From Petrimonas sp. IBARAKI (GTDB lineage Bacteria; Bacteroidota; Bacteroidia; Bacteroidales; Dysgonomonadaceae), in assembly GCA_002356435.2 (NCBI GenBank), contig AP018040.2, forward strand, positions 2,418,001 to 2,482,000: DNA of 64,000 nt, in the 5' to 3' direction. This document shows positions 1 through 64,000 of the stretch, one piece after another (position 1 is the first letter of the stretch; the number at the start of each line of letters is the position of its first letter). The notes under the pieces were generated by a model that was not told the DNA's origin, ran no database searches, and was given only the letters and a program-made list of their open reading frames with translations. The translations under genes were made by a program, and so were the position numbers.

Positions 1-659
1 CCGTTCTCTCTGCGGGTGAAGTAACAGGGTGCCACCAGTCGTCCGGCGTGCGCACCTTTCTTCAGCTGGATGCCGTGTACAGGGCCCGTACCGTACCAGT
101 CCCAGGAGACATCCTTGACGGCTGAGGTGATCTCCGAGGGCTCGCTCCAGGTAACCCCTTCATCGTCGGACCAGGTGTAGTAGGCCCTGCGGGTATCTTT
201 TCCGGTAGCATTCACCAGGGTGCTCCACTTGTCGTCGCCGTGGTTCCAGCTCATCAGCAGGTGCACCCTTCCCTTGTCGTCGACGATGGGTACGGGGTTG
301 CCGCAGGTGTTGGCCCCGTCGTCCCATATCATGATCTGGCTGCTCCAGGTCTTGCCGTTGTCGGACGACCGCTTCACCACCATGTCGATATCACCCGTGT
401 CGCCGTTGCTCCGCAGCTTGCGTGCCTCGGCGAAGGCGAGGAGTGTGCCGCCGTTGGTCTTCACGATGGCGGGGATGCGGTAGACTTCGTAGCCGGCGGT
501 GGCCTGCCTGAATACATAGTTGAATTCAGAGACGGGTACGGGATCGGGGTTCGGGTCGGGATCGGGGTTGATCACTCCCCCTCCGTCGCCGCAGGCCGAT
601 AAGAGCGTGGGCGTGAGGAGGAAAAGGATCAACCAGCATTTCTTACTGTAAAATATCAT
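1..659 (-). CDS. nanH: Exo-alpha-sialidase (neuraminidase), N-terminal part, cut by window edge
   Basis: Reading the minus strand from the ATG at 657-659 gives an open frame that runs off the left edge, so only about 219 residues are visible. The protein starts with a lipoprotein signal (LLSAC lipobox), followed by a Pro/Asp-rich linker (repeated NPDPDP) and then a sialidase domain. That domain has the conserved YRIPAIV segment (the RIP motif whose Arg binds the sialate carboxylate) and two Asp-boxes, SSDNGKTW and SDDEGVTW. Sialidases release terminal sialic acid from glycoconjugates; the lipobox predicts outer-membrane attachment. It is the last visible gene of a minus-strand operon after regulator, lyase, SusC and SusD, 74 bases after the SusD stop. 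The catalytic Tyr/Glu and remaining Arg residues lie outside the window. Confidence 0.9.
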   Translation of the reverse strand, partial: MIFYSKKCWLILFLLTPTLLSACGDGGGVINPDPDPNPDPVPVSEFNYVFRQATAGYEVYRIPAIVKTNGGTLLAFAEARKLRSNGDTGDIDMVVKRSSDNGKTWSSQIMIWDDGANTCGNPVPIVDDKGRVHLLMSWNHGDDKWSTLVNATGKDTRRAYYTWSDDEGVTWSEPSEITSAVKDVSWDWYGTGPVHGIQLKKGAHAGRLVAPCYFTRREN

Positions 660-733
660 ACTTACTTGTTTTTTTATCAGGGTGTGCTAAAATAGGAGGA
701 TGTACAGTCATGGACAGCGGTGTGCTGATGTCA

Positions 734-2194
734 TCAGTTGCCAGTGTCATAACCTTCTGTCTGTATCAGGTTGGGATTCAGGTCGAGCTCTCTGAGCGGT
801 ATGGCCAGGTAGAGCGGGACAGTGACTCCCTCGTCGGCTTTCTTGCGGAGGTTGGGTACCACCTCATACACGTCGATGGTGCCGCCGAAGTGGAAGCGCA
901 GCAGGTCGGGCCATCTCTTTCTCTCGAGGTAGAGCTCCCTGCCTCTCTCGTCCAGTATCTCCCTCTCCACGGAGAGACGGTCGGTGGCGCCGGTGTAGGG
1001 GCCGGTCTTTGCCCTGTTCCTCACCTTCTCCAGCTCGGCGATTGCCTCGGGGATCCTGTCGAGGGCTGCATAGGCCTCGGCCTTGAAGAGGTACATCTCG
1101 GCCAGGCGGTAGACCACGATGTCGGAGTCGTAGCTACGGTCGCCCTCGGTCTTGGTCCCGCGCATCTTGTTGTCGAAGATGCCGATGAGGTTGCCTGCCG
1201 CATCGACCGCCCTGATGTAGGACTGGTCTCGCCGCACGTCTGCCGCGTTCACCGCGAAGAGGGCCATCAGCTCGTTGCTGGGTGCATAGGTGCTGCGGGC
1301 ACCACCCTTGGCATAGGGTATATCGTCCTTGTTGACCGCCTTCTCCACGAACACATCGCGTGGCTTCAGGCTCTGGCTGTACTGGGCATCCTTCTCGAAA
1401 ATATTGAAATGGATGGCGAAGATGACCTCTTTGCCTTTTTTGGTGGCGTAGATGTTGCCGAAGACCTCTTCGAGGGAGAGTCCTGCCGAAGCCTTGTCGG
1501 CAAGGGTGATCACCTCCTGCAGGTCCTGGTCGGTGCCGTCGAGCACCTTGGCCTTCCACAGGAGTATGTCGGCCTTTAGCGCCCATGCTGCCGGCTTGGA
1601 GGCACGGCCCTTGCCATTGGCATAACCTTCCTTTGGGAAGAGCTCGATGGCTTTGTTCACATCATCGAGTGCTTGCTGCAGCACCGCGGTAGCGGGCGAC
1701 CGGGGCAGCTTGGGTTTGCTGGCACTCTCGGTGGGCTCCAGCTCGATCGGAGCATCGCCCCATACCCTCACCAGGTTGAAGTACATCATGGAGCGGATGA
1801 AATAGGTCTCGGCGAGGATGGCATTCTTCTCCGCTTCAATACCGAAAGGGATGGTCTCCACATTCTTGATCATCAGGTTGCAGTGATGGATCACCGCGTA
1901 GTAGTCGAGCCAGCTGTAGCCGTTCTGCGCGGTGAGGTTCTGTGCCCACAGGTTGGAGGGGCCTCCCTCCAGGCCGGTGGTAAAGGCATCGCCCCTGTCT
2001 TCAAAATGGAGCGTGGCGTTGGATACATCGCGTAGACGGGTATAGATACCCATCAGGTAGCTCTCGGCGTCGCCCTTCGAGTTCCAGTAATCATCGCCCG
2101 TGATGCTGGAGACGGTGTCCACCTCGAGCAGGTTGCAGGCATGCAGCAGGAGCAGTGACGTTGCGAAAAGCATGTATTTGATACTCTTTTTCAT
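734..2194 (-). CDS. SusD/RagB-family outer-membrane glycan-binding lipoprotein (NanU-like)
   Basis: A 486-residue SusD/RagB protein. A signal peptide ends in an LLHAC lipobox, followed by the helical, TPR-like SusD fold (for example residues 130-260) and the C-terminal segment typical of the family. SusD proteins sit on the cell surface as lids over SusC channels and bind the incoming glycan. It lies 105 bases downstream of the SusC gene and upstream of the sialidase, so its ligand is probably free sialic acid or sialylated oligosaccharide, as for NanU of Bacteroides and Tannerella. The family assignment is clear; the ligand is inferred from the operon. Confidence 0.93.
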   Translation of the reverse strand: MKKSIKYMLFATSLLLLHACNLLEVDTVSSITGDDYWNSKGDAESYLMGIYTRLRDVSNATLHFEDRGDAFTTGLEGGPSNLWAQNLTAQNGYSWLDYYAVIHHCNLMIKNVETIPFGIEAEKNAILAETYFIRSMMYFNLVRVWGDAPIELEPTESASKPKLPRSPATAVLQQALDDVNKAIELFPKEGYANGKGRASKPAAWALKADILLWKAKVLDGTDQDLQEVITLADKASAGLSLEEVFGNIYATKKGKEVIFAIHFNIFEKDAQYSQSLKPRDVFVEKAVNKDDIPYAKGGARSTYAPSNELMALFAVNAADVRRDQSYIRAVDAAGNLIGIFDNKMRGTKTEGDRSYDSDIVVYRLAEMYLFKAEAYAALDRIPEAIAELEKVRNRAKTGPYTGATDRLSVEREILDERGRELYLERKRWPDLLRFHFGGTIDVYEVVPNLRKKADEGVTVPLYLAIPLRELDLNPNLIQTEGYDTGN

Positions 2195-2299
2195 GATTCT
2201 GTTTATTTTATTTCATTTTGGCCACGGGCAACGGGCGATGATCATACACGGTGTGTGTGGCTGACCGGCAGGCCCGTTTCATCCTGTAGCTGTTTATTG

Positions 2300-5200
2300 T
2301 TAGAAATTGATTCTTGCACCCATGTTATATTGTCTCGGGCGGGGATAGATGCCGTAATCCACACCGTTATAGATCTCGGGGAACATCCCTTCATACTTCT
2401 TCAGGTAACCCAGGTTATAGGCTCCGGCGAAGATTTCCACCTCTCCCAGCTTCATCCGGGAGGTGAGTGAAGCGGGCAGCAGGTAGCTCAGTGATACCTC
2501 CCTGAAGGCGAGATAGTCGCCCTTAGTGAAGTAGAGGCTGTTGTTGGTGGATCCCTGGGCCGTGCTGCCGATCTGGTTGTCCCAGCGCATGTGATTGCGG
2601 TACTGGTAGTCGTAGTCGCTCTGCACCGTATACTTGGGATATCGGGTGCCGTCGCCGGCGCTCTGCCAGGTGTTGGTCATCGCCTCCTGGATGGCGTTGT
2701 TGTTGTTGCGGGAGCTGCCCATGATCTGGCCCTTGAAGCCGTTGTCGATCACATGGCCTATGGCCCAGTCCATCACGGCGCGTACGGTGAACCCCTTGAA
2801 TCGGAGGGTGTTGGTGATTCCTCCCGTTTTGTCGGGGCGGATATAACCCATGAAGACCATGTCGCGCGAGTCGAGTCGTCCGTCACCGTTCACATCCTCG
2901 AAGCGTGAGTCGCCCGCATGCTTGGTTCTTCCCTGCGCGTTGGGGTCGGTAGGGGCGCCGGCTGCTTCTTCCTCGGTTTGGTAGGTGCCCAGGTAGTGGA
3001 AGGCCCAGCGGCCGCCGAAGCGTTCTCCTTCAGCCAGTCCGCCCACTTTCTTCTCCTCTCCTGTGGTTGGATCAAAGACGAAGTTACCGCCCACCCTGTT
3101 TTTATCCTCTCCGTTGAAGGGCAATTTCTCCACCAGGCTCTGGTTGTAGGAGAAGGTGAGACCCAGATCCCAGGTGAAATCTTTTGTTTGCACGGGTGTG
3201 GCGTTGAGCTCCACCTCGAAGCCGTTGTTGCGGATGGATCCGTAGTTGCTTTTGATGGAGCTGAAGCCGGTGGAGTACCAAAGCGGCTCATCGTAGAGAC
3301 GGTCGTGTGTCAGCTTGTTGTAATAGTCGAGCAAGATATTCAGCCGGTTGTCGAAGAAGCCCAGGTCAACCCCGATGTCGTAGGAGTCCGTCGTTTCCCA
3401 GCGCAGCTGCGAATTTTTCAGGGTGGTGTTGAGTATCCCCACCTTGCCCATGTAGTTGGTGCCGGTGATGGCATAGGCACCGCGTGAGTTGGCCACGCTC
3501 AGGTTGTTGTTGCCGGTACGTCCCCAGCTGGCGCGCCATTTCCAGCGGCTCACCACTTCGGCGAGAGAGGAGAAGAAACCTTCCCGGTGCATGTTCCATC
3601 CTGCCGACACCCCGGGAAAGATGCCCCACATCTTATCTTCCGCGAAGCGCGACGAGCCGTCGGTGCGCAGGCTGGCAGAGGCCATGTATTTGCCTTTGTA
3701 GTCGTAGCTCACGCGACCGAAGTAGCTGAGTGTGGCCTCGTAGGTCTTGGTAGAGCTCACCCGCTGGGTGCTGTCGGCCGTCGCATTGAGCGTGGGTATC
3801 AGGTCAATCATGGAGCCACTGCCGCTGCCGGAGAAACGGTAGCTATAGTCGTGGGTGTAGCTGGTGCCGGCAACTGCGGAGACGTTGTGGTTTTCACCCA
3901 GTTTCTTGTTGTAGGAGAGCAGCGCATCGCCCTGGAGATGCCTGTCGTAGTTGTGATTGGCCGATGCCGGACGGATGGTGTTGCCGGTAGTCTCGTTGTG
4001 TGCCTGGAAATAGTTCTCGATACCCTCCGTGCCGAAGTAGAAGAGGGAGGGGGAGAAGACCAGCCCGGGCAGGATGTCCCAGGTGGCAGCCGTCTGGAAG
4101 GTCGTCCTGTAGACAGTCACATCATCGTAGCGTGTCTTGTAGTAGATCTCATGGAGCCTGCTCCTGAAGGAAGAGATCCCTTCGCCGGGTGCCGGTGTGC
4201 CGTCTTCGTAGTAGAGACGGTAGGTGGGGGGTGTGAGGATGCTGCGCGAGATGGTGTTGGCCGTGTTGCCGCCGCCGATGGCGTCCCTCACCTGCAAGTT
4301 GGCCTTGGTGGAAAGGCTCCACTTGTCGCTCAGCTTATAGTCGCCGTTGAACAGGGCGCTGTAGTTCTTGTAGTTGGTGCCCCGCAGGATCCCATCCTGG
4401 TCCATGTAGCGGAGGCCGATGTAGTAGTTGCCGTTGTCGTTGCCGCCGGATACGCTCAGGTCGTACTCCTGCTTTTGTCCGGTGGTGAAGGTGGCATCCT
4501 GGAAGTCGTTGTCCTGAAAGATCAGCTGGCGGCCGGTGACGGGATCCTGCATGGTCTCCCATCCCTGGTTTTCGAGCAGGTCGCTCACATACTGCTGGCC
4601 GTAGTTGGCGAGGTACACATCCAGGAACTCGAGCGTGTTCTTCGCATTTCTGGGATTGCCAGTGGACATGCCGAAGGAGCCACTGAGGAACTTGGCCTGG
4701 TCCTGCTTACCGTTGTAGGTGAGTTCGGGCTGGTTGAACTTGGCGATATTGCTGCGGGTGAGGTAGATATAATCTCTGGCATTGAGCAGGGGTATCCGCT
4801 CGGGCTGCATCTCGATGCCGTAGGTATAACGTAAGCTGACCTTCGCCTTGCCTTTCCTCCCCGATTTTGTTTTGATCAAGATGATCCCGTTGGCAGCCCT
4901 GGAGCCATAGATGGCTGTCGATGCCGCATCCTTGAGCACCTCTACCGACTCTATATCGGCAGGATTCATATCGGAGATATTCCTGAAGCCCTGGGAGACG
5001 ATACCGTCGATAATGAACAGGGGGGCGTCACCCTCGGGAGAAGTGGAGCTACCACCACGGATGAATACCTGCGGGTTGGCGCCGGGCTGTCCGCTGGACA
5101 CCTGCAACGAGAGGCCGGCCACCTTGCCCTGTAGTTGTAACAATGGATTTTGACCCGGTGTCTTCAGGAACTCTTCTTCCCCCACTTTCGAAATGGAGTG

Positions 5201-5560
5201 AGTGAGCAGGGCACGGGACTGTTTCCCGTAGGCGATTGCCACAAACTCCTCCAGCTCAACAGTGGAGAGCTGCATCTCAACGCGCAGCTGCTTCGGTTCC
5301 GTGATGTTGATCTCCTGAGTTCTGAATCCCACGAAGGAAAACAGCAGGGTGGATCCTTTCGGAACGGTGATCCGGAAGATACCGTCGATATCGGTGACTG
5401 TTCCCTGGGTAGTACCCTTGACTACGACAGAAACACCAGGCAGTGTCTCTCCCTCATTGTCGTATACTGCTCCCGAAACGGATATATCCTGTGCCAGAAG
5501 ATGCGACAGTGAAGTAAATATAAAAACAAATAAGACCAAAAATCGATAATTTTTTCTCAT
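2300..5560 (-). CDS. SusC/RagA-family TonB-dependent outer-membrane transporter (NanO-like)
   Basis: A 1086-residue SusC-type transporter. After the signal peptide there is a carboxypeptidase-D-like regulatory domain (about 25-100, GAVYDNEGETLPGVSV), a TonB plug domain with the SusC hallmark around residues 205-230 (VEVLKDAAS, YGSRAANG), and a long beta-barrel ending in an aromatic residue (RINF). There is no N-terminal STN domain, so it is not an obvious sigma/anti-sigma signalling receptor. It imports substrate across the outer membrane using TonB energy. Its place between the sialate lyase and SusD/sialidase points to sialic acid, as for NanO. It starts 78 bases after the nanA stop. Confidence 0.93.
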   Translation of the reverse strand: MRKNYRFLVLFVFIFTSLSHLLAQDISVSGAVYDNEGETLPGVSVVVKGTTQGTVTDIDGIFRITVPKGSTLLFSFVGFRTQEINITEPKQLRVEMQLSTVELEEFVAIAYGKQSRALLTHSISKVGEEEFLKTPGQNPLLQLQGKVAGLSLQVSSGQPGANPQVFIRGGSSTSPEGDAPLFIIDGIVSQGFRNISDMNPADIESVEVLKDAASTAIYGSRAANGIILIKTKSGRKGKAKVSLRYTYGIEMQPERIPLLNARDYIYLTRSNIAKFNQPELTYNGKQDQAKFLSGSFGMSTGNPRNAKNTLEFLDVYLANYGQQYVSDLLENQGWETMQDPVTGRQLIFQDNDFQDATFTTGQKQEYDLSVSGGNDNGNYYIGLRYMDQDGILRGTNYKNYSALFNGDYKLSDKWSLSTKANLQVRDAIGGGNTANTISRSILTPPTYRLYYEDGTPAPGEGISSFRSRLHEIYYKTRYDDVTVYRTTFQTAATWDILPGLVFSPSLFYFGTEGIENYFQAHNETTGNTIRPASANHNYDRHLQGDALLSYNKKLGENHNVSAVAGTSYTHDYSYRFSGSGSGSMIDLIPTLNATADSTQRVSSTKTYEATLSYFGRVSYDYKGKYMASASLRTDGSSRFAEDKMWGIFPGVSAGWNMHREGFFSSLAEVVSRWKWRASWGRTGNNNLSVANSRGAYAITGTNYMGKVGILNTTLKNSQLRWETTDSYDIGVDLGFFDNRLNILLDYYNKLTHDRLYDEPLWYSTGFSSIKSNYGSIRNNGFEVELNATPVQTKDFTWDLGLTFSYNQSLVEKLPFNGEDKNRVGGNFVFDPTTGEEKKVGGLAEGERFGGRWAFHYLGTYQTEEEAAGAPTDPNAQGRTKHAGDSRFEDVNGDGRLDSRDMVFMGYIRPDKTGGITNTLRFKGFTVRAVMDWAIGHVIDNGFKGQIMGSSRNNNNAIQEAMTNTWQSAGDGTRYPKYTVQSDYDYQYRNHMRWDNQIGSTAQGSTNNSLYFTKGDYLAFREVSLSYLLPASLTSRMKLGEVEIFAGAYNLGYLKKYEGMFPEIYNGVDYGIYPRPRQYNMGARINF

Positions 5561-5605
5561 CTTTGTTATGATTTTAAGATAATTGTGTTTTAAAATTATT
5601 CCAGG

Positions 5606-5635
5606 AAGGGGTACTGTTGGCAGGACATACCCCTT
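5606..5635 (-). promoter_or_regulatory. Intercistronic hairpin between nanA and susC
   Basis: An 8-base inverted repeat (AAGGGGTA/TACCCCTT) with a 14-base loop fills much of the 78-base gap between nanA and susC. On the transcribed strand no T-run follows it, so it is unlikely to be an intrinsic terminator. It may protect or separate the downstream susCD message. This role is inferred from position only. Confidence 0.4.
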
Positions 5636-5638
5636 TCT

Positions 5639-6550
5639 CTATTTTTTCAGGCAACCAATCTGCTCCAGGTCGCTCCTGAGGGCAACATACTCCTCTTTAC
5701 TGAATGAGGCCAGGGGGGAACGGCACTCACCGCATTCCATTCCGATAAGGTTCATGATGGCTTTGCCACCTCTTACGCCTCCTCCATATTTAATGATGAC
5801 CTTTACTGTTTCAACTGACTGAATCTGATAAGCACGTGCCTTCTCAATATCACCGTCTCTCATTGCTTTCATTATATTCAAATATACGCCGGGTATATAG
5901 TTATACGTACTCCCCACGCCGGCCACGGCACCGAGAGCCAATCCGCAAATCAGTGTCTCGTCGAAGCCATGCAACACCTCAAATGCCCCGTTATCCAGCT
6001 GAATACAGTCGCCCATTTCCATCAGGTTGTTGTGTGTAAACTTCACTCCGGCCAGGTTGGGAATTGTTTTTCTCCCTTCGTGAAGAAATTGTGCAACCGA
6101 AAGGTTTACCCCGGTCATGGAGGGCATGTTGTAGTAATAGAATGGCAATTGAGGAGCGGAAGAAGCAATGGGCGTAAAGAAATCGATCAGATCCTTCACT
6201 TTTTCAGGCTTGAAAAAAGAAGGGGCGATACATCCGATTCCATCTGCGCCTTTCACTGCAGCATGACGTGCCAGCTCCATTGCCTCGCGCTGGTTATTGC
6301 TGCCCACATGGGCAATAATTTGAAAGTCTCCTTCACCACTTTTTATCCATTCCTCCAAGATCAGCTTTCTTTCGGCAGTGGTGAGGGAAGTAAACTCTCC
6401 TGTCGTCCCACAAACAAATACACCCGATATTCCCGAATCTTTGATATGTTGTGCATATTTTCTGATCACAGAATAATTTATATCTCCGTTGGTATCAACG
6501 GGTGTAAAGGTTGCAGCAATTAGCCCTTTTAGTTTTTTGTAATTGTTCAT
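5639..6550 (-). CDS. nanA: N-acetylneuraminate lyase (sialic acid aldolase)
   Basis: A 303-residue member of the DHDPS/NAL class I aldolase superfamily. It has the GTTGE motif at 48-52 that binds the substrate carboxylate, the catalytic Tyr at 140 in YYNMPSMTG, and the Schiff-base Lys at 170 in GVKFTHNN. The sequence around Tyr and Lys fits sialate lyases better than dihydrodipicolinate synthase, which usually reads YNVPxRTG and GIKE. The enzyme splits N-acetylneuraminate into N-acetylmannosamine and pyruvate in the cytoplasm. A FadR-type regulator lies upstream, and SusC, SusD and sialidase downstream, giving a coherent scavenging operon. No NanT transporter or epimerase is in view. Confidence 0.9.
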   Translation of the reverse strand: MNNYKKLKGLIAATFTPVDTNGDINYSVIRKYAQHIKDSGISGVFVCGTTGEFTSLTTAERKLILEEWIKSGEGDFQIIAHVGSNNQREAMELARHAAVKGADGIGCIAPSFFKPEKVKDLIDFFTPIASSAPQLPFYYYNMPSMTGVNLSVAQFLHEGRKTIPNLAGVKFTHNNLMEMGDCIQLDNGAFEVLHGFDETLICGLALGAVAGVGSTYNYIPGVYLNIMKAMRDGDIEKARAYQIQSVETVKVIIKYGGGVRGGKAIMNLIGMECGECRSPLASFSKEEYVALRSDLEQIGCLKK

Positions 6551-6627
6551 AGATATTTTAATTGGAATATATTTTTTCCTGTTTGAAAAAATGATTGTTT
6601 GTATACGTAGTTGGCGTTACGGAAAGT

Positions 6628-7368
6628 TCAGCCATTTTTCTGAACCAGGCTGAATTCGTTTTTCTGACTTATGAATATCCGGTATACTTCGAAATGTTCC
6701 TCTAGCGCCCTTCTGTATCCATCTTCGTCTCCATCCTTCAGGTATTGCAGTAAATTCTGGTGTGTGACAATACGATCTTCTTCTTTTAAACGGATATTAA
6801 TGGGTGCCAGAAACTCCTGAAATTTATCCTTGACAAAAGTCATTACAGGATGAATGATGTCCTGAAATTCAGCGATGGTCTTATTTCCGGTTATTTTATA
6901 AAGTTTGGTATGAAACGCAAATTCACTGAATGGCGCATATTCGTTATTTTCATACATGATTCCCACATTCACAATCTCTTCGAGGCTTGCAATATCGTCG
7001 GGCGTGATTTTTCGGAATATTTCACTGCAAATGCCTATTTCCAGAACAATCCTAAATCCAAGAATATCAAAGAGGGTATCTTCACTTAGAATTCTCGGAT
7101 CAACAGCACGTTTCATTCCGCCGAATATAGAAGGCTCGGAAAGTACCATGCCCCGTCGTGTGCGTGTCTCCACTATTCCCATCATCTTCAGTCGGCTTAA
7201 TGCCTCCCGTACTACACTCCTCGACACCCCCAATGAGACGGTTAATTCCATTTCATTAGGAATAGCATCTCCTTTTTGCAAGTCCTTCTCTTTGAAATAG
7301 TTCAAAAGCCTGTCCTCGACCTGATCTACCAGTGTAGTTGAATTGTTTTGAATCCTAAGCCTTTCCAT
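6628..7368 (-). CDS. FadR-subfamily GntR transcriptional regulator (NanR-like)
   Basis: A 246-residue regulator. The N-terminal winged helix (about 10-80) has the GntR signature around LGVSRSVVREALSRL, and an all-helical FCD ligand-binding domain (about 95-235) follows. FCD regulators of sugar-acid pathways usually repress until bound by a metabolite. It lies 77 bases upstream of nanA on the same strand, so it probably controls the sialic-acid operon, including itself. A -7-like TATATTTG (minus strand, 7383-7390) lies just before the start, and a palindrome matching the FadR-family operator consensus lies at 7454-7468. The ligand (sialic acid or an aminosugar phosphate) is inferred. Confidence 0.88.
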   Translation of the reverse strand: MERLRIQNNSTTLVDQVEDRLLNYFKEKDLQKGDAIPNEMELTVSLGVSRSVVREALSRLKMMGIVETRTRRGMVLSEPSIFGGMKRAVDPRILSEDTLFDILGFRIVLEIGICSEIFRKITPDDIASLEEIVNVGIMYENNEYAPFSEFAFHTKLYKITGNKTIAEFQDIIHPVMTFVKDKFQEFLAPINIRLKEEDRIVTHQNLLQYLKDGDEDGYRRALEEHFEVYRIFISQKNEFSLVQKNG

Positions 7369-7453
7369 CGTAAGATTATTTTCAAATATATTTTCTCACT
7401 TAAAAATGAGCGATGTTTTCAGATAAAAATGCACAACAGATATTATTAATCTG

Positions 7454-7468
7454 ATTTGTCTGACAAAT
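7454..7468. promoter_or_regulatory. Candidate GntR/FadR-family operator
   Basis: The perfect palindrome ATTTGTC-T-GACAAAT lies 86 bases upstream of the GntR gene. Its core TTGTCTGACAA matches the published FadR-subfamily consensus TNGTNNNACNA at every fixed position. It is the best candidate binding site for the regulator encoded next to it; binding has not been shown. Confidence 0.6.
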
Positions 7469-8528
7469 AAATGAAGAATATTTTAAATATTTGTTATAAA
7501 ACCTGATATTTAACAATAATATAACTTTTATTAACGCATTGAGAGGTGAAATTTATTGCAGAGGCTCTCAGCTGCATAAAAACATTACGAATCTTGATAT
7601 AGTTTGATGGAAATATTAAACTATGAGATATTATATAAACCTTTTCATCCTATTATGTCTTTCTTTTCCCTTAAAATACTCAACTCCTTAAACTTTTCCC
7701 TGCACTACGCAATAGATTTGAATTCAATTCAACTGATTTGCTTAAATGATATCTTAAATGTAGGTCCATTTGCGATGTAGACGCTGTGGAGGAAATAGGA
7801 AAAAAGAGTAACTGGTTGTCAAAAGTATTTACTGTTCCACATCAATGGATGCAGACAGCATGCTTACGCTCATAAACAGAGATGTGGAAACAATAAAAAC
7901 ACTTGTTGACAATTACAGGAATGAAGAAATCTATCTATGGACAGGACTTGTCGCTGCTGAAATCATTCATACGTCAAGATTATTATATCATCTACAACCG
8001 CAGAGTAACTATGTTCACCTGTTTGATTTTTCTAATTTTTCCATGAAAAACATCCACGGAGAGTTTATATACCCAAGATGTCTGGTTGCGATGGACTTAT
8101 CCCGAGTTGAGGATCCAGAAAAGAGTTTCGTAAAATAACCGAAAAAGAATTGTTGAAATTCAGGAAACTGTAAGAAAGAGTCAATTTGGGGAATTCCCTG
8201 TTATGGATTTTAGATAAGGGTCAAATTGTAGAGAAAGAGGAAACCTATTTCGATTCCTTCTTGCTATCATATTGTTCTCAGGAATTTCAACGTCCTGCAG
8301 GAGTCCTTCACCCTTACACTTTATTTCTATTTTTCAAACACATTTTAAATATATTCAATCATGATGTTTAAAAATTTTGTCGAAAAATGAGAATGTTACC
8401 CTTAAATTAACTAAACTTGCAGTCAGTAATTTTATTCGACAAACACACGGTTGGTTTATTAGATACAAGATACATCCATGATTTTTCCTATCATATTATA
8501 GGCAACTCAAAATCAAATACTTTGAAAT
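7469..8528. other. AT-rich intergenic stretch at the island's left edge
   Basis: About 1 kb between the sialic-acid regulator and the exonuclease gene. Base composition drops sharply compared with the GC-rich nan operon. One orphan ORF (7845-8138) lies inside and is listed separately. The rest has short interrupted frames and no recognisable RNA, repeat or mobile-element end. It may be the left boundary of the accessory island. Confidence 0.5.
7845..8138 (+). CDS. Orphan small ORF, hypothetical
   Basis: A 97-residue frame I do not recognise. It has no signal peptide or membrane segment, and contains a helical, mixed polar/aliphatic N-terminal half (for example RDVETIKTLVD and AAEIIHTSRLL). 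It stands alone in an AT-rich stretch, with no obvious partner gene and no clear ribosome-binding site. It may be a real small protein or the remnant of a longer decayed gene; upstream frames are broken. Confidence that it is coding is low. Confidence 0.3.
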   Translation: MDADSMLTLINRDVETIKTLVDNYRNEEIYLWTGLVAAEIIHTSRLLYHLQPQSNYVHLFDFSNFSMKNIHGEFIYPRCLVAMDLSRVEDPEKSFVK

Positions 8529-9365
8529 ATGGACAACTTAACATTCACTGCATTCGACACCGAAACAGCAACTAGTCATAGTGCGAGTATTTGTCAGATT
8601 GGATTTGTTGTTGTTAGAGAAGGACAAATCACAAGCGAAAAATCATATCTTATTCAGCCGCCGGGCAATGAATATGAAGCTCGACACTCTTGTATTCATG
8701 GAATTGATTCATTAAGAACAAAAGATAAACCTTTATTTCCTGAGGTTTGGGAAAATATTAAAGATGAATTTATAAGTTCACTACTTGTAGCACATAATGT
8801 AAGTTTTGATATAAACATATTAAATTCAACTCTTGCATATTACAATTTGCCAAGACCACAATGTAATTGTGATTGTACTTATCAGCTTTCTGGATTAAAA
8901 TTAAAGTCTCTCGCTGAGTCTTTAGGAATTGTAATGACGAAGCATCATGATGCTCTTTCAGATGCCAAAGCTTGTGCCCAAGCCTATTTGTTTCTTAAGC
9001 AAGGGATTAAACCAAATCTAACTTTAATAAGAGAATATAAGAATTCAAACCCTTTTGCTGGACATGAGAAACTTACAGGAAACATTCTTAAACCGGATTT
9101 GAATGTTGAGAATATTTTAAATCCATTTTACGCAAAAAAAGTAGTATTTACAGGGATTCTGCAAACCATGACAAGAGATGAAGCGGCAAAAAGAGTTAAA
9201 GATTTGGGAGCTGATATCGATACTGGTGTCACTAAACGAACAGATTTTGTTATCGTTGGACAAGGCGCAGGACCTTCAAAATTGAAGAAAATTGAAGACC
9301 TAAATTTGTCGGGCTTCAAAATCCGAATTATTATAGAGGACGATTTCTTAAATATGATAAAATAA
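8529..9365 (+). CDS. DnaQ-like 3'-5' exonuclease fused to a BRCT domain
   Basis: A 278-residue two-domain protein. Residues 1-160 are a DEDDh exonuclease: D10 and E12 in FDTET, D94 in HNVSFD, and H140 and D145 in HHDALSDA. This is the DNA polymerase III epsilon-type proofreading or exonuclease fold. Residues about 198-278 form a BRCT domain (KKVVFTGILQ, then GADIDTGVTKRTDFVIVG), like that at the end of bacterial NAD-dependent ligases. Stand-alone DnaQ-BRCT proteins are known in Firmicutes and Bacteroidetes; their role is poorly defined. The DUF2075-like nuclease-helicase gene follows after 78 bases on the same strand, so the two may act together on DNA, possibly in defence. Both domain calls are strong; the role is inferred. 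Confidence 0.88.
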   Translation: MDNLTFTAFDTETATSHSASICQIGFVVVREGQITSEKSYLIQPPGNEYEARHSCIHGIDSLRTKDKPLFPEVWENIKDEFISSLLVAHNVSFDINILNSTLAYYNLPRPQCNCDCTYQLSGLKLKSLAESLGIVMTKHHDALSDAKACAQAYLFLKQGIKPNLTLIREYKNSNPFAGHEKLTGNILKPDLNVENILNPFYAKKVVFTGILQTMTRDEAAKRVKDLGADIDTGVTKRTDFVIVGQGAGPSKLKKIEDLNLSGFKIRIIIEDDFLNMIK

Positions 9366-9443
9366 GAGCTGCGGGCAAGTAAAAAACATTACTGTTAGTA
9401 ACAGAAATGCTCCAAATATATGTGAATTCGCTTTTATAAGACT

Positions 9444-11423
9444 ATGCTAAATTATTATTATAAAGACTCAATCTGTTCATTCTTAACAAAGAGTGTTGAT
9501 CAGGTAATAGGTGAAATTACCATATCGAATCAATTTGATTCCAATTTAAATCAGAATCATTCATGGGTAGCTGAAATTAATTGTTTACAAAAGGCCCTTC
9601 AAGGATTGGAAGGCACTATTTTCTTTGAATTCTCTATTCCTCGAATGGGAAAAAGAGTGGATACATTGATCATCATTGAAGGCGTAATCTTTGTTGTTGA
9701 ATTCAAAGTAGGAGAGCATAAATATAACCAATCCAGTGTAGAACAGGTATGGGATTATGCACTGGATTTGAAAAACTTCCACGAGCCAAGCCATCAAGCA
9801 CTGTTAGTGCCTATTTTAGTAGCAACAGAAGCAAAGAACATATTCAGTGAGATTGTCACTACCTCTCATAACGACAATCTGATTCTTCCAATCAAAACCA
9901 ACGGGGAAAGTTTGAAAATCATTATACATGCTGTATTGGATTTTTATGATGAAATCCAAACTGTTGACCCTACCGGTTATGCTGCTGGAAGGTACTCTCC
10001 CACCCCTACAATCATTGAAGCTGCAATCTCACTCTATAAGAACCACACCGTAGATGAGATTACGAGAAGTGATGCAGATGCAACAAATCTCTCCAAAACA
10101 ACTGACACAATCTCTGAAATTATCACCCAAGCAAGGGAGAATAACAAAAAAATTATCTGTTTTGTCACCGGAGTCCCTGGTGCAGGGAAAACACTTGTGG
10201 GATTGAAAGTTGCGACTACACACTTGGATGATGAAGGTGGAGAAGCAAGTGTTTATCTTTCAGGGAATGGTCCATTGGTGGCCATTCTACAAGAAGCGTT
10301 GGCACGTGATAAGATCAAAAATGAAAAGGAGAAAGGGGTCACTTTGACCAAAGGGAAAGCCAAGTCGAGCGTCAAAACATTTATACAAAACATCCATCAT
10401 TATCGAGATAGTTATCTTGTAGATCCTACCGCACCATACGATCATGTGGCCATTTTTGACGAAGCACAAAGGGCGTGGAATAAAGAGCAAACGGTCTCCT
10501 TCATGAAACGAAAAAAGAACAAACCTGATTTTGATCACTCGGAGCCTGAATTTTTGATTTCCTGTCTGAATAGGCATGAAGATTGGGCAGTTATTGTTTG
10601 TCTCGTGGGTGGTGGTCAGGAAATCAATACGGGCGAAGCCGGAATTTCAGAATGGTTGGCAGCTATAAAGAATTGGTACCCACATTGGAGTGTCCATATA
10701 TCACCGAATTTAACTGATTCTGAATATTCAGCAACCGATGCTATTGCAGCACTAAGCAATGTAACCGAAGTGCATCTCAATCCCGATTTACATCTATCCG
10801 TCTCCATGCGTTCATTTAGAGCTGAAAACTTTTCTCTTTTTGTGAAAAATATGTTGGATATCCAAAAAGAAAAAGCAATTGAAACGTTCAATCAAGTCAA
10901 AGAGAAATACCCTATCGTGTTGACAAGAGATCTGAAAAAGGCAAAACAATGGCTGAAAGAGAAGGCTAGAGGTAGTGAAAGGTATGGCATAGTGGTTTCT
11001 TCGCAAGCGCAGCGACTTAAACCCTATGCAATTGATGTAAAATCGCCGATGAATCCGATTCACTGGTTTTTAAATGGGAAAGATGATGTGCGTTCCTCGT
11101 ACTTCTTGGAAGATGTAGCAACAGAATTTCATGTACAAGGATTGGAGTTAGACTGGGCCTGTATTGCTTGGGATGGCGATTTGAGGTATGCTAACGACGG
11201 ATGGAAAACTTATGAGTTCAGAGGAAGTAAATGGCTAAATATCAAGAAAGAAGAGAGAAAACAATATTTAATCAATGCTTACCGTGTATTACTGACCCGA
11301 GCAAGACAAGGTATGATCATCGTTGTTCCTGATGGTAATTCAGAAGACTCAACAAGAAAGCCGGAGCATTACGATGCAACGTTCAATTATTTAAAAAGTT
11401 TAGGGATTCCTGTAATTTCGTAG
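9444..11423 (+). CDS. PD-(D/E)XK nuclease fused to SF1-like DUF2075/Schlafen-type helicase
   Basis: A 659-residue protein. The N-terminal part carries a nuclease-like motif: D73 in RVDTLII, E86 and K88 in VVEFKVG, and a downstream Q101 in EQVWDYA, which fits a PD-(D/E)XK fold. The ATPase region has Walker A GVPGAGKT (243-250) and Walker B VAIFDE (335-340). Further on are a CLVGGGQEI segment, a QGLELDW segment, and the C-terminal arginine motif VLLTRARQG, as in superfamily 1 helicases and the DUF2075 family. It is probably a cytoplasmic nucleic-acid translocase with nuclease activity. Its neighbours (exonuclease-BRCT upstream, toxin-antitoxin genes downstream) suggest a defence role, which is inference. 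The domain calls rest on motifs read by eye. Confidence 0.85.
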   Translation: MLNYYYKDSICSFLTKSVDQVIGEITISNQFDSNLNQNHSWVAEINCLQKALQGLEGTIFFEFSIPRMGKRVDTLIIIEGVIFVVEFKVGEHKYNQSSVEQVWDYALDLKNFHEPSHQALLVPILVATEAKNIFSEIVTTSHNDNLILPIKTNGESLKIIIHAVLDFYDEIQTVDPTGYAAGRYSPTPTIIEAAISLYKNHTVDEITRSDADATNLSKTTDTISEIITQARENNKKIICFVTGVPGAGKTLVGLKVATTHLDDEGGEASVYLSGNGPLVAILQEALARDKIKNEKEKGVTLTKGKAKSSVKTFIQNIHHYRDSYLVDPTAPYDHVAIFDEAQRAWNKEQTVSFMKRKKNKPDFDHSEPEFLISCLNRHEDWAVIVCLVGGGQEINTGEAGISEWLAAIKNWYPHWSVHISPNLTDSEYSATDAIAALSNVTEVHLNPDLHLSVSMRSFRAENFSLFVKNMLDIQKEKAIETFNQVKEKYPIVLTRDLKKAKQWLKEKARGSERYGIVVSSQAQRLKPYAIDVKSPMNPIHWFLNGKDDVRSSYFLEDVATEFHVQGLELDWACIAWDGDLRYANDGWKTYEFRGSKWLNIKKEERKQYLINAYRVLLTRARQGMIIVVPDGNSEDSTRKPEHYDATFNYLKSLGIPVIS

Positions 11424-11599
11424 TACTCCCTGTTAAAAAATACGCATATTACAAACAGGACACAATATTACTGAATGTCATTACATCGGTAAAGTGTTAC
11501 TGAGGAATTAAGATTACTTCAGCTTATATTACGCTGTCTTATCCCAGATATCCATTTAGTTTTCAATAAGCATACTACGCAAAAATACAAAAAAACACA

Positions 11600-11887
11600 G
11601 ACAACGATAAATATTATGTGCGGGTTGATCATACCCATGAGCGCCAAGATAAAAACTGTCTACTCTCTGCCGGACTCGGTACTGATCAACGAAACCACGA
11701 CCGATGAACACGGTGAATTTGCATTCACAAATCTCCAAAGCGTAAACAAAATGCTGAAGTTCTCCGTCGACGGGTACAAAGAAATCTCGTTTCGCGCTTT
11801 GCCGGAACAGAATGTCAAGCTCCGGGGAGAGGCCAAGAAACCTGAAGAGCTGGCCGTAAAGTAAAAGCAGTTGACTTTTATGAAAAA
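11600..11887 (+). pseudogene. Repeat copy A: internally deleted copy of the small CarboxypepD_reg-like gene
   Basis: This stretch is nearly identical to the intact gene at 16490-16816 but lacks its first codons and the signal-peptide start; homology begins near GCGGGTTGATCAT (about 11619). It also lacks 48 internal bases (16 codons, in frame). What remains could be read from 11616 to 11864 as 82 residues, ending in the same PEELAVK tail. It shares the 58-base core (11774-11831) with three other copies. Its downstream flank (AAAGCAGTTGACTTTTAT) resembles that of copy C. Probably non-functional. Confidence 0.8.
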
Positions 11888-12019
11888 AAATGAACGATTT
11901 TTTAGGTTCTTCGTCACTTTTGGTGGTCATCCCCCATCAGGAAAGTACTACTTTCTTTCTAGGTAACTCAAAACTCGCCCTTCCATTACCGGTTACCTGC
12001 AAAGTGACTATAAGCAAAG

Positions 12020-12667
12020 TTATACTCGTATCTCCACAAAATCCAATTTTATCAACTCCCACTCTTTACCTTTTAAGCAGATGGGATCAATATCCTCATC
12101 GGCAGAAGTAAAGTCTGTAAAATTAGCAAAAATTTGATCCCGATCATGAGTATATTCATGTCGTTGTTTATGTAGTTCTAACATTTGAGGGAAGGAGTAA
12201 GTATTCAAAAGTTCGTGTAAGTCCCAAAAATCTTTTTTCCTTCCACCACGAGAAACAACATCGACTTTCATTGCAACAACATCATCAAGACTAGCAATTC
12301 GAATATTATCTATCACATCACATGGATTAAAAATTTCATCATGGTAATATAAATCAACTTTTATATTTTCATCTATTGATTCTCCAACATAGTATGAACG
12401 ACCAAAACCGATAATATTTGATGTGTCTGTACAGTAATAATATTTGTAGTTATCTCGAAAAAACTTTTCATAAACAGAGAAATCCAAACTACCATAAAAA
12501 GCATTGGTAAACAAATCGATATCAACCGAAATTCTATGCCCTAAACGTAAACTAAGTGAAGTTCCACCAACCAAATAAAAAGGCTCAAATATAGGGTTAG
12601 CCATAATCTCTTTGAGAATCTTTCTCATCAAGGGAGTAACCGTTTCATAATGTAGTTTGATAGCCAT
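12020..12667 (-). CDS. AbiEii/AbiGii-type nucleotidyltransferase (candidate toxin)
   Basis: A 215-residue protein with the AbiEii-family nucleotidyltransferase signature. The GG-T-S motif lies in GGTSLSLRLGHR (34-45), followed by the metal-binding Asp pair in SVDIDLF (47-53); a later KVDVVSRGGRKKDFWDLHEL segment is also typical. AbiEii toxins transfer nucleotides to RNA targets and serve in type IV-like toxin-antitoxin or abortive-infection modules. The gene follows a HigA-like antitoxin gene by 3 bases on the same strand, so the two form one operon. The pairing with an XRE/HigA protein rather than an AbiEi antitoxin is notable. The target is unknown. Confidence 0.85.
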   Translation of the reverse strand: MAIKLHYETVTPLMRKILKEIMANPIFEPFYLVGGTSLSLRLGHRISVDIDLFTNAFYGSLDFSVYEKFFRDNYKYYYCTDTSNIIGFGRSYYVGESIDENIKVDLYYHDEIFNPCDVIDNIRIASLDDVVAMKVDVVSRGGRKKDFWDLHELLNTYSFPQMLELHKQRHEYTHDRDQIFANFTDFTSADEDIDPICLKGKEWELIKLDFVEIRV

Positions 12668-12670
12668 TGT

Positions 12671-13105
12671 CTAATTTGATAGATTATAATATCGGGTAAT
12701 TTCTTCTATTTCGTCTTTGCTTCCTCTTTCAAAAACACGTTTGATAACTGCATTTTTATATTTAGCCCAATTAATTTTATTGAAATCAGTATCCCAAAAT
12801 AAAGATTTGCGAATGTGGGGAGCTTCTGTATAAATACTAGCTAAATCTTTTTCCTTGTATTGCTTAATATCATAGTGAGTTTGAAGAATAGCGAAAAAGC
12901 CTTCTTCATACCCTAATATCTGATCTATTTTTAAGGCTTGCTTAGTAGTCAAACTACGCCTACCTGCGATAATGGCATTAATAGTTTGAAATGGAATACC
13001 TGTCTCATCAGCTAACGCACGTTGGGTGAGGTGCTTCTTTTTCAATTCCCTTTCAATAAATTTCCCAGGATGAATACCTTTTATTATGTCGATAAGATTA
13101 TTCAT
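12671..13105 (-). CDS. HigA-like XRE-family antitoxin/repressor
   Basis: A 144-residue protein. It has a HigA-type helix-turn-helix near residues 12-60 (HPGKFIERELKKK, LTQRALADETGI, INAIIAGRRSLT), then a C-terminal extension of about 75 residues. HigA proteins bind their own promoter and neutralise a partner toxin. The AbiEii-like gene starts 3 bases after its stop. The upstream region has a -7-like element and a perfect 7-base inverted repeat, consistent with autorepression. Cytoplasmic. The antitoxin function is inferred from fold and context. Confidence 0.82.
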   Translation of the reverse strand: MNNLIDIIKGIHPGKFIERELKKKHLTQRALADETGIPFQTINAIIAGRRSLTTKQALKIDQILGYEEGFFAILQTHYDIKQYKEKDLASIYTEAPHIRKSLFWDTDFNKINWAKYKNAVIKRVFERGSKDEIEEITRYYNLSN

Positions 13106-13120
13106 AAATAATTCTTTCTA

Positions 13121-13142
13121 CAAAAATAAACAATTTTGTTTA
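13121..13142 (-). promoter_or_regulatory. Promoter -7 element and overlapping operator palindrome of the toxin-antitoxin pair
   Basis: On the minus strand, TATTTTTG (13121-13128) matches the Bacteroidetes -7 consensus TAnnTTTG and lies just upstream of the antitoxin start at 13105. A perfect inverted repeat, TAAACAA-TT-TTGTTTA (13127-13142), overlaps its upstream edge. A repressor bound there would block the promoter, as expected for autoregulation by the HigA-like protein. No good -33 TTTG is visible. Confidence 0.5.
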
Positions 13143-13258
13143 CATTTGGTTTGTTATATCAAAATAATTCCTACCCTTGTAACCTTCTCTTTTTGTAGGA
13201 CAGTCCCAAGTTAGACAAAACAATTTGCGTAAAAGGCCGGTGGAAATGTACCTGACAA

Positions 13259-13498
13259 CCGCTTAGTTTCCAGTGAAAAGAAAAAAGCGGGTTGATCATC
13301 CTCATGAGCGCCAAGATAAAAAACTGTCTACTCCCTGCCGGACTCGGTACTGATCAACAAAACCACGACCGATGAGCACGGTGAGTTTACATTCACAAAT
13401 CTCCAGAGCGTAAACAAAATGCTGAAATTCTCCGTCGACGGGTATAAAGAAATCTCGTTTCGCGCTTTGCCGGAACAGAATGTCAAACTCCGGGGAGA
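13259..13498 (+). pseudogene. Repeat copy B: decayed copy of the small CarboxypepD_reg-like gene
   Basis: This copy begins with the flank CCGCTTAGTTTCCAGTG, shared with copy C, then jumps at an A-run straight into GCGGGTTGATCAT, so the first coding part is missing. An extra base in an A-run (AAGATAAAAAACTG) shifts the frame. The 58-base core lies at 13441-13498, and the copy stops abruptly at CTCCGGGGAGA. Twelve bases later the stop codon of the minus-strand ATPase gene begins. It is non-coding. Confidence 0.8.
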
Positions 13499-13509
13499 TC
13501 AGATTATAT

Positions 13510-14670
13510 TTATACGACTTTTTTCAAAAAATCACTCAACCCGCAAACTTCCACATCATTTTTAAATGGATAAGATGCTGATACGGGAGAAACAATATAT
13601 GTTTTATCCGGTTTTGTGGTTTCTATAGCTCTCCAAAAGCCTTTGGTCACCTGTGGTGCCGATGAGGCTTTACATTCTACCGCTATCGTTCGGGAACCCC
13701 TCTCAATAAGCAAGTCTAACTCATCCCCTGTAGCACTGCGATAAAAAGAAAACTTACAATCTCTCAATGAAGAAATGATGTTTTCAATTACAAATCCTTC
13801 CCAAGATGATCCGAAAACAGGGTTGCCCATTAGTGAATTGAAATCATCCACTTGTAGCAGCCTATGTAATAACCCACTATCTCTCACAAAAATTTTTGGG
13901 GATTTAACCAGACGTTTCTTGATATTCTTTTCAAATGGCGGTAGCGAACGGATAATAAAGGTCTGTTCCATCAGGTCGATATACCGGCGAATAGTTTGAT
14001 AGGTTACACCTAGCGATTCTCCCAATTTGGACGAATTAAAAAGTTGCCCTTGATTGTGCGCACACATAGTCAGCAGACGACGAAGTTGCAATGCGGGAAT
14101 TTGAAATCCGAGCTGTGGAATATCCCGTTCTACATATGTTCTAAGGAAATTTTCTCTCCAAAGTACACTTCCTTGTTCAGATGATGCGAGATAGCTATCA
14201 GGATATCCTCCACGAAGCCAGAACTTATTCAATTCAAAATCTATGTTTTGCTCAACTTCTTCAATTGTAAAGGGTGTGAGTTCAATAAGCCCGACTCTTC
14301 CGGCTAGCGATTCTGACGTTTTCTGTATAAGGTCCTGCGAAGCAGATCCAAGCAAAATGAACCGTCCTGGACGACGGTGACGGTCTATTTCACTTCGTAA
14401 GACAGAAAAAAGTTCCGGTACTAACTGAATCTCGTCCAAACAAATTGTTACATCCTGATTAGCCTGGAAGAATAACATAGGCTCTCTCAACTTGTTCAAG
14501 TCATCCAGGTTCTGAAGGTCCAAATATAGATAGGCATTCGAATTTTGATAGAGCATCTTCGCCAAGGTGGACTTTCCGCATTGCCTTGGGCCTAAAATGA
14601 CAACCGCAGGAAATACGCTTAGATTCTCTTTTACAAATGTTTCTATTTTTCTGTCAATCAGATTTTGCAT
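13510..14670 (-). CDS. AAA (AAA_14) ATPase with C-terminal DUF4143 domain
   Basis: A 386-residue protein if started at the ATG at 14668-14670; an in-frame ATG at 14727 would add 19 unlikely residues. It has Walker A GPRQCGKST (27-35), Walker B ICLDEIQL, and a sensor-like ILLGSASQ segment. The C-terminal DUF4143 domain contains a nuclease-like strand (ATGDELDLLIERG, then IAVECKAS) that resembles a PD-(D/E)XK core. These ATPases are common in gut Bacteroidetes and archaea, often in multiple copies; their biological role is not established. It lies between repeat copies B and C. A relic of a second copy of its 3' region lies at 16379-16419. Confidence 0.88.
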   Translation of the reverse strand: MQNLIDRKIETFVKENLSVFPAVVILGPRQCGKSTLAKMLYQNSNAYLYLDLQNLDDLNKLREPMLFFQANQDVTICLDEIQLVPELFSVLRSEIDRHRRPGRFILLGSASQDLIQKTSESLAGRVGLIELTPFTIEEVEQNIDFELNKFWLRGGYPDSYLASSEQGSVLWRENFLRTYVERDIPQLGFQIPALQLRRLLTMCAHNQGQLFNSSKLGESLGVTYQTIRRYIDLMEQTFIIRSLPPFEKNIKKRLVKSPKIFVRDSGLLHRLLQVDDFNSLMGNPVFGSSWEGFVIENIISSLRDCKFSFYRSATGDELDLLIERGSRTIAVECKASSAPQVTKGFWRAIETTKPDKTYIVSPVSASYPFKNDVEVCGLSDFLKKVV

Positions 14671-14736
14671 ATCATAAATACAATTTCTATTTTGCACAAA
14701 TGTAGTGAAAGTATTTAAAACTACCAAAAGAGACAG

Positions 14737-14960
14737 CCGCTTAGTTCCCAGGGAAAGGGAAAAAAGAAAACTATTGTAACCGGATAAAGAGAATTGAAGT
14801 CTTATGATTGTAACAAATAAAAATCAAGCAAGATGGTACAAAGAAATCTCGTTTCGCGCTTTGCCGGAACAGAATGTCAAGCTCCGGGGAGAAGCCAAGG
14901 AACCTGAAGAGCTGGCCGTAAAGTAAAAGCAGTTGGCTTTTATAAAAAAGTAGAATGTCG
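14737..14960 (+). pseudogene. Repeat copy C: promoter and tail of the small gene fused by a deletion
   Basis: The upstream flank (through ATGATTGTAACAAATAAAAA to the start codon region) matches the intact gene at 16490, but after GGTACAAA the sequence jumps to the gene's last third. The 8-base sequence GGTACAAA occurs in the intact gene both at the start codon (16492-16499) and inside it (16725-16732). Copy C is therefore the product expected from a 233-base deletion between these direct repeats. The 58-base core lies at 14835-14892, and the PEELAVK tail is kept. It is non-functional. Confidence 0.85.
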
Positions 14961-15006
14961 AGGACAGTCTGGCACGGATATCATTCAAGCCGACTCATGA
15001 AATGAA

Positions 15007-16227
15007 TTATTCGGTCCTTCCAGTATATGCATCAACGCCAGATTTGCTTAATGGTTGAGCGAAGAACTTCTCGGCAGCTTTACTGATTTCGGCAAGCCAT
15101 GGCTGTCCTCCTCCGGCGGATTGGACCACCCAGAGCTTAAGCTCTTTCTTGTGCCAATTGACGGAACAGTTAGTGCCCCAGGCACCACCATGACCAAACC
15201 AAGCGTCTTCGCTGTCCTGTTCTGGTGCTGACAAGCCGAGGGAATAGCCGCCCAGACCCTTGGGACGGGTGGAAAGAGCGAGAAGATTCTTCACGGTTTC
15301 TTCTTTCAAGATGCGCACGCCATTCTCTCCCAAGCCAAGATTCATCAGCATCTTATAGAACTTCAGCTGGTCATCGGCGGTAGTCCAGAGACCCGCACCG
15401 GCAGAAGCAAATACATGGGAGTCATTATAAGGCCGTTGCTGCCATGGCATTTCTTCACGCCACTCAGCTGGAGCGTTCTCTTTGTTCTCATAGAGTTCTA
15501 TCTTGTTCTTAAGCTGTTTGTCGGTAGGCCAGAACCATGTGGACTTCATTCCCAAGGGATCAAGCACCTCCTGCTTGAGATATACCTCCCACTTCATCCC
15601 TGTGACGACCTCAACCACAGCTGCACCAATGTCAATTCCCGTATTGGAATAGAGCTCGCGGGTACCGGGCTCGAACATGATGGGCGATGCGGCAGCGATG
15701 GAGGCTGTCTGGCGAAGAGGAGCTCCTCCGGACCATCCGCCACCCCTGACGTCGGAGCGCTTGGCACTAATTTCGAAGGGGAAGCCTCCAGTATGGTTGA
15801 GCACCATACGGATGGTAAGGACGTTTTTGGCCTTACGAAGGGTCTTGACACTGTCATTTGCAGCATCCAACACCCATAATTCCACAAACTCCGGAAGATA
15901 CTTTGAAACAGGATCGTCGAGTGAAATACGGCCCTCTTCCACCAGCTTGGCGATTGTCACTCCGCAGAAGCCTTTTGTCTGTGAACATTGCATGAATACA
16001 TTGTCCATCTTTATTGGGCGCTTTTTTGATACGTCGGCATAGCCTATGCAGCAGGTTTCCTGCACGCCGTCCTTGTAGAATACACTAATGGCACCGGCCA
16101 ACTGACCACTGTCCACGTAGGGTTGCAGCACTGTTTTTGCATAACTTGTCTTGGAGTCTTTCGGTTCATTCTTGACTGTAGCTGATAAACAGAACACAGC
16201 AATCAGCAAAAAAATCGTTTTCTTCAT
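15007..16227 (-). CDS. Secreted serine hydrolase of the class C beta-lactamase/penicillin-binding family
   Basis: A 406-residue protein with an N-terminal signal peptide (about 1-18). It has the active-site SxxK as S82-QT-K85 in QCSQTKGF, the YxN motif as YSN in ELYSNTG, and an HGG triad in FGHGGAWG replacing the KTG of true beta-lactamases. This pattern fits EstB-like esterases or peptidase S12 family proteins as well as beta-lactamases, so resistance should not be assumed. Predicted periplasmic. It stands alone between repeat copies C and D on the opposite strand, like an independent cargo gene. Confidence 0.88.
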   Translation of the reverse strand: MKKTIFLLIAVFCLSATVKNEPKDSKTSYAKTVLQPYVDSGQLAGAISVFYKDGVQETCCIGYADVSKKRPIKMDNVFMQCSQTKGFCGVTIAKLVEEGRISLDDPVSKYLPEFVELWVLDAANDSVKTLRKAKNVLTIRMVLNHTGGFPFEISAKRSDVRGGGWSGGAPLRQTASIAAASPIMFEPGTRELYSNTGIDIGAAVVEVVTGMKWEVYLKQEVLDPLGMKSTWFWPTDKQLKNKIELYENKENAPAEWREEMPWQQRPYNDSHVFASAGAGLWTTADDQLKFYKMLMNLGLGENGVRILKEETVKNLLALSTRPKGLGGYSLGLSAPEQDSEDAWFGHGGAWGTNCSVNWHKKELKLWVVQSAGGGQPWLAEISKAAEKFFAQPLSKSGVDAYTGRTE

Positions 16228-16378
16228 GTTTTTATGATGATAATTGGTTTATTGTGCAGAAGTAATCAATTAAAAGCAAACGCTCATGTTATTTTATAGT
16301 ATATAATCATTGTTTTGCAAAGATACTGTTTTTCCTAAAACTATTTGCTTCTGCCCATTTTTTTTGATGTAATCAGGG

Positions 16379-16419
16379 ATGGATAAGATGCTGATGGAGC
16401 ACTGCGATAAAAAGAAAAA
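16379..16419 (+). pseudogene. Relic of a second AAA/DUF4143 ATPase gene
   Basis: Two short pieces match the ATPase gene in the same order and orientation. ATGGATAAGATGCTGAT (16379-16395) equals 13566-13582, and AGCACTGCGATAAAAAGAAAA (starting at 16398) equals the sequence starting at 13732. In the ATPase gene they are about 150 bases apart; here they are nearly adjacent, just upstream of the intact small gene. This is the footprint of a deleted ATPase copy. Confidence 0.7.
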
Positions 16420-16489
16420 AAGGAAAACTATTGTAACCATATAAAGAGAATTGAAGTCTTATGATTGTAACAAATAAAAATCAAGCAAG

Positions 16490-16816
16490 ATGGTACAAAA
16501 AATTCTCTTTTCTATTCTTCTAAGCGGGTTGATCATACCCATGAGCGCCAAGATAAAAGGTACTGTTTCCGATAGTAACAACAATCCCATTCAGTACGCC
16601 AAAGTGGCTGTCTACTCCCTGCCGGACTCGGTACTGATCAACGAAACCTCGACCGATGAGCACGGTGAGTTTGCATTCACAAATCTCCAGAGCGTAAACA
16701 AAATGCTGAAGTTCTCCGTCGACGGGTACAAAGAAATCTCGTTTCGCGCTTTGCCGGAACAGAATGTCAAGCTCCGGGGAGAGGCCAAGGAACCTGAAGA
16801 GCTGGCTGTGAAGTAA
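16490..16816 (+). CDS. Repeat copy D: small secreted CarboxypepD_reg-like protein, intact
   Basis: A 108-residue protein with a signal peptide (about 1-20, ILFSILLSGLIIPMSA) and one carboxypeptidase-regulatory-like beta-sandwich (GTVSDSNNNPIQYAKVAVYS, then TDEHGEFAFTNL). That domain is normally the N-terminal module of much larger Bacteroidetes outer-membrane beta-barrel or TonB-dependent proteins. Here the frame stops right after the domain, so this is probably an N-terminal fragment of such a protein, or a free-standing domain. It is the only uninterrupted one of four copies. A strong terminator follows at 16843. Confidence 0.65.
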   Translation: MVQKILFSILLSGLIIPMSAKIKGTVSDSNNNPIQYAKVAVYSLPDSVLINETSTDEHGEFAFTNLQSVNKMLKFSVDGYKEISFRALPEQNVKLRGEAKEPEELAVK

Positions 16817-16842
16817 AATCGGCTACTCTTCCCTCCCACTCT

Positions 16843-16880
16843 ATTCCTCAAACTTTATGTTTTACAAAAGTTTGAGGAAT
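16843..16880 (+). terminator. Intrinsic terminator-like hairpin after repeat copy D
   Basis: A perfect 13-base stem (ATTCCTCAAACTT and its complement) with a 12-base loop, followed by TTCTTTATCTT. It lies 27 bases after the stop codon of the small gene. Confidence 0.7.
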
Positions 16881-17245
16881 TTCTTTATCTTGTCGGGGCT
16901 TGGGGAAGACAGATTTTTTAATTTGCAATAAAAGGAGCTTTTCTGACAAATGTTTCATTTCACATGACATTACTCAACAAGCAAATTACTTTTATTCAAA
17001 CATTTATTTATAAAATCTTTTTATATCGAAAGATATTTATTAGCTTGCAAAATTGCATTATCAAGATTTGGGAAACGGAGCGTGGGGATAATCTCAAGAA
17101 TTGCGTACAAGTTACTGTAGATAAGCTAAACCAAGAAGATCACCATGGAAAATTAATGTAGCGGGAAATGATTAAATAGTCATTGTATCAGCATTTGTTA
17201 AATTAGAGATAAAATGACGTTAAAGTAAACCTGTAGGTTGATATT
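16881..17245. other. AT-rich intergenic region upstream of the TAC-like operon
   Basis: About 365 bases without a supported gene. A 65-codon frame at 16964-17161 has no family features and looks like chance in AT-rich DNA. The 3' end probably holds the promoter of the toxin-antitoxin-chaperone-like operon, but no clear -33/-7 pair is visible. Confidence 0.5.
17228..17239. promoter_or_regulatory. Possible antitoxin operator
   Basis: A short inverted repeat, AACCT-GT-AGGTT, ends 6 bases before the start codon of the candidate toxin. It could be bound by the HTH antitoxin of the operon. With five-base arms it could also be chance. Confidence 0.3.
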
Positions 17246-17785
17246 ATGAAAATTGTTACTACCTTTGTAGAAAATTTATTCACTTTTTGGTATAAAGGAG
17301 TTTCCAAAGACGAGCTTGCATTTCAATTCAGCAATTGGAAAGATCCGGAGTTTCTGTACAATTTTTTTAAATTCAATTACAAAGATCTTCATCGATCTAT
17401 CTGGAAGTACATTTCTATAGAATATGCAATAGATAAAACAATTCAAGATGCTTTAGAATTTGAAAGCGAATTTCTGGATAATCATGAAATAAATCTAGAA
17501 GAACGATTCAAACCTCTAAATGATTTACAAACTTCATTCATCAATTTGAATAAAAGTAAATGCTATGGCATGAATGCTCCCAGTTGGTTAAGGCTATATG
17601 GACTGCGTGTTGAGAAGGGTGTTTACGTGATTACAGGAGGAGCTATTAAACTCACACACAAGATGGAAGAAAGGGCGCATACCATGGAAGAACTTATCAA
17701 ATTAGAAAAAGGACGAAACTTTTTAATGAAAGAGAATGTTTTTGATGGTGACGGACTCGTTGATTTCATTGAATTTCAACTTTGA
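17246..17785 (+). CDS. Candidate toxin of a toxin-antitoxin-chaperone-like operon (family not recognised)
   Basis: A 179-residue cytoplasmic protein with no signal or membrane segment. I cannot assign a named family. The N-terminal 100 residues look mostly helical and polar/aromatic. The C-terminal part (about 115-160: LRLYGLRVEKGVYVITGG, then IKLTHKMEERAHT) has alternating strands, a GG turn and a following basic/acidic helix. That layout resembles the RelE/HigB toxin core, where a strand ending in a Gly turn is followed by K and a helical tail. It is the first gene of three, tightly followed by an XRE antitoxin gene and a SecB-like gene. The order toxin-antitoxin-chaperone matches Mycobacterium HigB1-HigA1-SecB(TA). 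The toxin role is inferred from this order. Confidence 0.6.
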   Translation: MKIVTTFVENLFTFWYKGVSKDELAFQFSNWKDPEFLYNFFKFNYKDLHRSIWKYISIEYAIDKTIQDALEFESEFLDNHEINLEERFKPLNDLQTSFINLNKSKCYGMNAPSWLRLYGLRVEKGVYVITGGAIKLTHKMEERAHTMEELIKLEKGRNFLMKENVFDGDGLVDFIEFQL

Positions 17786-17790
17786 TAATT

Positions 17791-18234
17791 ATGGGAAAAA
17801 GTTTAGATAGATTAAAGGAGCTTGCTGCCGGGAAAATGTCGTCTTGGCAGGAGGAAGCCAATTGGTACAGACAAAATAATGGATGGTTAAAACAATCTTC
17901 CAAAATAGCTTTTCGTATCCTTAGCGAATTGGATGAAAAAGGATTATCGCAGAAGGAATTGGCATTGAGAATGAATGTGTCTCCGCAATATGTTAGTAAG
18001 ATAGTAAAAGGTAAGGAGAATCTATCGCTCGAGACCATATGGAAAATAGAGGAAGCTTTGGGTATTACCCTCATCTCTGTGAACGGAAACGTACAGTATG
18101 TTTATCCTGAAACAATAACGTATAATGAGTCATATACGAGAATTCCATTATCTAAGAGTTTGAGTACCCGGGTGAATGATGATTATGTCAACTATAAAAA
18201 TACTTTCCAAAACAAGGATGATAATGTTGCATGA
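17791..18234 (+). CDS. XRE-family HTH antitoxin with C-terminal extension (HigA/ChAD-like)
   Basis: A 147-residue protein from the ATG at 17791; an upstream TTG at 17782 is less likely. A helix-turn-helix domain occupies about 41-95 (LDEKGLSQKELALRMNVSPQ, then VSKIVKGKENLS). A 50-residue tail follows, rich in Tyr, Ser and Asn (VQYVYPETIT, then NDDYVNYKN). In TAC systems the antitoxin has a C-terminal chaperone-addiction (ChAD) segment that makes it depend on the SecB-like chaperone, and this tail is in the right place for that. It starts 5 bases after the upstream stop and overlaps the downstream gene by 4 bases, indicating translational coupling. Confidence 0.8.
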   Translation: MGKSLDRLKELAAGKMSSWQEEANWYRQNNGWLKQSSKIAFRILSELDEKGLSQKELALRMNVSPQYVSKIVKGKENLSLETIWKIEEALGITLISVNGNVQYVYPETITYNESYTRIPLSKSLSTRVNDDYVNYKNTFQNKDDNVA

Positions 18235-18677
18235 AAGAAACTATTAACTTCAGGTTAGTAAGACTGAGTACTGATCAGTTTGGTATACTGAGAGATATGT
18301 ACGAACCCGATGCGCCGATAGGAGTAAATACACAATTAGCGTTCGGTGCCGGGGAAAAAGAGGAAATTGTAGTGGTTTCTGCTTCGTTCCGTTTTGAGTC
18401 GAATAATAAAACTGCGCCCTTTATCATCCTTGAAACAAAAGTGTATTTTCAATTAAAACCCGAATCGTGGAAATGCATGTACGATGAAGAAACGAACGAG
18501 CTTGTTTTAGAGAAAGGGTTCGCACGTCATCTCAGTGTAATAGTGGTAGGCACGTCCAGAGGAATTCTACATAGCAGGACTGAAGGAACAGACCTGAATC
18601 ATGTCGTTTTACCGCTGATAAACGTTGAGGAAATTATAAAAGAAGATGTGATTATAAAATTAGCCGATAAGCTCTGA
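18231..18677 (+). CDS. SecB-like chaperone (candidate TAC chaperone)
   Basis: A 148-residue soluble protein. Its layout follows the SecB fold: a first strand (INFRLVRLS), two long hydrophobic strands (EEIVVVSASFRFES and PFIILETKVYFQL), a helix (RHLSVIVVGTSRGIL), and a C-terminal LPLINVEEI segment equivalent to the L-P-N element of SecB. SecB proteins bind unfolded chains, and TAC-type SecB copies specifically protect the cognate antitoxin. No secB-partner secretion genes lie nearby, whereas an HTH antitoxin overlaps its start by 4 bases. The fold match is by eye and moderate; the role is inferred from the operon. Confidence 0.6.
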   Translation: MKETINFRLVRLSTDQFGILRDMYEPDAPIGVNTQLAFGAGEKEEIVVVSASFRFESNNKTAPFIILETKVYFQLKPESWKCMYDEETNELVLEKGFARHLSVIVVGTSRGILHSRTEGTDLNHVVLPLINVEEIIKEDVIIKLADKL

Positions 18678-18775
18678 AGAGTTTGGGAGGGTAAGCCCCG
18701 AAATGAATTACTATGAAGAAAGAATAAGTGGTTGTTCAAAAGTAATTTTTTTAGAAACAGTTAAATTCAAAACAA

Positions 18776-19315
18776 ATGCGAAAAATATCACTTTTCATTG
18801 CAACCAGTCTGGATGGCTACATTGCAAAACCTGATGACGACCTTAGTTTTTTAAGACTCATGGAAAAGGAAGGCGAAGACTATGGTTATGAGGAATTTAC
18901 AAACACAATTGATACAGTAATTGTTGGAAGAAGAACCTACGATTATGTGCTTGAAGAAATAGGTCCATCTCATTATGACAACGGACAACGAGATGTTTAC
19001 GTCATAACAAGAACTGAAAGGCCGCAAGTAGGGAGAACAATTTTCTATACAGGAGATATAACCGAACTTGTGAAACGACTAAAATCTGAAAAAGGGAAAA
19101 ATATTTATTGTGACGGTGGTGCAGAAATAATAAATGAACTATTGAAACATGACTTGATAGACGAGTTTATAATTTCAGTCATACCTGTTTTATTGGGGGA
19201 TGGTATCAAGCTCTTTAAAGATGGAAGACCTGAACAAAGACTTGAATTTATCACAGCAAAAACTTTCGAAACGGGCTTGATACAACTGTACTATAGGAGG
19301 GAAAAAACACACTAA
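18776..19315 (+). CDS. RibD C-terminal/DHFR-like reductase family protein
   Basis: A 179-residue protein of the dihydrofolate reductase-like RibD C-terminal family (YyaP/YwjB group). Signature segments are MRKISLFIATSLDGYIA at the N-terminus, VIVGRRTYDYV (about 58-68), and the nucleotide-binding GGAEIINELL followed by IDEFIISVIPVLLGDGIKLF. Members reduce pterin- or riboflavin-type substrates with NADPH; the physiological substrate of the YyaP group is unknown. Monocistronic by spacing (98 bases after the SecB-like gene). Confidence 0.88.
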   Translation: MRKISLFIATSLDGYIAKPDDDLSFLRLMEKEGEDYGYEEFTNTIDTVIVGRRTYDYVLEEIGPSHYDNGQRDVYVITRTERPQVGRTIFYTGDITELVKRLKSEKGKNIYCDGGAEIINELLKHDLIDEFIISVIPVLLGDGIKLFKDGRPEQRLEFITAKTFETGLIQLYYRREKTH

Positions 19316-19684
19316 AAATGATTATATTTGATAATCAGACAGAAGCATCCAAATATACGGATGCTGTAGCTACTTGAACAAGGGGTACAGTGGGATGAAA
19401 TGCTGTTGTAATTTTGAAATTTTACTGTTGCTTCCAGCAGGTGCGCACTGCTCATGCAGGGTGCACATAAAAAACAAGAATATTTAATTGCAGGTTTACT
19501 ATTGGGGTCCATTCGATTTCCGAATGGATGTACTCCTTCGATTAATTTGTTGATAACAATAGGGATTAAAATATTTTCATTAGTTTTGCAGTGATCAAAA
19601 AAATGATGGCGAAGCTTTGAACCATTGAAATCTAAAACGATGATGGAGTCTGAAAGTATCATGAATGAAAATTTATCTGCAATA
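19316..19684. other. Intergenic region, no supported gene
   Basis: About 370 bases. It contains the short inverted repeat CCATTCG-ATTT-CGAATGG (near 19510) and broken frames. A 156-codon minus-strand frame here lacks any family features and overlaps the start of the next gene. I see no RNA gene. Confidence 0.5.
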
Positions 19685-20698
19685 ATGCGTACACGCCTCT
19701 TTATATTACTTTTGGCAGTCTCGAACATGGCAATTTTTGGCCAGCAGTATTCCCCTAAACCCGTAACCGTGGGCGAAGACACATTTTTACCCTATATAAA
19801 GGGAAAAGTTATAAACAGAATACCAGAAAATGACCTGATTGCTCAAAAAATATTTGCCATTTTACGGCCACTTCCGAGTGTAAATACACCTCAAGGCTAC
19901 GAGGTGGAAGCATACAGCGACGGAACCAGTCACATATTGGAGCTACACTTTATGCCCTATCTGCTGGAAGAAGGAGAAACCGTGCGCAAGCCGGGAAGCA
20001 ATATCAACTTTTATTTCAATGACATAGCCTCTATTTTCAGACAACCCTTGCAGTCAGGTATCGGCGAAATTTATACCCTACCCGCAAAAACCGGCGATTT
20101 TATGGGCTTTCCCATCTATGAACACGAAGGACGTGAAACCACCGCAATTTACAAAGGCAATGAACCATTATTCCTGCCTGTTTCGCAAGAAGAATATCTC
20201 AATGCACTGATAAAATACGAAGAACAGAAAAACAAGGAAAATGGCAGTCCGATTTCTATGGATGATAATTTGAAAGAGATTGAAAAAGCATATCAGGAAC
20301 TACTGAAAACCGATAAAGCAGCTGCCGAGGAATTCAGAAAAGATATGGAAAGCTTCCGAAAAGATCTGGTTCAAAATAACACCACAGACGATTTGACATC
20401 TTCCTACAAGAAAGAACTAGCCCACCAGTCGCCTGCCGAAAGAAAAAAGCAAGCATACTACGCCATTCATTCAATGGAAAAGAAGGGTAACTTTTCGGGG
20501 CTTGTTTCCGACAACGAGACCGAAAAAGCTCAACCATTGGTAAAACCGAACGACAAGGCAATATCCAAAAACACAAACGACAAGATTCGCTTAATCGTTG
20601 TAACATGGAAACCCGGTTACGCACTTACCGATGACAAGATGCATGAAATCTTGCAGAATCAAACAATTTGGAAACGGATTATGCAAGAAGTAGAATAA
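19685..20698 (+). CDS. Secreted protein of unknown function
   Basis: A 337-residue protein started at the ATG at 19685, because a signal peptide (RTRLFILLLAVSNMAIFG, cleaved near Q) begins there; upstream in-frame ATGs would bury it. I do not recognise the family. The N-terminal half (about 20-180) looks beta-rich, with the segments GFPIYEHEGRE and PLFLPVSQEEYL. The middle (about 180-270) is highly charged and helical, possibly coiled coil (LKEIEKAYQELLKTDKAAA). The C-terminal end is IRLIVVTWKPGYALTDDKM. It is probably periplasmic. The tiny membrane-protein gene follows after 75 bases. Confidence 0.75.
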   Translation: MRTRLFILLLAVSNMAIFGQQYSPKPVTVGEDTFLPYIKGKVINRIPENDLIAQKIFAILRPLPSVNTPQGYEVEAYSDGTSHILELHFMPYLLEEGETVRKPGSNINFYFNDIASIFRQPLQSGIGEIYTLPAKTGDFMGFPIYEHEGRETTAIYKGNEPLFLPVSQEEYLNALIKYEEQKNKENGSPISMDDNLKEIEKAYQELLKTDKAAAEEFRKDMESFRKDLVQNNTTDDLTSSYKKELAHQSPAERKKQAYYAIHSMEKKGNFSGLVSDNETEKAQPLVKPNDKAISKNTNDKIRLIVVTWKPGYALTDDKMHEILQNQTIWKRIMQEVE

Positions 20699-20773
20699 AT
20701 AAACTCGGCAGAGAAAAAGCGTTCGGTTGTAAAGTAGATGACGAGCTTGTAAAGAACTTAAAACATTATTTTT

Positions 20774-20923
20774 ATGTCAACATCTAACCTGAAACATTTA
20801 TTTGAAGTTCTGACTGCCAGACCCTTCCTGACAGTACTCATGCTTTTTGTTGCTGCCGTTGGCAGTGTGGGGCATGGAACGGGTGATGAGCTGTGGAAGT
20901 TCTTCAGCAGGTTCCTCAAATAA
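20774..20923 (+). CDS. Tiny single-span membrane protein
   Basis: A 49-residue ORF (MSTSNLKHLFEVLT...) with one hydrophobic segment (about 18-33, FLTVLMLFVAAVGSVG) flanked by Arg/Lys, and the charged C-terminus FFSRFLK. It lies in the short gap between the secreted unknown and rsgA, both on the same strand. Compact size, membrane topology and clean start and stop suggest a real small protein, but no family is recognised. Confidence 0.5.
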   Translation: MSTSNLKHLFEVLTARPFLTVLMLFVAAVGSVGHGTGDELWKFFSRFLK

Positions 20924-20940
20924 CGTAGATTGATACGGAT

Positions 20941-22008
20941 ATGAAATTAGATGATCTAGGATATAATGATAAGATTGAAAAATCAAGGATTGAGAATAAC
21001 CTTGAAGACTTTGATATTGGCAGGGTAATTTCGGAACATAAAGAAAGATACATAGTTAAAACCGAAAAAGGCGAATTTGAAGCCGAGATTACCGGCAACT
21101 TGAGATTTTCAGCAAAAGGTCGCGAAGATTTTCCAGCAGTAGGCGATTGGGTTGCATTGACAATCTATGATTCAGGCTTTTCTATAATCCATGGAATATT
21201 ACCACGGTCCTCAATCATTTCGAGGCAGGCTGTTAGTCAATTCGGAGAGGTACAGATAATTGCGACAAACATTGATTATGCGTTTTTAATTCAAGCGGTT
21301 GATCGGGATTTCAATATAAACAGACTTGAAAGATACCTGACCATTTGTTACTCATCAGACGTTAGCCCCATCATTGTGCTCAGTAAGACTGACCTTATAG
21401 ACGAGCAAAGAATTAATGGGATACTGAACGATATTAAACTACGTATAAAAAATGTACCGGTTATTGCAATAAGTAACGAGACTCAAAATGGATATGAAGC
21501 AATAAAAAAGACGATTGAAAAAGGGAAGACATATTGTATGCTTGGTTCCTCGGGAGTTGGGAAGTCCACCTTATTGAATAATCTCTCTGGCAGGACCATA
21601 ATGAGGACAGATACAATTAGCCAGAGTACAAATAAAGGGCGGCACGTTACAAGTCATAGAGAATTGATTATACTTGAAAATGGAGGGATACTGGTTGACA
21701 ACCCAGGTATGAGAGAAGTAGGCATTGCAGACACAACAAGCGGATTAGAAATCACATTTGACAAGATTGTCAGTCTTTCTCAAAATTGTAAGTTCAAAGA
21801 TTGTACACACACCCGCGAGACGGGCTGCTCCATTCTTGAAGCCGTTGAAAAAGGAGATATAGATAAAAACTCTTATGAAAATTACTTAAAATTGGAAAGA
21901 GAGAAAGCGCACTTTGAATTGACAGTGGTGGAGAAACGCAAAAAAGATAAAGAATTGGGGAAAATAATAAAGAATTATAAGAAGGACATGAATAAGAACA
22001 AGTACTAA
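20941..22008 (+). CDS. rsgA: Circularly permuted ribosome-assembly GTPase RsgA (accessory copy?)
   Basis: A 355-residue RsgA/YjeQ. An N-terminal OB-fold (about 25-90) is followed by the permuted GTPase order G4-G1-G3: SKTD (148-151), GSSGVGKS (202-209) and DNPG (253-256). The C-terminal zinc finger has C283, C288, H290 and C296. RsgA helps late 30S maturation and is activated by the ribosome. A lysine-rich tail (about 325-355) is longer than usual. The gene lies in an AT-rich island among toxin-antitoxin and mobile genes, so it may be a second, horizontally acquired copy; the main chromosomal rsgA is not in this window. Confidence 0.93.
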   Translation: MKLDDLGYNDKIEKSRIENNLEDFDIGRVISEHKERYIVKTEKGEFEAEITGNLRFSAKGREDFPAVGDWVALTIYDSGFSIIHGILPRSSIISRQAVSQFGEVQIIATNIDYAFLIQAVDRDFNINRLERYLTICYSSDVSPIIVLSKTDLIDEQRINGILNDIKLRIKNVPVIAISNETQNGYEAIKKTIEKGKTYCMLGSSGVGKSTLLNNLSGRTIMRTDTISQSTNKGRHVTSHRELIILENGGILVDNPGMREVGIADTTSGLEITFDKIVSLSQNCKFKDCTHTRETGCSILEAVEKGDIDKNSYENYLKLEREKAHFELTVVEKRKKDKELGKIIKNYKKDMNKNKY

Positions 22009-22080
22009 ACTTGACGATGCAAATATCCTCCGCTTAAACCGACATTATGAATCCCGGAGGAGACAAGTAAGGTGATGTAG

Positions 22081-22155
22081 TGAACTGTGTTGGATTCGAA
22101 CCAACGACCTCTGCCCTGTCAAGGCAGCGCTCTAAACCAGCTGAGCTAACAATTC
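22081..22155 (-). tRNA. tRNA-Val (anticodon GAC)
   Basis: The minus strand folds as a full cloverleaf. The acceptor stem is GAATTGT/ACAGTTC with one G-U pair. The D arm is GCTCAGCTGGTTTAGAGC. The anticodon stem-loop is CTGCC-TTGACAG-GGCAG with anticodon GAC (22118-22120 on the plus strand). The T arm is GTTGG-TTCGAAT-CCAAC. The discriminator is A and no CCA is encoded. It lies at the right part of the accessory island, 150 bases from the IS110 transposase gene. Confidence 0.92.
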
Positions 22156-22304
22156 GGGCTTGCAAAAATACAACATTTCTTCAAACTTACATAAAAAAGC
22201 TGTTTTTATATACGCCTTTCGATAAAAATCGGGACCGTGACTGTTCTATAGATGATAAAGGTGCTTAAAGGCACAATTGTTTCACTTTTAAAATTTTATC
22301 TTTT

Positions 22305-23447
22305 ATGAGAACAGTCAGCGGCCTCGACATCCACAAAGATAGCATATTTATGTGCATTTTGGACGAACAAGGCAAAAAGACAGAAGAAAAATTTGGTGTA
22401 ACTACACGTGAAATAAAGCGAATGTCCTCTGTACTGCATACACATTACGTGAGTGATATTTGTATGGAAAGTACCGGTATTTATTGGATTCCGATTTGGC
22501 GGTTGCTTGAAAACGATTTCTCTCTTCATCTGGTAAACCCTCAGTTTCTTAAACAATTGCCCGGACGCAAGAGCGATGTGAAGGACGCGCAATGGATTGC
22601 AACCGCGTTGCTTAAAGAATTAGTCAGAGACAGTTTTGTTCCGGACGGGAACATTCAGCGACTTCGTCAATATGGGCGTCGCATTAACGAGATAAACAAA
22701 GATTTGGTTCGCTGCGAGCAACGTATCGACATGCTTCTACAACGCTGCAACATTCGTTTGAGCAATTATGTTTCACGCACCAAAAACAAGAGTTACCGTA
22801 AAGTAGTGGATGCCCTGATTGCGGGAGAGACATCAGCCGATGCGCTGGTCAAACTCATTCATGGACGCACGGTTAACCGATACGGGAAATCAGCCGTACA
22901 CGAGGCATTGGAAGGGTGTATTTGTGAAAGTGACAGCGATTTATTGCAGCAGTACACTCAAAGCTTTGACATGCTTCAACTCCAAAAACAACAATGCCTT
23001 GATGCCATGGTGCGCATGTGCAATCAACTCTACCCCGAAGCCTTCTCGTTTTTACTGACCGTGCCGGGTATAAAGCTTGTCTCGGCAGCCATTATCATTT
23101 CGGAAATAGGCGATAATATGGAACTTTTTGCTACTGCAGCAGCCCTGGTGTCATGGGCAGGACTCCGACCGCGCAATGATGAAAGCGCAGGAAAAATTAA
23201 GAGCCGCCAAATAACACACGGGAACAAGTATCTGCGTAAAGCCTTGATGGAATGTGCCAATGGTGCTGCCCGAACGAAAGGTTCGGTGTTTTACTTCCGG
23301 TTTTGGCATTTGAAAGGGATGAAAAAACATCATAACGCCATTATCGTAGCTATCGCCAGGCAGATACTTACCATCATATGGACACTGCTTTCCAAAAAAG
23401 AAAACTTTGATCAAATGTATCGGATAAAGAAAAAAACTGCTTCTTAA
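22305..23447 (+). CDS. IS110-family transposase (DEDD_Tnp_IS110 + Transposase_20)
   Basis: A 380-residue, full-length transposase. The N-terminal RuvC-like DEDD domain has D8 in GLDIHKDS, E55 in MESTGIY, and D91 and D94 in KSDVKDAQ. A helical middle region follows, then the Transposase_20 domain from about residue 245 (LTVPGIKLVSAAIIISEIGD), with LVSWAGLRPRN and the serine region ARTKGSVFYFRF. In this family a non-coding bridge RNA guides both donor and target recognition. The frame is intact, so the element may be active. Confidence 0.95.
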   Translation: MRTVSGLDIHKDSIFMCILDEQGKKTEEKFGVTTREIKRMSSVLHTHYVSDICMESTGIYWIPIWRLLENDFSLHLVNPQFLKQLPGRKSDVKDAQWIATALLKELVRDSFVPDGNIQRLRQYGRRINEINKDLVRCEQRIDMLLQRCNIRLSNYVSRTKNKSYRKVVDALIAGETSADALVKLIHGRTVNRYGKSAVHEALEGCICESDSDLLQQYTQSFDMLQLQKQQCLDAMVRMCNQLYPEAFSFLLTVPGIKLVSAAIIISEIGDNMELFATAAALVSWAGLRPRNDESAGKIKSRQITHGNKYLRKALMECANGAARTKGSVFYFRFWHLKGMKKHHNAIIVAIARQILTIIWTLLSKKENFDQMYRIKKKTAS

Positions 23448-23497
23448 AAAGGGATATTCTCCGTTTTAAGAGGCATTCGGGTTGTTTGTAAGGTCTT

Positions 23498-23632
23498 TAT
23501 ATTTGTGGTGGATTGATACCCCGATTTGCAAACTGACTGTAGCATACAATCCGTATTGAACGCCACTCAAGAAACAGAAGAGTTCGAAGAGGAAATTAAT
23601 TATAATTTGACGAAAGACTTTGTTCTTCCGTC
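23498..23632 (+). ncRNA. Candidate bridge-type RNA 3' of the IS110 transposase gene
   Basis: A -7-like TATATTTG (23498-23505) lies 50 bases after the transposase stop. Just downstream are nested complementary segments: GTGG (23505-23508) with CCAC (23563-23566), and GGATTG (23510-23515) with CAATCC (23547-23552). A further hairpin, GACGAAAGA/TCTTCCGTC with one mismatch, lies at 23609-23632. IS1111-group IS110 elements carry their bridge RNA at this 3' position. The fold was read by eye and the RNA is inferred. Confidence 0.35.
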
Positions 23633-23904
23633 AGTGTACTTATTTGCCTAAAATGTCCTAAACTAACTGTATGGGTTTATTTAAACCGAGAAAGAATGGG
23701 ATTTATAGAGGAAATATACAAACTTGCGGTAACCGTAAAAAAATACCGACACACATTAGGAATAAATCAGAGAGCAAGATTGTGTACATTTTGACACCAA
23801 TTTTTCTTTTTTTAACGCAACTTTCCATACACGATCCCCAAAAATGCAGAAATTTGCATTTACCAATAACCATTTAAGTATTACTTATTTTTAAACTTTA
23901 GCTT
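23633..23904. other. Intergenic region between the IS110 element and the DUF4382 gene
   Basis: About 270 bases that should contain the right end of the IS110 element and the promoter of the DUF4382 gene. A 68-codon frame at 23671-23877 has no family features. The 11-base sequence AAAATGTCCTA (near 23650) recurs upstream of the fimbrial operon (near 26470). Confidence 0.4.
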
Positions 23905-24744
23905 ATGAAAAAAAAACTATCAAAATCGTTTTTTGTCCTGACGGCTGCTTTCGCTTTATTATTATTGGCGGGAACAAGCTGCTCGAATGACGATATGCCT
24001 GAAACAACCTCAACGTTTCAGCTGAAATTGACGGATGCCCCTTCATTTTTGTATAGTCAGGTAAACATCGACATTCAAGGTATTGACGTGTATGTGGGGA
24101 ATACAATGGAAGGAAGTGCCCAAGTAAAGGACGGATGGATGAAATTGAACCTGCAAAGCGCGGGTGTTGTGAATTTGCTCGATTTCATGAACGGAAAATA
24201 CAAAGTGTTGGTCGATCAGGAAATTTCAGCTTGCAATATCACGAAAGTGAGATTTAACCTGGGCAGCGATTGTTCGGTAAAATCTCTGGTTACAGGCAAC
24301 ACATCCACATTGAAGACCAACGGAAGCTTCACTTTTTCAGTGGACTGGGACATCGAGGCAGGCGAAGATTATTCTTTTGTCGTAGATATTGATGCAGCAC
24401 AATCGGTGAGTTTAGATCTCAACTTCGATCCCGAACCCTATGTCCGCGCTTTTGTGGAGGCTTTCGGAGGCAATGTTTCGGGTTATGTGCATCCGGCCAC
24501 CGCTGTCAGATATATCGAGATTACGAACGGCACGACCAAGTTGTATACCATTGCCGAGAAAATTGCAGGGGCCATTGATGGTACCGACAAAGGATATTTT
24601 GCTTTTATCTGCCTGCAACCGGGCGACTGGACCATTAAGTTTGTAACAAAAACCACATCGGGATACCAAACCCGGGAAGTTCCGGTAAAGGTTACGGCAG
24701 GACAAACCTTTAAAATTCCCGCCGTGATAGAATTAAGCAAATAA
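23905..24744 (+). CDS. DUF4382-domain lipoprotein
   Basis: A 279-residue lipoprotein. The signal peptide ends in a lipobox (AGTSC), followed by a DUF4382 domain (about 35-180) with the typical start FQLKLTDAPS and the strand VNIDIQGIDVYVG. A C-terminal beta-rich segment follows (for example FICLQPGDWTIKFV). DUF4382 proteins are surface or periplasmic lipoproteins without a known reaction. A strong terminator follows, so it is a single-gene unit. It precedes the two AraC regulators and the fimbrial operon. Confidence 0.85.
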   Translation: MKKKLSKSFFVLTAAFALLLLAGTSCSNDDMPETTSTFQLKLTDAPSFLYSQVNIDIQGIDVYVGNTMEGSAQVKDGWMKLNLQSAGVVNLLDFMNGKYKVLVDQEISACNITKVRFNLGSDCSVKSLVTGNTSTLKTNGSFTFSVDWDIEAGEDYSFVVDIDAAQSVSLDLNFDPEPYVRAFVEAFGGNVSGYVHPATAVRYIEITNGTTKLYTIAEKIAGAIDGTDKGYFAFICLQPGDWTIKFVTKTTSGYQTREVPVKVTAGQTFKIPAVIELSK

Positions 24745-24788
24745 AGCAAAATATTCCTGAACAACCGCGGATAAGGTTATCTGGTTTT

Positions 24789-24827
24789 ATCCCCTTATTT
24801 GAGATCCTCAAATAAGGGGATTTTTTT
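24789..24827 (+). terminator. Strong intrinsic terminator after the DUF4382 gene
   Basis: A perfect 15-base stem (ATCCCCTTATTTGAG and its complement) with a 3-base loop, followed by a run of seven T. It lies 44 bases after the stop codon at 24744. Confidence 0.9.
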
Positions 24828-25015
24828 GTAACCGTGGCGATGCTCGACACACACATGCCCCGGCATTATGTGGAATAAATACCCAGAAACCTATAAAAAA
24901 AGGACACGTATTCAAAATTCAGTTATATTAAAAATAATTTTGCCCGTCCATAAGTTAATTTTTATTCGAAATCGAGATAAGTTAATTTTTGCATACAAAA
25001 CAGGTCTATTCTATT

Positions 25016-25552
25016 ATGAATGTTCTAGAATTAACAAAAAATATTATACCGGAAGCCTATAATATCCAGAGGCAGGGGAATCGCGAAAATACGTCTTACC
25101 ATGGTGTTGTGGAGTGTGTGTTACATTTTGACAACGGTAAATACAAGACCATTTCCAGTGATAACGCAAAGGATTTACTTTCCGTGAATATAATAAGATA
25201 CAACCATAAATCGGAAATGGAAGTGGATTTCACCGAACGGGTTCTAATGCATTATAAGGACTCCGGTTCCATAGAGGATCTCGCCAGGCGCTGCGGTTAC
25301 AAATCCACTAAGACATTTACCCGGTATTTCAAACGGATATTTGACACTACACCCAAGCAATGGTTATTCTTAATCAAGAAAAATGAAGTTATACATTATT
25401 TGCAAAATACCAATATACCCATTAATGAAATTGTGTCGATTACAGGATTTTGCAACATGTCGCATTTGGCGTATTTCTGTAAGACAAAAATTGGTTCAAG
25501 TCCCACAGAAATAAGAAACGAAGCCATAGAGGACAACAAGGGTTCCCGATAA
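25016..25552 (+). CDS. Short AraC-family DNA-binding protein
   Basis: A 178-residue protein from the ATG at 25016; an upstream frame start at 24989 adds nine unlikely residues. The C-terminal 100 residues form an AraC double helix-turn-helix: LARRCGYKSTKTFTRYFKRIF, then INEIVSITGFCNMSHLAYFC. The N-terminal part is too short for a full cupin sensing domain, so ligand sensing may be absent or reduced. A second AraC gene starts 56 bases downstream. Together they precede the Mfa-type fimbrial operon and are likely its regulators. Confidence 0.85.
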   Translation: MNVLELTKNIIPEAYNIQRQGNRENTSYHGVVECVLHFDNGKYKTISSDNAKDLLSVNIIRYNHKSEMEVDFTERVLMHYKDSGSIEDLARRCGYKSTKTFTRYFKRIFDTTPKQWLFLIKKNEVIHYLQNTNIPINEIVSITGFCNMSHLAYFCKTKIGSSPTEIRNEAIEDNKGSR

Positions 25553-25608
25553 GGCCTGGAGTTCCTGTAACAAGGGTTTAATTTCAGAAACATATAAAAA
25601 GATCTTTT

Positions 25609-26454
25609 ATGGACATACTTTACTTCAATGAACACCAACAATGCCGGCACTACCTTTCCGAGGTACGTTCTCTTTTTAAGGTACACGAGTTGCCCGCCCA
25701 CCATCGTATCATTATAGACTCAAAAGGGTTGTATGCCTTTGTCTTCATGCTGAAAGGAGAGGTGGAGATCAACTGCTGTTACGACCAGACCCACCGGCTA
25801 ACGGCAGGAAACATGTACTCCCTGAACGAACAGTACACCTATACAGGCATCACGCTGGGCGACACGGAATCCATAATATTGATGTTCGAGAATCCACATA
25901 TACGGTGTGATGAGTTTTCGCTCATCAAACTCCGCAAATACATTCCGAAAGAGACCCACTGCATCGAAAAGTTGCCCATACTACCGCAGATCACGGACTA
26001 CCTGAACGGAATGCGATTCTACATCGCCCACAAAATGTATTGTGCCCATTTACAAGACATCAAGCAAAGCGAATGGTTCTTTCTTATGCGGGCTTTTTTC
26101 ACCAAAGAGGAGAACGCCCAGTTTTTTCATTCCCTTATCCGGGGAAACAATCCATTCATGATTATGGTGAAGCAAAAAAGCCGGGAGGTGAAAACAGTGG
26201 CTGAACTGGCCTCAGCCTGCAATATGACGGAACGTACCTTCAGACGCCATTTCAAGCAATACTTCCAGATCGCCCCCAAGCAATGGCTACTGGAACAGAA
26301 TAAACAACAGGTAGAACTGGAGCTGATGAAGTCTGAAGACGGACTTAAAATCCTCGCACCACAGTTGGGGTTCTGTTCTGATACACAACTCAGTAATTAT
26401 TGCCGCCGCTATTTTAAAAAAACCTCGTCGGAGATCCGAAAGGCAAACAGTTGA
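25609..26454 (+). CDS. AraC-family transcriptional regulator with N-terminal cupin-like domain
   Basis: A 281-residue regulator. The N-terminal cupin-like sensor region spans about 20-160 (AFVFMLKGEVEINCCYD). The C-terminal AraC domain (about 195-280) reads VAELASACNMTERTFRRHFK, followed by ILAPQLGFCSDTQLSNYCRR. It follows the short AraC gene and lies 208 bases before the first fimbrial gene on the same strand. Regulation of that operon is inferred from position, as for Bacteroidetes fimbrial loci. Confidence 0.88.
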   Translation: MDILYFNEHQQCRHYLSEVRSLFKVHELPAHHRIIIDSKGLYAFVFMLKGEVEINCCYDQTHRLTAGNMYSLNEQYTYTGITLGDTESIILMFENPHIRCDEFSLIKLRKYIPKETHCIEKLPILPQITDYLNGMRFYIAHKMYCAHLQDIKQSEWFFLMRAFFTKEENAQFFHSLIRGNNPFMIMVKQKSREVKTVAELASACNMTERTFRRHFKQYFQIAPKQWLLEQNKQQVELELMKSEDGLKILAPQLGFCSDTQLSNYCRRYFKKTSSEIRKANS

Positions 26455-26531
26455 TCGGTTCACGAGCTCAAAATGTCCTATTTTCTATATTTTTTGTCCG
26501 TTATTTCTTTTCGTATGATGGGTTATCATTT

Positions 26532-26539
26532 TAAATTTG
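26532..26539 (+). promoter_or_regulatory. Possible -7 element of the fimbrial operon promoter
   Basis: TAAATTTG matches the Bacteroidetes -7 consensus TAnnTTTG and lies 124 bases before the first fimbrial gene. No exact -33 TTTG is found at 19-21 bases upstream, so this is tentative. Confidence 0.35.
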
Positions 26540-26662
26540 CAGCCGTCGCCAAGATCAATTAACGTAGCTGTTTTTCATTTTTACAATAAAGTAAAAACAA
26601 AATTAACGGTCTGATAGATAGGTCGATAATATTTGATTCTTTAGCATCGTTCAATCAGTCAA

Positions 26663-27283
26663 ATGAACATAAGCTCAAAAAAACATTTTCAAAATATGTT
26701 TAAGAATTATCTGCACAGTATTCTTTTTACGGTTATCGCATTTATGTGTAGTTTATTTACGCTAAACGCTCAAAAAGCGGCGGTTAAGACCAATTTTGCT
26801 TATTGGGGAGCTGCCGCGTCGCCTAACGTAGGGCTAGAATTCTCCCTCGGAAAGAAATCCTCACTCGAATTGGGTGGAGGCTTTAACCTTTGGGATTTTA
26901 AAGACAACCGAAAAGCCAAGCATTGGTTGGCACAACCCGAGTTCCGATACTGGTTTTGCGAGCGATTCAACGGTCACTTCCTCGGCCTTCACGCTCACGG
27001 AGCGCAATTCAACATCGGTAATTGGGATATTCCCGTGGGGCGTCTGGAGAAGTTTAAAGACCGCCGTTACGAAGGGTATCTGTACGGCGGGGGTATCGGT
27101 TACGGCTATCAATGGATACTAAGCCCCCGATGGAACTTTGAAGCAAGTCTGGGCGCCGGCTTCGCTCGTATCCATTACGACATATACCCGTGTGCCGAGT
27201 GTGGGACAAAACTCGGCGAAGGCAAGTACAACTACTGGGGCGTAACCAAAGCGGCCCTGTCACTCATCTATTTTCTCAAATAA
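26663..27283 (+). CDS. DUF3575-domain protein of the fimbrial operon
   Basis: A 206-residue protein with a signal peptide (about 12-36, ending SLFTLNAQ); translation could also start at the internal Met12. The mature part matches DUF3575, a predicted small outer-membrane beta-barrel: KTNFAYWGAAASPNVGLEFSL, alternating aromatic strands, and a final VTKAALSLIYFLK. DUF3575 genes typically open Mfa-type fimbrial loci in Bacteroidetes, often next to a DUF3868/OmpA-like gene, as here. A role in fimbrial assembly or anchoring is inferred. The next gene starts 6 bases after its stop. Confidence 0.88.
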   Translation: MNISSKKHFQNMFKNYLHSILFTVIAFMCSLFTLNAQKAAVKTNFAYWGAAASPNVGLEFSLGKKSSLELGGGFNLWDFKDNRKAKHWLAQPEFRYWFCERFNGHFLGLHAHGAQFNIGNWDIPVGRLEKFKDRRYEGYLYGGGIGYGYQWILSPRWNFEASLGAGFARIHYDIYPCAECGTKLGEGKYNYWGVTKAALSLIYFLK

Positions 27284-27289
27284 GCGGCG

Positions 27290-28753
27290 ATGAAAAAATT
27301 CACACACATATTTATCTTACCGGTTGCCCTGTTTCTCGGAGTTACAACTGCGGCATACGGGCAACGAGTCTACTCGGGCCAGGTTACCGTAGAGAACCTC
27401 ACCGGCATAAAAGAAAACAACACCCTTTCGGTGTACATGGATATTGTGTTGGACGCCTTAAAGATAGGCTCCGACGAAATGCTTACCCTCACTCCCGTTC
27501 TCACAGCCAATAAGGGAACGCAGAGCCGGGCTTTGCCTCCTGCCGTGGTCAATGGCGGACGACGCCAAAAAATGGTGGAACGGGCTCGGGTATTAAACGG
27601 CGACCCCGTGTTTGCCGAGACACCCCGGACAGTCTTGAAACGCAATAACAACACGCGTCAGACTATCAATTACAGTGCCGCTGTACCTCTTGAAAGCTGG
27701 ATGAGCGATGCTTCGCTGAAGCTGGTTAAAAACGCTACCGGCTGTGCCGAGTGCGATAAAGGCAGCGGGGAGCAATTGTTGACAGGCAGGGTGCTACGCG
27801 AACCTTACATGCCCATATACAAGCTGACATACATCGTTCCTGAAGTGGAACCGGTGAAAGCACGTTCAGATCGCCATACGGCGACATTCAATTATGTGGT
27901 GGGCAAACACGACCTGGTACGCAACTACAAAAACAACGCTGTCGAATTTGATCGTGCGGACAGGGTCATCAACGAGGTAAAAGGAAACAAAGATCTGAAT
28001 ATCACCGAATTTACCGTGTCGGGATATGCTTCGCCTGAAGGGAACCATAACTCCAACCGTGCTTTGTCCGACCGCCGCGCCAACTCGTTTGCCGATTATC
28101 TGAGCAACGCGCACGGCATTAGCCGAAGCCGGTTTAAAGTGACTGGTTACGGTGAAGACTGGGACGGGCTGAAACAAGCGGTAGAAAAATCGGCGTTAGC
28201 CGACAGAGACGAAATATTGGGCATCATTAATAATGTAGCCAATCCCGATTCGCGCGACGCTGAACTGAAAAAACTCTCAAAAGGGCAGACCTACCGCACG
28301 TTGCTGGAAAACTATTATCCTCCGTTACGCAGAACCGATTACACCATTGCCTATAACGTGCGCGCATTCAGTGTGGAAGAGGCGAAGGAAGTTATACGCA
28401 CCAATCCGAAACTGTTGAGCTTGAACGAAATGTATCTGGTGGCACAGACCTACCCTGAAAACAGCAAAGAGTTCAAGGAAGTGTTTGATATTGCCACACG
28501 CCTGTATCCCAACGAACCCATTGCCATTCTCAACTCGGCAGCCGCCGATATCGAGGGAGGCAACCATCAGGCAGCCATTGACCGCCTGAACAAAATAGAA
28601 AACGACCCGCGCTCGTGGAACAACCTGGGCGTGGCCTATGCACGCATGAAGAATCCGACAAAGGCAAAAGAATATTTTGAAAAAGCCGCTGCCCGCGGAG
28701 ACGCAGACGCGAAAGCCAATTTGGAAGAATTAATTAAAACAACGAAAGATTAA
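27290..28753 (+). CDS. DUF3868/OmpA-like protein with C-terminal TPR repeats
   Basis: A 487-residue secreted protein. After the signal peptide (ending AAYGQ) comes a DUF3868-like beta domain (about 25-200, with a CAEC pair). An OmpA-like peptidoglycan-binding domain follows (about 205-320), with ITEFTVSGYASPEGNHNSNRALSDRRA and FKVTGYGEDWDGL. The C-terminal part (about 375-480) has TPR-like helices (ATRLYPNEPIAILNSAAADI, then NLGVAYARMKNPTKAKEYFEKAA). The architecture suits a periplasmic or outer-membrane scaffold for fimbriae. It is coupled to the DUF3575 gene upstream and precedes the fimbrilin gene by 55 bases. Confidence 0.87.
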   Translation: MKKFTHIFILPVALFLGVTTAAYGQRVYSGQVTVENLTGIKENNTLSVYMDIVLDALKIGSDEMLTLTPVLTANKGTQSRALPPAVVNGGRRQKMVERARVLNGDPVFAETPRTVLKRNNNTRQTINYSAAVPLESWMSDASLKLVKNATGCAECDKGSGEQLLTGRVLREPYMPIYKLTYIVPEVEPVKARSDRHTATFNYVVGKHDLVRNYKNNAVEFDRADRVINEVKGNKDLNITEFTVSGYASPEGNHNSNRALSDRRANSFADYLSNAHGISRSRFKVTGYGEDWDGLKQAVEKSALADRDEILGIINNVANPDSRDAELKKLSKGQTYRTLLENYYPPLRRTDYTIAYNVRAFSVEEAKEVIRTNPKLLSLNEMYLVAQTYPENSKEFKEVFDIATRLYPNEPIAILNSAAADIEGGNHQAAIDRLNKIENDPRSWNNLGVAYARMKNPTKAKEYFEKAAARGDADAKANLEELIKTTKD

Positions 28754-28808
28754 AGCTAAAAAACGAGATACTAATCAATCAATTATTCATTTTTAATTCA
28801 TTAAAACA

Positions 28809-30413
28809 ATGAGAAAAGCAATTAAGGTTCTAATGATGGCTGCCATAGTATTTGGCTTGGCGGCCTGTAATAACGAAGAGGGTCCGGATGTGACCACCAA
28901 AGGGAACACCTATGCAAGTGTGAATGTCGCTTTAAAGGGCATTCAGACCAGGGCGCTGACGGATAACCAGAGTGACAATGCCGGTACACCGGCAGAACAG
29001 GTGCTGGCTACCTTGGAAATGCTTTCAACCGCAGGCAATGCCACATGGTCGCCGGCGGCAACGGGAAGTGCTGATGGTACGTTCTGGCATGAAACCGGGA
29101 TATATAAAACAGCCCCCTGGCCAACCACAGCCGGAGCCCAAACCATGGCGTTGATTTTTAACAAAAACAGCGTTACCCCGGGCGATGCCACGGCCACAGC
29201 CGCCACTGAATATAGCGGTGCGTTATCCGGATTAACCAGCCCTAACTTCACCATGACATCCAAGGCTTTCAACGGTAATATTCTACCCAATATTACAAAA
29301 GATGCTTGCCTGGCCGGTACGGATCAGACGAAAAACGTTTTCACCGGAATTGAAGTGGAAAGAGTAGTGGCTAAAGGTATTGTCCGCCAGGCTGCTGATT
29401 TCTCCGGTGATGTGATGCAGGGAACAACCAAGGTTGCTACCGTATCGGAGGTTACTTTTGCCGCTGTGAACGGCGCTACCAAAACATACTTGTTCCGCGA
29501 CAATGCGGGTTTCAGAACCATGGAAGTCGCTGACAACAATCAGTATACCGATTATAAATCGGCCATTCACACCGTCGCTCCCACACAAGACGCTGATGCT
29601 GCCGTTGCAGCCGGATTGGTCCGCCTGGGCGTTTCCGGAGTCCCCGCGGATGTATCAACCGCCAAGGATGTAAACGTGGCTGGCGCAACACCGGAAAGCG
29701 CAGATACCAAAGTATTTTATTTTATGGAAAACAGTGGCGCATTGTCCAACTTCGTTGCCGGTGGTGCCATTGAAGAACAAGGGTTCTATCGTTTTGCCTA
29801 TGCAAAAGTATACGGATATTACACTCCCGAAAAAGTGTTGGGCGTGGATGGTACGGCTAAAAACTTTGTAGCCAAGGCAGGTACCGGAAAATGGTACAAC
29901 CCCACAACCTTTGTTGCAGGAACTGAAGGAGACGGTGTCTCTCAAGAAGGTTACCTTGTATATGCGCTAAAAGAACTTGTTTGGGGTAGCGCTAAAAAAG
30001 GAACTACTTTTTACATGGGTATACAAGACGGTGTGTTATATGAAACTCCGGACGCTGCGGCTTCCAGCACTTCGGCTCCCGGTCAGTTTGCTTACACGTA
30101 TAAAGACGGGAAATGCGGGTACCGTGCATTATGGAACCGTCAAACACTGGATACTGACGACAAGGTGGTTGTGAATGCCAGCACACGTCGTAACAATGCC
30201 TATATGTTAGACATCAAAGGATTTGCAAAGATTGGCTTCCCCTGGGATTCCTCCGATCCCAACGACCCGAACTTGCCAAAAGAAGACCCGGATAGCCCCA
30301 ATTATCCCGATCCCGATGATCCTAACATTGAACCCACCGAAACCTATATGCGGGTTGAAGCGGTAGTCCTTCCCTGGAACCTGGTTCAACGGGGTAGCAT
30401 TATCCTGCAATAA
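28809..30413 (+). CDS. Mfa1-like major fimbrilin
   Basis: A 534-residue lipoprotein precursor with an LAAC lipobox at about residue 20 (VFGLAACNNEEG). Two beta-sandwich regions typical of type V pilins follow, and the C-terminal donor-strand-like segment VEAVVLPWNLVQRGSIILQ is the hallmark end of Mfa1-family shaft subunits. The sequence QTRAL near residue 48 matches the Arg-protease maturation site used in P. gingivalis, where cleavage frees the groove for strand exchange. It is followed by two hairpins and then the Mfa2-like anchor gene, as expected for the main shaft subunit. Confidence 0.88.
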   Translation: MRKAIKVLMMAAIVFGLAACNNEEGPDVTTKGNTYASVNVALKGIQTRALTDNQSDNAGTPAEQVLATLEMLSTAGNATWSPAATGSADGTFWHETGIYKTAPWPTTAGAQTMALIFNKNSVTPGDATATAATEYSGALSGLTSPNFTMTSKAFNGNILPNITKDACLAGTDQTKNVFTGIEVERVVAKGIVRQAADFSGDVMQGTTKVATVSEVTFAAVNGATKTYLFRDNAGFRTMEVADNNQYTDYKSAIHTVAPTQDADAAVAAGLVRLGVSGVPADVSTAKDVNVAGATPESADTKVFYFMENSGALSNFVAGGAIEEQGFYRFAYAKVYGYYTPEKVLGVDGTAKNFVAKAGTGKWYNPTTFVAGTEGDGVSQEGYLVYALKELVWGSAKKGTTFYMGIQDGVLYETPDAAASSTSAPGQFAYTYKDGKCGYRALWNRQTLDTDDKVVVNASTRRNNAYMLDIKGFAKIGFPWDSSDPNDPNLPKEDPDSPNYPDPDDPNIEPTETYMRVEAVVLPWNLVQRGSIILQ

Positions 30414-30422
30414 TCCCATGCC

Positions 30423-30474
30423 TTTCCGTGCACGAAACGGAAACCAGGGCAGCAGCGCTTTGTTGGGCTGCTGC
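30423..30474 (+). promoter_or_regulatory. Pair of intercistronic hairpins after the major fimbrilin gene
   Basis: Two hairpins lie in the 122-base gap after mfa1: TTTCCGT/ACGGAAA (30423-30443) and GCAGCAGC/GCTGCTGC (30449-30474). No T-run follows, so they are more likely a processing or partial-termination site than a full terminator. Such an element could keep shaft subunit message above the minor subunits. Confidence 0.45.
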
Positions 30475-30535
30475 TCACAAAAACTAAAACGGCAAAGTGA
30501 GTCGTTAAAGCTATAACGGCAATAATTAAAACGAT

Positions 30536-31501
30536 ATGAGACAATTTCAATCCTATATATTCTTAGCGGCATTACTGTTGATTTCGGTTCCATCGGGGTG
30601 CGACAGGATGATTTACGACGACCTGAGTGAATGTCCGCAGGGGGTTAACTTTGCGTTCTATACGCAAACTCCGTGTGAAAGCGGCCCTTCTTACCCGAAA
30701 GCCATCAAGCAGGTGCGTGTGTTTGCTTTTGACGAGAATGAGGTTTTGGTAGAAGAATATGCGGCCACCGGCTTAGCGTTGTCTGCCGACTATTTACTGG
30801 AAACATCCTTTTATAAGATAGGGAAATTCACTTTTGCGGCGTGGGGAGGAGAAGACCTGTCTACCTACGATTTTTCACAGTTTATCCAGGGAACAACCAC
30901 CAGGAAGCAGATGTTCCTGTCGATGAAAAAACAGGCCGACCAAGTCAGTACTCACCCGCTGCCGCTTTACTACGGCGCATCGCTTGAACCGTTGGTTATT
31001 ACGGACCGCACGGACCTGGGATCCATTTTCGATTTGGTTTCGTTCAACATGCAGGAGTTCACCAACCGCATCCGTTTTACCATCCACGGACTGTCGAAAG
31101 AAGACACGTACAACGTGGTCATTACGGACGATAACGGCAACTATGATTTCAATGCCGACTACGCCCCCGATACCCGTTTCGATTATACAAACCCTATCCG
31201 CAGGGACGGCGATATGCTGAAAGCCGATTTCACCGTGATGAAACTGGCAGAAGGGAGAGATACCCGTTTTACCCTTACCGACACCACGACGGGAAAAGTC
31301 ATTTATTCCGCGGATCTGGTGGATGACATCATCATGTACCGCGGCGATTCGGGAGAACCTCCGTACCGGCTGGAATGCGATCATGATTTCAATATAATCA
31401 TTGTTTTCGAACCCAACCCCGAATCTCAAACAACCTACATGTTGACGAGCATTATCGTGAACGATTGGAACGTGGTTAAAAGACCTGTAATACTGGGATA
31501 A
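30536..31501 (+). CDS. FimB/Mfa2-family fimbrial anchor lipoprotein
   Basis: A 321-residue lipoprotein (signal ending VPSGC) of the FimB/Mfa2 family (DUF1812). Typical features are the early CPQGVNFAFY segment, the KQVRVFAFDENEVLV strand, and the C-terminal IIVNDWNVVKRPVILG. Mfa2 anchors the pilus in the outer membrane and limits its length; unlike the shaft subunits it has no TRA cleavage site after the lipobox. Position directly after mfa1 agrees. The next gene starts 7 bases after its stop. Confidence 0.88.
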   Translation: MRQFQSYIFLAALLLISVPSGCDRMIYDDLSECPQGVNFAFYTQTPCESGPSYPKAIKQVRVFAFDENEVLVEEYAATGLALSADYLLETSFYKIGKFTFAAWGGEDLSTYDFSQFIQGTTTRKQMFLSMKKQADQVSTHPLPLYYGASLEPLVITDRTDLGSIFDLVSFNMQEFTNRIRFTIHGLSKEDTYNVVITDDNGNYDFNADYAPDTRFDYTNPIRRDGDMLKADFTVMKLAEGRDTRFTLTDTTTGKVIYSADLVDDIIMYRGDSGEPPYRLECDHDFNIIIVFEPNPESQTTYMLTSIIVNDWNVVKRPVILG

Positions 31502-31508
31502 TTTATCA

Positions 31509-33059
31509 ATGAGAAAGAAAAAATATATTCAAATAGTTGCATGGTTTTCGCTTCTCTTGCTCACGACAACGGGATGCGTGAAAGAAGATGTGCCGACAGA
31601 GCAAAAGGAAACTGCCGCCATCCGGATACTCACCACCATTGAAATGAGCATCCCTTCTCCCACACGGGCCACCACAAGAGCGGCGGGAACATGGGACGAA
31701 TCGAACGGTACATATGCCGAAGGGCTTGAAGACGGCTCCGTCAATGAAAGTACGGCAGGGACCGTGCGGGTAATGGCGTTCGACAATGCTTCGGGAGAGA
31801 TGGCTGCCAATATCCTATATGTAAAACCGGGGGTTACCCCTCCTTCCGCAGATGCAAAGAATTATACATTCGCCGACGGAACGGGACAGAACATATTCAA
31901 AATACAGATGGATCTCCAGATCCTCACCGGTTATTATGAATTTGTATTGATAGCCAACGAAGACCCTTCCTGGAACTTGGGGACGATCCATTCAAAATCT
32001 GCCCTCACAGGCACTCCCGGTTTAAAAGGATATCTGAATACCCTTATTTCGTCAACCGACTTAGAAAACAAGGTAACCGCCGGTTCGGGCATGCCCATGG
32101 CAGGCTCAACGTATATCAATGTGTCCTTTGTTCCGGGGACCACCGAACAAAACCCGCAATTGGTAAGCCCTTCCATTAAACTTAAACGGACATTGGCCAA
32201 GATGGAGGTAAACCTTACCAATCAGGATGTAAGCAACGGCAATGTGGTGTTCGAAACGGCCAATGTATACCGGATAAAAAGCGTTACCCTGCGTAACGCC
32301 AACCAAACCTATAATGTGTTGGAGAACGACGCCTCAGGTATAACGGAAACATCCGCCCCCATTACTCAAACGGTTACCCACGAGACCGGGGCACCGTTTA
32401 ACGGAAACATATTCTCGGCCTATATGGCCGAACGTAAAAACGCCACCGACGCCAACGCCGTGGTAGCAGACATAACTGTGGTGAAAGCCGGAGAAGACAT
32501 CACCTATTCCATACCCGTTTACCAAAATCCGGCAACGAAAGACTACTCTATCTATCGCAACACACTCTACCGGTTGAATTGTATTTTAAAAGGAAATGCC
32601 CTGACCATCACCCTGACGGTATTGCCCTGGGAGTTGATACAATCGCAAAAAGAATATATTTCGGAGGCCGAAATGGAGTATGCTTCGTATTGGACACCTG
32701 AACCGCCGACGGTTAACCAACCTTACAGCGCCGAATCGGGGGCGACGTATGATGTAGCCACTTTCACGTTTAAAATGACACGCCCCATCGGAGGAATATG
32801 GACAGCCACACTGACCAACGGGTTGGAATTCGCTTTTGCACCCGGATCGCCTATTACCGGAGCTGCCGGCACGGAATACAGCATAAAGGTGGTAGCACTC
32901 AAGCCCCCGACGACAACCGCCCGTACGACCGAGTTTTACCTGATGGTGGACGGAGTGGAAATAGACCCCGATAATTACGTACTGGATGGACAATTTGTGG
33001 AAGGCCCTATGGGTATTGGCCCGGGCAACAGGTATGTCATCACTCAAACGGTAAAATAA
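31509..33059 (+). CDS. Fimbrillin-like accessory pilus subunit
   Basis: A 516-residue lipoprotein (LTTTGC lipobox) with a fimbrillin fold: an N-terminal beta-sandwich with TVRVMAFDNASGEM, and a second domain whose strand ALTITLTVLPWELIQ equals the C-terminal strand of Mfa1. Here, however, about 135 residues follow that strand (from ISEAEMEYASYWTPEPP on), forming an extra beta domain. An Arg maturation site is likely within RATTRAAGT (about residues 54-62). It probably sits in the pilus as an adaptor or tip-proximal subunit; the exact Mfa3/4 equivalence is not clear. Confidence 0.8.
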   Translation: MRKKKYIQIVAWFSLLLLTTTGCVKEDVPTEQKETAAIRILTTIEMSIPSPTRATTRAAGTWDESNGTYAEGLEDGSVNESTAGTVRVMAFDNASGEMAANILYVKPGVTPPSADAKNYTFADGTGQNIFKIQMDLQILTGYYEFVLIANEDPSWNLGTIHSKSALTGTPGLKGYLNTLISSTDLENKVTAGSGMPMAGSTYINVSFVPGTTEQNPQLVSPSIKLKRTLAKMEVNLTNQDVSNGNVVFETANVYRIKSVTLRNANQTYNVLENDASGITETSAPITQTVTHETGAPFNGNIFSAYMAERKNATDANAVVADITVVKAGEDITYSIPVYQNPATKDYSIYRNTLYRLNCILKGNALTITLTVLPWELIQSQKEYISEAEMEYASYWTPEPPTVNQPYSAESGATYDVATFTFKMTRPIGGIWTATLTNGLEFAFAPGSPITGAAGTEYSIKVVALKPPTTTARTTEFYLMVDGVEIDPDNYVLDGQFVEGPMGIGPGNRYVITQTVK

Positions 33060-33072
33060 TTTTGTAAAGGCT

Positions 33073-35043
33073 ATGAAACTTTTTTACAATTCCATATTTT
33101 CACTTGTCACTCTTACAATGGCCATGCTACTGGCTCAATGTAGCAATAACGAGATAGAGCCGCTTCCCGCCGATCAAAAACAATTGACCGTTTCGTTGGT
33201 AACCACTGCCCCGAAGGAAAGCTCTACCCGTGCGGGCGAGGTGGGCGACTATGACAATGCCGAAAACGAAAATGCCATCCGGAAAGTGGATGTGTTCTTT
33301 TACCAGGGAGAAACGCAAGTGTGGTATGCCGAACAGACCGTGTACGACGTAAATTCAAAAAAAGCCGTTATCGCCGTGCCGTCTTCCCAAGAGGCCTTGT
33401 TTGACAGAACCCAAAGCTACGACGTGTACATTGTGGTAAACGGCCCAAGTCGGGCTGAGATGGAAGGGAAATCTCTTGCCGACCTGAAGAACGTTGTACT
33501 GACACCCTCCAATACCGGATTCGATTTTTCGCTGACCAACAGAAAATCCAATCCAGCTCAATTTGTAATGGATGGAATGCTGGCAGGAAAAGCCGTGTCA
33601 TTGGCATCGCCCCATATAGGAACCGTTGATCTGGCACGTGCCGCCTCCAAGATCAGGATAAGAATATTGAAGGGTGAAAAAATCAGCCAATACATACCGA
33701 CAGACGGAACAAGCGGTGCCACGCCTCTTATTTCCGTAAAAAACTACAACACACGCGGAGCGTTAATGAAAGGACGGACAGCTGTGCCTGAAACGTATCA
33801 CTCGGACGCAGATTATACTCCGGCAGACGTGTTTTATATGCCTTCATTGAAGTTGCCGGGAATTTCGCACCCCTACCCCATATATTCGTATGAAAAAGAT
33901 TGGAGTACCGATCGATCCAAGGAAACCTATGTGATGGTCCGCGTACCGCTGAAAGTACCCGCAGGCGCCTCGGAATTCACCTATTATTATTACAAGGTTC
34001 CCGTGAACTTTCAGAAACCGGAGGGGCCGCAGAATGATGTGGAAAAAGACTTTTACCGCCTCAAGCGGAATCATTTGTACGACATAGAGGTTTTCATCAA
34101 TAAACTGGGAGGGACGGTAGACAACCCGGTGGAACTAACGGGTAATTATGTGATACAGGATTGGACTACGCAACAAGTGGCGGTGGCTATTGCCCAGCAG
34201 CACTATCTGTTTGTTTCGCCTCAAACCAGTAAAATGCAGAATGTAACCACCACGGTGTTGTCGTATGCCTCTTCCAAACTGCCCATCACCATTTCCAATA
34301 TCGCAGCAAGCTATACGTATACGGATGCAGCCACAGGCAAGGTAACCACCATACCATACAATCCGGCCAATGTAACAGTGTATCCTGACCAGCCAGCCAT
34401 GGGTCAGATTACCGTTACCAGCACGATCCCGACGAACAACGTGCCGAAAGACATTTCGTTTACCGTTTCTAATGGAATTACAGCATTGAACCAGGTGGTG
34501 AAAATAACCCAATATCCGGCCAATTATATTACCGACCAGCAAGGAATAGCCTCTAATTTAAGAACTGGTTTCACACCCGGCGACGGTTTGAATAACAAGG
34601 CCATGTATATTATTACGGCCAATTCGCCGGACGGTACTTCCATTATCGGGTTCCCGCCCCTTGATGCAAACGGATATACCTCCACAGCCGCTGAAGTTTC
34701 CAACTTAGTGTCTCCTTCCTTTCAACTGGCATCCCAGTTGGGAGCGACTCAACCTTCCTCCTTTACTTCCGCGCAACAACAATGTGCTAATTATTGGGAA
34801 GAAACCGTAGTAAACGGTATCACTGTAAGATATACGGATTGGCGGCTTCCCACCGATGCCGAAATAGCATTGGTGGACAAAATGCAAAATCAAACGGGAA
34901 GTGTGGTAAAATCTATTATGACCGGGAAATATTATTGGGATTCAAGTAATATTACAAATGGTGGCGCTCACATAATGACTGGAGGTTCGGGTGGAAGCTC
35001 CTCATCTGCCTATGTCCGTTGCGTGCGTGATGTGAAAAACTAA
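33073..35043 (+). CDS. Fimbrial lipoprotein with C-terminal Lcl/DUF1566-type domain (putative tip subunit)
   Basis: A 656-residue lipoprotein (LLAQC lipobox). The STRAGE Arg site near residue 53 is followed by fimbrillin-like domains (IRKVDVFFYQGE, and the strand GNYVIQDWT at about 350). A BACON-like middle section follows (about 380-475). The C-terminal 170 residues have the signature of Lcl/DUF1566 domains: WRLPTDAEIALVD, YYWDSSN and a terminal YVRCVRDV. Such domains are found at the ends of surface proteins and may bind ligands. The layout (pilin domains plus C-terminal binding domain) suits a tip adhesin; this is inference. Confidence 0.8.
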   Translation: MKLFYNSIFSLVTLTMAMLLAQCSNNEIEPLPADQKQLTVSLVTTAPKESSTRAGEVGDYDNAENENAIRKVDVFFYQGETQVWYAEQTVYDVNSKKAVIAVPSSQEALFDRTQSYDVYIVVNGPSRAEMEGKSLADLKNVVLTPSNTGFDFSLTNRKSNPAQFVMDGMLAGKAVSLASPHIGTVDLARAASKIRIRILKGEKISQYIPTDGTSGATPLISVKNYNTRGALMKGRTAVPETYHSDADYTPADVFYMPSLKLPGISHPYPIYSYEKDWSTDRSKETYVMVRVPLKVPAGASEFTYYYYKVPVNFQKPEGPQNDVEKDFYRLKRNHLYDIEVFINKLGGTVDNPVELTGNYVIQDWTTQQVAVAIAQQHYLFVSPQTSKMQNVTTTVLSYASSKLPITISNIAASYTYTDAATGKVTTIPYNPANVTVYPDQPAMGQITVTSTIPTNNVPKDISFTVSNGITALNQVVKITQYPANYITDQQGIASNLRTGFTPGDGLNNKAMYIITANSPDGTSIIGFPPLDANGYTSTAAEVSNLVSPSFQLASQLGATQPSSFTSAQQQCANYWEETVVNGITVRYTDWRLPTDAEIALVDKMQNQTGSVVKSIMTGKYYWDSSNITNGGAHIMTGGSGGSSSSAYVRCVRDVKN

Positions 35044-35051
35044 CCAAAAGG

Positions 35052-37646
35052 ATGAAAACGATGACGATGAGAATAAAAAGATATCTATACGGTATAACGG
35101 GCCTGGTACTTTTCCTACTGACCGGATGTGCCGACAACGAAATAGGGAACGGAGATGCCGACAATGCTTCGGGTAACGTGAACGTTCGTTTTGCCGTGGA
35201 TGTTCCTGTTTATAACGTGGCTACCCGTGCAGCGGTGGCCGACGAAAATGCCATCCGTTCCCTTTGGATAATGGTGTTCGACGAAAAAGGGAATTATCTC
35301 TATAAAGCGCAAGCCACGGCTACGCCTGCCAGCACGCCGCCCGCATCGGCCAACGGAACGTTCTCGGCACAACTCAAAGCTACTTCACAAAAGCGTATCG
35401 TGCATTTTATCGCCAATTACGATGTGTCTCCCTTCGACGATGCCCTCTTGCAGGAAAAAGACGAACGCGAGATTGTGCCCGCGCTTAAGGGTGAAAGCCT
35501 CTGTATGTGGGCGCGCATGGAAGTAACGGGCATCGGCTCCGACACCTTCCAGTCGCAAACGGTTTCTCTGTTGCGCAACATGGCCAAAATTACCGTGGAA
35601 GTAGCAGCCAATAGCTATACCACCAGGTTTACCGAGGGAAGCTTTGCCGTGCGTCGCATGTCTACCGTAGGCACGGTAGCCCCTTTCGACCCGAAAAATT
35701 ACGCTTTTGCCGCAAGAGTGATTACCGAACCGGCGGGAAACGCCTATACGGCTTCCAGTACTGCTTATCATCCGTTAGGATCTGCAAATGCCGAATATGC
35801 TTTTGAACGTAAAAACAAAAACGCCGATACCGATTATACCTGCGTAATTTTACAGGGAAGATACGATGGTGTAGTCACTTATTATAAAATAGACCTCCTG
35901 GATGCCGACAAAAACCGGTATGACATCGAGCGCAATTACTGGTATAAACTTTCCATCAATGAAATTTTAAGACCGGGTTACGCTACAGAGCAGCAAGCGA
36001 TGGATAACGCCGCAGCAAACAATACATCGCTGGACGTTACTATCGAAAAATACCCCGTTATTTCGGACGGGACCAGAAAACTGGAAGTGGAGAAAACGCT
36101 CATTACCTTTACCAGTAACGGCAGCCTGCTGGATACATGGGCTAAGTATTACCCCGATGTGGTAACCGCTCCCAATACATGGAACAACACAGGCGTTACG
36201 GCCACACTCATTGAAGACGATCCCGCGAATCCGCTGGTAAAACCGGGCACTTTTTCTTTTGACCCGACTACCGGTAAAATCACGGCCGAAATCAACGATA
36301 TTCCCACGGATGGGTCCCGTTTAACGGCACGTGTGATTGTGAAGCAGGGAAGCCTTTGGCGTACCATCCGCCTGGTGGGAGAAGAGCTTTACAGGTTTGA
36401 CCCCGTTACCATCAACGGATATGATCCGGCCGTAATTACGGCTTTACAAGGCCAGCCGGCTGAGCTTAAATTTACCATCCCCAACGATTATCCTACCGAG
36501 TTGCTTCCGCTGGAGGTACGCATCCAAACCAACGGATTGACTCCTGCCCAACCGGGAATGAGAATGGAGGTGATAAGCGGTAAAACATATTATATTTATA
36601 CGGTAAAAACCAAAGGTGTGCAAACCGTGCAGTTCAAGACCAACCTGAGCAGCAGCAAAGAAGTGGTGGTGCTTACGGCCGAAGGCTTCACCGAAGGTAC
36701 GGTGGGATATAACATCAACAAGATACATGGAACTGTGGCGTATCTTTTTAATTCGGTATCCACACCGGTTCCTTATGCTGAACGCGCCAACCTGACGGTT
36801 TCAGCCGGAAGAATATCCATGCCGCTGAACACCGACGGACAGTACGACTGGTATTATCCTTCCGGTTTAGCGCCTACAGCCCAGGCCGACGTTTCGTTTC
36901 GTAAAACATTGTCGGACGGTATCACCCGTGTATTCTCACAAACCGTTACGGTGGCGCAACTGGAAGCCAACCCAGCTCTTACTCTCACGCATACCTCGTC
37001 CGAGGTAACGGGTACGAAAATAACTTACGGTGCTTCCGGAACCGTTGTTCCGCAAGGAGCTACAGTAACGGCCATGATTAACCCGGCATCGTCCAGTCCC
37101 GTAACAGCAAGCGTTGAGGTGTTGTCCAACGGGCAGTTTAAACTCAGTTATCCGGTAGATGCTAGTGTCACCACGGCTTCCACGATAACATTTACCTATG
37201 AGACAGTGACACAGAACGACTATGACTCTTATTACGGAAGGTATAACGGAAGCGTCACCGATGTATATACGCAAACCACCACCATGGGCAATGTGGCTAG
37301 CTCAAAAACCGTTGCCATGAGCACGCTCAAGGAGATTCAGGTGGAAGGAGTGGTTGAGTACTATTACAATTACTACGGAACTTATTACGATGTAACCGCC
37401 GGCCAGGCAAGCAGTCGCTACATTTATCAGTTGGGCGGAGTTACCCAGACACCTGCATATGAGATGCCCCGTTCAGGGCGATATCGCATTGTATTACCAG
37501 GCACAACGGCTGCTACCACAAACATTCGTTTTGGCTATCAGGCGTATATTTATGATTCTTATTATGGATATGGATACTATTGGCATTACGGTACCAAAAC
37601 GCTCACTCAATTGAGAAGCAATACCCGTATGCAATTGAGAAGATAA
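35052..37646 (+). CDS. Large DUF4906-like fimbrial lipoprotein with Tyr-rich C-terminus
   Basis: An 864-residue lipoprotein (FLLTGC lipobox). The ATRAAV Arg site (about 56-61) precedes a DUF4906-like pilin region: AIRSLWIMVFDEKGNYLYKA, then SLLRNMAKITVEV. Beta domains follow, and from about residue 715 there are Tyr-rich clusters (YDSYYGRY, EYYYNYYGTYY, YDSYYGYGYYWHYG), ending in basic TRMQLRR. Last gene of the operon, 8 bases after the preceding stop. It ends only 11 bases from the convergent rsmG stop, with no terminator in between. Tyr-rich surfaces suggest adhesion; this is inference. Confidence 0.78.
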   Translation: MKTMTMRIKRYLYGITGLVLFLLTGCADNEIGNGDADNASGNVNVRFAVDVPVYNVATRAAVADENAIRSLWIMVFDEKGNYLYKAQATATPASTPPASANGTFSAQLKATSQKRIVHFIANYDVSPFDDALLQEKDEREIVPALKGESLCMWARMEVTGIGSDTFQSQTVSLLRNMAKITVEVAANSYTTRFTEGSFAVRRMSTVGTVAPFDPKNYAFAARVITEPAGNAYTASSTAYHPLGSANAEYAFERKNKNADTDYTCVILQGRYDGVVTYYKIDLLDADKNRYDIERNYWYKLSINEILRPGYATEQQAMDNAAANNTSLDVTIEKYPVISDGTRKLEVEKTLITFTSNGSLLDTWAKYYPDVVTAPNTWNNTGVTATLIEDDPANPLVKPGTFSFDPTTGKITAEINDIPTDGSRLTARVIVKQGSLWRTIRLVGEELYRFDPVTINGYDPAVITALQGQPAELKFTIPNDYPTELLPLEVRIQTNGLTPAQPGMRMEVISGKTYYIYTVKTKGVQTVQFKTNLSSSKEVVVLTAEGFTEGTVGYNINKIHGTVAYLFNSVSTPVPYAERANLTVSAGRISMPLNTDGQYDWYYPSGLAPTAQADVSFRKTLSDGITRVFSQTVTVAQLEANPALTLTHTSSEVTGTKITYGASGTVVPQGATVTAMINPASSSPVTASVEVLSNGQFKLSYPVDASVTTASTITFTYETVTQNDYDSYYGRYNGSVTDVYTQTTTMGNVASSKTVAMSTLKEIQVEGVVEYYYNYYGTYYDVTAGQASSRYIYQLGGVTQTPAYEMPRSGRYRIVLPGTTAATTNIRFGYQAYIYDSYYGYGYYWHYGTKTLTQLRSNTRMQLRR

Positions 37647-37657
37647 GGGAATTAACC

Positions 37658-38278
37658 CTATACCGGCAGATAGACCAACTTCTTGGTCTCGAAGAAAGGT
37701 TCGGGGAAGTAGCTGCTGAGGGAGAACACCTCCGCCTTGTTCTTGAACGGGGACAGCTCGGAGGCCAGATTACCGCCCTTAAGGCAGATAATCCCGTTGG
37801 GGAGTGCATTTCTCTGCTCGGAGGAGATGTTTTTCCGCACGATCTTCTCCAGATCGGGCAACGGCATGACGGCGCGACTCACTACAAAGTCGAATTTCCG
37901 CTTCTCGTCTTCCATACGCGAATGGATGAAGTCCACGTTCTCCAGGCCGATGGCTTGAGAAACCTCCCGGGCTACCTTTACCTTCTTCCCGATGCTGTCC
38001 AGCAGCAGAAAGCGGACCTCAGGGAAAAACACGGCCAGCGGCACACCGGGAAACCCGCCGCCAGTCCCTACGTCGATGACGGACGTACCGGGTTGGAAAC
38101 GGATGAACCGGGCAATGGCAAGTGAATGCAGAACATGGTGGAGGTAAAGATTATCGATATCCTTACGCGAAATGACGTTTATCCGGGAGTTCCAGTCGGA
38201 ATACAAATCAAAAAGGGCGTCGAACTGCTCTTTTTGATTCGCGGAAAGCGAGGGGAAATATGTATTGATGACGCTCAC
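37658..38278 (-). CDS. rsmG: 16S rRNA (guanine527-N7)-methyltransferase RsmG
   Basis: A 206-residue SAM-dependent methyltransferase of the usual RsmG length. The SAM-binding motif is VIDVGTGGGFPGVPLAVFFP (about 66-85), with LLLDSIGKKVKVA after it. RsmG methylates N7 of G527 in 16S rRNA; loss gives low-level streptomycin resistance in other bacteria. Its start overlaps the end of the upstream lipoprotein gene by 4 bases, so the two are translationally coupled. Convergent with the fimbrial operon. Confidence 0.95.
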   Translation of the reverse strand: MSVINTYFPSLSANQKEQFDALFDLYSDWNSRINVISRKDIDNLYLHHVLHSLAIARFIRFQPGTSVIDVGTGGGFPGVPLAVFFPEVRFLLLDSIGKKVKVAREVSQAIGLENVDFIHSRMEDEKRKFDFVVSRAVMPLPDLEKIVRKNISSEQRNALPNGIICLKGGNLASELSPFKNKAEVFSLSSYFPEPFFETKKLVYLPV

Positions 38279-39186
38279 TTCAGCCGGGCTAATTTTGAGA
38301 CAACGGAATTCTCACGCAACAGGGAACGGACAGCCGCATACGGGATAAAAACTTCGGGTACCTGAAGCTGGTAAGCCGAGTACTCCCCTTTATTGAACGT
38401 GTAGGTTATTCCTTTATCGTTTATGAGAAAATTCTTGTTCGGAACGATCTCGTCAATACCGAAAAAGCCCAGGTCTTCCAGCTCCTGGACGGACTTTACG
38501 CCGTGTGCTTCCAGCAACGAGTTTTGAAGGATCGGACGCAATGCCAGGTCGTAACCGGCGGAGAAAATGTCGCCTTCGGCCATCAGCTCGCCGCTCGACA
38601 GGTCGAGCACGTAGTTCCTAACGGTTTCGTACGACATGCGGCCACCCTTGTTGTTCACCTGCCTCACCTGAAACGAGATAATGCCGAACTGGTTGTACAC
38701 GATGGAATCGGAAAGGTTCTCGTAATAGGAGTAAAACACCTCGGGGAGATAATCGAGCTCTTCATCGGTGACGTACAGGCCTTCTGCAGTGTCGCCGGCA
38801 TGCTCGTCGTGCAAGGGTTTGTTGACCTTATAGATCTCCGCATCATTGCGGTAGTTCGCGATATAATTCCGGGCGTACCTGTCAACGGCTTCCTGAACGG
38901 ACAAGCTGTCGTAGCTGGGGCCAATCACCGTCCTTAGAAAAACACGTCTGGCTGCCCGAGCGTCGAAATTCGAAATTCTTTCCGGATAAACAAAGGTCAG
39001 TTTCAGGTTACACGAGGGATTTTCCGGATTATCATCCAGAAAGTATTTCTTTTCTATGTTTATCGTATCAAACTCTATCCCGTTGTCTGCCTTGAACAAA
39101 CTTCTCTTGTCCTGGTTGCAGGAGGAGAAGAGTGAAGAGAGCAGAACCGCCACAAGGAATGAAAACACGAATACTTTTCGTCTCAT
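38275..39186 (-). CDS. RsiV/DUF4163-DUF3298-like lipoprotein
   Basis: A 303-residue lipoprotein (signal ending LFSSC). The mature protein matches the DUF4163 plus DUF3298 arrangement of the RsiV family extracellular part: LTFVYPERISNFDARAARRV near the N-terminus, YYENLSDSIVYNQFGIISFQ in the middle, and ITYTFNKGEYSAYQLQVPEVFIPY near the end. In Bacillus this domain binds lysozyme, but here no anti-sigma part or membrane helix is present. Overlaps rsmG by 4 bases. The promoter element lies just upstream. Confidence 0.82.
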   Translation of the reverse strand: MRRKVFVFSFLVAVLLSSLFSSCNQDKRSLFKADNGIEFDTINIEKKYFLDDNPENPSCNLKLTFVYPERISNFDARAARRVFLRTVIGPSYDSLSVQEAVDRYARNYIANYRNDAEIYKVNKPLHDEHAGDTAEGLYVTDEELDYLPEVFYSYYENLSDSIVYNQFGIISFQVRQVNNKGGRMSYETVRNYVLDLSSGELMAEGDIFSAGYDLALRPILQNSLLEAHGVKSVQELEDLGFFGIDEIVPNKNFLINDKGITYTFNKGEYSAYQLQVPEVFIPYAAVRSLLRENSVVSKLARLK

Positions 39187-39205
39187 CTGTTAAAAAATAT
39201 GTATG

Positions 39206-39213
39206 CAAATATA
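39206..39213 (-). promoter_or_regulatory. -7 promoter element of the lipoprotein-rsmG operon
   Basis: On the minus strand TATATTTG matches TAnnTTTG and lies 20 bases upstream of the start at 39186, implying a short leader. No exact -33 TTTG is seen. Confidence 0.45.
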
Positions 39214-39313
39214 CACATTTTATTTTTCACACCTGCCCTGAAACGGTTAAAATAAAAGGGAACAACCTTTTTTTGATTGTACCCCTTCTTAAATGACACC
39301 GGACACAGAATTT

Positions 39314-40468
39314 TTAATAGGCGTGCCCGTCCTTGTTCAAGTCTTCGAGTTTCAGCTTCTTCCCTTCCAGCGCCCTCCAGGCATAAACGATGTAGGCAAA
39401 CACAAAAGGAACGAGCAACGAAACAATTGACATGGCCGTCAACGTGAACTCGCTGGAGGATGAATTTTGTACGGTAAGCGAGCTTTGCAGGTTGGTATAC
39501 GACGGATAATATGCCGTATGGTTGTAGCCGGCCACAAGCAGCAGCATGGTTACCGCCACCACTGTGCCAGCCCCGGCAAACCAGATTCCCTTATTGAACG
39601 ATTTGTTGGCCACCGTACCGAAAATTCCCCACAGGACCGACACGACACCCAACAGGAAAAGAACAAGCACCACCGGCATCTGGATGAAGTTGTTCAGGTA
39701 CTTGTAGGGTTCCATATATACCTCCTGCGTATCCGGATTAACAGCATAGCCGTCGGAAACCAGCGTCCAGATGAGAAAAGCCAGGAAGAATACCACAAAC
39801 GGCACACCGTTGTACAGCGTGTATTTTCTCGATCTCTTGTGTAACACGTCGTGATCAAGCCTGTTCACAAAAAACAGGCTCGCCATCGTCCTTGCGAGAA
39901 AAAGAACGGCCAGCCCCAGGCACCAGTTCCTCAGGTTCCCCAGCGCTTCGAGGCCGTGAAGCGGATTGTCCCACCCGCTCATCACGTTCCCGGCAGTTCC
40001 AAAGCTCACCAGATTCACCTTGTTGATGGTAAACTCCGATCCGGTGAAGAACGTGGCAACGGCAACACCCAGCACGAAAGTACCGATTATCCCGTTGAAG
40101 AACAGGAACGACCGATACGTCTTCGGCCCGAACACATTACCCGGCTTCGATTGAAATTCATAGGATACGGCCTGCACCACAAAAGAGAACAAAAGCAACA
40201 TCCATACCCAGTATGCCCCGCCGAAGCTGGTGGCGTAAAACAACGGGAACGATGCAAAGAACGCGCCACCGAACGTGACCAGTGTGGTAAAGGTGTACTC
40301 CCATTTGCGGCCCAGGGCATTTATAACCAGTTTCTTTTCATCTTCCGTCTTCGAGATCGAATTGATCATCGACTGTCCACCCTGCACAAAAAGAAGAAAG
40401 ACCAACAATCCTCCCAGCAGCGATATTATAAACCACCAGTAATTCTGTAGAAATTCGTAAGTTATCAT
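39314..40468 (-). CDS. cydB: Cytochrome bd ubiquinol oxidase subunit II
   Basis: A 384-residue integral membrane protein with eight to nine hydrophobic segments. The family start YWWFIISLLGGLLVFLLFVQGGQ matches CydB (usual length about 340-385). CydB pairs with CydA, supports haem/quinone binding, and completes the proton path of the high-affinity oxygen reductase in the inner membrane. It is 44 bases downstream of cydA. This oxidase supports nanaerobic growth and oxygen protection in Bacteroides relatives. Confidence 0.95.
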   Translation of the reverse strand: MITYEFLQNYWWFIISLLGGLLVFLLFVQGGQSMINSISKTEDEKKLVINALGRKWEYTFTTLVTFGGAFFASFPLFYATSFGGAYWVWMLLLFSFVVQAVSYEFQSKPGNVFGPKTYRSFLFFNGIIGTFVLGVAVATFFTGSEFTINKVNLVSFGTAGNVMSGWDNPLHGLEALGNLRNWCLGLAVLFLARTMASLFFVNRLDHDVLHKRSRKYTLYNGVPFVVFFLAFLIWTLVSDGYAVNPDTQEVYMEPYKYLNNFIQMPVVLVLFLLGVVSVLWGIFGTVANKSFNKGIWFAGAGTVVAVTMLLLVAGYNHTAYYPSYTNLQSSLTVQNSSSSEFTLTAMSIVSLLVPFVFAYIVYAWRALEGKKLKLEDLNKDGHAY

Positions 40469-40512
40469 AATTTGCTTGAGTTTTTAAAGTGTATAAATTA
40501 TTCTGTGAAAGA

Positions 40513-42060
40513 TTAGAAATCAGGCCCTTTCCGGATCTGTTTCAGCATAATGGTAACTTCCGCAATAAGTAGAACGGTGAACAACACCGCGAAGAGGATA
40601 AAAGTGGTTATCACGTTTCCGGCAGATACTCCCGACGCTGCCGCCTGAACAGGCAGCACGTCCTGTATAGTCCACGGCTGGCGCCCCACTTCGGCAACCA
40701 CCCATCCGAACTGGCTGGCCAGGTAGGCCAGCACGATACTCCATAAACCGATGTATTGCAGGGCTGTGAAGTTTTCGAGCTTTTTCCTGCTGTGGAAATA
40801 CCAAACCACCGCAAAGAACAGGATGAAATATCCACCTACCATCACCATAAAGTGGAACATGTAAAACGTGAGGGGAACATTCGGGATCAGGTCTTCTTCC
40901 TTTTCCAGGAACCCGTAGCCGAAGTAGCTGTAATTGTCTTTGATGATGGTTTCGAAATTGGCGGCATCGGTATCCCGTCCTTCACTCTTCGCTTGCTGGA
41001 AATCGGCCAGCGCCTTGTGGGCCAGCAGGCCGCGCTCCCTTTTTTCCTGGAAAGACAAGGCGGTGGAGCCGTCGGGCAGTGTGTATCCGCCGTCAATAAC
41101 GTCCTTGATGCCGGGTACAAACGCGTTTATGTTCCGGTATCCCATCAGGGACAACAGCTTGGGGATTTCTATCTTGAACAGGTAGGGATTCACATCGTCG
41201 TTGTATGCTTCCTTTTTCGGGTTGAGCAAACCGACAGCTACCAATCCGGCCCCTTCCTTTCCTTCGTACAAGCCTTCCATGGCGGCTAGCTTCATCGGCT
41301 GCTTTTGCGTGACTTCATAGGCCGACCCGTCACCACTGACCGCAATCAATATAAACGACACCAATCCGAATATGGTGGCAATCTTTATGCTCCTGAGCGC
41401 AAAATCCTGGTGCCTCTTCTTGATCAGGTACCAGCTGCTTACCCCCACCACGAACGCGGCGCCGAGGCCCCACGACGAGGTGACCGTATGAAAAAACTTG
41501 TTGATGGCAACGGGAGATCCGGCCACCGCCCAGAAGTCGACCATCTCGTTCCTCATGGTCTCGGGGTTGAACTCCATCCCGATGGGATACTGCATCCAGG
41601 CGTTCGCCACCAGGATCCAGAACGCCGACAGAGTGGCCCCGAGGGTCACCAGCCAGGTCGAAGCCAGGTGCATCTTTTTGCTTACCCGGTCCCATCCGAA
41701 AAACATGATGGAAATGAACGTTGCTTCGAGGAAGAACGCTACAATACCTTCAATGGCTAGCGGCGCGCCAAAAATATCGCCCACGAACAAACTGTAATTC
41801 GACCAGTTTGTACCGAACTGAAATTCTAGGATAATGCCCGTTGCCACACCGATAGCGAAATTGATACCGAAAATGATTTGCCAGAACTTGGCGGTTTTTT
41901 TCCATTTCTCGTCTCCGGTACGCACATACATGGTTTCCATGATAGACATGATCACGGCCAATCCCAGCGTAAGCGGGACAAAAATCCAATGATAGCCGGC
42001 CGTAAGGGCAAACTGCCCTCTCGCCCAACCAACAGCTGATGCATTCAGTAATAAGTCCAT
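40513..42060 (-). CDS. cydA: Cytochrome bd ubiquinol oxidase subunit I
   Basis: A 515-residue CydA. Visible landmarks are the axial haem region at the N-terminus (ARGQFALTAGYHWIFVPLTLG), the GRQPWTIQDVLPV segment characteristic of CydA, and the large periplasmic Q-loop region around residues 255-400. The enzyme oxidises quinol and reduces oxygen to water without pumping. The DUF4492 gene lies 38 bases upstream and cydB 44 bases downstream. Confidence 0.95.
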   Translation of the reverse strand: MDLLLNASAVGWARGQFALTAGYHWIFVPLTLGLAVIMSIMETMYVRTGDEKWKKTAKFWQIIFGINFAIGVATGIILEFQFGTNWSNYSLFVGDIFGAPLAIEGIVAFFLEATFISIMFFGWDRVSKKMHLASTWLVTLGATLSAFWILVANAWMQYPIGMEFNPETMRNEMVDFWAVAGSPVAINKFFHTVTSSWGLGAAFVVGVSSWYLIKKRHQDFALRSIKIATIFGLVSFILIAVSGDGSAYEVTQKQPMKLAAMEGLYEGKEGAGLVAVGLLNPKKEAYNDDVNPYLFKIEIPKLLSLMGYRNINAFVPGIKDVIDGGYTLPDGSTALSFQEKRERGLLAHKALADFQQAKSEGRDTDAANFETIIKDNYSYFGYGFLEKEEDLIPNVPLTFYMFHFMVMVGGYFILFFAVVWYFHSRKKLENFTALQYIGLWSIVLAYLASQFGWVVAEVGRQPWTIQDVLPVQAAASGVSAGNVITTFILFAVLFTVLLIAEVTIMLKQIRKGPDF

Positions 42061-42098
42061 AGATCTTTAAAAGATTAATTGGGTTAATAATTTTATTT

Positions 42099-42347
42099 TT
42101 ATTCTTCTGAATCGAAAGACGACCTTTCAATCATTTGTTCACGCACGTATCCCGCTTTTTCCGATTCGTCGCTTACCTGTGCCTTGAGAAAATCGGGGAA
42201 AAAAATGGGCTTGAGTATGGCAAACATGATGATGAGCTTTACAATCACTATTATCCACAGTGTCCTGCCGAGTTTCGACATACTGATAAAGCCCTCCCAA
42301 AACATGGTGAACCAATTGAATTTTTCTTTTTTTACTTCTGATTCCAT
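42099..42347 (-). CDS. DUF4492 single-span membrane protein, cyd-associated
   Basis: An 82-residue protein started at the ATG at 42345-42347; an upstream Met adds an implausible hydrophobic leader. One transmembrane helix (about 29-49, TLWIIVIVKLIIMFAILKPI) follows a short amphipathic stretch (FNWFTMFWEGF), with a charged C-terminal tail. DUF4492 is a small family found next to cydAB in Bacteroidetes. Its size, single helix and position resemble accessory bd-oxidase subunits such as CydX/CydH, but an oxidase role is inferred. Confidence 0.85.
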   Translation of the reverse strand: MESEVKKEKFNWFTMFWEGFISMSKLGRTLWIIVIVKLIIMFAILKPIFFPDFLKAQVSDESEKAGYVREQMIERSSFDSEE

Positions 42348-42399
42348 AAAAAAAAGTGTGATTTTTAAAATAAATGTAAACAAAAAAAAGGGGGAGAGG

Positions 42400-42711
42400 C
42401 TACGCCTGCCCCATTCCTCCTATGGGAGGGAGAAAACCGGGATTTTCGTTGTTCACCGAAATGGTCCCGTTCATCTTCTCAAACTTATCAATATTGTCCT
42501 TCAGCGCCAGAAGAAGTCTTTTGGCGTGTTCGGGCGTGAGGATAATGCGCGATTTTACTTTTGCCTTGGGAATACCCGGGACAATCCGTACGAAATCCAC
42601 CACAAATTCCGAAGAGGAGTGTGAGATGATGGCCAGATTAGAATAGGTTCCCTGAGCAATTTCTTCCGTGAGCTCTATCTGAATTTGATTATCGTTGTTG
42701 AAATTTTCCAT
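42400..42711 (-). CDS. DUF3467 protein
   Basis: A 103-residue cytoplasmic protein of the DUF3467 family (typical about 100 residues). Conserved features are IQIELTEEIAQGTYSNLAII near the N-terminus, FVVDFVRIVPG, and SRIILTPEHAKRLLLALKDNI. The C-terminus is PIGGMGQA. No reaction is known for this family. It precedes the DUF4492-cydAB genes by 52 bases on the same strand and may be the first gene of that operon. Confidence 0.88.
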   Translation of the reverse strand: MENFNNDNQIQIELTEEIAQGTYSNLAIISHSSSEFVVDFVRIVPGIPKAKVKSRIILTPEHAKRLLLALKDNIDKFEKMNGTISVNNENPGFLPPIGGMGQA

Positions 42712-42789
42712 TTGCCGAGAAATTAAACATTAATAAGTGTGGAAAAGATAAATAAAGCCAAACAAAGAAATATAAAATTTATTAAACTA

Positions 42790-42797
42790 CAAAGCTA
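42790..42797 (-). promoter_or_regulatory. Possible -7 element upstream of DUF3467-DUF4492-cydAB
   Basis: On the minus strand TAGCTTTG matches TAnnTTTG, 78 bases upstream of the DUF3467 start. No clear -33 element is seen. Confidence 0.3.
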
Positions 42798-42835
42798 TCC
42801 GTAAGGGAAAATGGGGAAATGGCCTGTTTTAAATC

Positions 42836-42864
42836 AAAAATGTCCCGTTTTCAGGGACATTTTT
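42836..42864 (-). terminator. Intrinsic terminator of the transhydrogenase operon
   Basis: A perfect 11-base stem (AAAAATGTCCC and its complement) with a 7-base loop lies 13 bases after the pntB stop. The T-run in the stem lies on the correct side for minus-strand transcription. Confidence 0.8.
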
Positions 42865-42876
42865 GCAACTGTTTTT

Positions 42877-44850
42877 TTAATTCAACCACGCGATCAACGT
42901 TGAGAGCGACTCCTTGGCGTCGCCCAGCATCAGGTGAACGCCGCTCCTTTTGGTGTAAAGCGGATTCTCCACGCCAGCGTAACCGGGGCTCAGGTCGAAA
43001 TTGCAGATGAAAACCTCCGGGGCCTCATCCACATTCAGCACGGGCATCCCGTAGATGGGGGTATCCACCGCATCGCGGGCGGCCGGGTTGAGCACGTCGT
43101 TGGCGCCGATCACGATCACGGCATCGGTGTCTTTGAAGTCGCCGTTGATCGTATCCATCTCGTAAAGCTGCTCGTAAGGCACGTCGGCCTCCGCCAGCAG
43201 CACGTTCATGTGCCCGGGCATGCGGCCGGCGACGGGATGGATGGCGTAACGCACTTCCGCACCGTTCGTCTCCAGCTTGTCGGCCAGCTGGCGGACCAGG
43301 TGTTGTGCCTGTGCCAGGGCCATTCCGTATCCGGGAACGATGATTACCGACCGGGCATTCCGCAGTTTTTCGGAAGAGTTGACGGCAGCAGGTTCTTCAC
43401 CTGAAGAAGAAGCGGACGGTTCTTTTTTGTCCAGCTCCGAAAGTAAACGGCCGACCGAATCCTTGGCGTCGCCCAGCATCAGGTGAACGCCGTTCCTTTT
43501 GGTGTAAAGCGGGTTCTCCACGCCGGCGTAACCGGGGCTCAGGTCGAAATTGCAGATGAAAACCTCCGGAGCCTCATCCACATTCAGCACGGGCATCCCG
43601 TAGATGGGGGTATCCACCGCATCGCGGGCGGCCGGGTTGAGCACGTCGTTGGCGCCGATCACGATCACGGCATCGGTGTCTTTAAAGTCGCCGTTGATCG
43701 CATCCATCTCGTAAAGCTGTTCGTAAGGCACGTCGGCCTCCGCCAGCAGCACGTTCATGTGCCCGGGCATGCGGCCGGCGACGGGATGGATGGCGTAACG
43801 CACTTCCGCACCGTTCGCCTCCAGCTTGTCGGCCAGCTGGCGTACCAGGTGTTGTGCCTGTGCCAGGGCCATTCCGTATCCGGGAACGATGATCACCGAC
43901 CGGGCATTCCGCAGGATTTCTCCGGCCGACGGCTTACCGGGTTGCTCATCTGGCGTTTCGCTTTTCGGCTCTTCCATTACTGGCTGGGGCTGGACCACTT
44001 TTTTCCCCGAAACGGAGGTTTTCCCGGTTAAAATATCCATCAGGCTGCGGTTCATCGAACGGCACATGATCTGCGTCAGGAATAATCCGGATGCGCCCAC
44101 AATCCCTCCGACCGAAACCAGCAGGATATCGCTGATCGCCATACCGGCAATAGCTCCGGCCACACCGCTCAACGAGTTAAGCAGCGAGATGGTAATGGGC
44201 ATGTCCGCTCCTCCCACGCGGATGGAAAAAGCAAATCCGAAAAGTGCGCTGAATGCGATGCTTATCAACAGAATCAACGCAACGTCCGCAGGCAGGCCAA
44301 ACACGTTTCCCGCAAAAGCGGAATAAACCACGGAAACGGTGAGCACAATCAGGCTGAAGTTCAACACGGCAGCGTGGTTTTTCCAGATTACCGGCCTCTG
44401 GGACAAAAGCTTATGCAGCTTCCCGGCAGCGACCAGGCTACCAACCAGGGTGATAACCCCCACCACTATCGCCAGGACGGCGGTAACGTTGGAAAAGACG
44501 GGAAAATCACTTACCCACTGCCCCACTCCCAGCAACGTCAGGATACCTACCAGGGCAGATGCCAGCCCGCCTACCCCGTTCAGCAAGGCGACCAGCTGCG
44601 GCATCTGGATCATTTTTACACGGACGGCAAACGCACTTCCGATAACAACCCCCACCAACATATAAACGTATATGCTTCCAACAGAAGCAATCCGGTTGTA
44701 AAGCAACGTAACCACAATCCCCGCGAGAACACTGGCTGCACTGATGATGTTGCCCCGGACAGCCGTCTTCACCCGGCTCATCATGGAGATCCCCAACAAA
44801 ACGGTGACGGACAAAACCGCACAAACAACGTAATAAAGAGTGGGTGTCAT
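42877..44850 (-). CDS. pntB: NAD(P) transhydrogenase beta subunit with a duplicated domain III
   Basis: A 657-residue PntB; the usual length is about 460. Residues 1-270 are the membrane domain II with about nine helices. After a linker, domain III (NADP(H)-binding) occurs twice: about 308-475 and 490-657. Each copy has GYGMALAQAQ, HPVAGRMPGHMNVLLAEA, GANDVLNPAA and GYAGVENPL. The two copies are almost identical and are joined by a Ser/Glu-rich linker (KKEPSASSSGEEP). The enzyme couples proton movement to hydride transfer between NAD(H) and NADP(H). The KRS loop of E. coli PntB (FKRSMNTGYAGV) reads CNFDLSPGYAGV in both copies. The start overlaps pntAB by 4 bases. Confidence 0.93.
   Translation of the reverse strand: MTPTLYYVVCAVLSVTVLLGISMMSRVKTAVRGNIISAASVLAGIVVTLLYNRIASVGSIYVYMLVGVVIGSAFAVRVKMIQMPQLVALLNGVGGLASALVGILTLLGVGQWVSDFPVFSNVTAVLAIVVGVITLVGSLVAAGKLHKLLSQRPVIWKNHAAVLNFSLIVLTVSVVYSAFAGNVFGLPADVALILLISIAFSALFGFAFSIRVGGADMPITISLLNSLSGVAGAIAGMAISDILLVSVGGIVGASGLFLTQIMCRSMNRSLMDILTGKTSVSGKKVVQPQPVMEEPKSETPDEQPGKPSAGEILRNARSVIIVPGYGMALAQAQHLVRQLADKLEANGAEVRYAIHPVAGRMPGHMNVLLAEADVPYEQLYEMDAINGDFKDTDAVIVIGANDVLNPAARDAVDTPIYGMPVLNVDEAPEVFICNFDLSPGYAGVENPLYTKRNGVHLMLGDAKDSVGRLLSELDKKEPSASSSGEEPAAVNSSEKLRNARSVIIVPGYGMALAQAQHLVRQLADKLETNGAEVRYAIHPVAGRMPGHMNVLLAEADVPYEQLYEMDTINGDFKDTDAVIVIGANDVLNPAARDAVDTPIYGMPVLNVDEAPEVFICNFDLSPGYAGVENPLYTKRSGVHLMLGDAKESLSTLIAWLN
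42912..43365. repeat. Tandem repeat unit encoding the C-terminal domain III of PntB
   Basis: This 454-base stretch matches 43461-43914 with a period of 549 bases (183 codons, in frame) and about ten mismatches counted by eye. The 95 bases between the two units are unique and encode the interdomain linker. The mismatches argue against a simple assembly artefact. Confidence 0.9.
43461..43914. repeat. Tandem repeat unit encoding the first domain III of PntB
   Basis: Partner of 42912-43365. It encodes the domain III copy nearer the membrane domain (about residues 312-463). Confidence 0.9.
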
Positions 44851-45164
44851 GATGGCCTTTCCTCCTTCTTTTTCTTGTCGAACATCCTAAGCATCCGGTG
44901 TGTAACCCCGAAACCGCCGACAACGTTTACCGTAGCGGCAACAACGGCCAATCCACCCAGGATCTGTCCGGTTATAACGTCCTGCTGCCGGATGGCCGCC
45001 ACCGACAAACCCACCGCGGCTACCGCACCGAGAATGGTAATTCCCGACAGGGCGTTCATCCCCGACATCAGCGGGGTATGCAGCAAGCTCGGCACGTTTT
45101 TGATGATCACGTATCCGACCCCGGTGGCCAATGCAAAAATCACTATCAAAAAAACTGGATTCAT
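44847..45164 (-). CDS. pntAB: NAD(P) transhydrogenase subunit alpha part 2 (membrane)
   Basis: A 105-residue membrane protein with three hydrophobic helices (VFLIVIFALATGVGYVII; TPLMSGMNALSGITILGAVA; QILGGLAVVAATVNVVGGFGV). It corresponds to the C-terminal membrane part of E. coli PntA, encoded separately as in many bacteria. It forms domain II together with PntB. It starts 28 bases after pntAA and overlaps pntB by 4 bases. Confidence 0.93.
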   Translation of the reverse strand: MNPVFLIVIFALATGVGYVIIKNVPSLLHTPLMSGMNALSGITILGAVAAVGLSVAAIRQQDVITGQILGGLAVVAATVNVVGGFGVTHRMLRMFDKKKKEERPS

Positions 45165-45192
45165 GTCAACCTCAGCAATTAAAATTTATTTT

Positions 45193-46350
45193 TCACAATC
45201 CCATCGCTTCACGCGTTCCCTCGTGCACGATCTCGCCCTTATGGGTTACCAGGATAGAACGGACAATTTCATCGTTCAGGTCCAGCGCTATCTCTCCGTC
45301 TTTCGATAAGTATTTCACCAGGTTATAAACGTTTTGAGAGAACATCCAGGTAGAGCTGGTGGGAATTAATCCCGGTATATTCTTGATTCCCTGAACCATC
45401 ACGTTGTGGATCACCTCTTTTCTTCCTGCCGGGGTAACCTCGCAGTTACCGCCCTGATCTATGGAGATATCCACAATCACCGCTCCGTTTTTCATCGATT
45501 CCACCATTTCCCCGGTAATAAGAACCGGCGCCACCTTTCCCGGAATCAACGCGCTGCAGAACACAATGTCCATATCTTTCAGCACACTTGCCAGCACTTC
45601 ACGCTCTTTCGCCAACCACTCCTCGGGGAGCTTTTGCGCATATCCGCCCTTGCCGACCGCCAACTCTTCCGGAATGCCGGTTTCAATGATCCTGGCTCCG
45701 ACGCTTTTGGCCTGTTCGCTGGCAGCAGGACGAATGTCCATGGCGTAAGTCACTGCCCCCAGCCGCTTGGCAGTGGCCAGCGCCTGCAATCCGGCAACAC
45801 CGGCACCGATAACCAGCACGTTGGCAGGCTTAAGCATTCCTACGGCGGTGAACATCTGCGGCATGAATACCGACAGGTCGTCGGCCGCCATGATGATTCC
45901 CTTGTAACCTGCACAAGTACTCATCGAGGTGAGGGCGTCCATGTTTTGAGCGCGCGAGATGCGGGGGATGCTATCGAGTGTGAGGCCGGTCACGCCCCGG
46001 GCGGCCAATTGCTTTACCATGTTGTGGTTTACGGGTGAGGCGGGATGGATGAACGTAATCAGGAACTGCCCCGGATGCATCATCTCCACTTCGTGCTTAC
46101 CCACATTTTCGTTAAAAAGCGGTTCTTTCACTTTCAGGATAAGGTCAGCTCTTTCGAAGAGGTGCTCCGCATCGCCTACCATTTCGGCTCCGGCTTCTCT
46201 ATACTGTTCGTCGTAATAAAGCGATTTTACTCCGGCACCGGCTTCCACAAGCACGGTCATGCCGTCCTGAATAAATTTCTTCACGGTTTCGGGGGTAGCA
46301 GCCACACGAGCTTCTCCCGACATAATTTCTTTGGGAATCCCTACGATCAT
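45193..46350 (-). CDS. pntAA: NAD(P) transhydrogenase subunit alpha part 1 (NAD-binding domain I)
   Basis: A 385-residue soluble domain I, related to alanine dehydrogenase. The first segment MIVGIPKEIMSGEARVAATPETV is typical, and the NAD-binding Rossmann motif lies at about 170-195 (VLVIGAGVAGLQALATAKRLGA). The RQD-type loop region is near the TSMSTCAGY segment (about 140). It binds NAD(H) and docks onto domain III of PntB. First gene of the pnt operon. Confidence 0.94.
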   Translation of the reverse strand: MIVGIPKEIMSGEARVAATPETVKKFIQDGMTVLVEAGAGVKSLYYDEQYREAGAEMVGDAEHLFERADLILKVKEPLFNENVGKHEVEMMHPGQFLITFIHPASPVNHNMVKQLAARGVTGLTLDSIPRISRAQNMDALTSMSTCAGYKGIIMAADDLSVFMPQMFTAVGMLKPANVLVIGAGVAGLQALATAKRLGAVTYAMDIRPAASEQAKSVGARIIETGIPEELAVGKGGYAQKLPEEWLAKEREVLASVLKDMDIVFCSALIPGKVAPVLITGEMVESMKNGAVIVDISIDQGGNCEVTPAGRKEVIHNVMVQGIKNIPGLIPTSSTWMFSQNVYNLVKYLSKDGEIALDLNDEIVRSILVTHKGEIVHEGTREAMGL

Positions 46351-46439
46351 AATTGATTTGTAATTTATTGTTCAAAATAATATTAGAAAACTAACTTTTT
46401 GGATGTTTCTCTTTGTAAAGGCCACTCAAAAATTAATCA

Positions 46440-46447
46440 CAAAAATA
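46440..46447 (-). promoter_or_regulatory. Candidate -7 element of the pnt operon
   Basis: On the minus strand TATTTTTG lies 90 bases upstream of pntAA; an identical octamer occurs at 46479-46486. Either could serve as the -7 element of the pnt promoter. Exact -33 elements are not visible. Confidence 0.35.
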
Positions 46448-46564
46448 GGAGAAAAAAATGACATAACGACAGTTTTAACAAAAATATGAGACTCCATCTC
46501 TAATAAACTCAACTCTTTTACATTCTCTTAGGAGAAAAAATTTCCGTTTGTGCAGAATAAATGT

Positions 46565-46572
46565 TATTTTTG
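46565..46572 (+). promoter_or_regulatory. Candidate -7 element of the aldolase promoter
   Basis: TATTTTTG lies 48 bases upstream of the aldolase start. A TTTG occurs at 46547-46550, closer than the usual spacing, so only the -7 element is convincing. Confidence 0.4.
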
Positions 46573-46620
46573 TACCTTGTTTTGGGAACGTAATTCATTA
46601 ATTTTTTAAATAACAAGAAT

Positions 46621-47613
46621 ATGGTAAGTTACAAAGAGTTGGGTTTGGTAAACTCAAAAGAATTGTTTAAAAAAGCGATTGAGGGAGGCTATGCTATTCC
46701 TGCTTTCAATTTTAACAACATGGAACAGTTGCAGGCAATTGTTTCTGCTTGCGTGGCAACAAAGTCGCCCGTAATTTTGCAGGTTTCCAGCGGTGCGCGT
46801 AAGTATGCCAATCAGACCCTGCTGCGTTATATGGCTCAAGGTGCCGTTCAGTATGCAAAGGAACTGGGATACGAGATACCTATTGTCCTTCACCTGGACC
46901 ACGGTGACAGCTTTGAATTGTGCAAGGATTGTATCGAAAGCGGTTTCTCTTCGGTTATGATTGATGGTTCGCACCTTCCGTACGAAGAAAACATCGCGTT
47001 GACCAAGAAAGTGGTGGACTATGCGCACCAATTCGACGTGACGGTTGAAGGTGAACTGGGCGTTTTGGCCGGTATCGAAGACGATGTTCAGGCCGAACAC
47101 CACACGTACACCGAACCGGATGAAGTGGTTGATTTTGTCACCCGCACCGGAGTTGATTCTCTGGCTATCTCCATCGGGACATCGCACGGAGCGTTTAAAT
47201 TTACGCCCGACCAGTGCACACGCGACGAGAACGGCAAGTTGGTTCCCCCTATGCTGCGTTTCGACATTTTGAAAGAGATCGAAGAGCGTATACCCGGATT
47301 CCCCATCGTTCTGCACGGTTCTTCTTCGGTTCCACAGGAATACGTGGATATCATCAACCAATACGGCGGCAAGCTGAAAGACTCGATCGGTATTCCCGAA
47401 GAATGGCTACGTGAAGCTGCCAAATCGGCTGTATGTAAAATCAACATCGACTCCGACGGACGCCTGGCTATGACAGCTGCCGTTCGTGAAGTGTTCGCCA
47501 ACCAGCCCGCTGAGTTTGACCCGCGCAAATACCTGGGCCCGGCTCGCGAATCGTTGAAGAAACTCTATATGCACAAAACCGAGAAAGTACTCGGCAGCGC
47601 AGGCAAAGCGTAA
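46621..47613 (+). CDS. fba: Class II fructose-1,6-bisphosphate aldolase
   Basis: A 330-residue class II aldolase. Zinc-ligand and phosphate segments are visible: YAIPAFNFNNMEQLQAIV at the N-terminus, VLHLDHGDSFE (about 88-98, metal His), VEGELGVLAGIEDD (about 141-154), SLAISIGTSHGAFKF (about 180-194) and VLHGSSSVP (about 237-245). It interconverts fructose-1,6-bisphosphate with dihydroxyacetone phosphate and glyceraldehyde-3-phosphate in glycolysis. Single-gene unit with a strong terminator. Confidence 0.95.
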   Translation: MVSYKELGLVNSKELFKKAIEGGYAIPAFNFNNMEQLQAIVSACVATKSPVILQVSSGARKYANQTLLRYMAQGAVQYAKELGYEIPIVLHLDHGDSFELCKDCIESGFSSVMIDGSHLPYEENIALTKKVVDYAHQFDVTVEGELGVLAGIEDDVQAEHHTYTEPDEVVDFVTRTGVDSLAISIGTSHGAFKFTPDQCTRDENGKLVPPMLRFDILKEIEERIPGFPIVLHGSSSVPQEYVDIINQYGGKLKDSIGIPEEWLREAAKSAVCKINIDSDGRLAMTAAVREVFANQPAEFDPRKYLGPARESLKKLYMHKTEKVLGSAGKA

Positions 47614-47640
47614 TCCACTTTACGGTTTCTGAATTATACT

Positions 47641-47672
47641 AAAATCCCCGGCTATACTGGCCGGGGATTTTT
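47641..47672. terminator. Bidirectional intrinsic terminator between fba and the convergent lipoprotein gene
   Basis: A perfect 12-base stem (AAAATCCCCGGC and its complement) with a 7-base loop, flanked by A and T runs, between the convergent genes ending at 47613 and 47677. Confidence 0.9.
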
Positions 47673-47676
47673 ACTT

Positions 47677-49650
47677 TTATAGGGGTATTATGATTTTCAG
47701 GATTTTGATCTTTGAGTCGGCGTTATCGGTATAGACCGAAAAGAAATCCGTGCCGATATTCACCGCCGCAACCCGGGTACCTGTCTTCACCGTCACTCCC
47801 GATTCGGTATTTTCCATCGTGTTGTACTTAGTGAACAAGTTTGAAGCCGCCAAGCCGGCAACAAGCGTTGCAGACGATGTGCCCGATAACCCGTGAGGAG
47901 TAACTGCAGTTACAATGTCTTGCGGGTTTGTAAACAAAGCGGTTGCGGCACTAACCTCAATAGTAGCCGTGCGGTTCGCGGTGTAGTCCTTATAAAGGGC
48001 GACAACCTCAGTACCGTTAAACTCCAGGTCGTACAAATCGTAAAGATCTGCGGATGATACGGATGAGCTTCCGGTCGCCGAATTGGTAGTTATGGCTATG
48101 CTGTAGGTACGATCGGTTCCGGACATCCACTTCCAAAAACCGTAATGATGCGCTATGATGTAATAGTTTCCTACTCCATCTACGGAAATGTATGAACCTT
48201 TGTTGAAATAATCGGCTCCCGCGTCCGCACCTCCGTAAGACTCGTAATAACCGTTATGGATAACTGTTTTAACAAAGCCTCCCGAACTGTTTACCGCATA
48301 CATGATATCGGGATGGTCGGTATAATTTCCGTTCTGCCCCCGAGTGTCGGTATAGGTGATATGGGCATTCCCGCCTGCATCCACATCAATATCGGGTTTT
48401 GAACAGGCTCCCGCGTCGTTGGATTCGATATAAACGGGGCTGCTCCATGCCGTGCCGTTATGCCTTAGGTAAGCAATTTTATTGTCGGCAGTCTTAAACA
48501 CGACATGCGGATGGTCGCTCCGGTCAACGGCCACGCGTGCTTCGGATCCGGTTCCAAAATCGGTTTCACCCACCCAGGTTCCGCTGGTTTGCGCGGCGTT
48601 GTAATAGACCTTTCCGTCGCCTTTGGAATAAACAACACCGATAAATCCGGAACCATCAGCGGCATGTATCAGGTCGCCGGAAAGTGTCAACTCGTCGATG
48701 GCGAGAGGAGGCGTAAACGTATCGTCTGTAAAGTTCAGCGAAGTGCCCTCCCATAAGGCGTACAGGTGATACGCCCGCCCTTTCACCAGGGCTGTACTCC
48801 GGGCGGGCTTGCTGTTACTGGAAACAACATTTATGTCTCCCGTAAGCTGAGCTGTCAGCCATATTTCCGGAGTAATATTGGTGTTGGGCATTACCCATTG
48901 CACCAGTTGCAGGCTACCTCCCGCAGGAACGGTTACGGCGGAAGGGGATAATGGCGTTCCGGGCAGGAATTCAACGGTTTCTCCTACGAGGTCGTAGTAA
49001 GGGATCCCGGCCACATCGGGCCGGTAAAACCAGGCATCTTCCGCGTTTACAAAATCCAGGGCGGGGGTAACCACCCATTCGGCTTCCGCACTGTTTCTGA
49101 TGGTCAGGCAATGCAACACGCCCAAATGAGCCAGGGGCACATCGCCAGCCGAAGCGCCCGCAGCCACCTCAACCTTACCCGCAACAGGCACGTCTGTCAA
49201 CTCGCTTATGGGCTTGAACCCGACCGGGGAAACATTTGCGTTTATCTTCCCGCCGTTGACGGAAGCTTCCGCCCCATGAAGGCTGTAAACCGTAAAAGCG
49301 GATTGCTCATCGATCTCTGTTGGCACTTCGAGGGAAAAGGCAGCTTTCTTCCCTTCCATAGTAATGTCTGTCTCGGCCAACGTTACGGGAGTTCCCGCCA
49401 CGAGCGTTGCGTCTTGCTTGAAGAAGAACTGCACCACGTCGCCCGCTTTCCATTTAACAGTAATGTTCTTTGTACCCGCTTCCTGCTCCAGACTGAGGCG
49501 GGTTTGCGATGCCTCATTGGGCATGGATGCCGTCAGGGTAATCTTACGGCCGTTCACCGTGACCGGTTTCTCATCAACAATCACATCAGTGGTGCATCCG
49601 GTAATCACAAACAGGGCCGAGGCTGCCCACAATAAGAATTTATTCTTCAT
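47677..49650 (-). CDS. Lipoprotein with N-terminal fimbrillin-like domain and C-terminal beta-propeller-like repeats
   Basis: A 657-residue lipoprotein (FVITGC lipobox). Residues about 30-300 look like a fimbrillin family domain (ITLTASMPNEASQTRLSL, then WKAGDVVQFFF). Residues about 325-655 have repeated blade-like units with Asp-containing turns, such as VAVDRSDHPHVVFKTADNKIAYLRH and IDVDAGGNAHITYTDTRGQ, resembling a BNR/sialidase-type propeller. No catalytic motif is evident. It may bind extracellular glycan or protein. The 45-residue peptide gene lies just upstream on the same strand. Confidence 0.75.
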   Translation of the reverse strand: MKNKFLLWAASALFVITGCTTDVIVDEKPVTVNGRKITLTASMPNEASQTRLSLEQEAGTKNITVKWKAGDVVQFFFKQDATLVAGTPVTLAETDITMEGKKAAFSLEVPTEIDEQSAFTVYSLHGAEASVNGGKINANVSPVGFKPISELTDVPVAGKVEVAAGASAGDVPLAHLGVLHCLTIRNSAEAEWVVTPALDFVNAEDAWFYRPDVAGIPYYDLVGETVEFLPGTPLSPSAVTVPAGGSLQLVQWVMPNTNITPEIWLTAQLTGDINVVSSNSKPARSTALVKGRAYHLYALWEGTSLNFTDDTFTPPLAIDELTLSGDLIHAADGSGFIGVVYSKGDGKVYYNAAQTSGTWVGETDFGTGSEARVAVDRSDHPHVVFKTADNKIAYLRHNGTAWSSPVYIESNDAGACSKPDIDVDAGGNAHITYTDTRGQNGNYTDHPDIMYAVNSSGGFVKTVIHNGYYESYGGADAGADYFNKGSYISVDGVGNYYIIAHHYGFWKWMSGTDRTYSIAITTNSATGSSSVSSADLYDLYDLEFNGTEVVALYKDYTANRTATIEVSAATALFTNPQDIVTAVTPHGLSGTSSATLVAGLAASNLFTKYNTMENTESGVTVKTGTRVAAVNIGTDFFSVYTDNADSKIKILKIIIPL

Positions 49651-49689
49651 AATTTAAAATTTGTAAATTGTAATTTGTAATGGATTCAT

Positions 49690-49827
49690 TTACCAGTCCT
49701 CACCCGGTGCATCCGGCAATGTACCGCTGCCCATGATGTTTTGTTCCAGTTCGATGTCGATAACTTCAATTTGAGGAGCTGTGTAAAGTTCAGCAGGTTT
49801 CTCCGTTGGTGTTTGTTCTGTTCTCAT
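49690..49827 (-). CDS. Small acidic peptide of the Bacteroidetes YxAPxIEVIxIE type
   Basis: A 45-residue ORF, too short for usual gene finding: start at 49825-49827, stop at 49690-49692. The middle YTAPQIEVIDIELEQNIM is the pattern seen in many short Bacteroidetes peptides encoded beside surface lipoproteins, and the end is acidic and glycine-rich (GSGTLPDAPGEDW). It lies 39 bases upstream of the fimbrillin-propeller gene, so the two are probably co-transcribed. Function unknown; a precursor or small partner role is possible. Confidence 0.6.
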   Translation of the reverse strand: MRTEQTPTEKPAELYTAPQIEVIDIELEQNIMGSGTLPDAPGEDW

Positions 49828-49992
49828 TGTTAAAAAAATGTTTGTAGTTTACTATCTGTTCACGTTTTACGTTGATCGGGAAAGCAGAAGGAAAGACGGT
49901 ACCACAGTATAGAATTTTGGCAAATTTACGGAGGGATGGGTTTCTCTTTTTCCCGATTCGTAAAAATTTATTCCTAATTCATAAAAATTACT

Positions 49993-50000
49993 TATTTTTG
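49993..50000 (+). promoter_or_regulatory. Candidate -7 element of the membrane AraC gene
   Basis: TATTTTTG lies 20 bases upstream of the start at 50021. No exact -33 element is visible. Confidence 0.4.
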
Positions 50001-50020
50001 TAAAAACAAACTGCCCCCAT

Positions 50021-51187
50021 ATGTTGATACAACTTATCCTGTCGGTCATGCCCATGTTCGTATGCCTGTTTTGGGTAGTACTTCTGTTGTGCGACAATAA
50101 CCGGAATCTACCGAAAAATTACCTGGCTTTTTTCTTGTCGTTATCGGCAATCAATTATTTTGTGCACGCCGCTTTTTTCAACCGGCAATACGACCTGTTC
50201 GCCTTTACGGACAACATCTGGGTGTTCACGTCCCTCTCCTCCTACCCGCTTTATTACTATTATATCCGGCTTCTTACGCGCGAGATCCGGATCGACTGGC
50301 GGTGGAGTTGGATTTTACTGCCTGCGATGGTGTTGTCGATCTTCTCGTTCGTCATCTACTTCGCCATGTCGCCCGAAGAACTGAACCTTTTTGTCCGCGG
50401 AGTCATGTACCACGAGCAGGGTTTTACCGGGCCCTATCCTCGGTTGGTACGGCTGCAGGTTCTTCGCACCACCTTGTTCAAGGCATTTTTTCTAGTGCAG
50501 GTAATCTTATCGGTGTGGTTCGGATACAGGCTTATAGTCCGGTACAATAAGGAGGTGAAAGAGTTTTACTCCAACACAGGGGGTAAGGACCTCAGTTCGG
50601 TAAAGTGGATTCTTTTCGCCTTTCTGTTTGCTTCCGTTGTCTCGCTTGTCTCCAATGTGATTGGCAAGGATTTCTTTGTAGATAAAGGCCCTTTGATAGC
50701 CTTTCCGGCTCTCACGCATTCGCTTTTTTTGTTTTTTATCGGATACGTTGGCTATCACAAAAACTTTACCGTAGCCGATTTCACGAACGACGTGAATGAT
50801 TACCGCAAGAAAAGGCTCAGGGCCACAGAGAGGAAGCAACCGGCATTAAGCGACAGAATAACCAAGCAGCATCTCTCTGATTTACTGAGAAAGAACGAGC
50901 TGTATAAGAATCCCGAACTACGGATTACCGATATTGCATTGATGGCAGGGACCAACCGGACCTACATATCCCGAATTGTGAATGAAGAGATGCAGACGAA
51001 CTTCTGCGATTGGGTGAACGGTTTTCGTATAGAGTATGTAAAGGGAATCATGAAGAATCCGGAGTACGACAATTTGTCGATGTTACAGATCGCCGAGATG
51101 TCGGGATTCTCGAGTCTAAGTGCGTTTTACAGGGTATTCAAGGCGAAGGAAGGGATTGCTCCCGGAGAATACAGGGAGCATAAATAA
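50021..51187 (+). CDS. Membrane-bound AraC-family regulator
   Basis: A 388-residue protein with about six to seven N-terminal transmembrane segments (for example QLILSVMPMFVCLFWVVLLL, LAFFLSLSAINYFVHAAFF, WSWILLPAMVLSIFSFVIYF) and a C-terminal AraC helix-turn-helix domain (about 285-385: ITDIALMAGTNRTYISRIVNEE, MLQIAEMSGFSSLSAFYRVFK). Such membrane AraC proteins are frequent in Bacteroidetes; the signal is unknown. It is divergent from the small-peptide gene and may regulate it. Confidence 0.88.
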   Translation: MLIQLILSVMPMFVCLFWVVLLLCDNNRNLPKNYLAFFLSLSAINYFVHAAFFNRQYDLFAFTDNIWVFTSLSSYPLYYYYIRLLTREIRIDWRWSWILLPAMVLSIFSFVIYFAMSPEELNLFVRGVMYHEQGFTGPYPRLVRLQVLRTTLFKAFFLVQVILSVWFGYRLIVRYNKEVKEFYSNTGGKDLSSVKWILFAFLFASVVSLVSNVIGKDFFVDKGPLIAFPALTHSLFLFFIGYVGYHKNFTVADFTNDVNDYRKKRLRATERKQPALSDRITKQHLSDLLRKNELYKNPELRITDIALMAGTNRTYISRIVNEEMQTNFCDWVNGFRIEYVKGIMKNPEYDNLSMLQIAEMSGFSSLSAFYRVFKAKEGIAPGEYREHK

Positions 51188-51214
51188 AAAAACCGGCGAA
51201 TTGCCGGTTTTTTT
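51186..51214. terminator. Bidirectional intrinsic terminator
   Basis: A 12-base stem (AAAAAAACCGGC and its complement) with loop GAATT and flanking A/T runs, between the convergent genes ending at 51187 and 51218. Confidence 0.9.
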
Positions 51215-51217
51215 GAA

Positions 51218-52111
51218 CTATTTATAACTAGCCCTCACGTAATCAGCATTCGCCAGATAGTTATAGCTTTCTTTTATACCTTCAAAAGGAGTTCCAGTAT
51301 ATTTTTCAACTTCTACTACCAGGTATTTTGCACCGGATTTGTCAATATTTTTGAAAATAGCATCAAATCCGACCATTCCGCTTTGTCCGAGTTCCTTATT
51401 GTCTTTTATATGAAGAATTTCGAAACGTCCGGGATAAGCATTGAAGTATTCCACCGGGCTTTGTCCACCACGAACTACCCAGTACACGTCCATCTGGAAG
51501 AACACCTTGGCAGGATCGGTATTTTTTAACATATAGTCGTACATCACTTCTCCTTCTATTTCGGTGAATTCGAAGTTGTGGTTGTGATAGCCGAAGCGGA
51601 TTCCTGCTGCGTTACATTTTTCTCCAACCTGGTTAAAGTAATCGCAATAAGCTTTAAGATCGACCAACGTTTTGGGTGTGGGGATCCAGGCGACCACCAG
51701 GTATTTCATACCAGCATCCTTATGAGCCTGGATAGCGGTATCCCACCATTTCCAAACTTCGTCCCAGTTGGTATCTTTTGTATTATCAGCCAACGGACGT
51801 CCTGCGTGGGAAGAAAGAACTTCCAACCCGGCATCTTCAATGGATTTTTTAAAGTCGGCAGGAGCCATTCCGTAAAACTGGCCGTCGTTATAACCAGCCG
51901 CCTCTACTCCGGTAAAGCCTGTATTGGCAACAGTATCTATGGTTGCCTGATAGTTGGCTTTTATGTCGTCCCGAACAGAATACAACTGAAGGTAGATGTC
52001 TTTTTTAACGTTCGCTTCCGTTGCTTCTTTTTTCTGTCCCTGATCGCAACCCGATAACAGGAACAGGCTACCCAACAAAATTACTGCAAATAAATTTGAT
52101 TTTTTTTTCAT
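51218..52111 (-). CDS. Exported sugar-phosphate isomerase/epimerase-like lipoprotein
   Basis: A 297-residue lipoprotein (LFLLSGC) with a xylose-isomerase-like TIM barrel: YLQLYSVRDDI, NTGFTGVEAAGY, FGYHNHNFEF (metal His), KVFFQMDVYWVVRGG and EILHIKDNKELGQ, a set typical of IolE/epimerase relatives. Export of such an enzyme is common in Bacteroidetes clusters that handle oxidised sugars. Last gene of a cluster with DUF1080 and Gfo/Idh/MocA proteins. The substrate is not known. Confidence 0.88.
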   Translation of the reverse strand: MKKKSNLFAVILLGSLFLLSGCDQGQKKEATEANVKKDIYLQLYSVRDDIKANYQATIDTVANTGFTGVEAAGYNDGQFYGMAPADFKKSIEDAGLEVLSSHAGRPLADNTKDTNWDEVWKWWDTAIQAHKDAGMKYLVVAWIPTPKTLVDLKAYCDYFNQVGEKCNAAGIRFGYHNHNFEFTEIEGEVMYDYMLKNTDPAKVFFQMDVYWVVRGGQSPVEYFNAYPGRFEILHIKDNKELGQSGMVGFDAIFKNIDKSGAKYLVVEVEKYTGTPFEGIKESYNYLANADYVRASYK

Positions 52112-52178
52112 TCTTTTATTCTATTAAAAAAAGAGTATTCCTAAACTTGATAGAAACACTCTTTTTTGGATTATACCC

Positions 52179-53051
52179 TTAATCTAAGATTTTAACTTTA
52201 ATGTTACGGAACCAAACATCATCCCCATGGTCCTGGAAGCCGATGAATCCTTCGCGGTTGGGTCCGCCACAGTTATTCAGCAGTTCAAAAGCCAACGGCC
52301 ATTTTTCCTGGCTGAACTTGCTGGCCTGGAGCATTTCTGTCCATTGGGGAGTCCACAAATGGTACTCAACCACATTTTCGTTGTTCTGTCCGTGAACAAC
52401 GGTTCCCTTATACACCATAATTTTTGCTGCGTTCCATTCACCAAAAGGTTTCTGGTTTTGTGGAACTGCAGGAATCATATCGTAGAGCGAAGCGGATTGC
52501 CGGTTATTGTCCTTACCCAGTTTGGCATCGGGATGGTTGGCATTATCCAGCACCTGGTATTCGGGAGAGGAAATATAGATAGGTTCGGTTTTTACGTTGC
52601 CGTCTTTATCGGTTGTAGTTACTTCCTGTGCCAGATAGAAAATACCCGAGTTACCTCCTTTGGAGACTTTCCACTCCAGCACCAGTTCAAAGTTTTTGAA
52701 CTTGTGGTCGAAAATAATATCGCCACCGTCACCGTCCTGGGCTTCACCGCCTCCAGAACCGTTGAACTTGATAGCACCGTCTTCGATGGTCCATTTTCCG
52801 GGTACAGCATCCTTGCCGTATCCGCGCCAGCCGGTAAAGTCCTTACCGTTGAACAATACGATGTAACCGTCTTTATCCGTTTCAAACTTCGACAAGTCCA
52901 CTTGCGGTTTGTCAACTACTGAATATTGAGGAGTTTCTGTTTTCATAGAATCAACACCTTCTGTTTCTGCTGTTTTTTTTGCACCTCCGGTACAAGCTAC
53001 AAAAGCTGTGGCAACCGCAACGCTTAAGAGCACATTAAAAACTTTTTTCAT
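52179..53051 (-). CDS. DUF1080 (3-keto-disaccharide hydrolase-like) lipoprotein
   Basis: A 290-residue lipoprotein (AFVACTG). DUF1080, a concanavalin-like beta-sandwich, is clear from YIVLFNGKDFTGWRGYG, GDIIFDHKFKNFELVLEWKV and GNSGIFYLAQE. Some DUF1080 proteins hydrolyse 3-keto-glycosides. Acting with the oxidoreductase next to it, it could cleave a glycoside after oxidation at C3 in the periplasm; this is inference from context. Confidence 0.88.
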   Translation of the reverse strand: MKKVFNVLLSVAVATAFVACTGGAKKTAETEGVDSMKTETPQYSVVDKPQVDLSKFETDKDGYIVLFNGKDFTGWRGYGKDAVPGKWTIEDGAIKFNGSGGGEAQDGDGGDIIFDHKFKNFELVLEWKVSKGGNSGIFYLAQEVTTTDKDGNVKTEPIYISSPEYQVLDNANHPDAKLGKDNNRQSASLYDMIPAVPQNQKPFGEWNAAKIMVYKGTVVHGQNNENVVEYHLWTPQWTEMLQASKFSQEKWPLAFELLNNCGGPNREGFIGFQDHGDDVWFRNIKVKILD

Positions 53052-53170
53052 ACTTGTTCTTTTTTAAAATTTAAACTTTTCCTTATAGATGACGACATCA
53101 GACATCAGGCTCAAAACGGTGTTGTTAAACAGCGCAGGAGTCTGATATCTGACATCTGTTATCTAAAAAT

Positions 53171-54640
53171 TTACGGCATTGCCGGTAATTTCCAACCGTT
53201 TTGATAAGTATGGTTGATCATTTCGGCAGCATACTCGTTAGCACTTACAGGTTCCGTCCATGTTTTGTTAAACGTGGGGTGACCGTCGGTAATCTTGAAA
53301 CCGTCTTCAATAATTGTCTTTATTGTCGCATCAGCCGGAATGTTGGTAAACTTCATGTTTTCACCATCCCAGTGGAGTTCCTGGTTAAGACCCTGTAATC
53401 TTACGGCAAGAACACCCATGACCACCATTTCGTTGAAAGGACCTGCTTCTGAGAAAGGAGAGGCTGTTTCAACGCGATTTTCCGGACTTTCCTTACATGC
53501 ACGCACCCAATCCAGTTCGTGAGAAAGGGTAACTTCACGCTGGGTTTTCGGGGAGTTGGGTTTCCTTCCGGATACCAACCATGGATTTACGCCGTAGCAG
53601 CCGCAGATCAACGTGTCTTTTGTTCCGTGGAAAATAACGCCACCGCCCTGGTCGTTCAGGTTCTTTCCGGCAGGTACTCCTTCGGGACGGAACGGTTGCA
53701 GGCCGCCATCGTACCAGGTAACTTCCACTTCAGGCATAGCTACTTTCGGCATATTGTCGCGAGACGGGAAAACATATTTCACCATTTGTGCATTGGGAGC
53801 ACAGTCTGTTAACAACATGGTAGATGAGCCCTGAACTTTTGTGGGATAACCGAGGTTTAATCCTTTAAACACGGGATGCAAAATATGGCAGGCCATATCT
53901 CCCAATGCGCCTGTTCCGAAGTCCCACCATCCACGCCAGTTCCAGGGGTGATAGATGTTGTTGAACGGACGTTTGTTGGCCGGGCCGATAAACAAATCCC
54001 AGTTTAAGGTAGACGGCACTTTGTCTGCTTTCTTAGGTGTCATGAGACCTTGCGGCCAGATGGGCCTGTCGGTGAAAGTATCCACGCGGGTGACTTCACC
54101 AATTTGTCCATCCCTGATCCAATCAATCACCTGGCGAACGCCCGGGCCCGAAGATCCCTGGTTACCCATCTGGGTGGCCACTTTGTATTTTTTAGCCAGG
54201 TTTGTCAGAAGACGCGACTCATATACACTGTGTGTCAACGGTTTCTGCACATACACGTGTTTTCCCATGGTCATGGCTTCAGCCGCAACAATGGCGTGAG
54301 TATGGTCAGCAGTAGCTACAACAACACCGTCGATTGATTTTCCTAATTCGTCATACATCTTACGATAGTCGTAGTATTTTTTCGCTTTCGGGAAATAATC
54401 AAAAACGCGCTGGCTGTACTTCCAGTCCACATCGCACAAGCCAATTATATTCTGGCTTTCGAGGTTTTTCAGGTTAGCAAAACCCATCCCTCCAACTCCA
54501 ACACCAACGATGTTGAGTTTATCACTCGGAGCCATGTGCCCCATGCTTTTACCGAGTACCGATGAAGGTACGACAGTTAATCCAACCGCAGCTGTTGCGC
54601 CTGCCTGGATAAACTTCCTTCTTGACATTTTTGATGACAT
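53171..54640 (-). CDS. Tat-exported Gfo/Idh/MocA-family oxidoreductase
   Basis: A 489-residue oxidoreductase with a twin-arginine signal (SRRKFIQAGATAAVG). The nucleotide-binding fold is IVGVGVGGMGFANLKNL (about 44-60), and the catalytic Lys lies in VYVQKPLTH (EKP-type motif). Long Tat-exported members in Bacteroidetes use tightly bound NAD and oxidise or reduce sugars in the periplasm. Together with DUF1080 and the isomerase it forms a plausible keto-sugar pathway. It lies 119 bases upstream of the DUF1080 gene. Confidence 0.9.
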   Translation of the reverse strand: MSSKMSRRKFIQAGATAAVGLTVVPSSVLGKSMGHMAPSDKLNIVGVGVGGMGFANLKNLESQNIIGLCDVDWKYSQRVFDYFPKAKKYYDYRKMYDELGKSIDGVVVATADHTHAIVAAEAMTMGKHVYVQKPLTHSVYESRLLTNLAKKYKVATQMGNQGSSGPGVRQVIDWIRDGQIGEVTRVDTFTDRPIWPQGLMTPKKADKVPSTLNWDLFIGPANKRPFNNIYHPWNWRGWWDFGTGALGDMACHILHPVFKGLNLGYPTKVQGSSTMLLTDCAPNAQMVKYVFPSRDNMPKVAMPEVEVTWYDGGLQPFRPEGVPAGKNLNDQGGGVIFHGTKDTLICGCYGVNPWLVSGRKPNSPKTQREVTLSHELDWVRACKESPENRVETASPFSEAGPFNEMVVMGVLAVRLQGLNQELHWDGENMKFTNIPADATIKTIIEDGFKITDGHPTFNKTWTEPVSANEYAAEMINHTYQNGWKLPAMP

Positions 54641-54861
54641 AAAAATTTGTTTTAGATTAAAAAATTCAAAAATATTGTTTTATAACTTTTCTGATTTAAT
54701 AAGTTACTCTTTTTTTCCTGGGAAAAATGGATATAGAATAATTGCCGTAAAAATAGCAATAAAAACTGAACAACTGAAATTTTCAATAAAAAAATAAAAG
54801 CCCGGAAATACCTTACGGTGAAGAACGGGTAACTCAGTTGATTTACGCTCAGGGGGTACGC

Positions 54862-55986
54862 CTAAATTTTTACAAAAACCCTCAACTTATACATCAATTG
54901 CAAAATAAAAAATAGGATTAGAAAATTGGCAAAAGTGAGTATGGCAGAATAATAGTCACCCGTATATTTTTCCAATCCCCAAAGCAGGGAATGTGCCGCA
55001 CTTCTGAAATTGACAACCATCCCAAGCGTGTAAGCAACGATTGAATTCATTCCGTAAATTTTCAGCCAGTTCAATCCATTTGATCGGCCTTTGTAATCGA
55101 CGATGTAATAGAACAATGCCATCAACAGGAAACATAATCCTCCGGACCAGAGCGTCATGCTGGCTGACCATATCTTTTTGATGATAGGGGTCTGGAAGCT
55201 CAACAGCCAGGCTGAGACGAGCAACGCCCCACCAATAATGAACAGCAATTGGCTGTTCTTCCGTTTATCTTTACCGTTTTTCATGATTTGTCCGGCAAAA
55301 GCACCCAGCATAGTGGTTACCCCAAACACCATACTGGTCAGCACCCAGGTATAGCGGTAGTTATCCGAAAAACTCCACGAACCGTCTTCGGCATACGTTA
55401 CGCCGTCGCGAACTCTTCCCAGTACGGCCCTATCGACAGCTTCCGCAAAGTTGCCGTCGGGGGTGAAGTCGCCCAGGAAAGTAAGTAATGCCCAATAACC
55501 AGTCAGCAGCAACAAAGTGGCCACCACCTGGCCTTTCCGGGACAGATGGAGCAGTAGCACGGCTGAAATAACATAACCTACGGCAATTGCCTGCAATGTA
55601 TTGGTATAAATGCGGATCTGCATCGGATCGAGGCTCAACAGATCACCCTGCACCACAGCACCGAGTATGAACAGAATGACAAACCGCTTCGTGATTTTTT
55701 TGTAAATGGCCCTCTTGTCAGGATTCGCGCGATATTTCTCAAACGAGAAAGGCATGGCGGCACCCACCATAAAAAGGAAAAGCGGCATCACCAAATCCCA
55801 GGCACTAAAGCCCTCCCATTTAACATGTTCAAACTGATGCAACAGAAATGAAAAAACCGGAACGTCTTTCCAGTGCCTGGCAAAAGCTACGAAAACTGGC
55901 TGAAAGAAAACCAGCATAAAAAGATCAAAGCCACGCAGGATATCAAGAGACGCGAGGCGATTGGACGGGATGGAATGTGTATTCAT
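54862..55986 (-). CDS. NagX/DUF5009-type membrane acyltransferase
   Basis: A 374-residue membrane protein with about ten helices. It is recognised by the N-terminal RLASLDILRGFDLFML and the early His/Asp-containing segment WEGFSAWDLVMPLFLFMVGAAMPFSF. The family is related to heparan-alpha-glucosaminide N-acetyltransferase and may acetylate or transport aminosugars. It is 4 bases downstream of the TPR gene and 221 bases upstream of the Gfo/Idh gene, so it may belong to either unit. Confidence 0.87.
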   Translation of the reverse strand: MNTHSIPSNRLASLDILRGFDLFMLVFFQPVFVAFARHWKDVPVFSFLLHQFEHVKWEGFSAWDLVMPLFLFMVGAAMPFSFEKYRANPDKRAIYKKITKRFVILFILGAVVQGDLLSLDPMQIRIYTNTLQAIAVGYVISAVLLLHLSRKGQVVATLLLLTGYWALLTFLGDFTPDGNFAEAVDRAVLGRVRDGVTYAEDGSWSFSDNYRYTWVLTSMVFGVTTMLGAFAGQIMKNGKDKRKNSQLLFIIGGALLVSAWLLSFQTPIIKKIWSASMTLWSGGLCFLLMALFYYIVDYKGRSNGLNWLKIYGMNSIVAYTLGMVVNFRSAAHSLLWGLEKYTGDYYSAILTFANFLILFFILQLMYKLRVFVKI

Positions 55987-55990
55987 TTTT

Positions 55991-57421
55991 TTAGTATTTT
56001 ATGTTCTTAAACAGCACCCTGTTTTCGCGCGCTTCATTGAGACGAACCAGCATCTTCTGGCGGTTATAGTTAGAGAAATCGGCATCTTCGTAGCCAGAGA
56101 TGACGTTCAGTAAGGCACGGAGTTCATCGTCTGAAAATTGTTTCATGATTTCATCGAAAGGTTCTTTGTTTCCGATCTCGAAACGGATGAAGGCCAAGCG
56201 CGATTTTGCCGTCGGATAATCGGAGTCGATCTTCAGCAACTGTTCCAGATACTCCGCAGCCTGTTCGTATTTCTCCTGGGCAACACTCACGTTGGCCAGG
56301 CGGTCAATGATCTCCTCGTTGTCTTCCGACAATAGCGCAGCCTTTATATATGCCGCTTCCGCCCCTCGCAAATCGCCGTCGATAAACATCAGCTCTCCTT
56401 CGAGCATGTAGTAATCGAGCGATTCCTTTTCATCGGCGGGAATGTTGTTGTATAATTCCCGGGCTGAAGCCATATTGTCTTTCAACAGTTCAACGAATGC
56501 CCGGCGCGTAGCGATCCCTTTCGGTCCGAAACGCTTTTCCTTGATATCGATAACGCGCATCATCTGGTCGTACTGTTCCATGGCCTCATACCCCTCGAGT
56601 AGCGAATCATAAAGCGACTCGTCATCGGGCGATATGCGGATGCATTCTTCGAAGATACGGATGGCTTCGGGTGCATTATCATTCAGGTAGAGCGACAACG
56701 CTTTCATCTTCAAGGCCGAGACATCGTTTTCGTTTATGGTCAGCGCAAAATCGAAGGAATCAATGGCTTTCTCGTACTGTTCATTCATCGAATAGAGCTT
56801 GCCGATGTTTACCCAACCTTCAAACGAATAGGGATCCAGGTCTAGCAACCGGTTGTTGTATTCTATGGCTCGCGCGAAATCGCCTTTCATCTCGTTGGCA
56901 TATGCCAGATCGATAAGCACATCGGGATTGGATTCATCAATCTTCAGGCTCTCCTCAAGGTAGGAAATGGCCCGGTCGAAATGCTCCACATCGTTCATCA
57001 CATAACCAACCTCGGTAATAAAAACGTACAAATCATCAATGGACAGCTCCCTGTTCATCGTTTCATTGATCACCTCATTGGCTTCATCCGTCTTTTCCAG
57101 GTGCAGCAGGCTCTCAATCCGAAGCAGGGGAAGCTCGATATCTCCCTCCCCGGGGATATTGTTCAGGTACGACAACGCCTCGTCATACAACTCGGAGTAG
57201 ACCAATGTCTTGGCCTTTAAAATCATCAACTCCGGACTGGCTGGATGCATCTTGAGTCCCTCCTCAATAATCTCTTCGGCCAGTTCATTGTCTCCCAGAT
57301 TGTTGTAATGATCAGCAAGCACAGCAAACTCGTCGGCATCGAAATAAATTTTCCTGCCGAACATACTCATTTGCTCGTATTTTTCCACCAGGGAAGATAT
57401 GTCGTCCAGTTCCTCGTCCAT
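55991..57421 (-). CDS. Tetratricopeptide-repeat protein
   Basis: A 476-residue cytoplasmic protein made of TPR helices along most of its length, for example HFDRAISYLEESLKIDESNP, FARAIEYNNRLLDLDPYSFE and YEKAIDSFDFALTINENDVS. It has no signal peptide and is acidic. TPR proteins act as scaffolds; the partner is unknown. It is separated from glnS by a single base on the same strand, and is probably co-transcribed. Confidence 0.9.
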   Translation of the reverse strand: MDEELDDISSLVEKYEQMSMFGRKIYFDADEFAVLADHYNNLGDNELAEEIIEEGLKMHPASPELMILKAKTLVYSELYDEALSYLNNIPGEGDIELPLLRIESLLHLEKTDEANEVINETMNRELSIDDLYVFITEVGYVMNDVEHFDRAISYLEESLKIDESNPDVLIDLAYANEMKGDFARAIEYNNRLLDLDPYSFEGWVNIGKLYSMNEQYEKAIDSFDFALTINENDVSALKMKALSLYLNDNAPEAIRIFEECIRISPDDESLYDSLLEGYEAMEQYDQMMRVIDIKEKRFGPKGIATRRAFVELLKDNMASARELYNNIPADEKESLDYYMLEGELMFIDGDLRGAEAAYIKAALLSEDNEEIIDRLANVSVAQEKYEQAAEYLEQLLKIDSDYPTAKSRLAFIRFEIGNKEPFDEIMKQFSDDELRALLNVISGYEDADFSNYNRQKMLVRLNEARENRVLFKNIKY

Positions 57422-57422
57422 T

Positions 57423-59120
57423 TTAACTATTTTGTTTCTTCCACGAATCCTTCAAGGCTACTGTCCGGTTGAAGACAAGTTTTTCGCCCGTAGAATCGGT
57501 ATCTACGTTAAAATACCCGATACGCTGGAATTGAAAGCTGTCTAGCGGTGCAGCTCCGGCCAGGTATTCTTCCACCTTGCAGTTTTTCTTCACGATAAGC
57601 GAATCGGGATTCAGCAGTTCGCGAAAGTCCTTTTCTTTCTCTCCGGCCGGATCCTCCACGATAAACAGCCGGTCGTAAAGCCGTACTTCAGCGTCGAGGG
57701 CATGCGGTGCCGACACCCAGTGGATGGTTCCTTTCACTTTGCGGTTAGCCTCAGGCATCCCGCTCCGGGTCTGCGGATCATACTCGGCGTATACTTCCGT
57801 AACGTTTCCGTTTTCGTCTTTTTTGCATCCGGTACATTTCACGATGTAGGCATTTTTCAGGCGTACTTCGTTTCCCGGCGTAAGACGGAAGTATTTACGG
57901 GGTGCGTCTTCCATAAAATCGTCGCGTTCGATCCAGAGTTCGCGCGAGAATTTAACCCGGCGGCTTCCCATCGATTCGTCCTCGGGGTTGTTGATCGCCT
58001 CCATCTCTTCCGTTTGTCCTTCGGGATAATTCGTGAGGATAAGCTTTACGGGGTCGATAACGCCCGACACGCGGACGGCTTTTTTGTTAAGGTCCTCGCG
58101 CACGGCAAACTCAAGGAGCGACACGTCGATCATCCCGTCGTATTTGGTATAGCCGATACTATCGACAAAGTTGCGTATAGATTGTGGTGTGTAGCCGCGG
58201 CGGCGCAGTCCGCAAAGCGTGGGCATGCGCGGGTCGTCCCATCCCGAAACCAGCTTCTCCTGTACGAGCTGAAGCAGCTTGCGCTTGCTCATCATGGTGT
58301 AGGTCATGTTCAGGCGGTTGAACTCGTACTGGTGCGGACGGTAATCATCGGTGGCCAGCTGGTCGATAAACCAATCGTAAAGCGGGCGGTGTACCACAAA
58401 TTCCAGGGTGCAGATGGAATGGGTCACGCCTTCGAAATAGTCGGATTGCCCGTGCGCAAAATCATACATGGGGTAGGCTTTCCAGGCAGTCCCCGTACGG
58501 TGGTGCGGGATATGGAGGACCCGGTATAGGATGGGGTCACGGAAGTGCATGTTTGACGACGCCATATCTATTTTGGCACGTAGCACCATTTTTCCTTCGG
58601 GTACGTCACCACTGTTCATCTTTTGAAACAGGTCGAGCGATTCCAGGACGGGACGTTCGCGGTAAGGGCTGGGCGTCCCGGGAACGGTTGGCGTCCCTTT
58701 TTGGCGCGCAATCTCTTCGGCCGATTGCTCATCGATATAGGCTTTCCCTTCCCGGATAAGCTGGACGGCGAAATCCCATAACTGCTGGAAGTAATCGGAG
58801 GCGTAAAACACGTTCTTCCACTGAAATCCGAGCCACTGAATATCTTCCATAATGGAATCCACGTATTCAACGTCTTCCTTGACCGGATTGGTATCATCGA
58901 ACCGGAGGTTGCAAATGCCACCGTATCTTTCGGCAATACCGAAGTCGATACACACGGCTTTGGCGTGCCCGATATGCAGGTACCCGTTGGGTTCCGGCGG
59001 AAAGCGGGTTTGCACACGGCCGTCGTTTTTACCTTCTTTTAAATCGTTTTCAACAATCTGTTCAATGAAGTTGAGACTTTTCTTATTTTCTTCCACAGCA
59101 GGAATCTCTTTTTGTGACAT
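57423..59120 (-). CDS. glnS: Glutamine-tRNA ligase
   Basis: A 565-residue class I aminoacyl-tRNA synthetase. The start is taken at the ATG at 59118-59120 because it gives the family N-terminus; an upstream in-frame ATG adds 27 unrelated residues. The HIGH motif is in FPPEPNGYLHIGHAKAV and the KMSKS-type loop is in TMMSKRKLLQLV. The C-terminal anticodon-binding beta-barrels are complete. It charges tRNA-Gln with glutamine. Confidence 0.95.
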   Translation of the reverse strand: MSQKEIPAVEENKKSLNFIEQIVENDLKEGKNDGRVQTRFPPEPNGYLHIGHAKAVCIDFGIAERYGGICNLRFDDTNPVKEDVEYVDSIMEDIQWLGFQWKNVFYASDYFQQLWDFAVQLIREGKAYIDEQSAEEIARQKGTPTVPGTPSPYRERPVLESLDLFQKMNSGDVPEGKMVLRAKIDMASSNMHFRDPILYRVLHIPHHRTGTAWKAYPMYDFAHGQSDYFEGVTHSICTLEFVVHRPLYDWFIDQLATDDYRPHQYEFNRLNMTYTMMSKRKLLQLVQEKLVSGWDDPRMPTLCGLRRRGYTPQSIRNFVDSIGYTKYDGMIDVSLLEFAVREDLNKKAVRVSGVIDPVKLILTNYPEGQTEEMEAINNPEDESMGSRRVKFSRELWIERDDFMEDAPRKYFRLTPGNEVRLKNAYIVKCTGCKKDENGNVTEVYAEYDPQTRSGMPEANRKVKGTIHWVSAPHALDAEVRLYDRLFIVEDPAGEKEKDFRELLNPDSLIVKKNCKVEEYLAGAAPLDSFQFQRIGYFNVDTDSTGEKLVFNRTVALKDSWKKQNS

Positions 59121-59151
59121 AATATATGGTTGGTTAATTTTTAAAATACTG

Positions 59152-60168
59152 TTATATGGATACCCTGGCGTACGGCGCCACGTCTTTTCCGCAAAACTCA
59201 CCGTCGAGATACTTGTAGTACCCTGAGATAGCTACCATAGCCGCATTATCGGTAGTATAAGCAAATTTCGGGATATGTATTTTCCATCCATAACGGCGGC
59301 TATAATCTTCAAAAGCAGCGCGCAAGCCTGAATTGGCAGACACACCGCCCGCCACGGCCACTTCCTTTATTTTTAACTCTTTTGACGCGCGGTACAACTT
59401 GTCCATCAATATATCGACGATCGTTTTTTGCAGGGACGCACAGAGATCTTCCTTGTTTTTCCCGATAAAGCCGGGATCGGTTTTCAGTTCGTCGCGCAGG
59501 AAATAGAGAAACGATGTTTTCAGGCCGCTGAAGCTATAATCGTATCCCGCGATATGGGGCTTGCTGAAAGTAAACCGGCCGGGATCGCCCTGTTTGGCTA
59601 ATTTGTCCACGACAGGCCCTCCGGGATAACCCAGGCCCATCACCTTGGCGCATTTGTCGAAGGCTTCACCGGCGGCATCGTCGATGGTTTGCCCGATAAT
59701 CTCCATCTGCCGGTGCGATTTCACGAGAATAATCTGTGAGTTACCGCCCGAAACCAGCAAGCACAAAAACGGGAACTCCGGTCGGTTCGTATCGTCCGGG
59801 GTTTCTTTGATGAAATGGGCTTGCACGTGTGCTTGCAAATGGTTCACCTCCACCATCGGGATATTAAGAGCAGAGGAGAGCCCTTTCGCAAAGGAGGTTC
59901 CTACCAACAACGAGCCCAACAATCCCGGCCCGCGCGTGAAAGCCACCGCCGAAATTTCCTGTTTTGTGACGCCCGCTTGTTTCAGGGCATCGTGCACCAC
60001 GGGAATGATGTTCTGCTGATGTGCGCGGGATGCCAGCTCGGGCACCACGCCGCCATACCGCTCGTGTACTGCCTGCGAGGCAATCACGTTCGACAAAATG
60101 ACACCGTCGCGGATAACCGCTGCCGAGGTGTCGTCGCAGGAAGATTCTATACCTAATATCGTAATCAA
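59152..60168 (-). CDS. tsaD: tRNA N6-adenosine threonylcarbamoyltransferase TsaD
   Basis: A 338-residue TsaD/Kae1/Gcp. Landmarks are ILGIESSCDDTSAAVI at the N-terminus, the metal-binding His pair in VNHLQAHVQAHF, PFLCLLVSGGNSQIILV, and the C-terminal YTTDNAAMVAISGYY. It transfers threonylcarbamoyl to A37 of ANN-decoding tRNAs. It lies 31 bases upstream of glnS on the same strand. Confidence 0.96.
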   Translation of the reverse strand: MITILGIESSCDDTSAAVIRDGVILSNVIASQAVHERYGGVVPELASRAHQQNIIPVVHDALKQAGVTKQEISAVAFTRGPGLLGSLLVGTSFAKGLSSALNIPMVEVNHLQAHVQAHFIKETPDDTNRPEFPFLCLLVSGGNSQIILVKSHRQMEIIGQTIDDAAGEAFDKCAKVMGLGYPGGPVVDKLAKQGDPGRFTFSKPHIAGYDYSFSGLKTSFLYFLRDELKTDPGFIGKNKEDLCASLQKTIVDILMDKLYRASKELKIKEVAVAGGVSANSGLRAAFEDYSRRYGWKIHIPKFAYTTDNAAMVAISGYYKYLDGEFCGKDVAPYARVSI

Positions 60169-60254
60169 TTTAATTCAGCTGATGTTGTAATATTGAAACG
60201 ACAAAGATAACACAAAAAAACGTTTGATAAGAAAAATACTCAGGGGCAATGTTC

Positions 60255-61850
60255 TTACAATGTCACGTCAACCCGCACCCTGCCCAGTAAAGCGCCGGGA
60301 TGATCGCGATACGTGAACCGATGAACGTATTCCACACGCAAAAGTCCCAGGAGATTCGTGATTCCAACGGTTCCCTCCACATAGGGGGCTGAGCCGTACC
60401 GGTAGGATACCGGCGGAAAATCGTAGATGAGAGAAGAGGGGGAAAGCAACGGGTCGTTTTTGCTGCTCAGCCTACCGTAAGAGGCGCGCAACGAGATCAA
60501 CTCTTTTGCTCCCAGATCGTCCAGCAGTGCGATCTTTGCCAACAGGAAATCATCGCCTACAAAAGTCGTCCGAATCGTATACTGCTCATCGGCAACAAAC
60601 TCCAGGGCCCGGTTCAGGAAGAACGCGTTGTTCTCGATATGATGTTTATATCGTTGGTTGGGATAGACTAGTAGCGGAAAGGGCACTGCGTCCCACACTT
60701 TTGAAAATTCCCCCACGGCATCCAGTCGTCCAGCGTAACCCAAGTAGAAACGTTTTTGTGCGGAGAACTCCGTTCTGTGGTATGTAGCACCTCCTTCGGG
60801 TAAATGTACGAAGCCGATGGAGTGTGAAAGAAAAAAGACGGGACTTGTCACATCGACAGGTTTTCGTTTGCGTTTTTGCTGTAAATAGGCCTCTTCGAAA
60901 GAGTAGCGCAGCAGCACCCCACCCTCGGAAGTGTCCAGCCCATCGTATGCGGTAAGCCCGGCGTCGGAACTCCTCCGGAACTCCAGTTCTCCCTGCGGGA
61001 TCAACCTCGATTTTCGCCACCAGAAGGTGTGCGCAAGACCGTTTTTGTACTCCCTCTCGTAGTTTATCTCGGCAAAGTTGCGGTACGTCGCTTCGTTAAC
61101 CGACCTCCGGTAGGTAATCAGCAACAGGTCGTTTAGAGAACGCGGGTGCATCTCGCCGGGGGAGAACAGATCGTTTTCATACACCAGGCGCATATTGTTT
61201 TTGGGGAATTCGTCCTCATGATAGGCTTTTTTATCGAACGACCAGACGGCTTCTCCGCGGTACTTGAACTGCTGGTCTTTAAAACCATAAGCCAAGTATC
61301 CCTTCATAAAAAAATGGGGACTCAGGCGCGAATTGGATGCTGCTCCCGCCCGCAGGCGGACGCCTTCGACGGGATTGTAAGTGGGAAGAGTCTGGATCCT
61401 GCCAAAATCGAACGTGTTGGTCTCCGGGTTTCCCAGCGGGATCCAGTCGTCCATCACAAACCGGGCCGCCTTGCTCAGCAACGATACGGCCTTCCCGGGT
61501 TTCACGACAGCGCCGCCCGGCGGCGATAACAGTGCCGTCTCACGGTCCTGGGGCACCAGCGCGATGCGAAGCGGAGCATACCCATAGTCCTCCGGCAAGA
61601 GGTAAGTCAGGCTATACCCTTCTCCCACACTCACCAGGCGGTTATTCTTCAATGAATCGGGTACCTGAAGTGAGAATTCACCCACATTACTGGCCACTAC
61701 TCCGATCTTGGTATGCTCCACAAAGATCGCGGCGTAGGGGACCGGCGTATTGTACTGCGCATCGATAACTACCCCACTGACCTCTTTGTATTGAGCAAGT
61801 ACTGGCAGGCTTAATACCGGCAAGAAAAACAGAATCAGAAACTTCCTCAT
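60255..61850 (-). CDS. DUF5686-like outer-membrane protein with CarboxypepD_reg domain
   Basis: A 531-residue exported protein (signal ending LPVLAQ). A carboxypeptidase-regulatory-like domain (about 24-95, VSGVVIDAQYNTPVPYAAIFV) is followed by a predicted beta-barrel with the DUF5686 hallmark YNPVEGVRLRAGAASNSRLSP. Full DUF5686 proteins are usually about 800 residues, so this is a short form. Function unknown. It is 14 bases downstream of ettA, so the two form an operon. Confidence 0.82.
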   Translation of the reverse strand: MRKFLILFFLPVLSLPVLAQYKEVSGVVIDAQYNTPVPYAAIFVEHTKIGVVASNVGEFSLQVPDSLKNNRLVSVGEGYSLTYLLPEDYGYAPLRIALVPQDRETALLSPPGGAVVKPGKAVSLLSKAARFVMDDWIPLGNPETNTFDFGRIQTLPTYNPVEGVRLRAGAASNSRLSPHFFMKGYLAYGFKDQQFKYRGEAVWSFDKKAYHEDEFPKNNMRLVYENDLFSPGEMHPRSLNDLLLITYRRSVNEATYRNFAEINYEREYKNGLAHTFWWRKSRLIPQGELEFRRSSDAGLTAYDGLDTSEGGVLLRYSFEEAYLQQKRKRKPVDVTSPVFFLSHSIGFVHLPEGGATYHRTEFSAQKRFYLGYAGRLDAVGEFSKVWDAVPFPLLVYPNQRYKHHIENNAFFLNRALEFVADEQYTIRTTFVGDDFLLAKIALLDDLGAKELISLRASYGRLSSKNDPLLSPSSLIYDFPPVSYRYGSAPYVEGTVGITNLLGLLRVEYVHRFTYRDHPGALLGRVRVDVTL

Positions 61851-61864
61851 TCTTAATTTTCTGT

Positions 61865-63544
61865 TTACAGCTTCCGGTAGCGTACCCTTTTCGGCTCTAC
61901 GTTGCCTAGGCGCATTTTCTTGTTCTCCTCATACTCGCTATAGGAACCCTCGAAATAAAATACTTCTGAATTTCCTTCAAACGCAAGGATATGGGTACAG
62001 ATACGATCCAGGAACCACCGGTCGTGCGAGATCACCACGGCACATCCGGCAAAGTTTTCCAGCCCTTCTTCCAGTGCACGGAGGGTATTCACGTCGATAT
62101 CGTTGGTCGGCTCGTCGAGCAACAGTACGTTTGCCCCAGCTTTGAGTGTCAATGCCAGGTGTAGACGGTTTCGTTCACCGCCGGAAAGAACACCGCACAG
62201 TTTTTCCTGGTCCGCTCCCGAGAAATTGAATCGCGACAGGTATGCCCGGGAGTTCACCTCTTTGCCCCCCACGCGTACAAACTCCAATCCACCGGACACC
62301 ACCTGATAGACGGTCTTACCGGGATCGATGGCTTCGTGAGCCTGATCCACATAAGCCGTAACAACGGTCTCTCCCACCTCGAACGAGCCATTGTCCGGGG
62401 TCTCCATTCCCTGTATCAATCGGAAAAGGGTGGTTTTTCCAGCACCGTTGGGGCCGATAACGCCAACGATCCCGTTGGGTGGAAGCATGAAGTTAAGGTT
62501 GTCGAACAGCAGCTTGTCACCAAAGGCTTTCTTCACGTTTCTAGCTTCAATCACCTTGTTTCCTAACCGGGGGCCGTTGGGAATAAAAATCTCCAGTTTC
62601 TCCTCACGCTCTTTCTGATCCTGGTTCAGGAGTTGCTCGTACGAGTTCAGACGTGCTTTTCCTTTGGCCTGGCGCGCCTTGGGCGCCAGGTTGATCCATT
62701 CCAGCTCCCGTTCCAGCGTTTTGCGACGCTTGCTCACCTGCTTCTCTTCCTGTTCCATCCGTTTGGTTTTCTGCTCCAGCCACGAGGTGTAGTTCCCTTT
62801 CCAGGGGATTCCCTCACCGCGGTCGAGTTCGAGGATCCAGCCCGCCACATGGTCGAGGAAGTAACGGTCGTGCGTGATACAGATCACCGTTCCCTTGTAC
62901 TGCTGCAAATGCTGCTCCAGCCAGTCGATCGACTCGGCATCGAGGTGGTTGGTCGGCTCGTCGAGAAGCAACACGTCTGGCTCCTGCAGTAGCAGGCGGC
63001 ACAGTGCCACCCGGCGGCGTTCACCTCCTGAAAGTTCACGGACCGGCTGTTCTTCAGGCGGACAGCGAAGGGCATCCATCGCACGCTCCAGGCGATTATC
63101 GATGTTCCACGCGTCGACGGCATCCAGCTTGTCCTGCAATTCTGCCTGGCGGTCGAACAGCTTGTTCATCTTTTCCTCATCCTCGTAATATTCGGGCAAT
63201 CCGAACTTCAGGTTGATCTCTTCATATTCCGCCAGCAGGTCCATCACCGGCTGCACTCCTTCACGAACGATTTCGATCACCGATTTGTCTTCATCCAGTT
63301 TCGGGTCCTGTTCCAGGTATCCCACCGAGAAACTTTTATCGGAGACTACTTCGCCCTGGTACTCCTTTTCAATCCCAGCAATAATCTTCAGCAGGGTAGA
63401 TTTACCGGAACCGTTCAGCCCGATGATGCCAATCTTGGCACCGTAGAAGAAGGAGAGGTAGATATCCTTCAACACCTGTTTGTGGGGAGGGAACGTTTTA
63501 CTTACCCCCACCATGGAAAAAATAATCTTTTTATCGTCAGCCAT
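61865..63544 (-). CDS. ettA: Energy-dependent translational throttle protein EttA (ABC-F)
   Basis: A 559-residue ABC-F ATPase with two nucleotide-binding domains: Walker A GLNGSGKST and GPNGAGKTT, ABC signatures LSGGERRRVALCRLL and LSGGERNRLHLAL, and Walker B-type VLLLDEPTNHLDAES. The arm and linker between domains are charged. EttA binds the ribosomal E site and gates translation elongation according to ATP/ADP ratio. A consensus promoter lies upstream. Confidence 0.95.
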   Translation of the reverse strand: MADDKKIIFSMVGVSKTFPPHKQVLKDIYLSFFYGAKIGIIGLNGSGKSTLLKIIAGIEKEYQGEVVSDKSFSVGYLEQDPKLDEDKSVIEIVREGVQPVMDLLAEYEEINLKFGLPEYYEDEEKMNKLFDRQAELQDKLDAVDAWNIDNRLERAMDALRCPPEEQPVRELSGGERRRVALCRLLLQEPDVLLLDEPTNHLDAESIDWLEQHLQQYKGTVICITHDRYFLDHVAGWILELDRGEGIPWKGNYTSWLEQKTKRMEQEEKQVSKRRKTLERELEWINLAPKARQAKGKARLNSYEQLLNQDQKEREEKLEIFIPNGPRLGNKVIEARNVKKAFGDKLLFDNLNFMLPPNGIVGVIGPNGAGKTTLFRLIQGMETPDNGSFEVGETVVTAYVDQAHEAIDPGKTVYQVVSGGLEFVRVGGKEVNSRAYLSRFNFSGADQEKLCGVLSGGERNRLHLALTLKAGANVLLLDEPTNDIDVNTLRALEEGLENFAGCAVVISHDRWFLDRICTHILAFEGNSEVFYFEGSYSEYEENKKMRLGNVEPKRVRYRKL

Positions 63545-63643
63545 ATCTGTTTTTAGTCAGTTTATTCAATATTTTATCAATGTCCCGTCCCTCTAAGTCG
63601 ATATAAATCAACATTTTTCAACCCGACCTTTCGTAACGGAGCA

Positions 63644-63676
63644 CAAAGATAGTAAAAATGACGGAAAAAGGGCAAA
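63644..63676 (-). promoter_or_regulatory. Bacteroidetes-type promoter of ettA
   Basis: On the minus strand, TTTG (63673-63676) and TATCTTTG (63644-63651) are separated by 21 bases, matching the TTTG-N19/21-TAnnTTTG consensus of Bacteroidetes housekeeping promoters. It lies about 100 bases upstream of the start. Confidence 0.65.
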
Positions 63677-63781
63677 ACCAGAAGACAAGCATGAATGAAG
63701 AGGCCGTTTCCGTATGTTCGTTTAAAATTGTAATTTTACACGGTTTAAAATTCTGATTGCAGGAAGCGTTGGAATAACAGA

Positions 63782-64000
63782 ATGGAACGAATGGATTACA
63801 GGGACACCGTTTTTATTTCAGTGGTAGAAAACCTCAGTTTCTCGAAAGCAGCCGATGAGCTAAACATCAGTCAGCCTGCGGTAACAAGGCACATCAAAGA
63901 GTTGGAAGAGAGGTATCACACCAACCTTTTCGAACGTAAAGGCAACAAGATTTACCTGACGCGGGCAGGAGAGAAAGTATACCACACGTTTAAGCTGATC
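63782..64000 (+). CDS. LysR-family regulator, N-terminal part, cut by window edge
   Basis: An open frame from the ATG at 63782 (or 63791) runs off the right edge. The first 73 residues are a LysR winged helix: SVVENLSFSKAADELNISQP, then VTRHIKELEERYHTNLFERKG, NKIYLTRAGEKVY. The effector domain and the regulated genes lie outside the window. Confidence 0.9.
   Translation, partial: MERMDYRDTVFISVVENLSFSKAADELNISQPAVTRHIKELEERYHTNLFERKGNKIYLTRAGEKVYHTFKLI

Follow-up and report, generated by a model that had tools for sequence, protein, structure and literature searches.

The operon at positions 17246-18677 of the Petrimonas sp. IBARAKI stretch analyzed here (64,000 nucleotides, hereafter the window) is best explained as a HigBA-SecB-like module of the type II toxin-antitoxin-chaperone (TAC) class whose toxin is divergent, an interpretation to which we give a probability of about 0.85. 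Its computed support consists of gene order, conservation, a predicted SecB fold, a helix-turn-helix (HTH) domain, covariation of the antitoxin tail with the chaperone gene and a remote relationship of the toxin to HigB. A Bacteroidetes TAC module had already been proposed in a preliminary description of this DNA, and the SecB fold, the tail that tracks the chaperone and the place of the toxin on the HigB side all support that proposal.

A three-gene operon that recurs as a self-contained cassette

The genome carrying the operon is a single contig of 3.69 Mb in which gene A is present once. Genes A, B and C are co-directional, all on the forward strand. Gene A (17246..17785, 179 amino acids) encodes the putative toxin, placed as a divergent protein of the HigB/Gp49 branch by an AlphaFold2 model, Foldseek and a chain of profile comparisons. 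Gene B (17791..18234 from its ATG, 147 amino acids) encodes a putative antitoxin of the XRE/HTH_3 type, and gene C (18231..18677, 148 amino acids) encodes a predicted SecB-like TAC chaperone. Genes A and B are separated by 5 bases (17786-17790) whereas genes B and C share 4 bases (ATGA), so the tight packing initially described holds.

An HTH gene lies downstream of the toxin gene in 133 of the 136 toxin-family loci that we collected, and gene C is present in 45 of the 136. Two of the three loci that have no separate HTH gene end at a contig edge; the third is a B-C fusion (L097:1057-1932), in which antitoxin and chaperone share one 291-amino-acid frame, either by natural fusion or by loss of a stop codon, and the toxin is split in two. 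The three-gene arrangement recurs as a unit, far from chance, and a SecB-like gene beside a toxin-antitoxin pair in a three-gene operon, as expected of a TAC module, is found here in order, spacing, relatives and fold. At another locus (L098:1498-2374) an antitoxin-chaperone pair occurs with a repeat-rich open reading frame upstream and no recognisable toxin.

The distribution of the operon is scattered. Gene A was found in 7 of the 101 genomes searched (the window's own and six relatives), and the toxin family as a whole in 32 of the 396 Bacteroidota genomes sampled. At the DNA level, the three closest orthologous operons resemble the window (76.8-87%) at positions 17196-18668 alone, and the flanks are unrelated, which indicates that the operon is a self-contained cassette. 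Six bases upstream of the toxin ATG lies an inverted repeat, AACC-N4-GGTT (17228..17239), whose arms are invariant in the four orthologous operons (window, L008, L009 and L010), while the sequence farther upstream is unconserved. This repeat is likely the operator of the operon.

Gene C is predicted to encode a SecB-like chaperone

By sequence, gene C is not a member of the SecB family PF02556: neither its product nor its 20 relatives matched this model in sequence searches. No meaningful Pfam or NCBIfam family was matched either, although the protein does match the PADLOC model PDC-M64C (E 7.6e-10). Against the PDB, single-sequence phmmer and profile searches returned nothing useful and only the fold search succeeded. 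The AlphaFold2 model, built from 13 sequences (pLDDT 93.8, pTM 0.87), shows a long helix after four long strands, and the predicted elements (E7-19, E30-41, E46-57, E65-75, H77-83, E90-93, H95-117) come in the order of SecB, in agreement with the strand/helix layout first noticed. The preliminary description had made its reading of the third gene hinge on structure prediction, and a SecB fold is what the prediction returned: the first Foldseek match in the PDB was 5mtw (E 3.2e-4, probability 1.00), the M. tuberculosis SecB-TA Rv1957 bound to the ChAD tail peptide of HigA1, followed by H. influenzae and E. coli SecB (1fx3, 1ozb and 1qyn, probability 1.00), with TM-scores of up to 0.59-0.65. Consistent with this, the gene C profile matched SecB-like proteins gathered through PF02556 at 91%, against at most 1.2% for unrelated and reversed controls. 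Model and profile together indicate that gene C encodes a SecB-like chaperone.

Other SecB-like genes were encountered during these searches. No protein of the window genome exceeds the PF02556 SecB cut-off. A second SecB-like gene of this genome (G000:C1:546471; L131:509-1818) matches PF02556 at E 4.6e-5 and PD-T4-9_C at 8e-9, and comes after a HEPN-like 140-amino-acid gene (motifs SVAHCSYYSC and RSSADY), which has no confident Pfam match, and a 156-amino-acid gene. The same trio is found in L130 and L128 and is a possible HEPN-type TAC. In L126, L129 and L132, SecB-like genes adjoin ADP-ribosyltransferase-like genes with a GQGIYFYEN-type motif, and these probably belong to relatives of CmdTAC from the same order, Bacteroidales. 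Chaperones of the gene C type also occur in operons with other toxin families; on a 48 kb IMG/VR contig (L123:4151-5420) one comes after a HEPN-like gene and a middle gene that is unrelated, so HigB-like toxins are not the only partners of this type of chaperone.

Genomic neighbourhood and a possible role in phage defence

A cluster of defence candidates occupies positions 8529-14727 of the window, with a DEDDh exonuclease, a Schlafen-group-3 helicase (PDC-S41, 9444-11423), AbiEii with an HTH/DUF6922 gene (12020-13105) and an AAA_14/DUF4143 ATPase (PDC-S01, 13510-14673). Pieces of a carboxypeptidase-regulatory-domain gene (16411-16818 and 14754-14928) are repeated several times in the window genome and near the locus in G008 and G744, at 89-98% identity. 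Farther along, at 22080-23447, a tRNA-Val gene on the reverse strand adjoins an IS110-like transposase gene. The stretch from a serine hydrolase gene (15007-16227) to this tRNA gene differs in length from that of G008 and is likely an insertion hotspot.

Phage defence may be the main job of the module, with the chaperone as its sensor: a phage structural protein would compete for the chaperone, the antitoxin would be degraded and the toxin would abort the infection, by analogy with CmdTAC and E. coli HigBAC. This reading refines the TAC explanation and is not an alternative to it, and we consider its chances to be about even. In CmdTAC a phage capsid protein captures the chaperone (PMC11618068), E. 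coli HigBAC is reported to respond to the major tail protein of lambda (PMC11980606), and MqsRAC gives phage defence (PMC9519451). CmdTAC and MqsRAC both protect E. coli. At the locus itself, the products of genes B and C match PADLOC PDC-M64 models, the neighbours are defence candidates and the operon has a sporadic distribution and is shared as a cassette; related TACs, moreover, are found on the IMG/VR viral contigs L122-L125. Against this, all of the neighbouring systems are themselves candidates here, and a role in general stress or addiction would leave the same genome pattern.

Gene A most likely encodes a remote HigB-branch toxin

The product of gene A has no meaningful Pfam or NCBIfam assignment, and no RelE, HigB or Gp49 model appeared among the 25 families listed of the 37 that were matched by 49 toxin-family members at E<=1. 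To this extent the toxin is unrecognised, as had been stated, but PADLOC already holds a distant relative in its candidate-defence system PDC-M64. A profile search of the PDB gave nothing useful and a viral structure library gave no significant match. The AlphaFold model shows one compact fold (pLDDT 93.6, pTM 0.89), for which the best six Foldseek matches in the PDB were HigB chains (6af3/6af4), at an E value of 0.07 that is below significance.

A direct profile comparison (hhalign) of the gene A family, A4, with Gp49 also fails (1.3%), so that only a chain through two other families connects gene A to Gp49. A4 matches A7, the PDC-M64-type toxins, at 95.8%; A7 matches A8, the short toxins of C-containing operons, at 88%; and A8 matches Gp49 at 76%, with negative controls (unrelated and reversed alignments) at 2.1% or less. 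Single A8 members match PF05973 at 0.005-0.007, and a Gp49 protein from the same order (Bacteroidales) matches HigB 6af3/6af4 by phmmer at 1.7e-4. Since the fold search and the profile chain are partly independent and reach one protein, 6af3/6af4, the link of gene A to HigB is supported. Gene A is thus most likely a toxin of the HigB branch, through a remote relationship, and the RelE-like character first attributed to it becomes a place in the RelE superfamily, on its HigB side.

A conserved toxin core spans residues 114-150 (WLRLYGLRV..YVITGGAIKLT..MEERAHTMEEL; 17585..17695, forward strand). R116, Y118, G131, G132, K135, T137 and M140 are invariant in 49 gene A relatives, and in the sister family A7 the counterparts of R116, Y118, G131/132 and K135 show little or no variation. 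Residues 9-146 of gene A align with A7, columns 29-120 of which are matched in turn to the initial and central portions of Gp49/HigB. On this evidence, the normal N-terminal half of the HigB fold lies within the first 100 residues of gene A, where a hairpin at the N-terminus and an inserted helical segment enlarge it. The original suggestion that about 100 N-terminal residues form an additional domain is not supported, given the single compact fold and the alignment of residues 9-146 on A7.

Gene A could be something other than a ribonuclease, either a RelE-fold protein with a different target (for instance tRNA, or gyrase, the ParE target) or a protein whose fold merely looks like that of HigB. 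The significance of HigB in single tests is low, ParE and BrnT are among the weaker fold matches, and the conserved R116/Y118/K135/R143/H145 do not make a textbook RelE site. However, all of the best six fold matches go to HigB, the same HigB at which the sequence chain arrives, and we hold these other activities to be a minority prospect.

An aromatic-rich antitoxin tail tracks the chaperone gene

Gene B encodes an HTH_3 protein (Pfam E 7.7e-16, residues 47-94) that also matches the PADLOC PDC-M64 model at 7.6e-18. The HTH is followed by a C-terminal tail of 52 residues, 7 of them aromatic (18076..18231, forward strand), which confirms the XRE protein with a 50-residue tail seen earlier and is a candidate ChAD region. 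In M. tuberculosis the C-terminal extension (ChAD) of the antitoxin imposes dependence on SecB, and chaperone-independent relatives do not have the extension (PMC5105189). The gene A toxin family has operons with and without gene C, so this rule can be tested by comparison.

Among A4 loci, the median tail length was 57 residues (22-143) in those with C (n=44) and 7 residues (1-64) in those without (n=79 of the 123 with enough downstream sequence); among A7 loci, the corresponding values were 52 residues (30-71, n=38) and 20 residues (9-55, n=7). When we scored as aromatic-rich any tail with at least three F, W or Y, a threshold picked after inspecting the data, such tails were present in 76 of 82 loci with C (41/44 for A4 and 35/38 for A7) compared with 4 of 86 without (3/79 and 1/7), that is, across about 170 loci in two toxin families. 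The aromatic-rich tail thus tracks the chaperone gene in both families, and the extension is missing from most C-less relatives. Fifteen C-less loci have tails of 30-64 residues, in which aromatics average 2.5% as against 10.5% in tails that accompany C.

Because the loci are related, the comparison was reduced to independent pairs on supported branches of the tree, four for A4 and six for A7. The aromatic tail changed along with C in 3.8 (A4) and 5.1 (A7) pairs on average and never in the opposite direction, which amounts to about nine of ten independent pairs in the expected direction. Taken singly, neither A4 nor A7 gives a median sign test value at the 0.05 level, and the threshold is post hoc; we therefore take this result as support and not as a clean p-value. 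A first, smaller analysis had been near-perfect, but its tree gave just four changes of chaperone state, and for this reason the sampling was widened to more genomes and to A7 as a second toxin family. The wider sampling brought the exceptions, long tails without C that mostly have few aromatics, and revealed that L220 and L226, first counted as C-less, both carry C.

The alanine in which many of the tails end was also considered as a degron. This idea was dropped, as two-gene antitoxins often end in A or V too and the last antitoxin codon lies in the ATGA overlap, which biases it, so that the terminal alanine permits no conclusion on a degron.

Natural deletions

In a Bacteroidales MAG (L065), the HTH antitoxin stops three residues past the HTH core and runs into the last 30 residues of C, which means that a single deletion took the tail and most of the chaperone and left the toxin and the HTH. 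This joint deletion bears on the possibility that the operon is a simple toxin-antitoxin pair of two components, that the general or export chaperone next to it is unrelated and that the tail is incidental. C-less two-gene versions are common, as the 79 of 123 A-family loci attest, and C must therefore be dispensable for some toxins of the A family. Nevertheless, the loss of tail and chaperone together in L065, their covariation in two toxin families, the ATGA overlap and the HTH partner found upstream of strong C matches make such a chance association very improbable.

A conspecific strain, G744, was compared by blastn of the window with L195 (G744:C1:3771800-3776700), and its operon is 100% identical over 1029 bp. 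Three separate deletions lie inside 2.2 kb of DNA that is otherwise 98.5-100% identical. One removes the upstream region and the first ~22 toxin codons (17050..17312) and has the 8-base repeat AGCTTGCA at both ends; another, inside gene C, causes a frameshift (18342..18513); and the last takes the start of the neighbouring RibD_C gene (18720-19212). The antitoxin frame is intact in G744 despite the damage to the toxin start and the chaperone. The deletions in L065 and G744, as single events, fit a TAC module, in that the chaperone is lost only alongside the tail or the toxin. That the window strain itself holds a decaying or non-functional remnant, as the broken G744 copy and an internal stop in the L007 toxin might suggest, is scarcely credible given that all three frames are intact in the window and that other genomes carry intact operons with toxins and chaperones 74-90% identical to its own.

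Proposed mechanism and significance

If the operon is a TAC module, the product of gene A would be a HigB-like toxin that most likely cuts mRNA as a ribonuclease and is made together with the HTH antitoxin B, which would bind and block it. B would probably also repress the operon at the repeat upstream of the first gene. The aromatic-rich tail, presumably disordered, would leave B unstable on its own, and C, as a SecB-type tetrameric chaperone, would hold this tail and keep B folded and safe from proteases. Should C be drawn off, for example by unfolded or phage structural proteins, B would be lost to proteases, A would be freed and growth would stop. A bolder and rather doubtful extension is that the C-type SecB is a portable phage sensor of Bacteroidota that recognises the antitoxin tail alone and is exchanged among A4, A7, short Gp49-like toxins and the HEPN-like pair of L123, and that the 179-residue toxin is a distinct branch of the RelE superfamily whose enlarged helical half may give it a target unlike that of known HigB.

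In the literature consulted, detailed studies of TAC modules are few and deal mainly with those of M. tuberculosis and E. coli. The novel elements here are the branch to which the toxin belongs, its relation to PDC-M64 as a sister group and the use of Bacteroidota loci to test the tail-chaperone rule by comparison. Natural variants (two- and three-gene versions, L065, and an intact and a broken copy in one species) make the model of chaperone addiction testable. If confirmed, the present reading would name a toxin family missed by curated libraries and suggest a function for part of PADLOC PDC-M64.

Comparison with known systems

The toxin finds its best fold matches, and the end point of its profile chain, in Gp49/HigB proteins (PF05973; S. 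pneumoniae HigB 6af3/6af4). These have about 115 amino acids, to which the window toxin adds an N-terminal hairpin, a helical insert and a last helix. CmdTAC (PD-T4-9) of E. coli has the TAC plan with a SecB-like third gene and a chaperone-dependent antitoxin, and its authors call TAC toxins variable (PMC11618068). CmdT is, however, an ADP-ribosyltransferase, whereas the window toxin has HigB-like best fold matches and no ADP-ribosyltransferase match in Pfam or PADLOC; likewise, the window chaperone did not match PD-T4-9_C in the PADLOC search, its relatives doing so weakly at 0.013-0.015. In the MqsRAC and HicAB-SecB TACs (PMC5105189, PMC9519451), other toxin types are likewise chaperone-dependent through a tail, but their toxin and antitoxin families differ from those of the window.

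The PADLOC candidate PDC-M64, for which our literature search found no publication that names it, shares the three-gene layout and matches the window antitoxin and chaperone clearly (E values given above) but the toxin at just 0.0066 (PDC-M64A). In the sister loci L105 and L117, toxins and chaperone match PDC-M64 strongly. At the profile level that joins them, A4 is a separate branch, sister to the PDC-M64 toxins. Finally, HigB1-HigA1-SecB-TA of M. tuberculosis (Rv1955-Rv1956-Rv1957) has the same order of toxin, HTH antitoxin and SecB-like chaperone. The window toxin is longer than HigB1 (179 amino acids), remotely related to it and invisible to the Pfam RelE/HigB models, and the chaperone is 13-15% identical to Rv1957 in the structure alignment. 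ChAD tails are reported to be variable (PMC5105189). An antitoxin C-terminal tail is present in both systems, and Rv1957 with the HigA1 tail peptide is the best structural match of the window chaperone.

What the first reader, a model, noticed from the sequence alone, without database searches (positions are those of the whole stretch)
42877..44850. Tandem, nearly identical duplication of domain III within PntB
Seen: the gene encodes 657 residues, with the NADP(H)-binding domain III present twice in frame. Repeat units 43461-43914 and 42912-43365 have period 549 bases and about ten mismatches by eye, separated by a unique Ser/Glu-rich linker. Known: transhydrogenases work as dimers with one domain III per beta subunit, and the two domain IIIs swing in opposite orientations during turnover. 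Inference: a beta subunit with two domain IIIs could keep one engaged with domain I and one with the membrane domain, changing coupling or rate, or the extra copy may act as a tethered NADP(H) store. I know of no described PntB with this architecture.
Basis: partly seen in the sequence, partly recalled or inferred. Interest (0 to 1): 0.75.

Follow-up and report, generated by a model that had tools for sequence, protein, structure and literature searches.

The report
Transhydrogenase-like pump with repeated carrier domain
A membrane protein gene related to the proton-driven NADPH-making enzyme really does carry its mobile nucleotide-carrying domain twice; the same amplification (2-4 copies) turns out to be widespread in anaerobic bacteria, in a class of complexes that has lost the NADP-recognition motif and carries the catalytic residues of alanine dehydrogenase, so it may be a different, undescribed energy-coupled enzyme.

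Summary
Confirmed. The window's pntB (42877-44850, minus strand, 657 aa) encodes two in-frame domain IIIs (dIII): 454-nt copies, period 549, 10 mismatches, 7 of them synonymous. It is not an assembly artefact: the genome is one contig, a second same-species genome and another species' one-contig genome have the same form, and among 83 distinct related proteins 70 have 2-4 tandem dIIIs (26 two, 35 three, 9 four), in Bacteroidales, Clostridia, Desulfovibrio, Anaerolineaceae and others. I found no description of this in the papers held.

The extra copies look functional: 206 of 210 dIII copies keep all 19 key residues checked, and some pairs are old and differentiated.

With one independent exception, all arrays belong to a sharply separate class. 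Its dIII has N-x-D (210/210) where canonical dIII has K-R-S/G (84/84), the motif that binds NADP. Its partner dI carries alanine dehydrogenase's catalytic residues (K75, H96, D270 in 96/96 versus 0/72 canonical).

Best reading: dIII works as a tandem swinging carrier in a complex that is probably not an ordinary NAD(P) transhydrogenase, and possibly a proton-coupled amino-acid dehydrogenase. The last step is inferred, not shown.

The parts
45193..46350 (-). PntAA (dI), 385 aa. Carries the AlaDH-type residues R15 (46306-46308), K75 (46126-46128), H102 (46045-46047), D298-Q299 (45454-45459), plus the transhydrogenase RQD loop (R130, Q135, D138) and the NAD-ribose Asp D205
   Evidence: Pfam AlaDh_PNT_N/C; class comparison; AF2 pLDDT 93.9, closest folds are R. 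rubrum/E. coli/T. thermophilus dI
44847..45164 (-). PntAB (start of dII), 105 aa; its stop overlaps the pntB start (44847-44850)
   Evidence: Pfam PNTB_4TM; PDB matches to transhydrogenase alpha/alpha2
42877..44850 (-). PntB, 657 aa, with two tandem dIIIs
44052..44844 (-). dII part of PntB, nine predicted TM helices (about aa 3-266)
   Evidence: AF2 model; conserved dII residues D213, S139, N222, G252, R265 in E. coli numbering
43461..43914 (-). dIII copy 1 core (about aa 313-463), NxD motif N434-F435-D436 at 43543-43551
43384..43428 (-). inter-dIII linker (about aa 475-489), Ser/Glu/Ala/Lys-rich, low confidence in the model; no in-frame ATG/GTG/TTG
42912..43365 (-). dIII copy 2 core (about aa 496-646), NxD motif N617-F618-D619 at 42994-43002

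Best explanation
This is a PntAA-PntAB-PntB membrane complex of a divergent class in which only dIII, the swivelling nucleotide-carrying domain, has been multiplied (here twice). Shown from sequence: both copies are intact, fused in frame, joined by a flexible linker and kept nearly identical. Inferred: the copies work in parallel as tethered carriers. While one dIII sits on dII exchanging nucleotide and coupling to the proton, another can sit under dI for hydride transfer, so one dI/dII pair is served by more than one loaded carrier, as tandem lipoyl domains or acyl-carrier domains serve one active site. Shown from sequence: in this class dIII has lost the KRS 2'-phosphate motif (N-x-D instead), and dI carries the AlaDH residues R15, K75, H96 and D270 beside the full transhydrogenase hydride-transfer loop. 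Inferred: dIII most likely carries non-phosphorylated NAD(H), and the redox partner at dI includes an amino/2-oxo acid pair. Hydride would pass amino acid <-> dI-NAD <-> dIII-NAD, coupled to the dII proton pathway; that is a proton-coupled amino-acid (alanine-type) dehydrogenase rather than an NADH:NADP+ transhydrogenase. My confidence by step: duplication real 0.99; extra dIIIs functional parallel carriers 0.75; nucleotide specificity changed 0.7; amino-acid dehydrogenase chemistry about 0.4. The figure given as confidence is for carriers plus changed nucleotide site.
For: Arrays of 2-4 dIIIs in 70 of 83 distinct relatives, each operon otherwise with one PntAA and one PntAB where the flanks reach. 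206/210 dIII copies keep 19 key residues including Y315, H345, R350 and D392. Linkers have median 25 aa and are Ala/Glu/Ser/Lys/Pro-rich, against a 14-19 aa dII-dIII linker in known enzymes (PMC5742237). Copies diverge little within a protein compared with between species: synonymous-codon difference 2.0% within the two-dIII gene of G001 and 4.8% within the window's gene, against 31-35% between them. An old, differentiated pair in Bacillota: 55-62% within a protein, 85-93% for the same copy between species. Two clean classes: N-x-D 210/210 versus KR 84/84, also separated in a dIII tree built without the motif columns. dI: K75/H96/D270 in 96/96 N-x-D partners and 0/72 canonical, R15 in the 87 whose N-terminus is covered; 9 of 12 testable class-specific dI columns match AlaDH against 1 of 7 in the reciprocal control. 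H96 and D270 are essential in M. tuberculosis AlaDH (PMC4691113). AlaDH model score 181-191 bits for N-x-D dI versus 119-135 for two canonical dI. A class-III aminotransferase lies near pntAA in 11, and an Lrp/AsnC regulator just upstream in 6, of 80 N-x-D loci and 0 of 20 canonical loci.
Against: No activity, nucleotide-binding or structural measurement exists. Some N-x-D members have a single dIII (13 of 83), so the array is not required for function. Fold and overall sequence place dI with transhydrogenase, not AlaDH. The neighbours come from a few clades, so the counts are not independent, and the window's own neighbours (fba-like, DUF3467-like, cydAB) do not point to amino acids. The AlaDH residues may be an inherited feature that binds something else. 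NADP(H) could still be bound through other contacts, although no newly conserved Lys/Arg replaces K424/R425 in loop E.
Confidence: 0.6

Rival explanations
1. The complex is an ordinary proton-translocating NAD(P) transhydrogenase; the second dIII adds NADP(H)-binding capacity or changes coupling. NADP(H) is bound despite the missing KRS motif, and the AlaDH-like residues in dI are inherited without function.
For: Same operon, fold and dII residues as known transhydrogenases. RQD loop, NAD Asp, Y315, H345, R350 and D392 retained. A KRS-type PntB with two dIIIs exists (L200), so duplication itself does not require the changed pocket.
Against: KRS lost in 210/210 copies with Asp at the phosphate site and no compensating conserved Lys/Arg. 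Invariant AlaDH residues only in this class.
Confidence: 0.27
2. The array is a neutral by-product of recombination between in-frame repeats; the extra dIII is tolerated but does little.
For: Copy number differs between close relatives (1, 2 or 3 within the genus); copies are nearly identical, as expected of recent unequal crossing-over.
Against: 70 of 83 relatives have more than one dIII; 206/210 copies keep all key residues; old differentiated pairs and position-specific copies persist across species; 7 of the 10 core differences in the window are synonymous.
Confidence: 0.1
3. Assembly or strain artefact.
For: Short-read assemblies handle these arrays badly (N-runs inside L109).
Against: Single-contig genomes G000, G009 and G001 all show two dIIIs; two to four dIIIs in isolate genomes, e.g. 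Porphyromonas circumdentaria ATCC 51356 (4), P. bennonis DSM 23058 (4), P. uenonis (3), Hoylesella marshii DSM 16973 (2), Desulfovibrio sp. ZJ369 (4). Such errors normally collapse repeats rather than make new diverged ones.
Confidence: 0.01
4. The extra dIII is a regulatory or inhibitory domain (for example a NAD(P)(H) sensor) rather than a catalytic carrier.
For: In some lineages the last copy differs from the internal ones (L065 c4, L080 c3).
Against: In the window both copies are equal in all key residues; no sign of loss of the hydride-transfer residues in either copy.
Confidence: 0.08

Closest known systems
Proton-translocating nicotinamide nucleotide transhydrogenase (PntAA/PntAB/PntB; R. 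rubrum, T. thermophilus, E. coli, mitochondrial NNT)
   Same: Gene order, dI/dII/dIII folds, conserved dII residues, dI RQD loop, dIII residues Y315/H345/R350/D392
   Different: Two to four dIIIs per beta subunit; KRS to N-x-D; dI carries AlaDH residues K75/H96/D270, never seen in the canonical sample
Alanine dehydrogenase (M. tuberculosis Ald, T. thermophilus 2eez)
   Same: R15, K75, H96, D270, Q271 and NAD-binding Asp198 equivalents in dI
   Different: AlaDH as known is soluble, without PntAB/PntB; window dI scores 191 bits against a cut-off of 391.85 for the AlaDH family and has the transhydrogenase RQD loop
Tandem acyl-carrier domains of PUFA synthases and tandem lipoyl domains of 2-oxo-acid dehydrogenase E2 (by analogy only)
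   Same: A mobile carrier domain repeated in tandem on flexible linkers to serve fixed active sites; tandem ACPs are beads on a string (PMC3585217, abstract)
   Different: Different fold and chemistry; dIII must also dock on a membrane proton channel

Membership tests
Proton-translocating NAD(P) transhydrogenase | PF02233 PNTB, PF12769 and PF01262/PF05222 domains in one operon | tested here: met
   operon layout
Proton-translocating NAD(P) transhydrogenase | dIII catalytic/nucleotide residues (Y315, H345, R350, D392, GYGMA, GAND, GYAG) | tested here: met
Proton-translocating NAD(P) transhydrogenase | KRS (KR-S/G/T) motif for the NADP 2'-phosphate in dIII | tested here: not met
   NFD in both window copies; class N-x-D 210/210 versus KR 84/84
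Proton-translocating NAD(P) transhydrogenase | One dIII per beta subunit | tested here: not met
   two in the window, 1-4 in the class
Proton-translocating NAD(P) transhydrogenase | dII residues of the proton pathway and the dII-dIII salt bridge (S139, D213, N222, G252, R265) | tested here: met
Proton-translocating NAD(P) transhydrogenase | Channel histidine (E. coli H91-beta or T. thermophilus H42-alpha2) | tested here: inconclusive
   window has N91/S at these positions, but so do 41 of 79 canonical complexes compared
Proton-translocating NAD(P) transhydrogenase | NCBIfam equivalog cut-offs for PntA and PntB | tested here: inconclusive
   PntA 381.7 vs 383, PntB 582.7 vs 689, both missed; but canonical L152 PntB also misses, and multi-dIII proteins gain score by summing domains
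Proton-translocating NAD(P) transhydrogenase | NADH:NADP+ hydride transfer coupled to H+ | not testable with these tools
   needs biochemistry
Alanine dehydrogenase | Active-site residues R15, K75, H96, D270 (MtAld numbering) | tested here: met
   window PntAA R15, K75, H102, D298
Alanine dehydrogenase | Family cut-off TIGR00518 | tested here: not met
   191.0 vs 391.85 bits
Alanine dehydrogenase | Reversible alanine + NAD+ <-> pyruvate + NH4+ + NADH | not testable with these tools
   needs biochemistry
Tandem carrier-domain arrays (analogy) | Two or more intact, near-identical mobile domains on flexible linkers | tested here: met

The most novel reading that the evidence does not exclude
The N-x-D class is a previously undescribed proton-coupled (energy-transducing) amino-acid dehydrogenase built from transhydrogenase parts. 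dI oxidises or forms an amino acid such as alanine with a resident NAD, dIII carries NAD(H) between dI and the membrane domain, and tandem dIIIs raise throughput. It would either use the proton gradient to drive amino-acid oxidation or conserve energy from reductive amination of pyruvate in fermenting anaerobes, and it may preserve the evolutionary step between alanine dehydrogenase and transhydrogenase.
Probability: 0.35. Interest if true: 0.95.

Novelty: new variant of a known kind. Interest (0 to 1): 0.8.

Why it matters
Transhydrogenase is described as having a fixed three-domain architecture with dIII swivelling between two partners; natural enzymes with two, three or four dIIIs are a ready experiment on that open mechanism. 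More broadly, a class shared by gut, oral and anaerobic-digester bacteria is presumably annotated as NADPH-producing transhydrogenase, yet it lacks the NADP-recognition motif and carries alanine-dehydrogenase residues. If its reaction is different, the redox and energy budgets inferred for many anaerobes change, and a new energy-coupling enzyme is added.

Tried and rejected
GC-biased gene conversion as the reason for high GC3 in the window's dIIIs (80% vs 65% in dII): rejected, a single-copy relative shows the same rise, and copy number does not predict it (p = 0.34). Loss of the channel histidine as a class mark: not discriminating. NCBIfam cut-offs as a class test: unreliable because domains sum. 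An apparent insertion inside dIIIs of L109: runs of N, i.e. scaffold gaps. Swapped nucleotide specificity (NADP in dI): rejected, the NAD-ribose Asp is kept in all. All-or-none 'closest copy lies in the same protein' as proof of concerted evolution: only 121 of 192, because very close relatives share orthologous copies; the synonymous comparison is the better evidence. Naming the Desulfovibrio aminotransferase a taurine:pyruvate aminotransferase: not supported by NCBIfam or PDB matches.

Full report
OBSERVATION. The minus-strand ORF 42877-44850 codes for 657 residues. A direct repeat with a 549-nt period lies in its 3' part. Identity ends sharply at both edges. Pfam finds PNTB twice, and the AlphaFold2 model has nine membrane helices, a disordered stretch (278-304), a dIII, a second disordered stretch (476-488) and a second dIII. 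pntAB overlaps pntB by four bases, so dI, PntAB and PntB are one operon and only dIII is over-represented. No in-frame ATG, GTG or TTG lies in the linker (read), so separate translation of the second dIII from there is unlikely.

NOT AN ARTEFACT, NOT UNIQUE. The genome is one contig of 3.69 Mb with a single pntB. A same-species genome (G009) and another species (G001), each a single contig, also have two dIIIs. Two draft genomes of the genus have three and three more, also drafts, have one. Across genome contigs the closest 80 relatives and the family search, after removal of duplicates, give 83 distinct proteins: 13 with one dIII, 26 with two, 35 with three, 9 with four. This set was chosen by similarity to a two-dIII query and is not a frequency estimate. 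Carriers include isolates: Porphyromonas circumdentaria (4), P. bennonis (4), P. uenonis (3), Dysgonomonas (2-3), Parabacteroides spp. (2), Massilibacteroides vaginae (two genes, 2 each), Hoylesella marshii (2), Desulfovibrio sp. ZJ369 (4); and MAGs of Clostridia, Anaerolineaceae, Riflebacteria, Haloplasmataceae. In a Bacteroidales sample of 295 genomes about 71 hold an ordinary single-dIII PntB with an open frame of about 460-500 aa, and about nine hold multi-dIII forms.

EVOLUTION OF THE ARRAY. Synonymous-codon difference between the copies is 4.8% in the window, 6.8% in G009, 2.0% in G001 and 1.3-7.4% in G007, while the same domain differs by 31-57% between G000 and other species of the genus: copies have been homogenised or re-duplicated in each lineage. 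Elsewhere copies are old: four Bacillota (L104, L105, L106, L108) have a pair only 55-62% identical within a protein, yet each position matches its counterpart in the other species at 85-93%. Of 210 distinct dIII copies, 206 keep all 19 key residues tested, and one of the four exceptions is a masked base. So the extra copies are maintained. Linkers have median 25 aa (16-40) and are rich in Ala, Glu, Ser, Lys and Pro.

TWO CLASSES. At the E. [quoted passage not shown] S404 is T in all of the class. A tree of dIII without the three motif columns still separates 210 from 84. No new conserved Lys or Arg appears in loop E; position 428 is K/R in 64% of the class but Ser in the window. All arrays found are in the N-x-D class except one KRS-type PntB with two dIIIs (L200), an independent duplication. 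In 12 N-x-D genomes searched whole there was no other PntB.

THE PARTNER dI. Comparing dI of the two classes, K75, E76, H102, D298, Q299 and others are invariant in 96 of 96 N-x-D partners and rare or absent in 72 canonical ones. Aligned with alanine dehydrogenases whose sequences were confirmed against PDB entries, these are K75, H96 and D270 of M. tuberculosis Ald; with R15 the set is R-K-H-D in 87 (nine more lack the N-terminus) and in no canonical dI. His96 and Asp270 are essential in that enzyme, and Lys75 and Arg15 lie in the same ligand site (PMC4691113). Of 12 testable columns that mark the class, 9 carry the AlaDH residue; of 7 columns that mark the canonical class, 1 does. The NAD-ribose Asp (D205) and the transhydrogenase loop R130/Q135/D138 are kept in both classes. 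By fold and overall similarity dI is still a transhydrogenase dI. With AlaDH as outgroup the canonical dIs form one clade (support 1.0), nearly all N-x-D form another (0.95), and one N-x-D sequence (L206) is sister to the canonical clade with very weak support. N-x-D plus AlaDH residues could therefore be the older state (not resolved).

CONTEXT. Class-III aminotransferases lie near pntAA in 11 of 80 N-x-D loci (on the same strand directly upstream in four Desulfovibrionaceae, divergent in Clostridia), Lrp/AsnC regulators just upstream in six, and a fumarase/aspartase-family gene in three; none of these in 20 canonical loci with flanks of up to 6 kb. The loci are related to one another, so this is suggestive only. 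In the window the neighbours are fba-like, DUF3467-like and cydAB (functions by eye). The window's genome has two other AlaDh_PNT_N proteins; one lacks K/H/D, the other resembles saccharopine dehydrogenase by eye.

MECHANISM. In known enzymes dIII alternates between dII, where nucleotide exchanges, and dI, where hydride is transferred; a dI dimer binds one dIII tightly and a second weakly, and two face-up dIIIs clash (PMC5742237). A tethered reserve of dIIIs would let one be loaded at dII while another reacts at dI. That is inference, supported by the intactness of the copies and their linkers, and analogous to tandem ACPs (PMC3585217, abstract only) and lipoyl domains (own knowledge). The chemistry is less certain. 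If dIII carries NAD(H) and dI also NAD(H), an NADH/NAD+ exchange coupled to protons would only waste the gradient; the AlaDH residues in the same cleft give a way out, an amino/2-oxo-acid couple as the real partner of dI. Both enzymes use the same side of the dI nicotinamide (own knowledge), so dIII and the amino acid would take turns. Direction could be gradient-driven amino-acid oxidation or energy-conserving reductive amination. None of this has been measured.

NOVELTY. The papers held describe no multi-dIII transhydrogenase and no proton-coupled alanine dehydrogenase that my searches could find. Most subscription-journal papers are not in that library, so prior description is not excluded. 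I file the array as a new variant of a known kind; the class as a possible new enzyme is the novel case.

Noticed in passing
L200 (G1183), PntB ORF of 668 aa: A canonical KRS-type PntB with two dIIIs: an independent duplication outside the N-x-D class.
   Followed up: partly
L104, L105, L106, L108: Bacillota PntBs whose two dIIIs are old and differentiated (55-62% identical within a protein, 85-93% per position between species).
   Followed up: partly
L109:5180-7040: N-run scaffold gaps inside a three-dIII array: short-read assemblies break these arrays, so copy numbers in MAGs may be lower bounds.
   Followed up: yes
L006 (G006): A close relative (dII 1.5% different in DNA) has one dIII that differs 5.6-6.4% from both window copies, more than the rest of the gene: recent exchange of the domain, or a collapsed array.
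   Followed up: no
L065 copy 4 and L080 copy 3: The last dIII differs from the internal, homogenised copies and resembles the last copy of the other protein (86%).
   Followed up: no
L061, L062, L064, L066, L068, L075, L110 upstream of pntAA: A conserved gene of about 250 aa without any Pfam match (three examples scanned; one also against NCBIfam) stands between a class-III aminotransferase and the divergent pntAA in these Clostridia.
   Followed up: partly
L197 (G1116): A canonical dII-dIII in a 954-residue open frame (1095 aa in the genome search) that also contains the PntAB-like membrane part, apparently a fusion.
   Followed up: no
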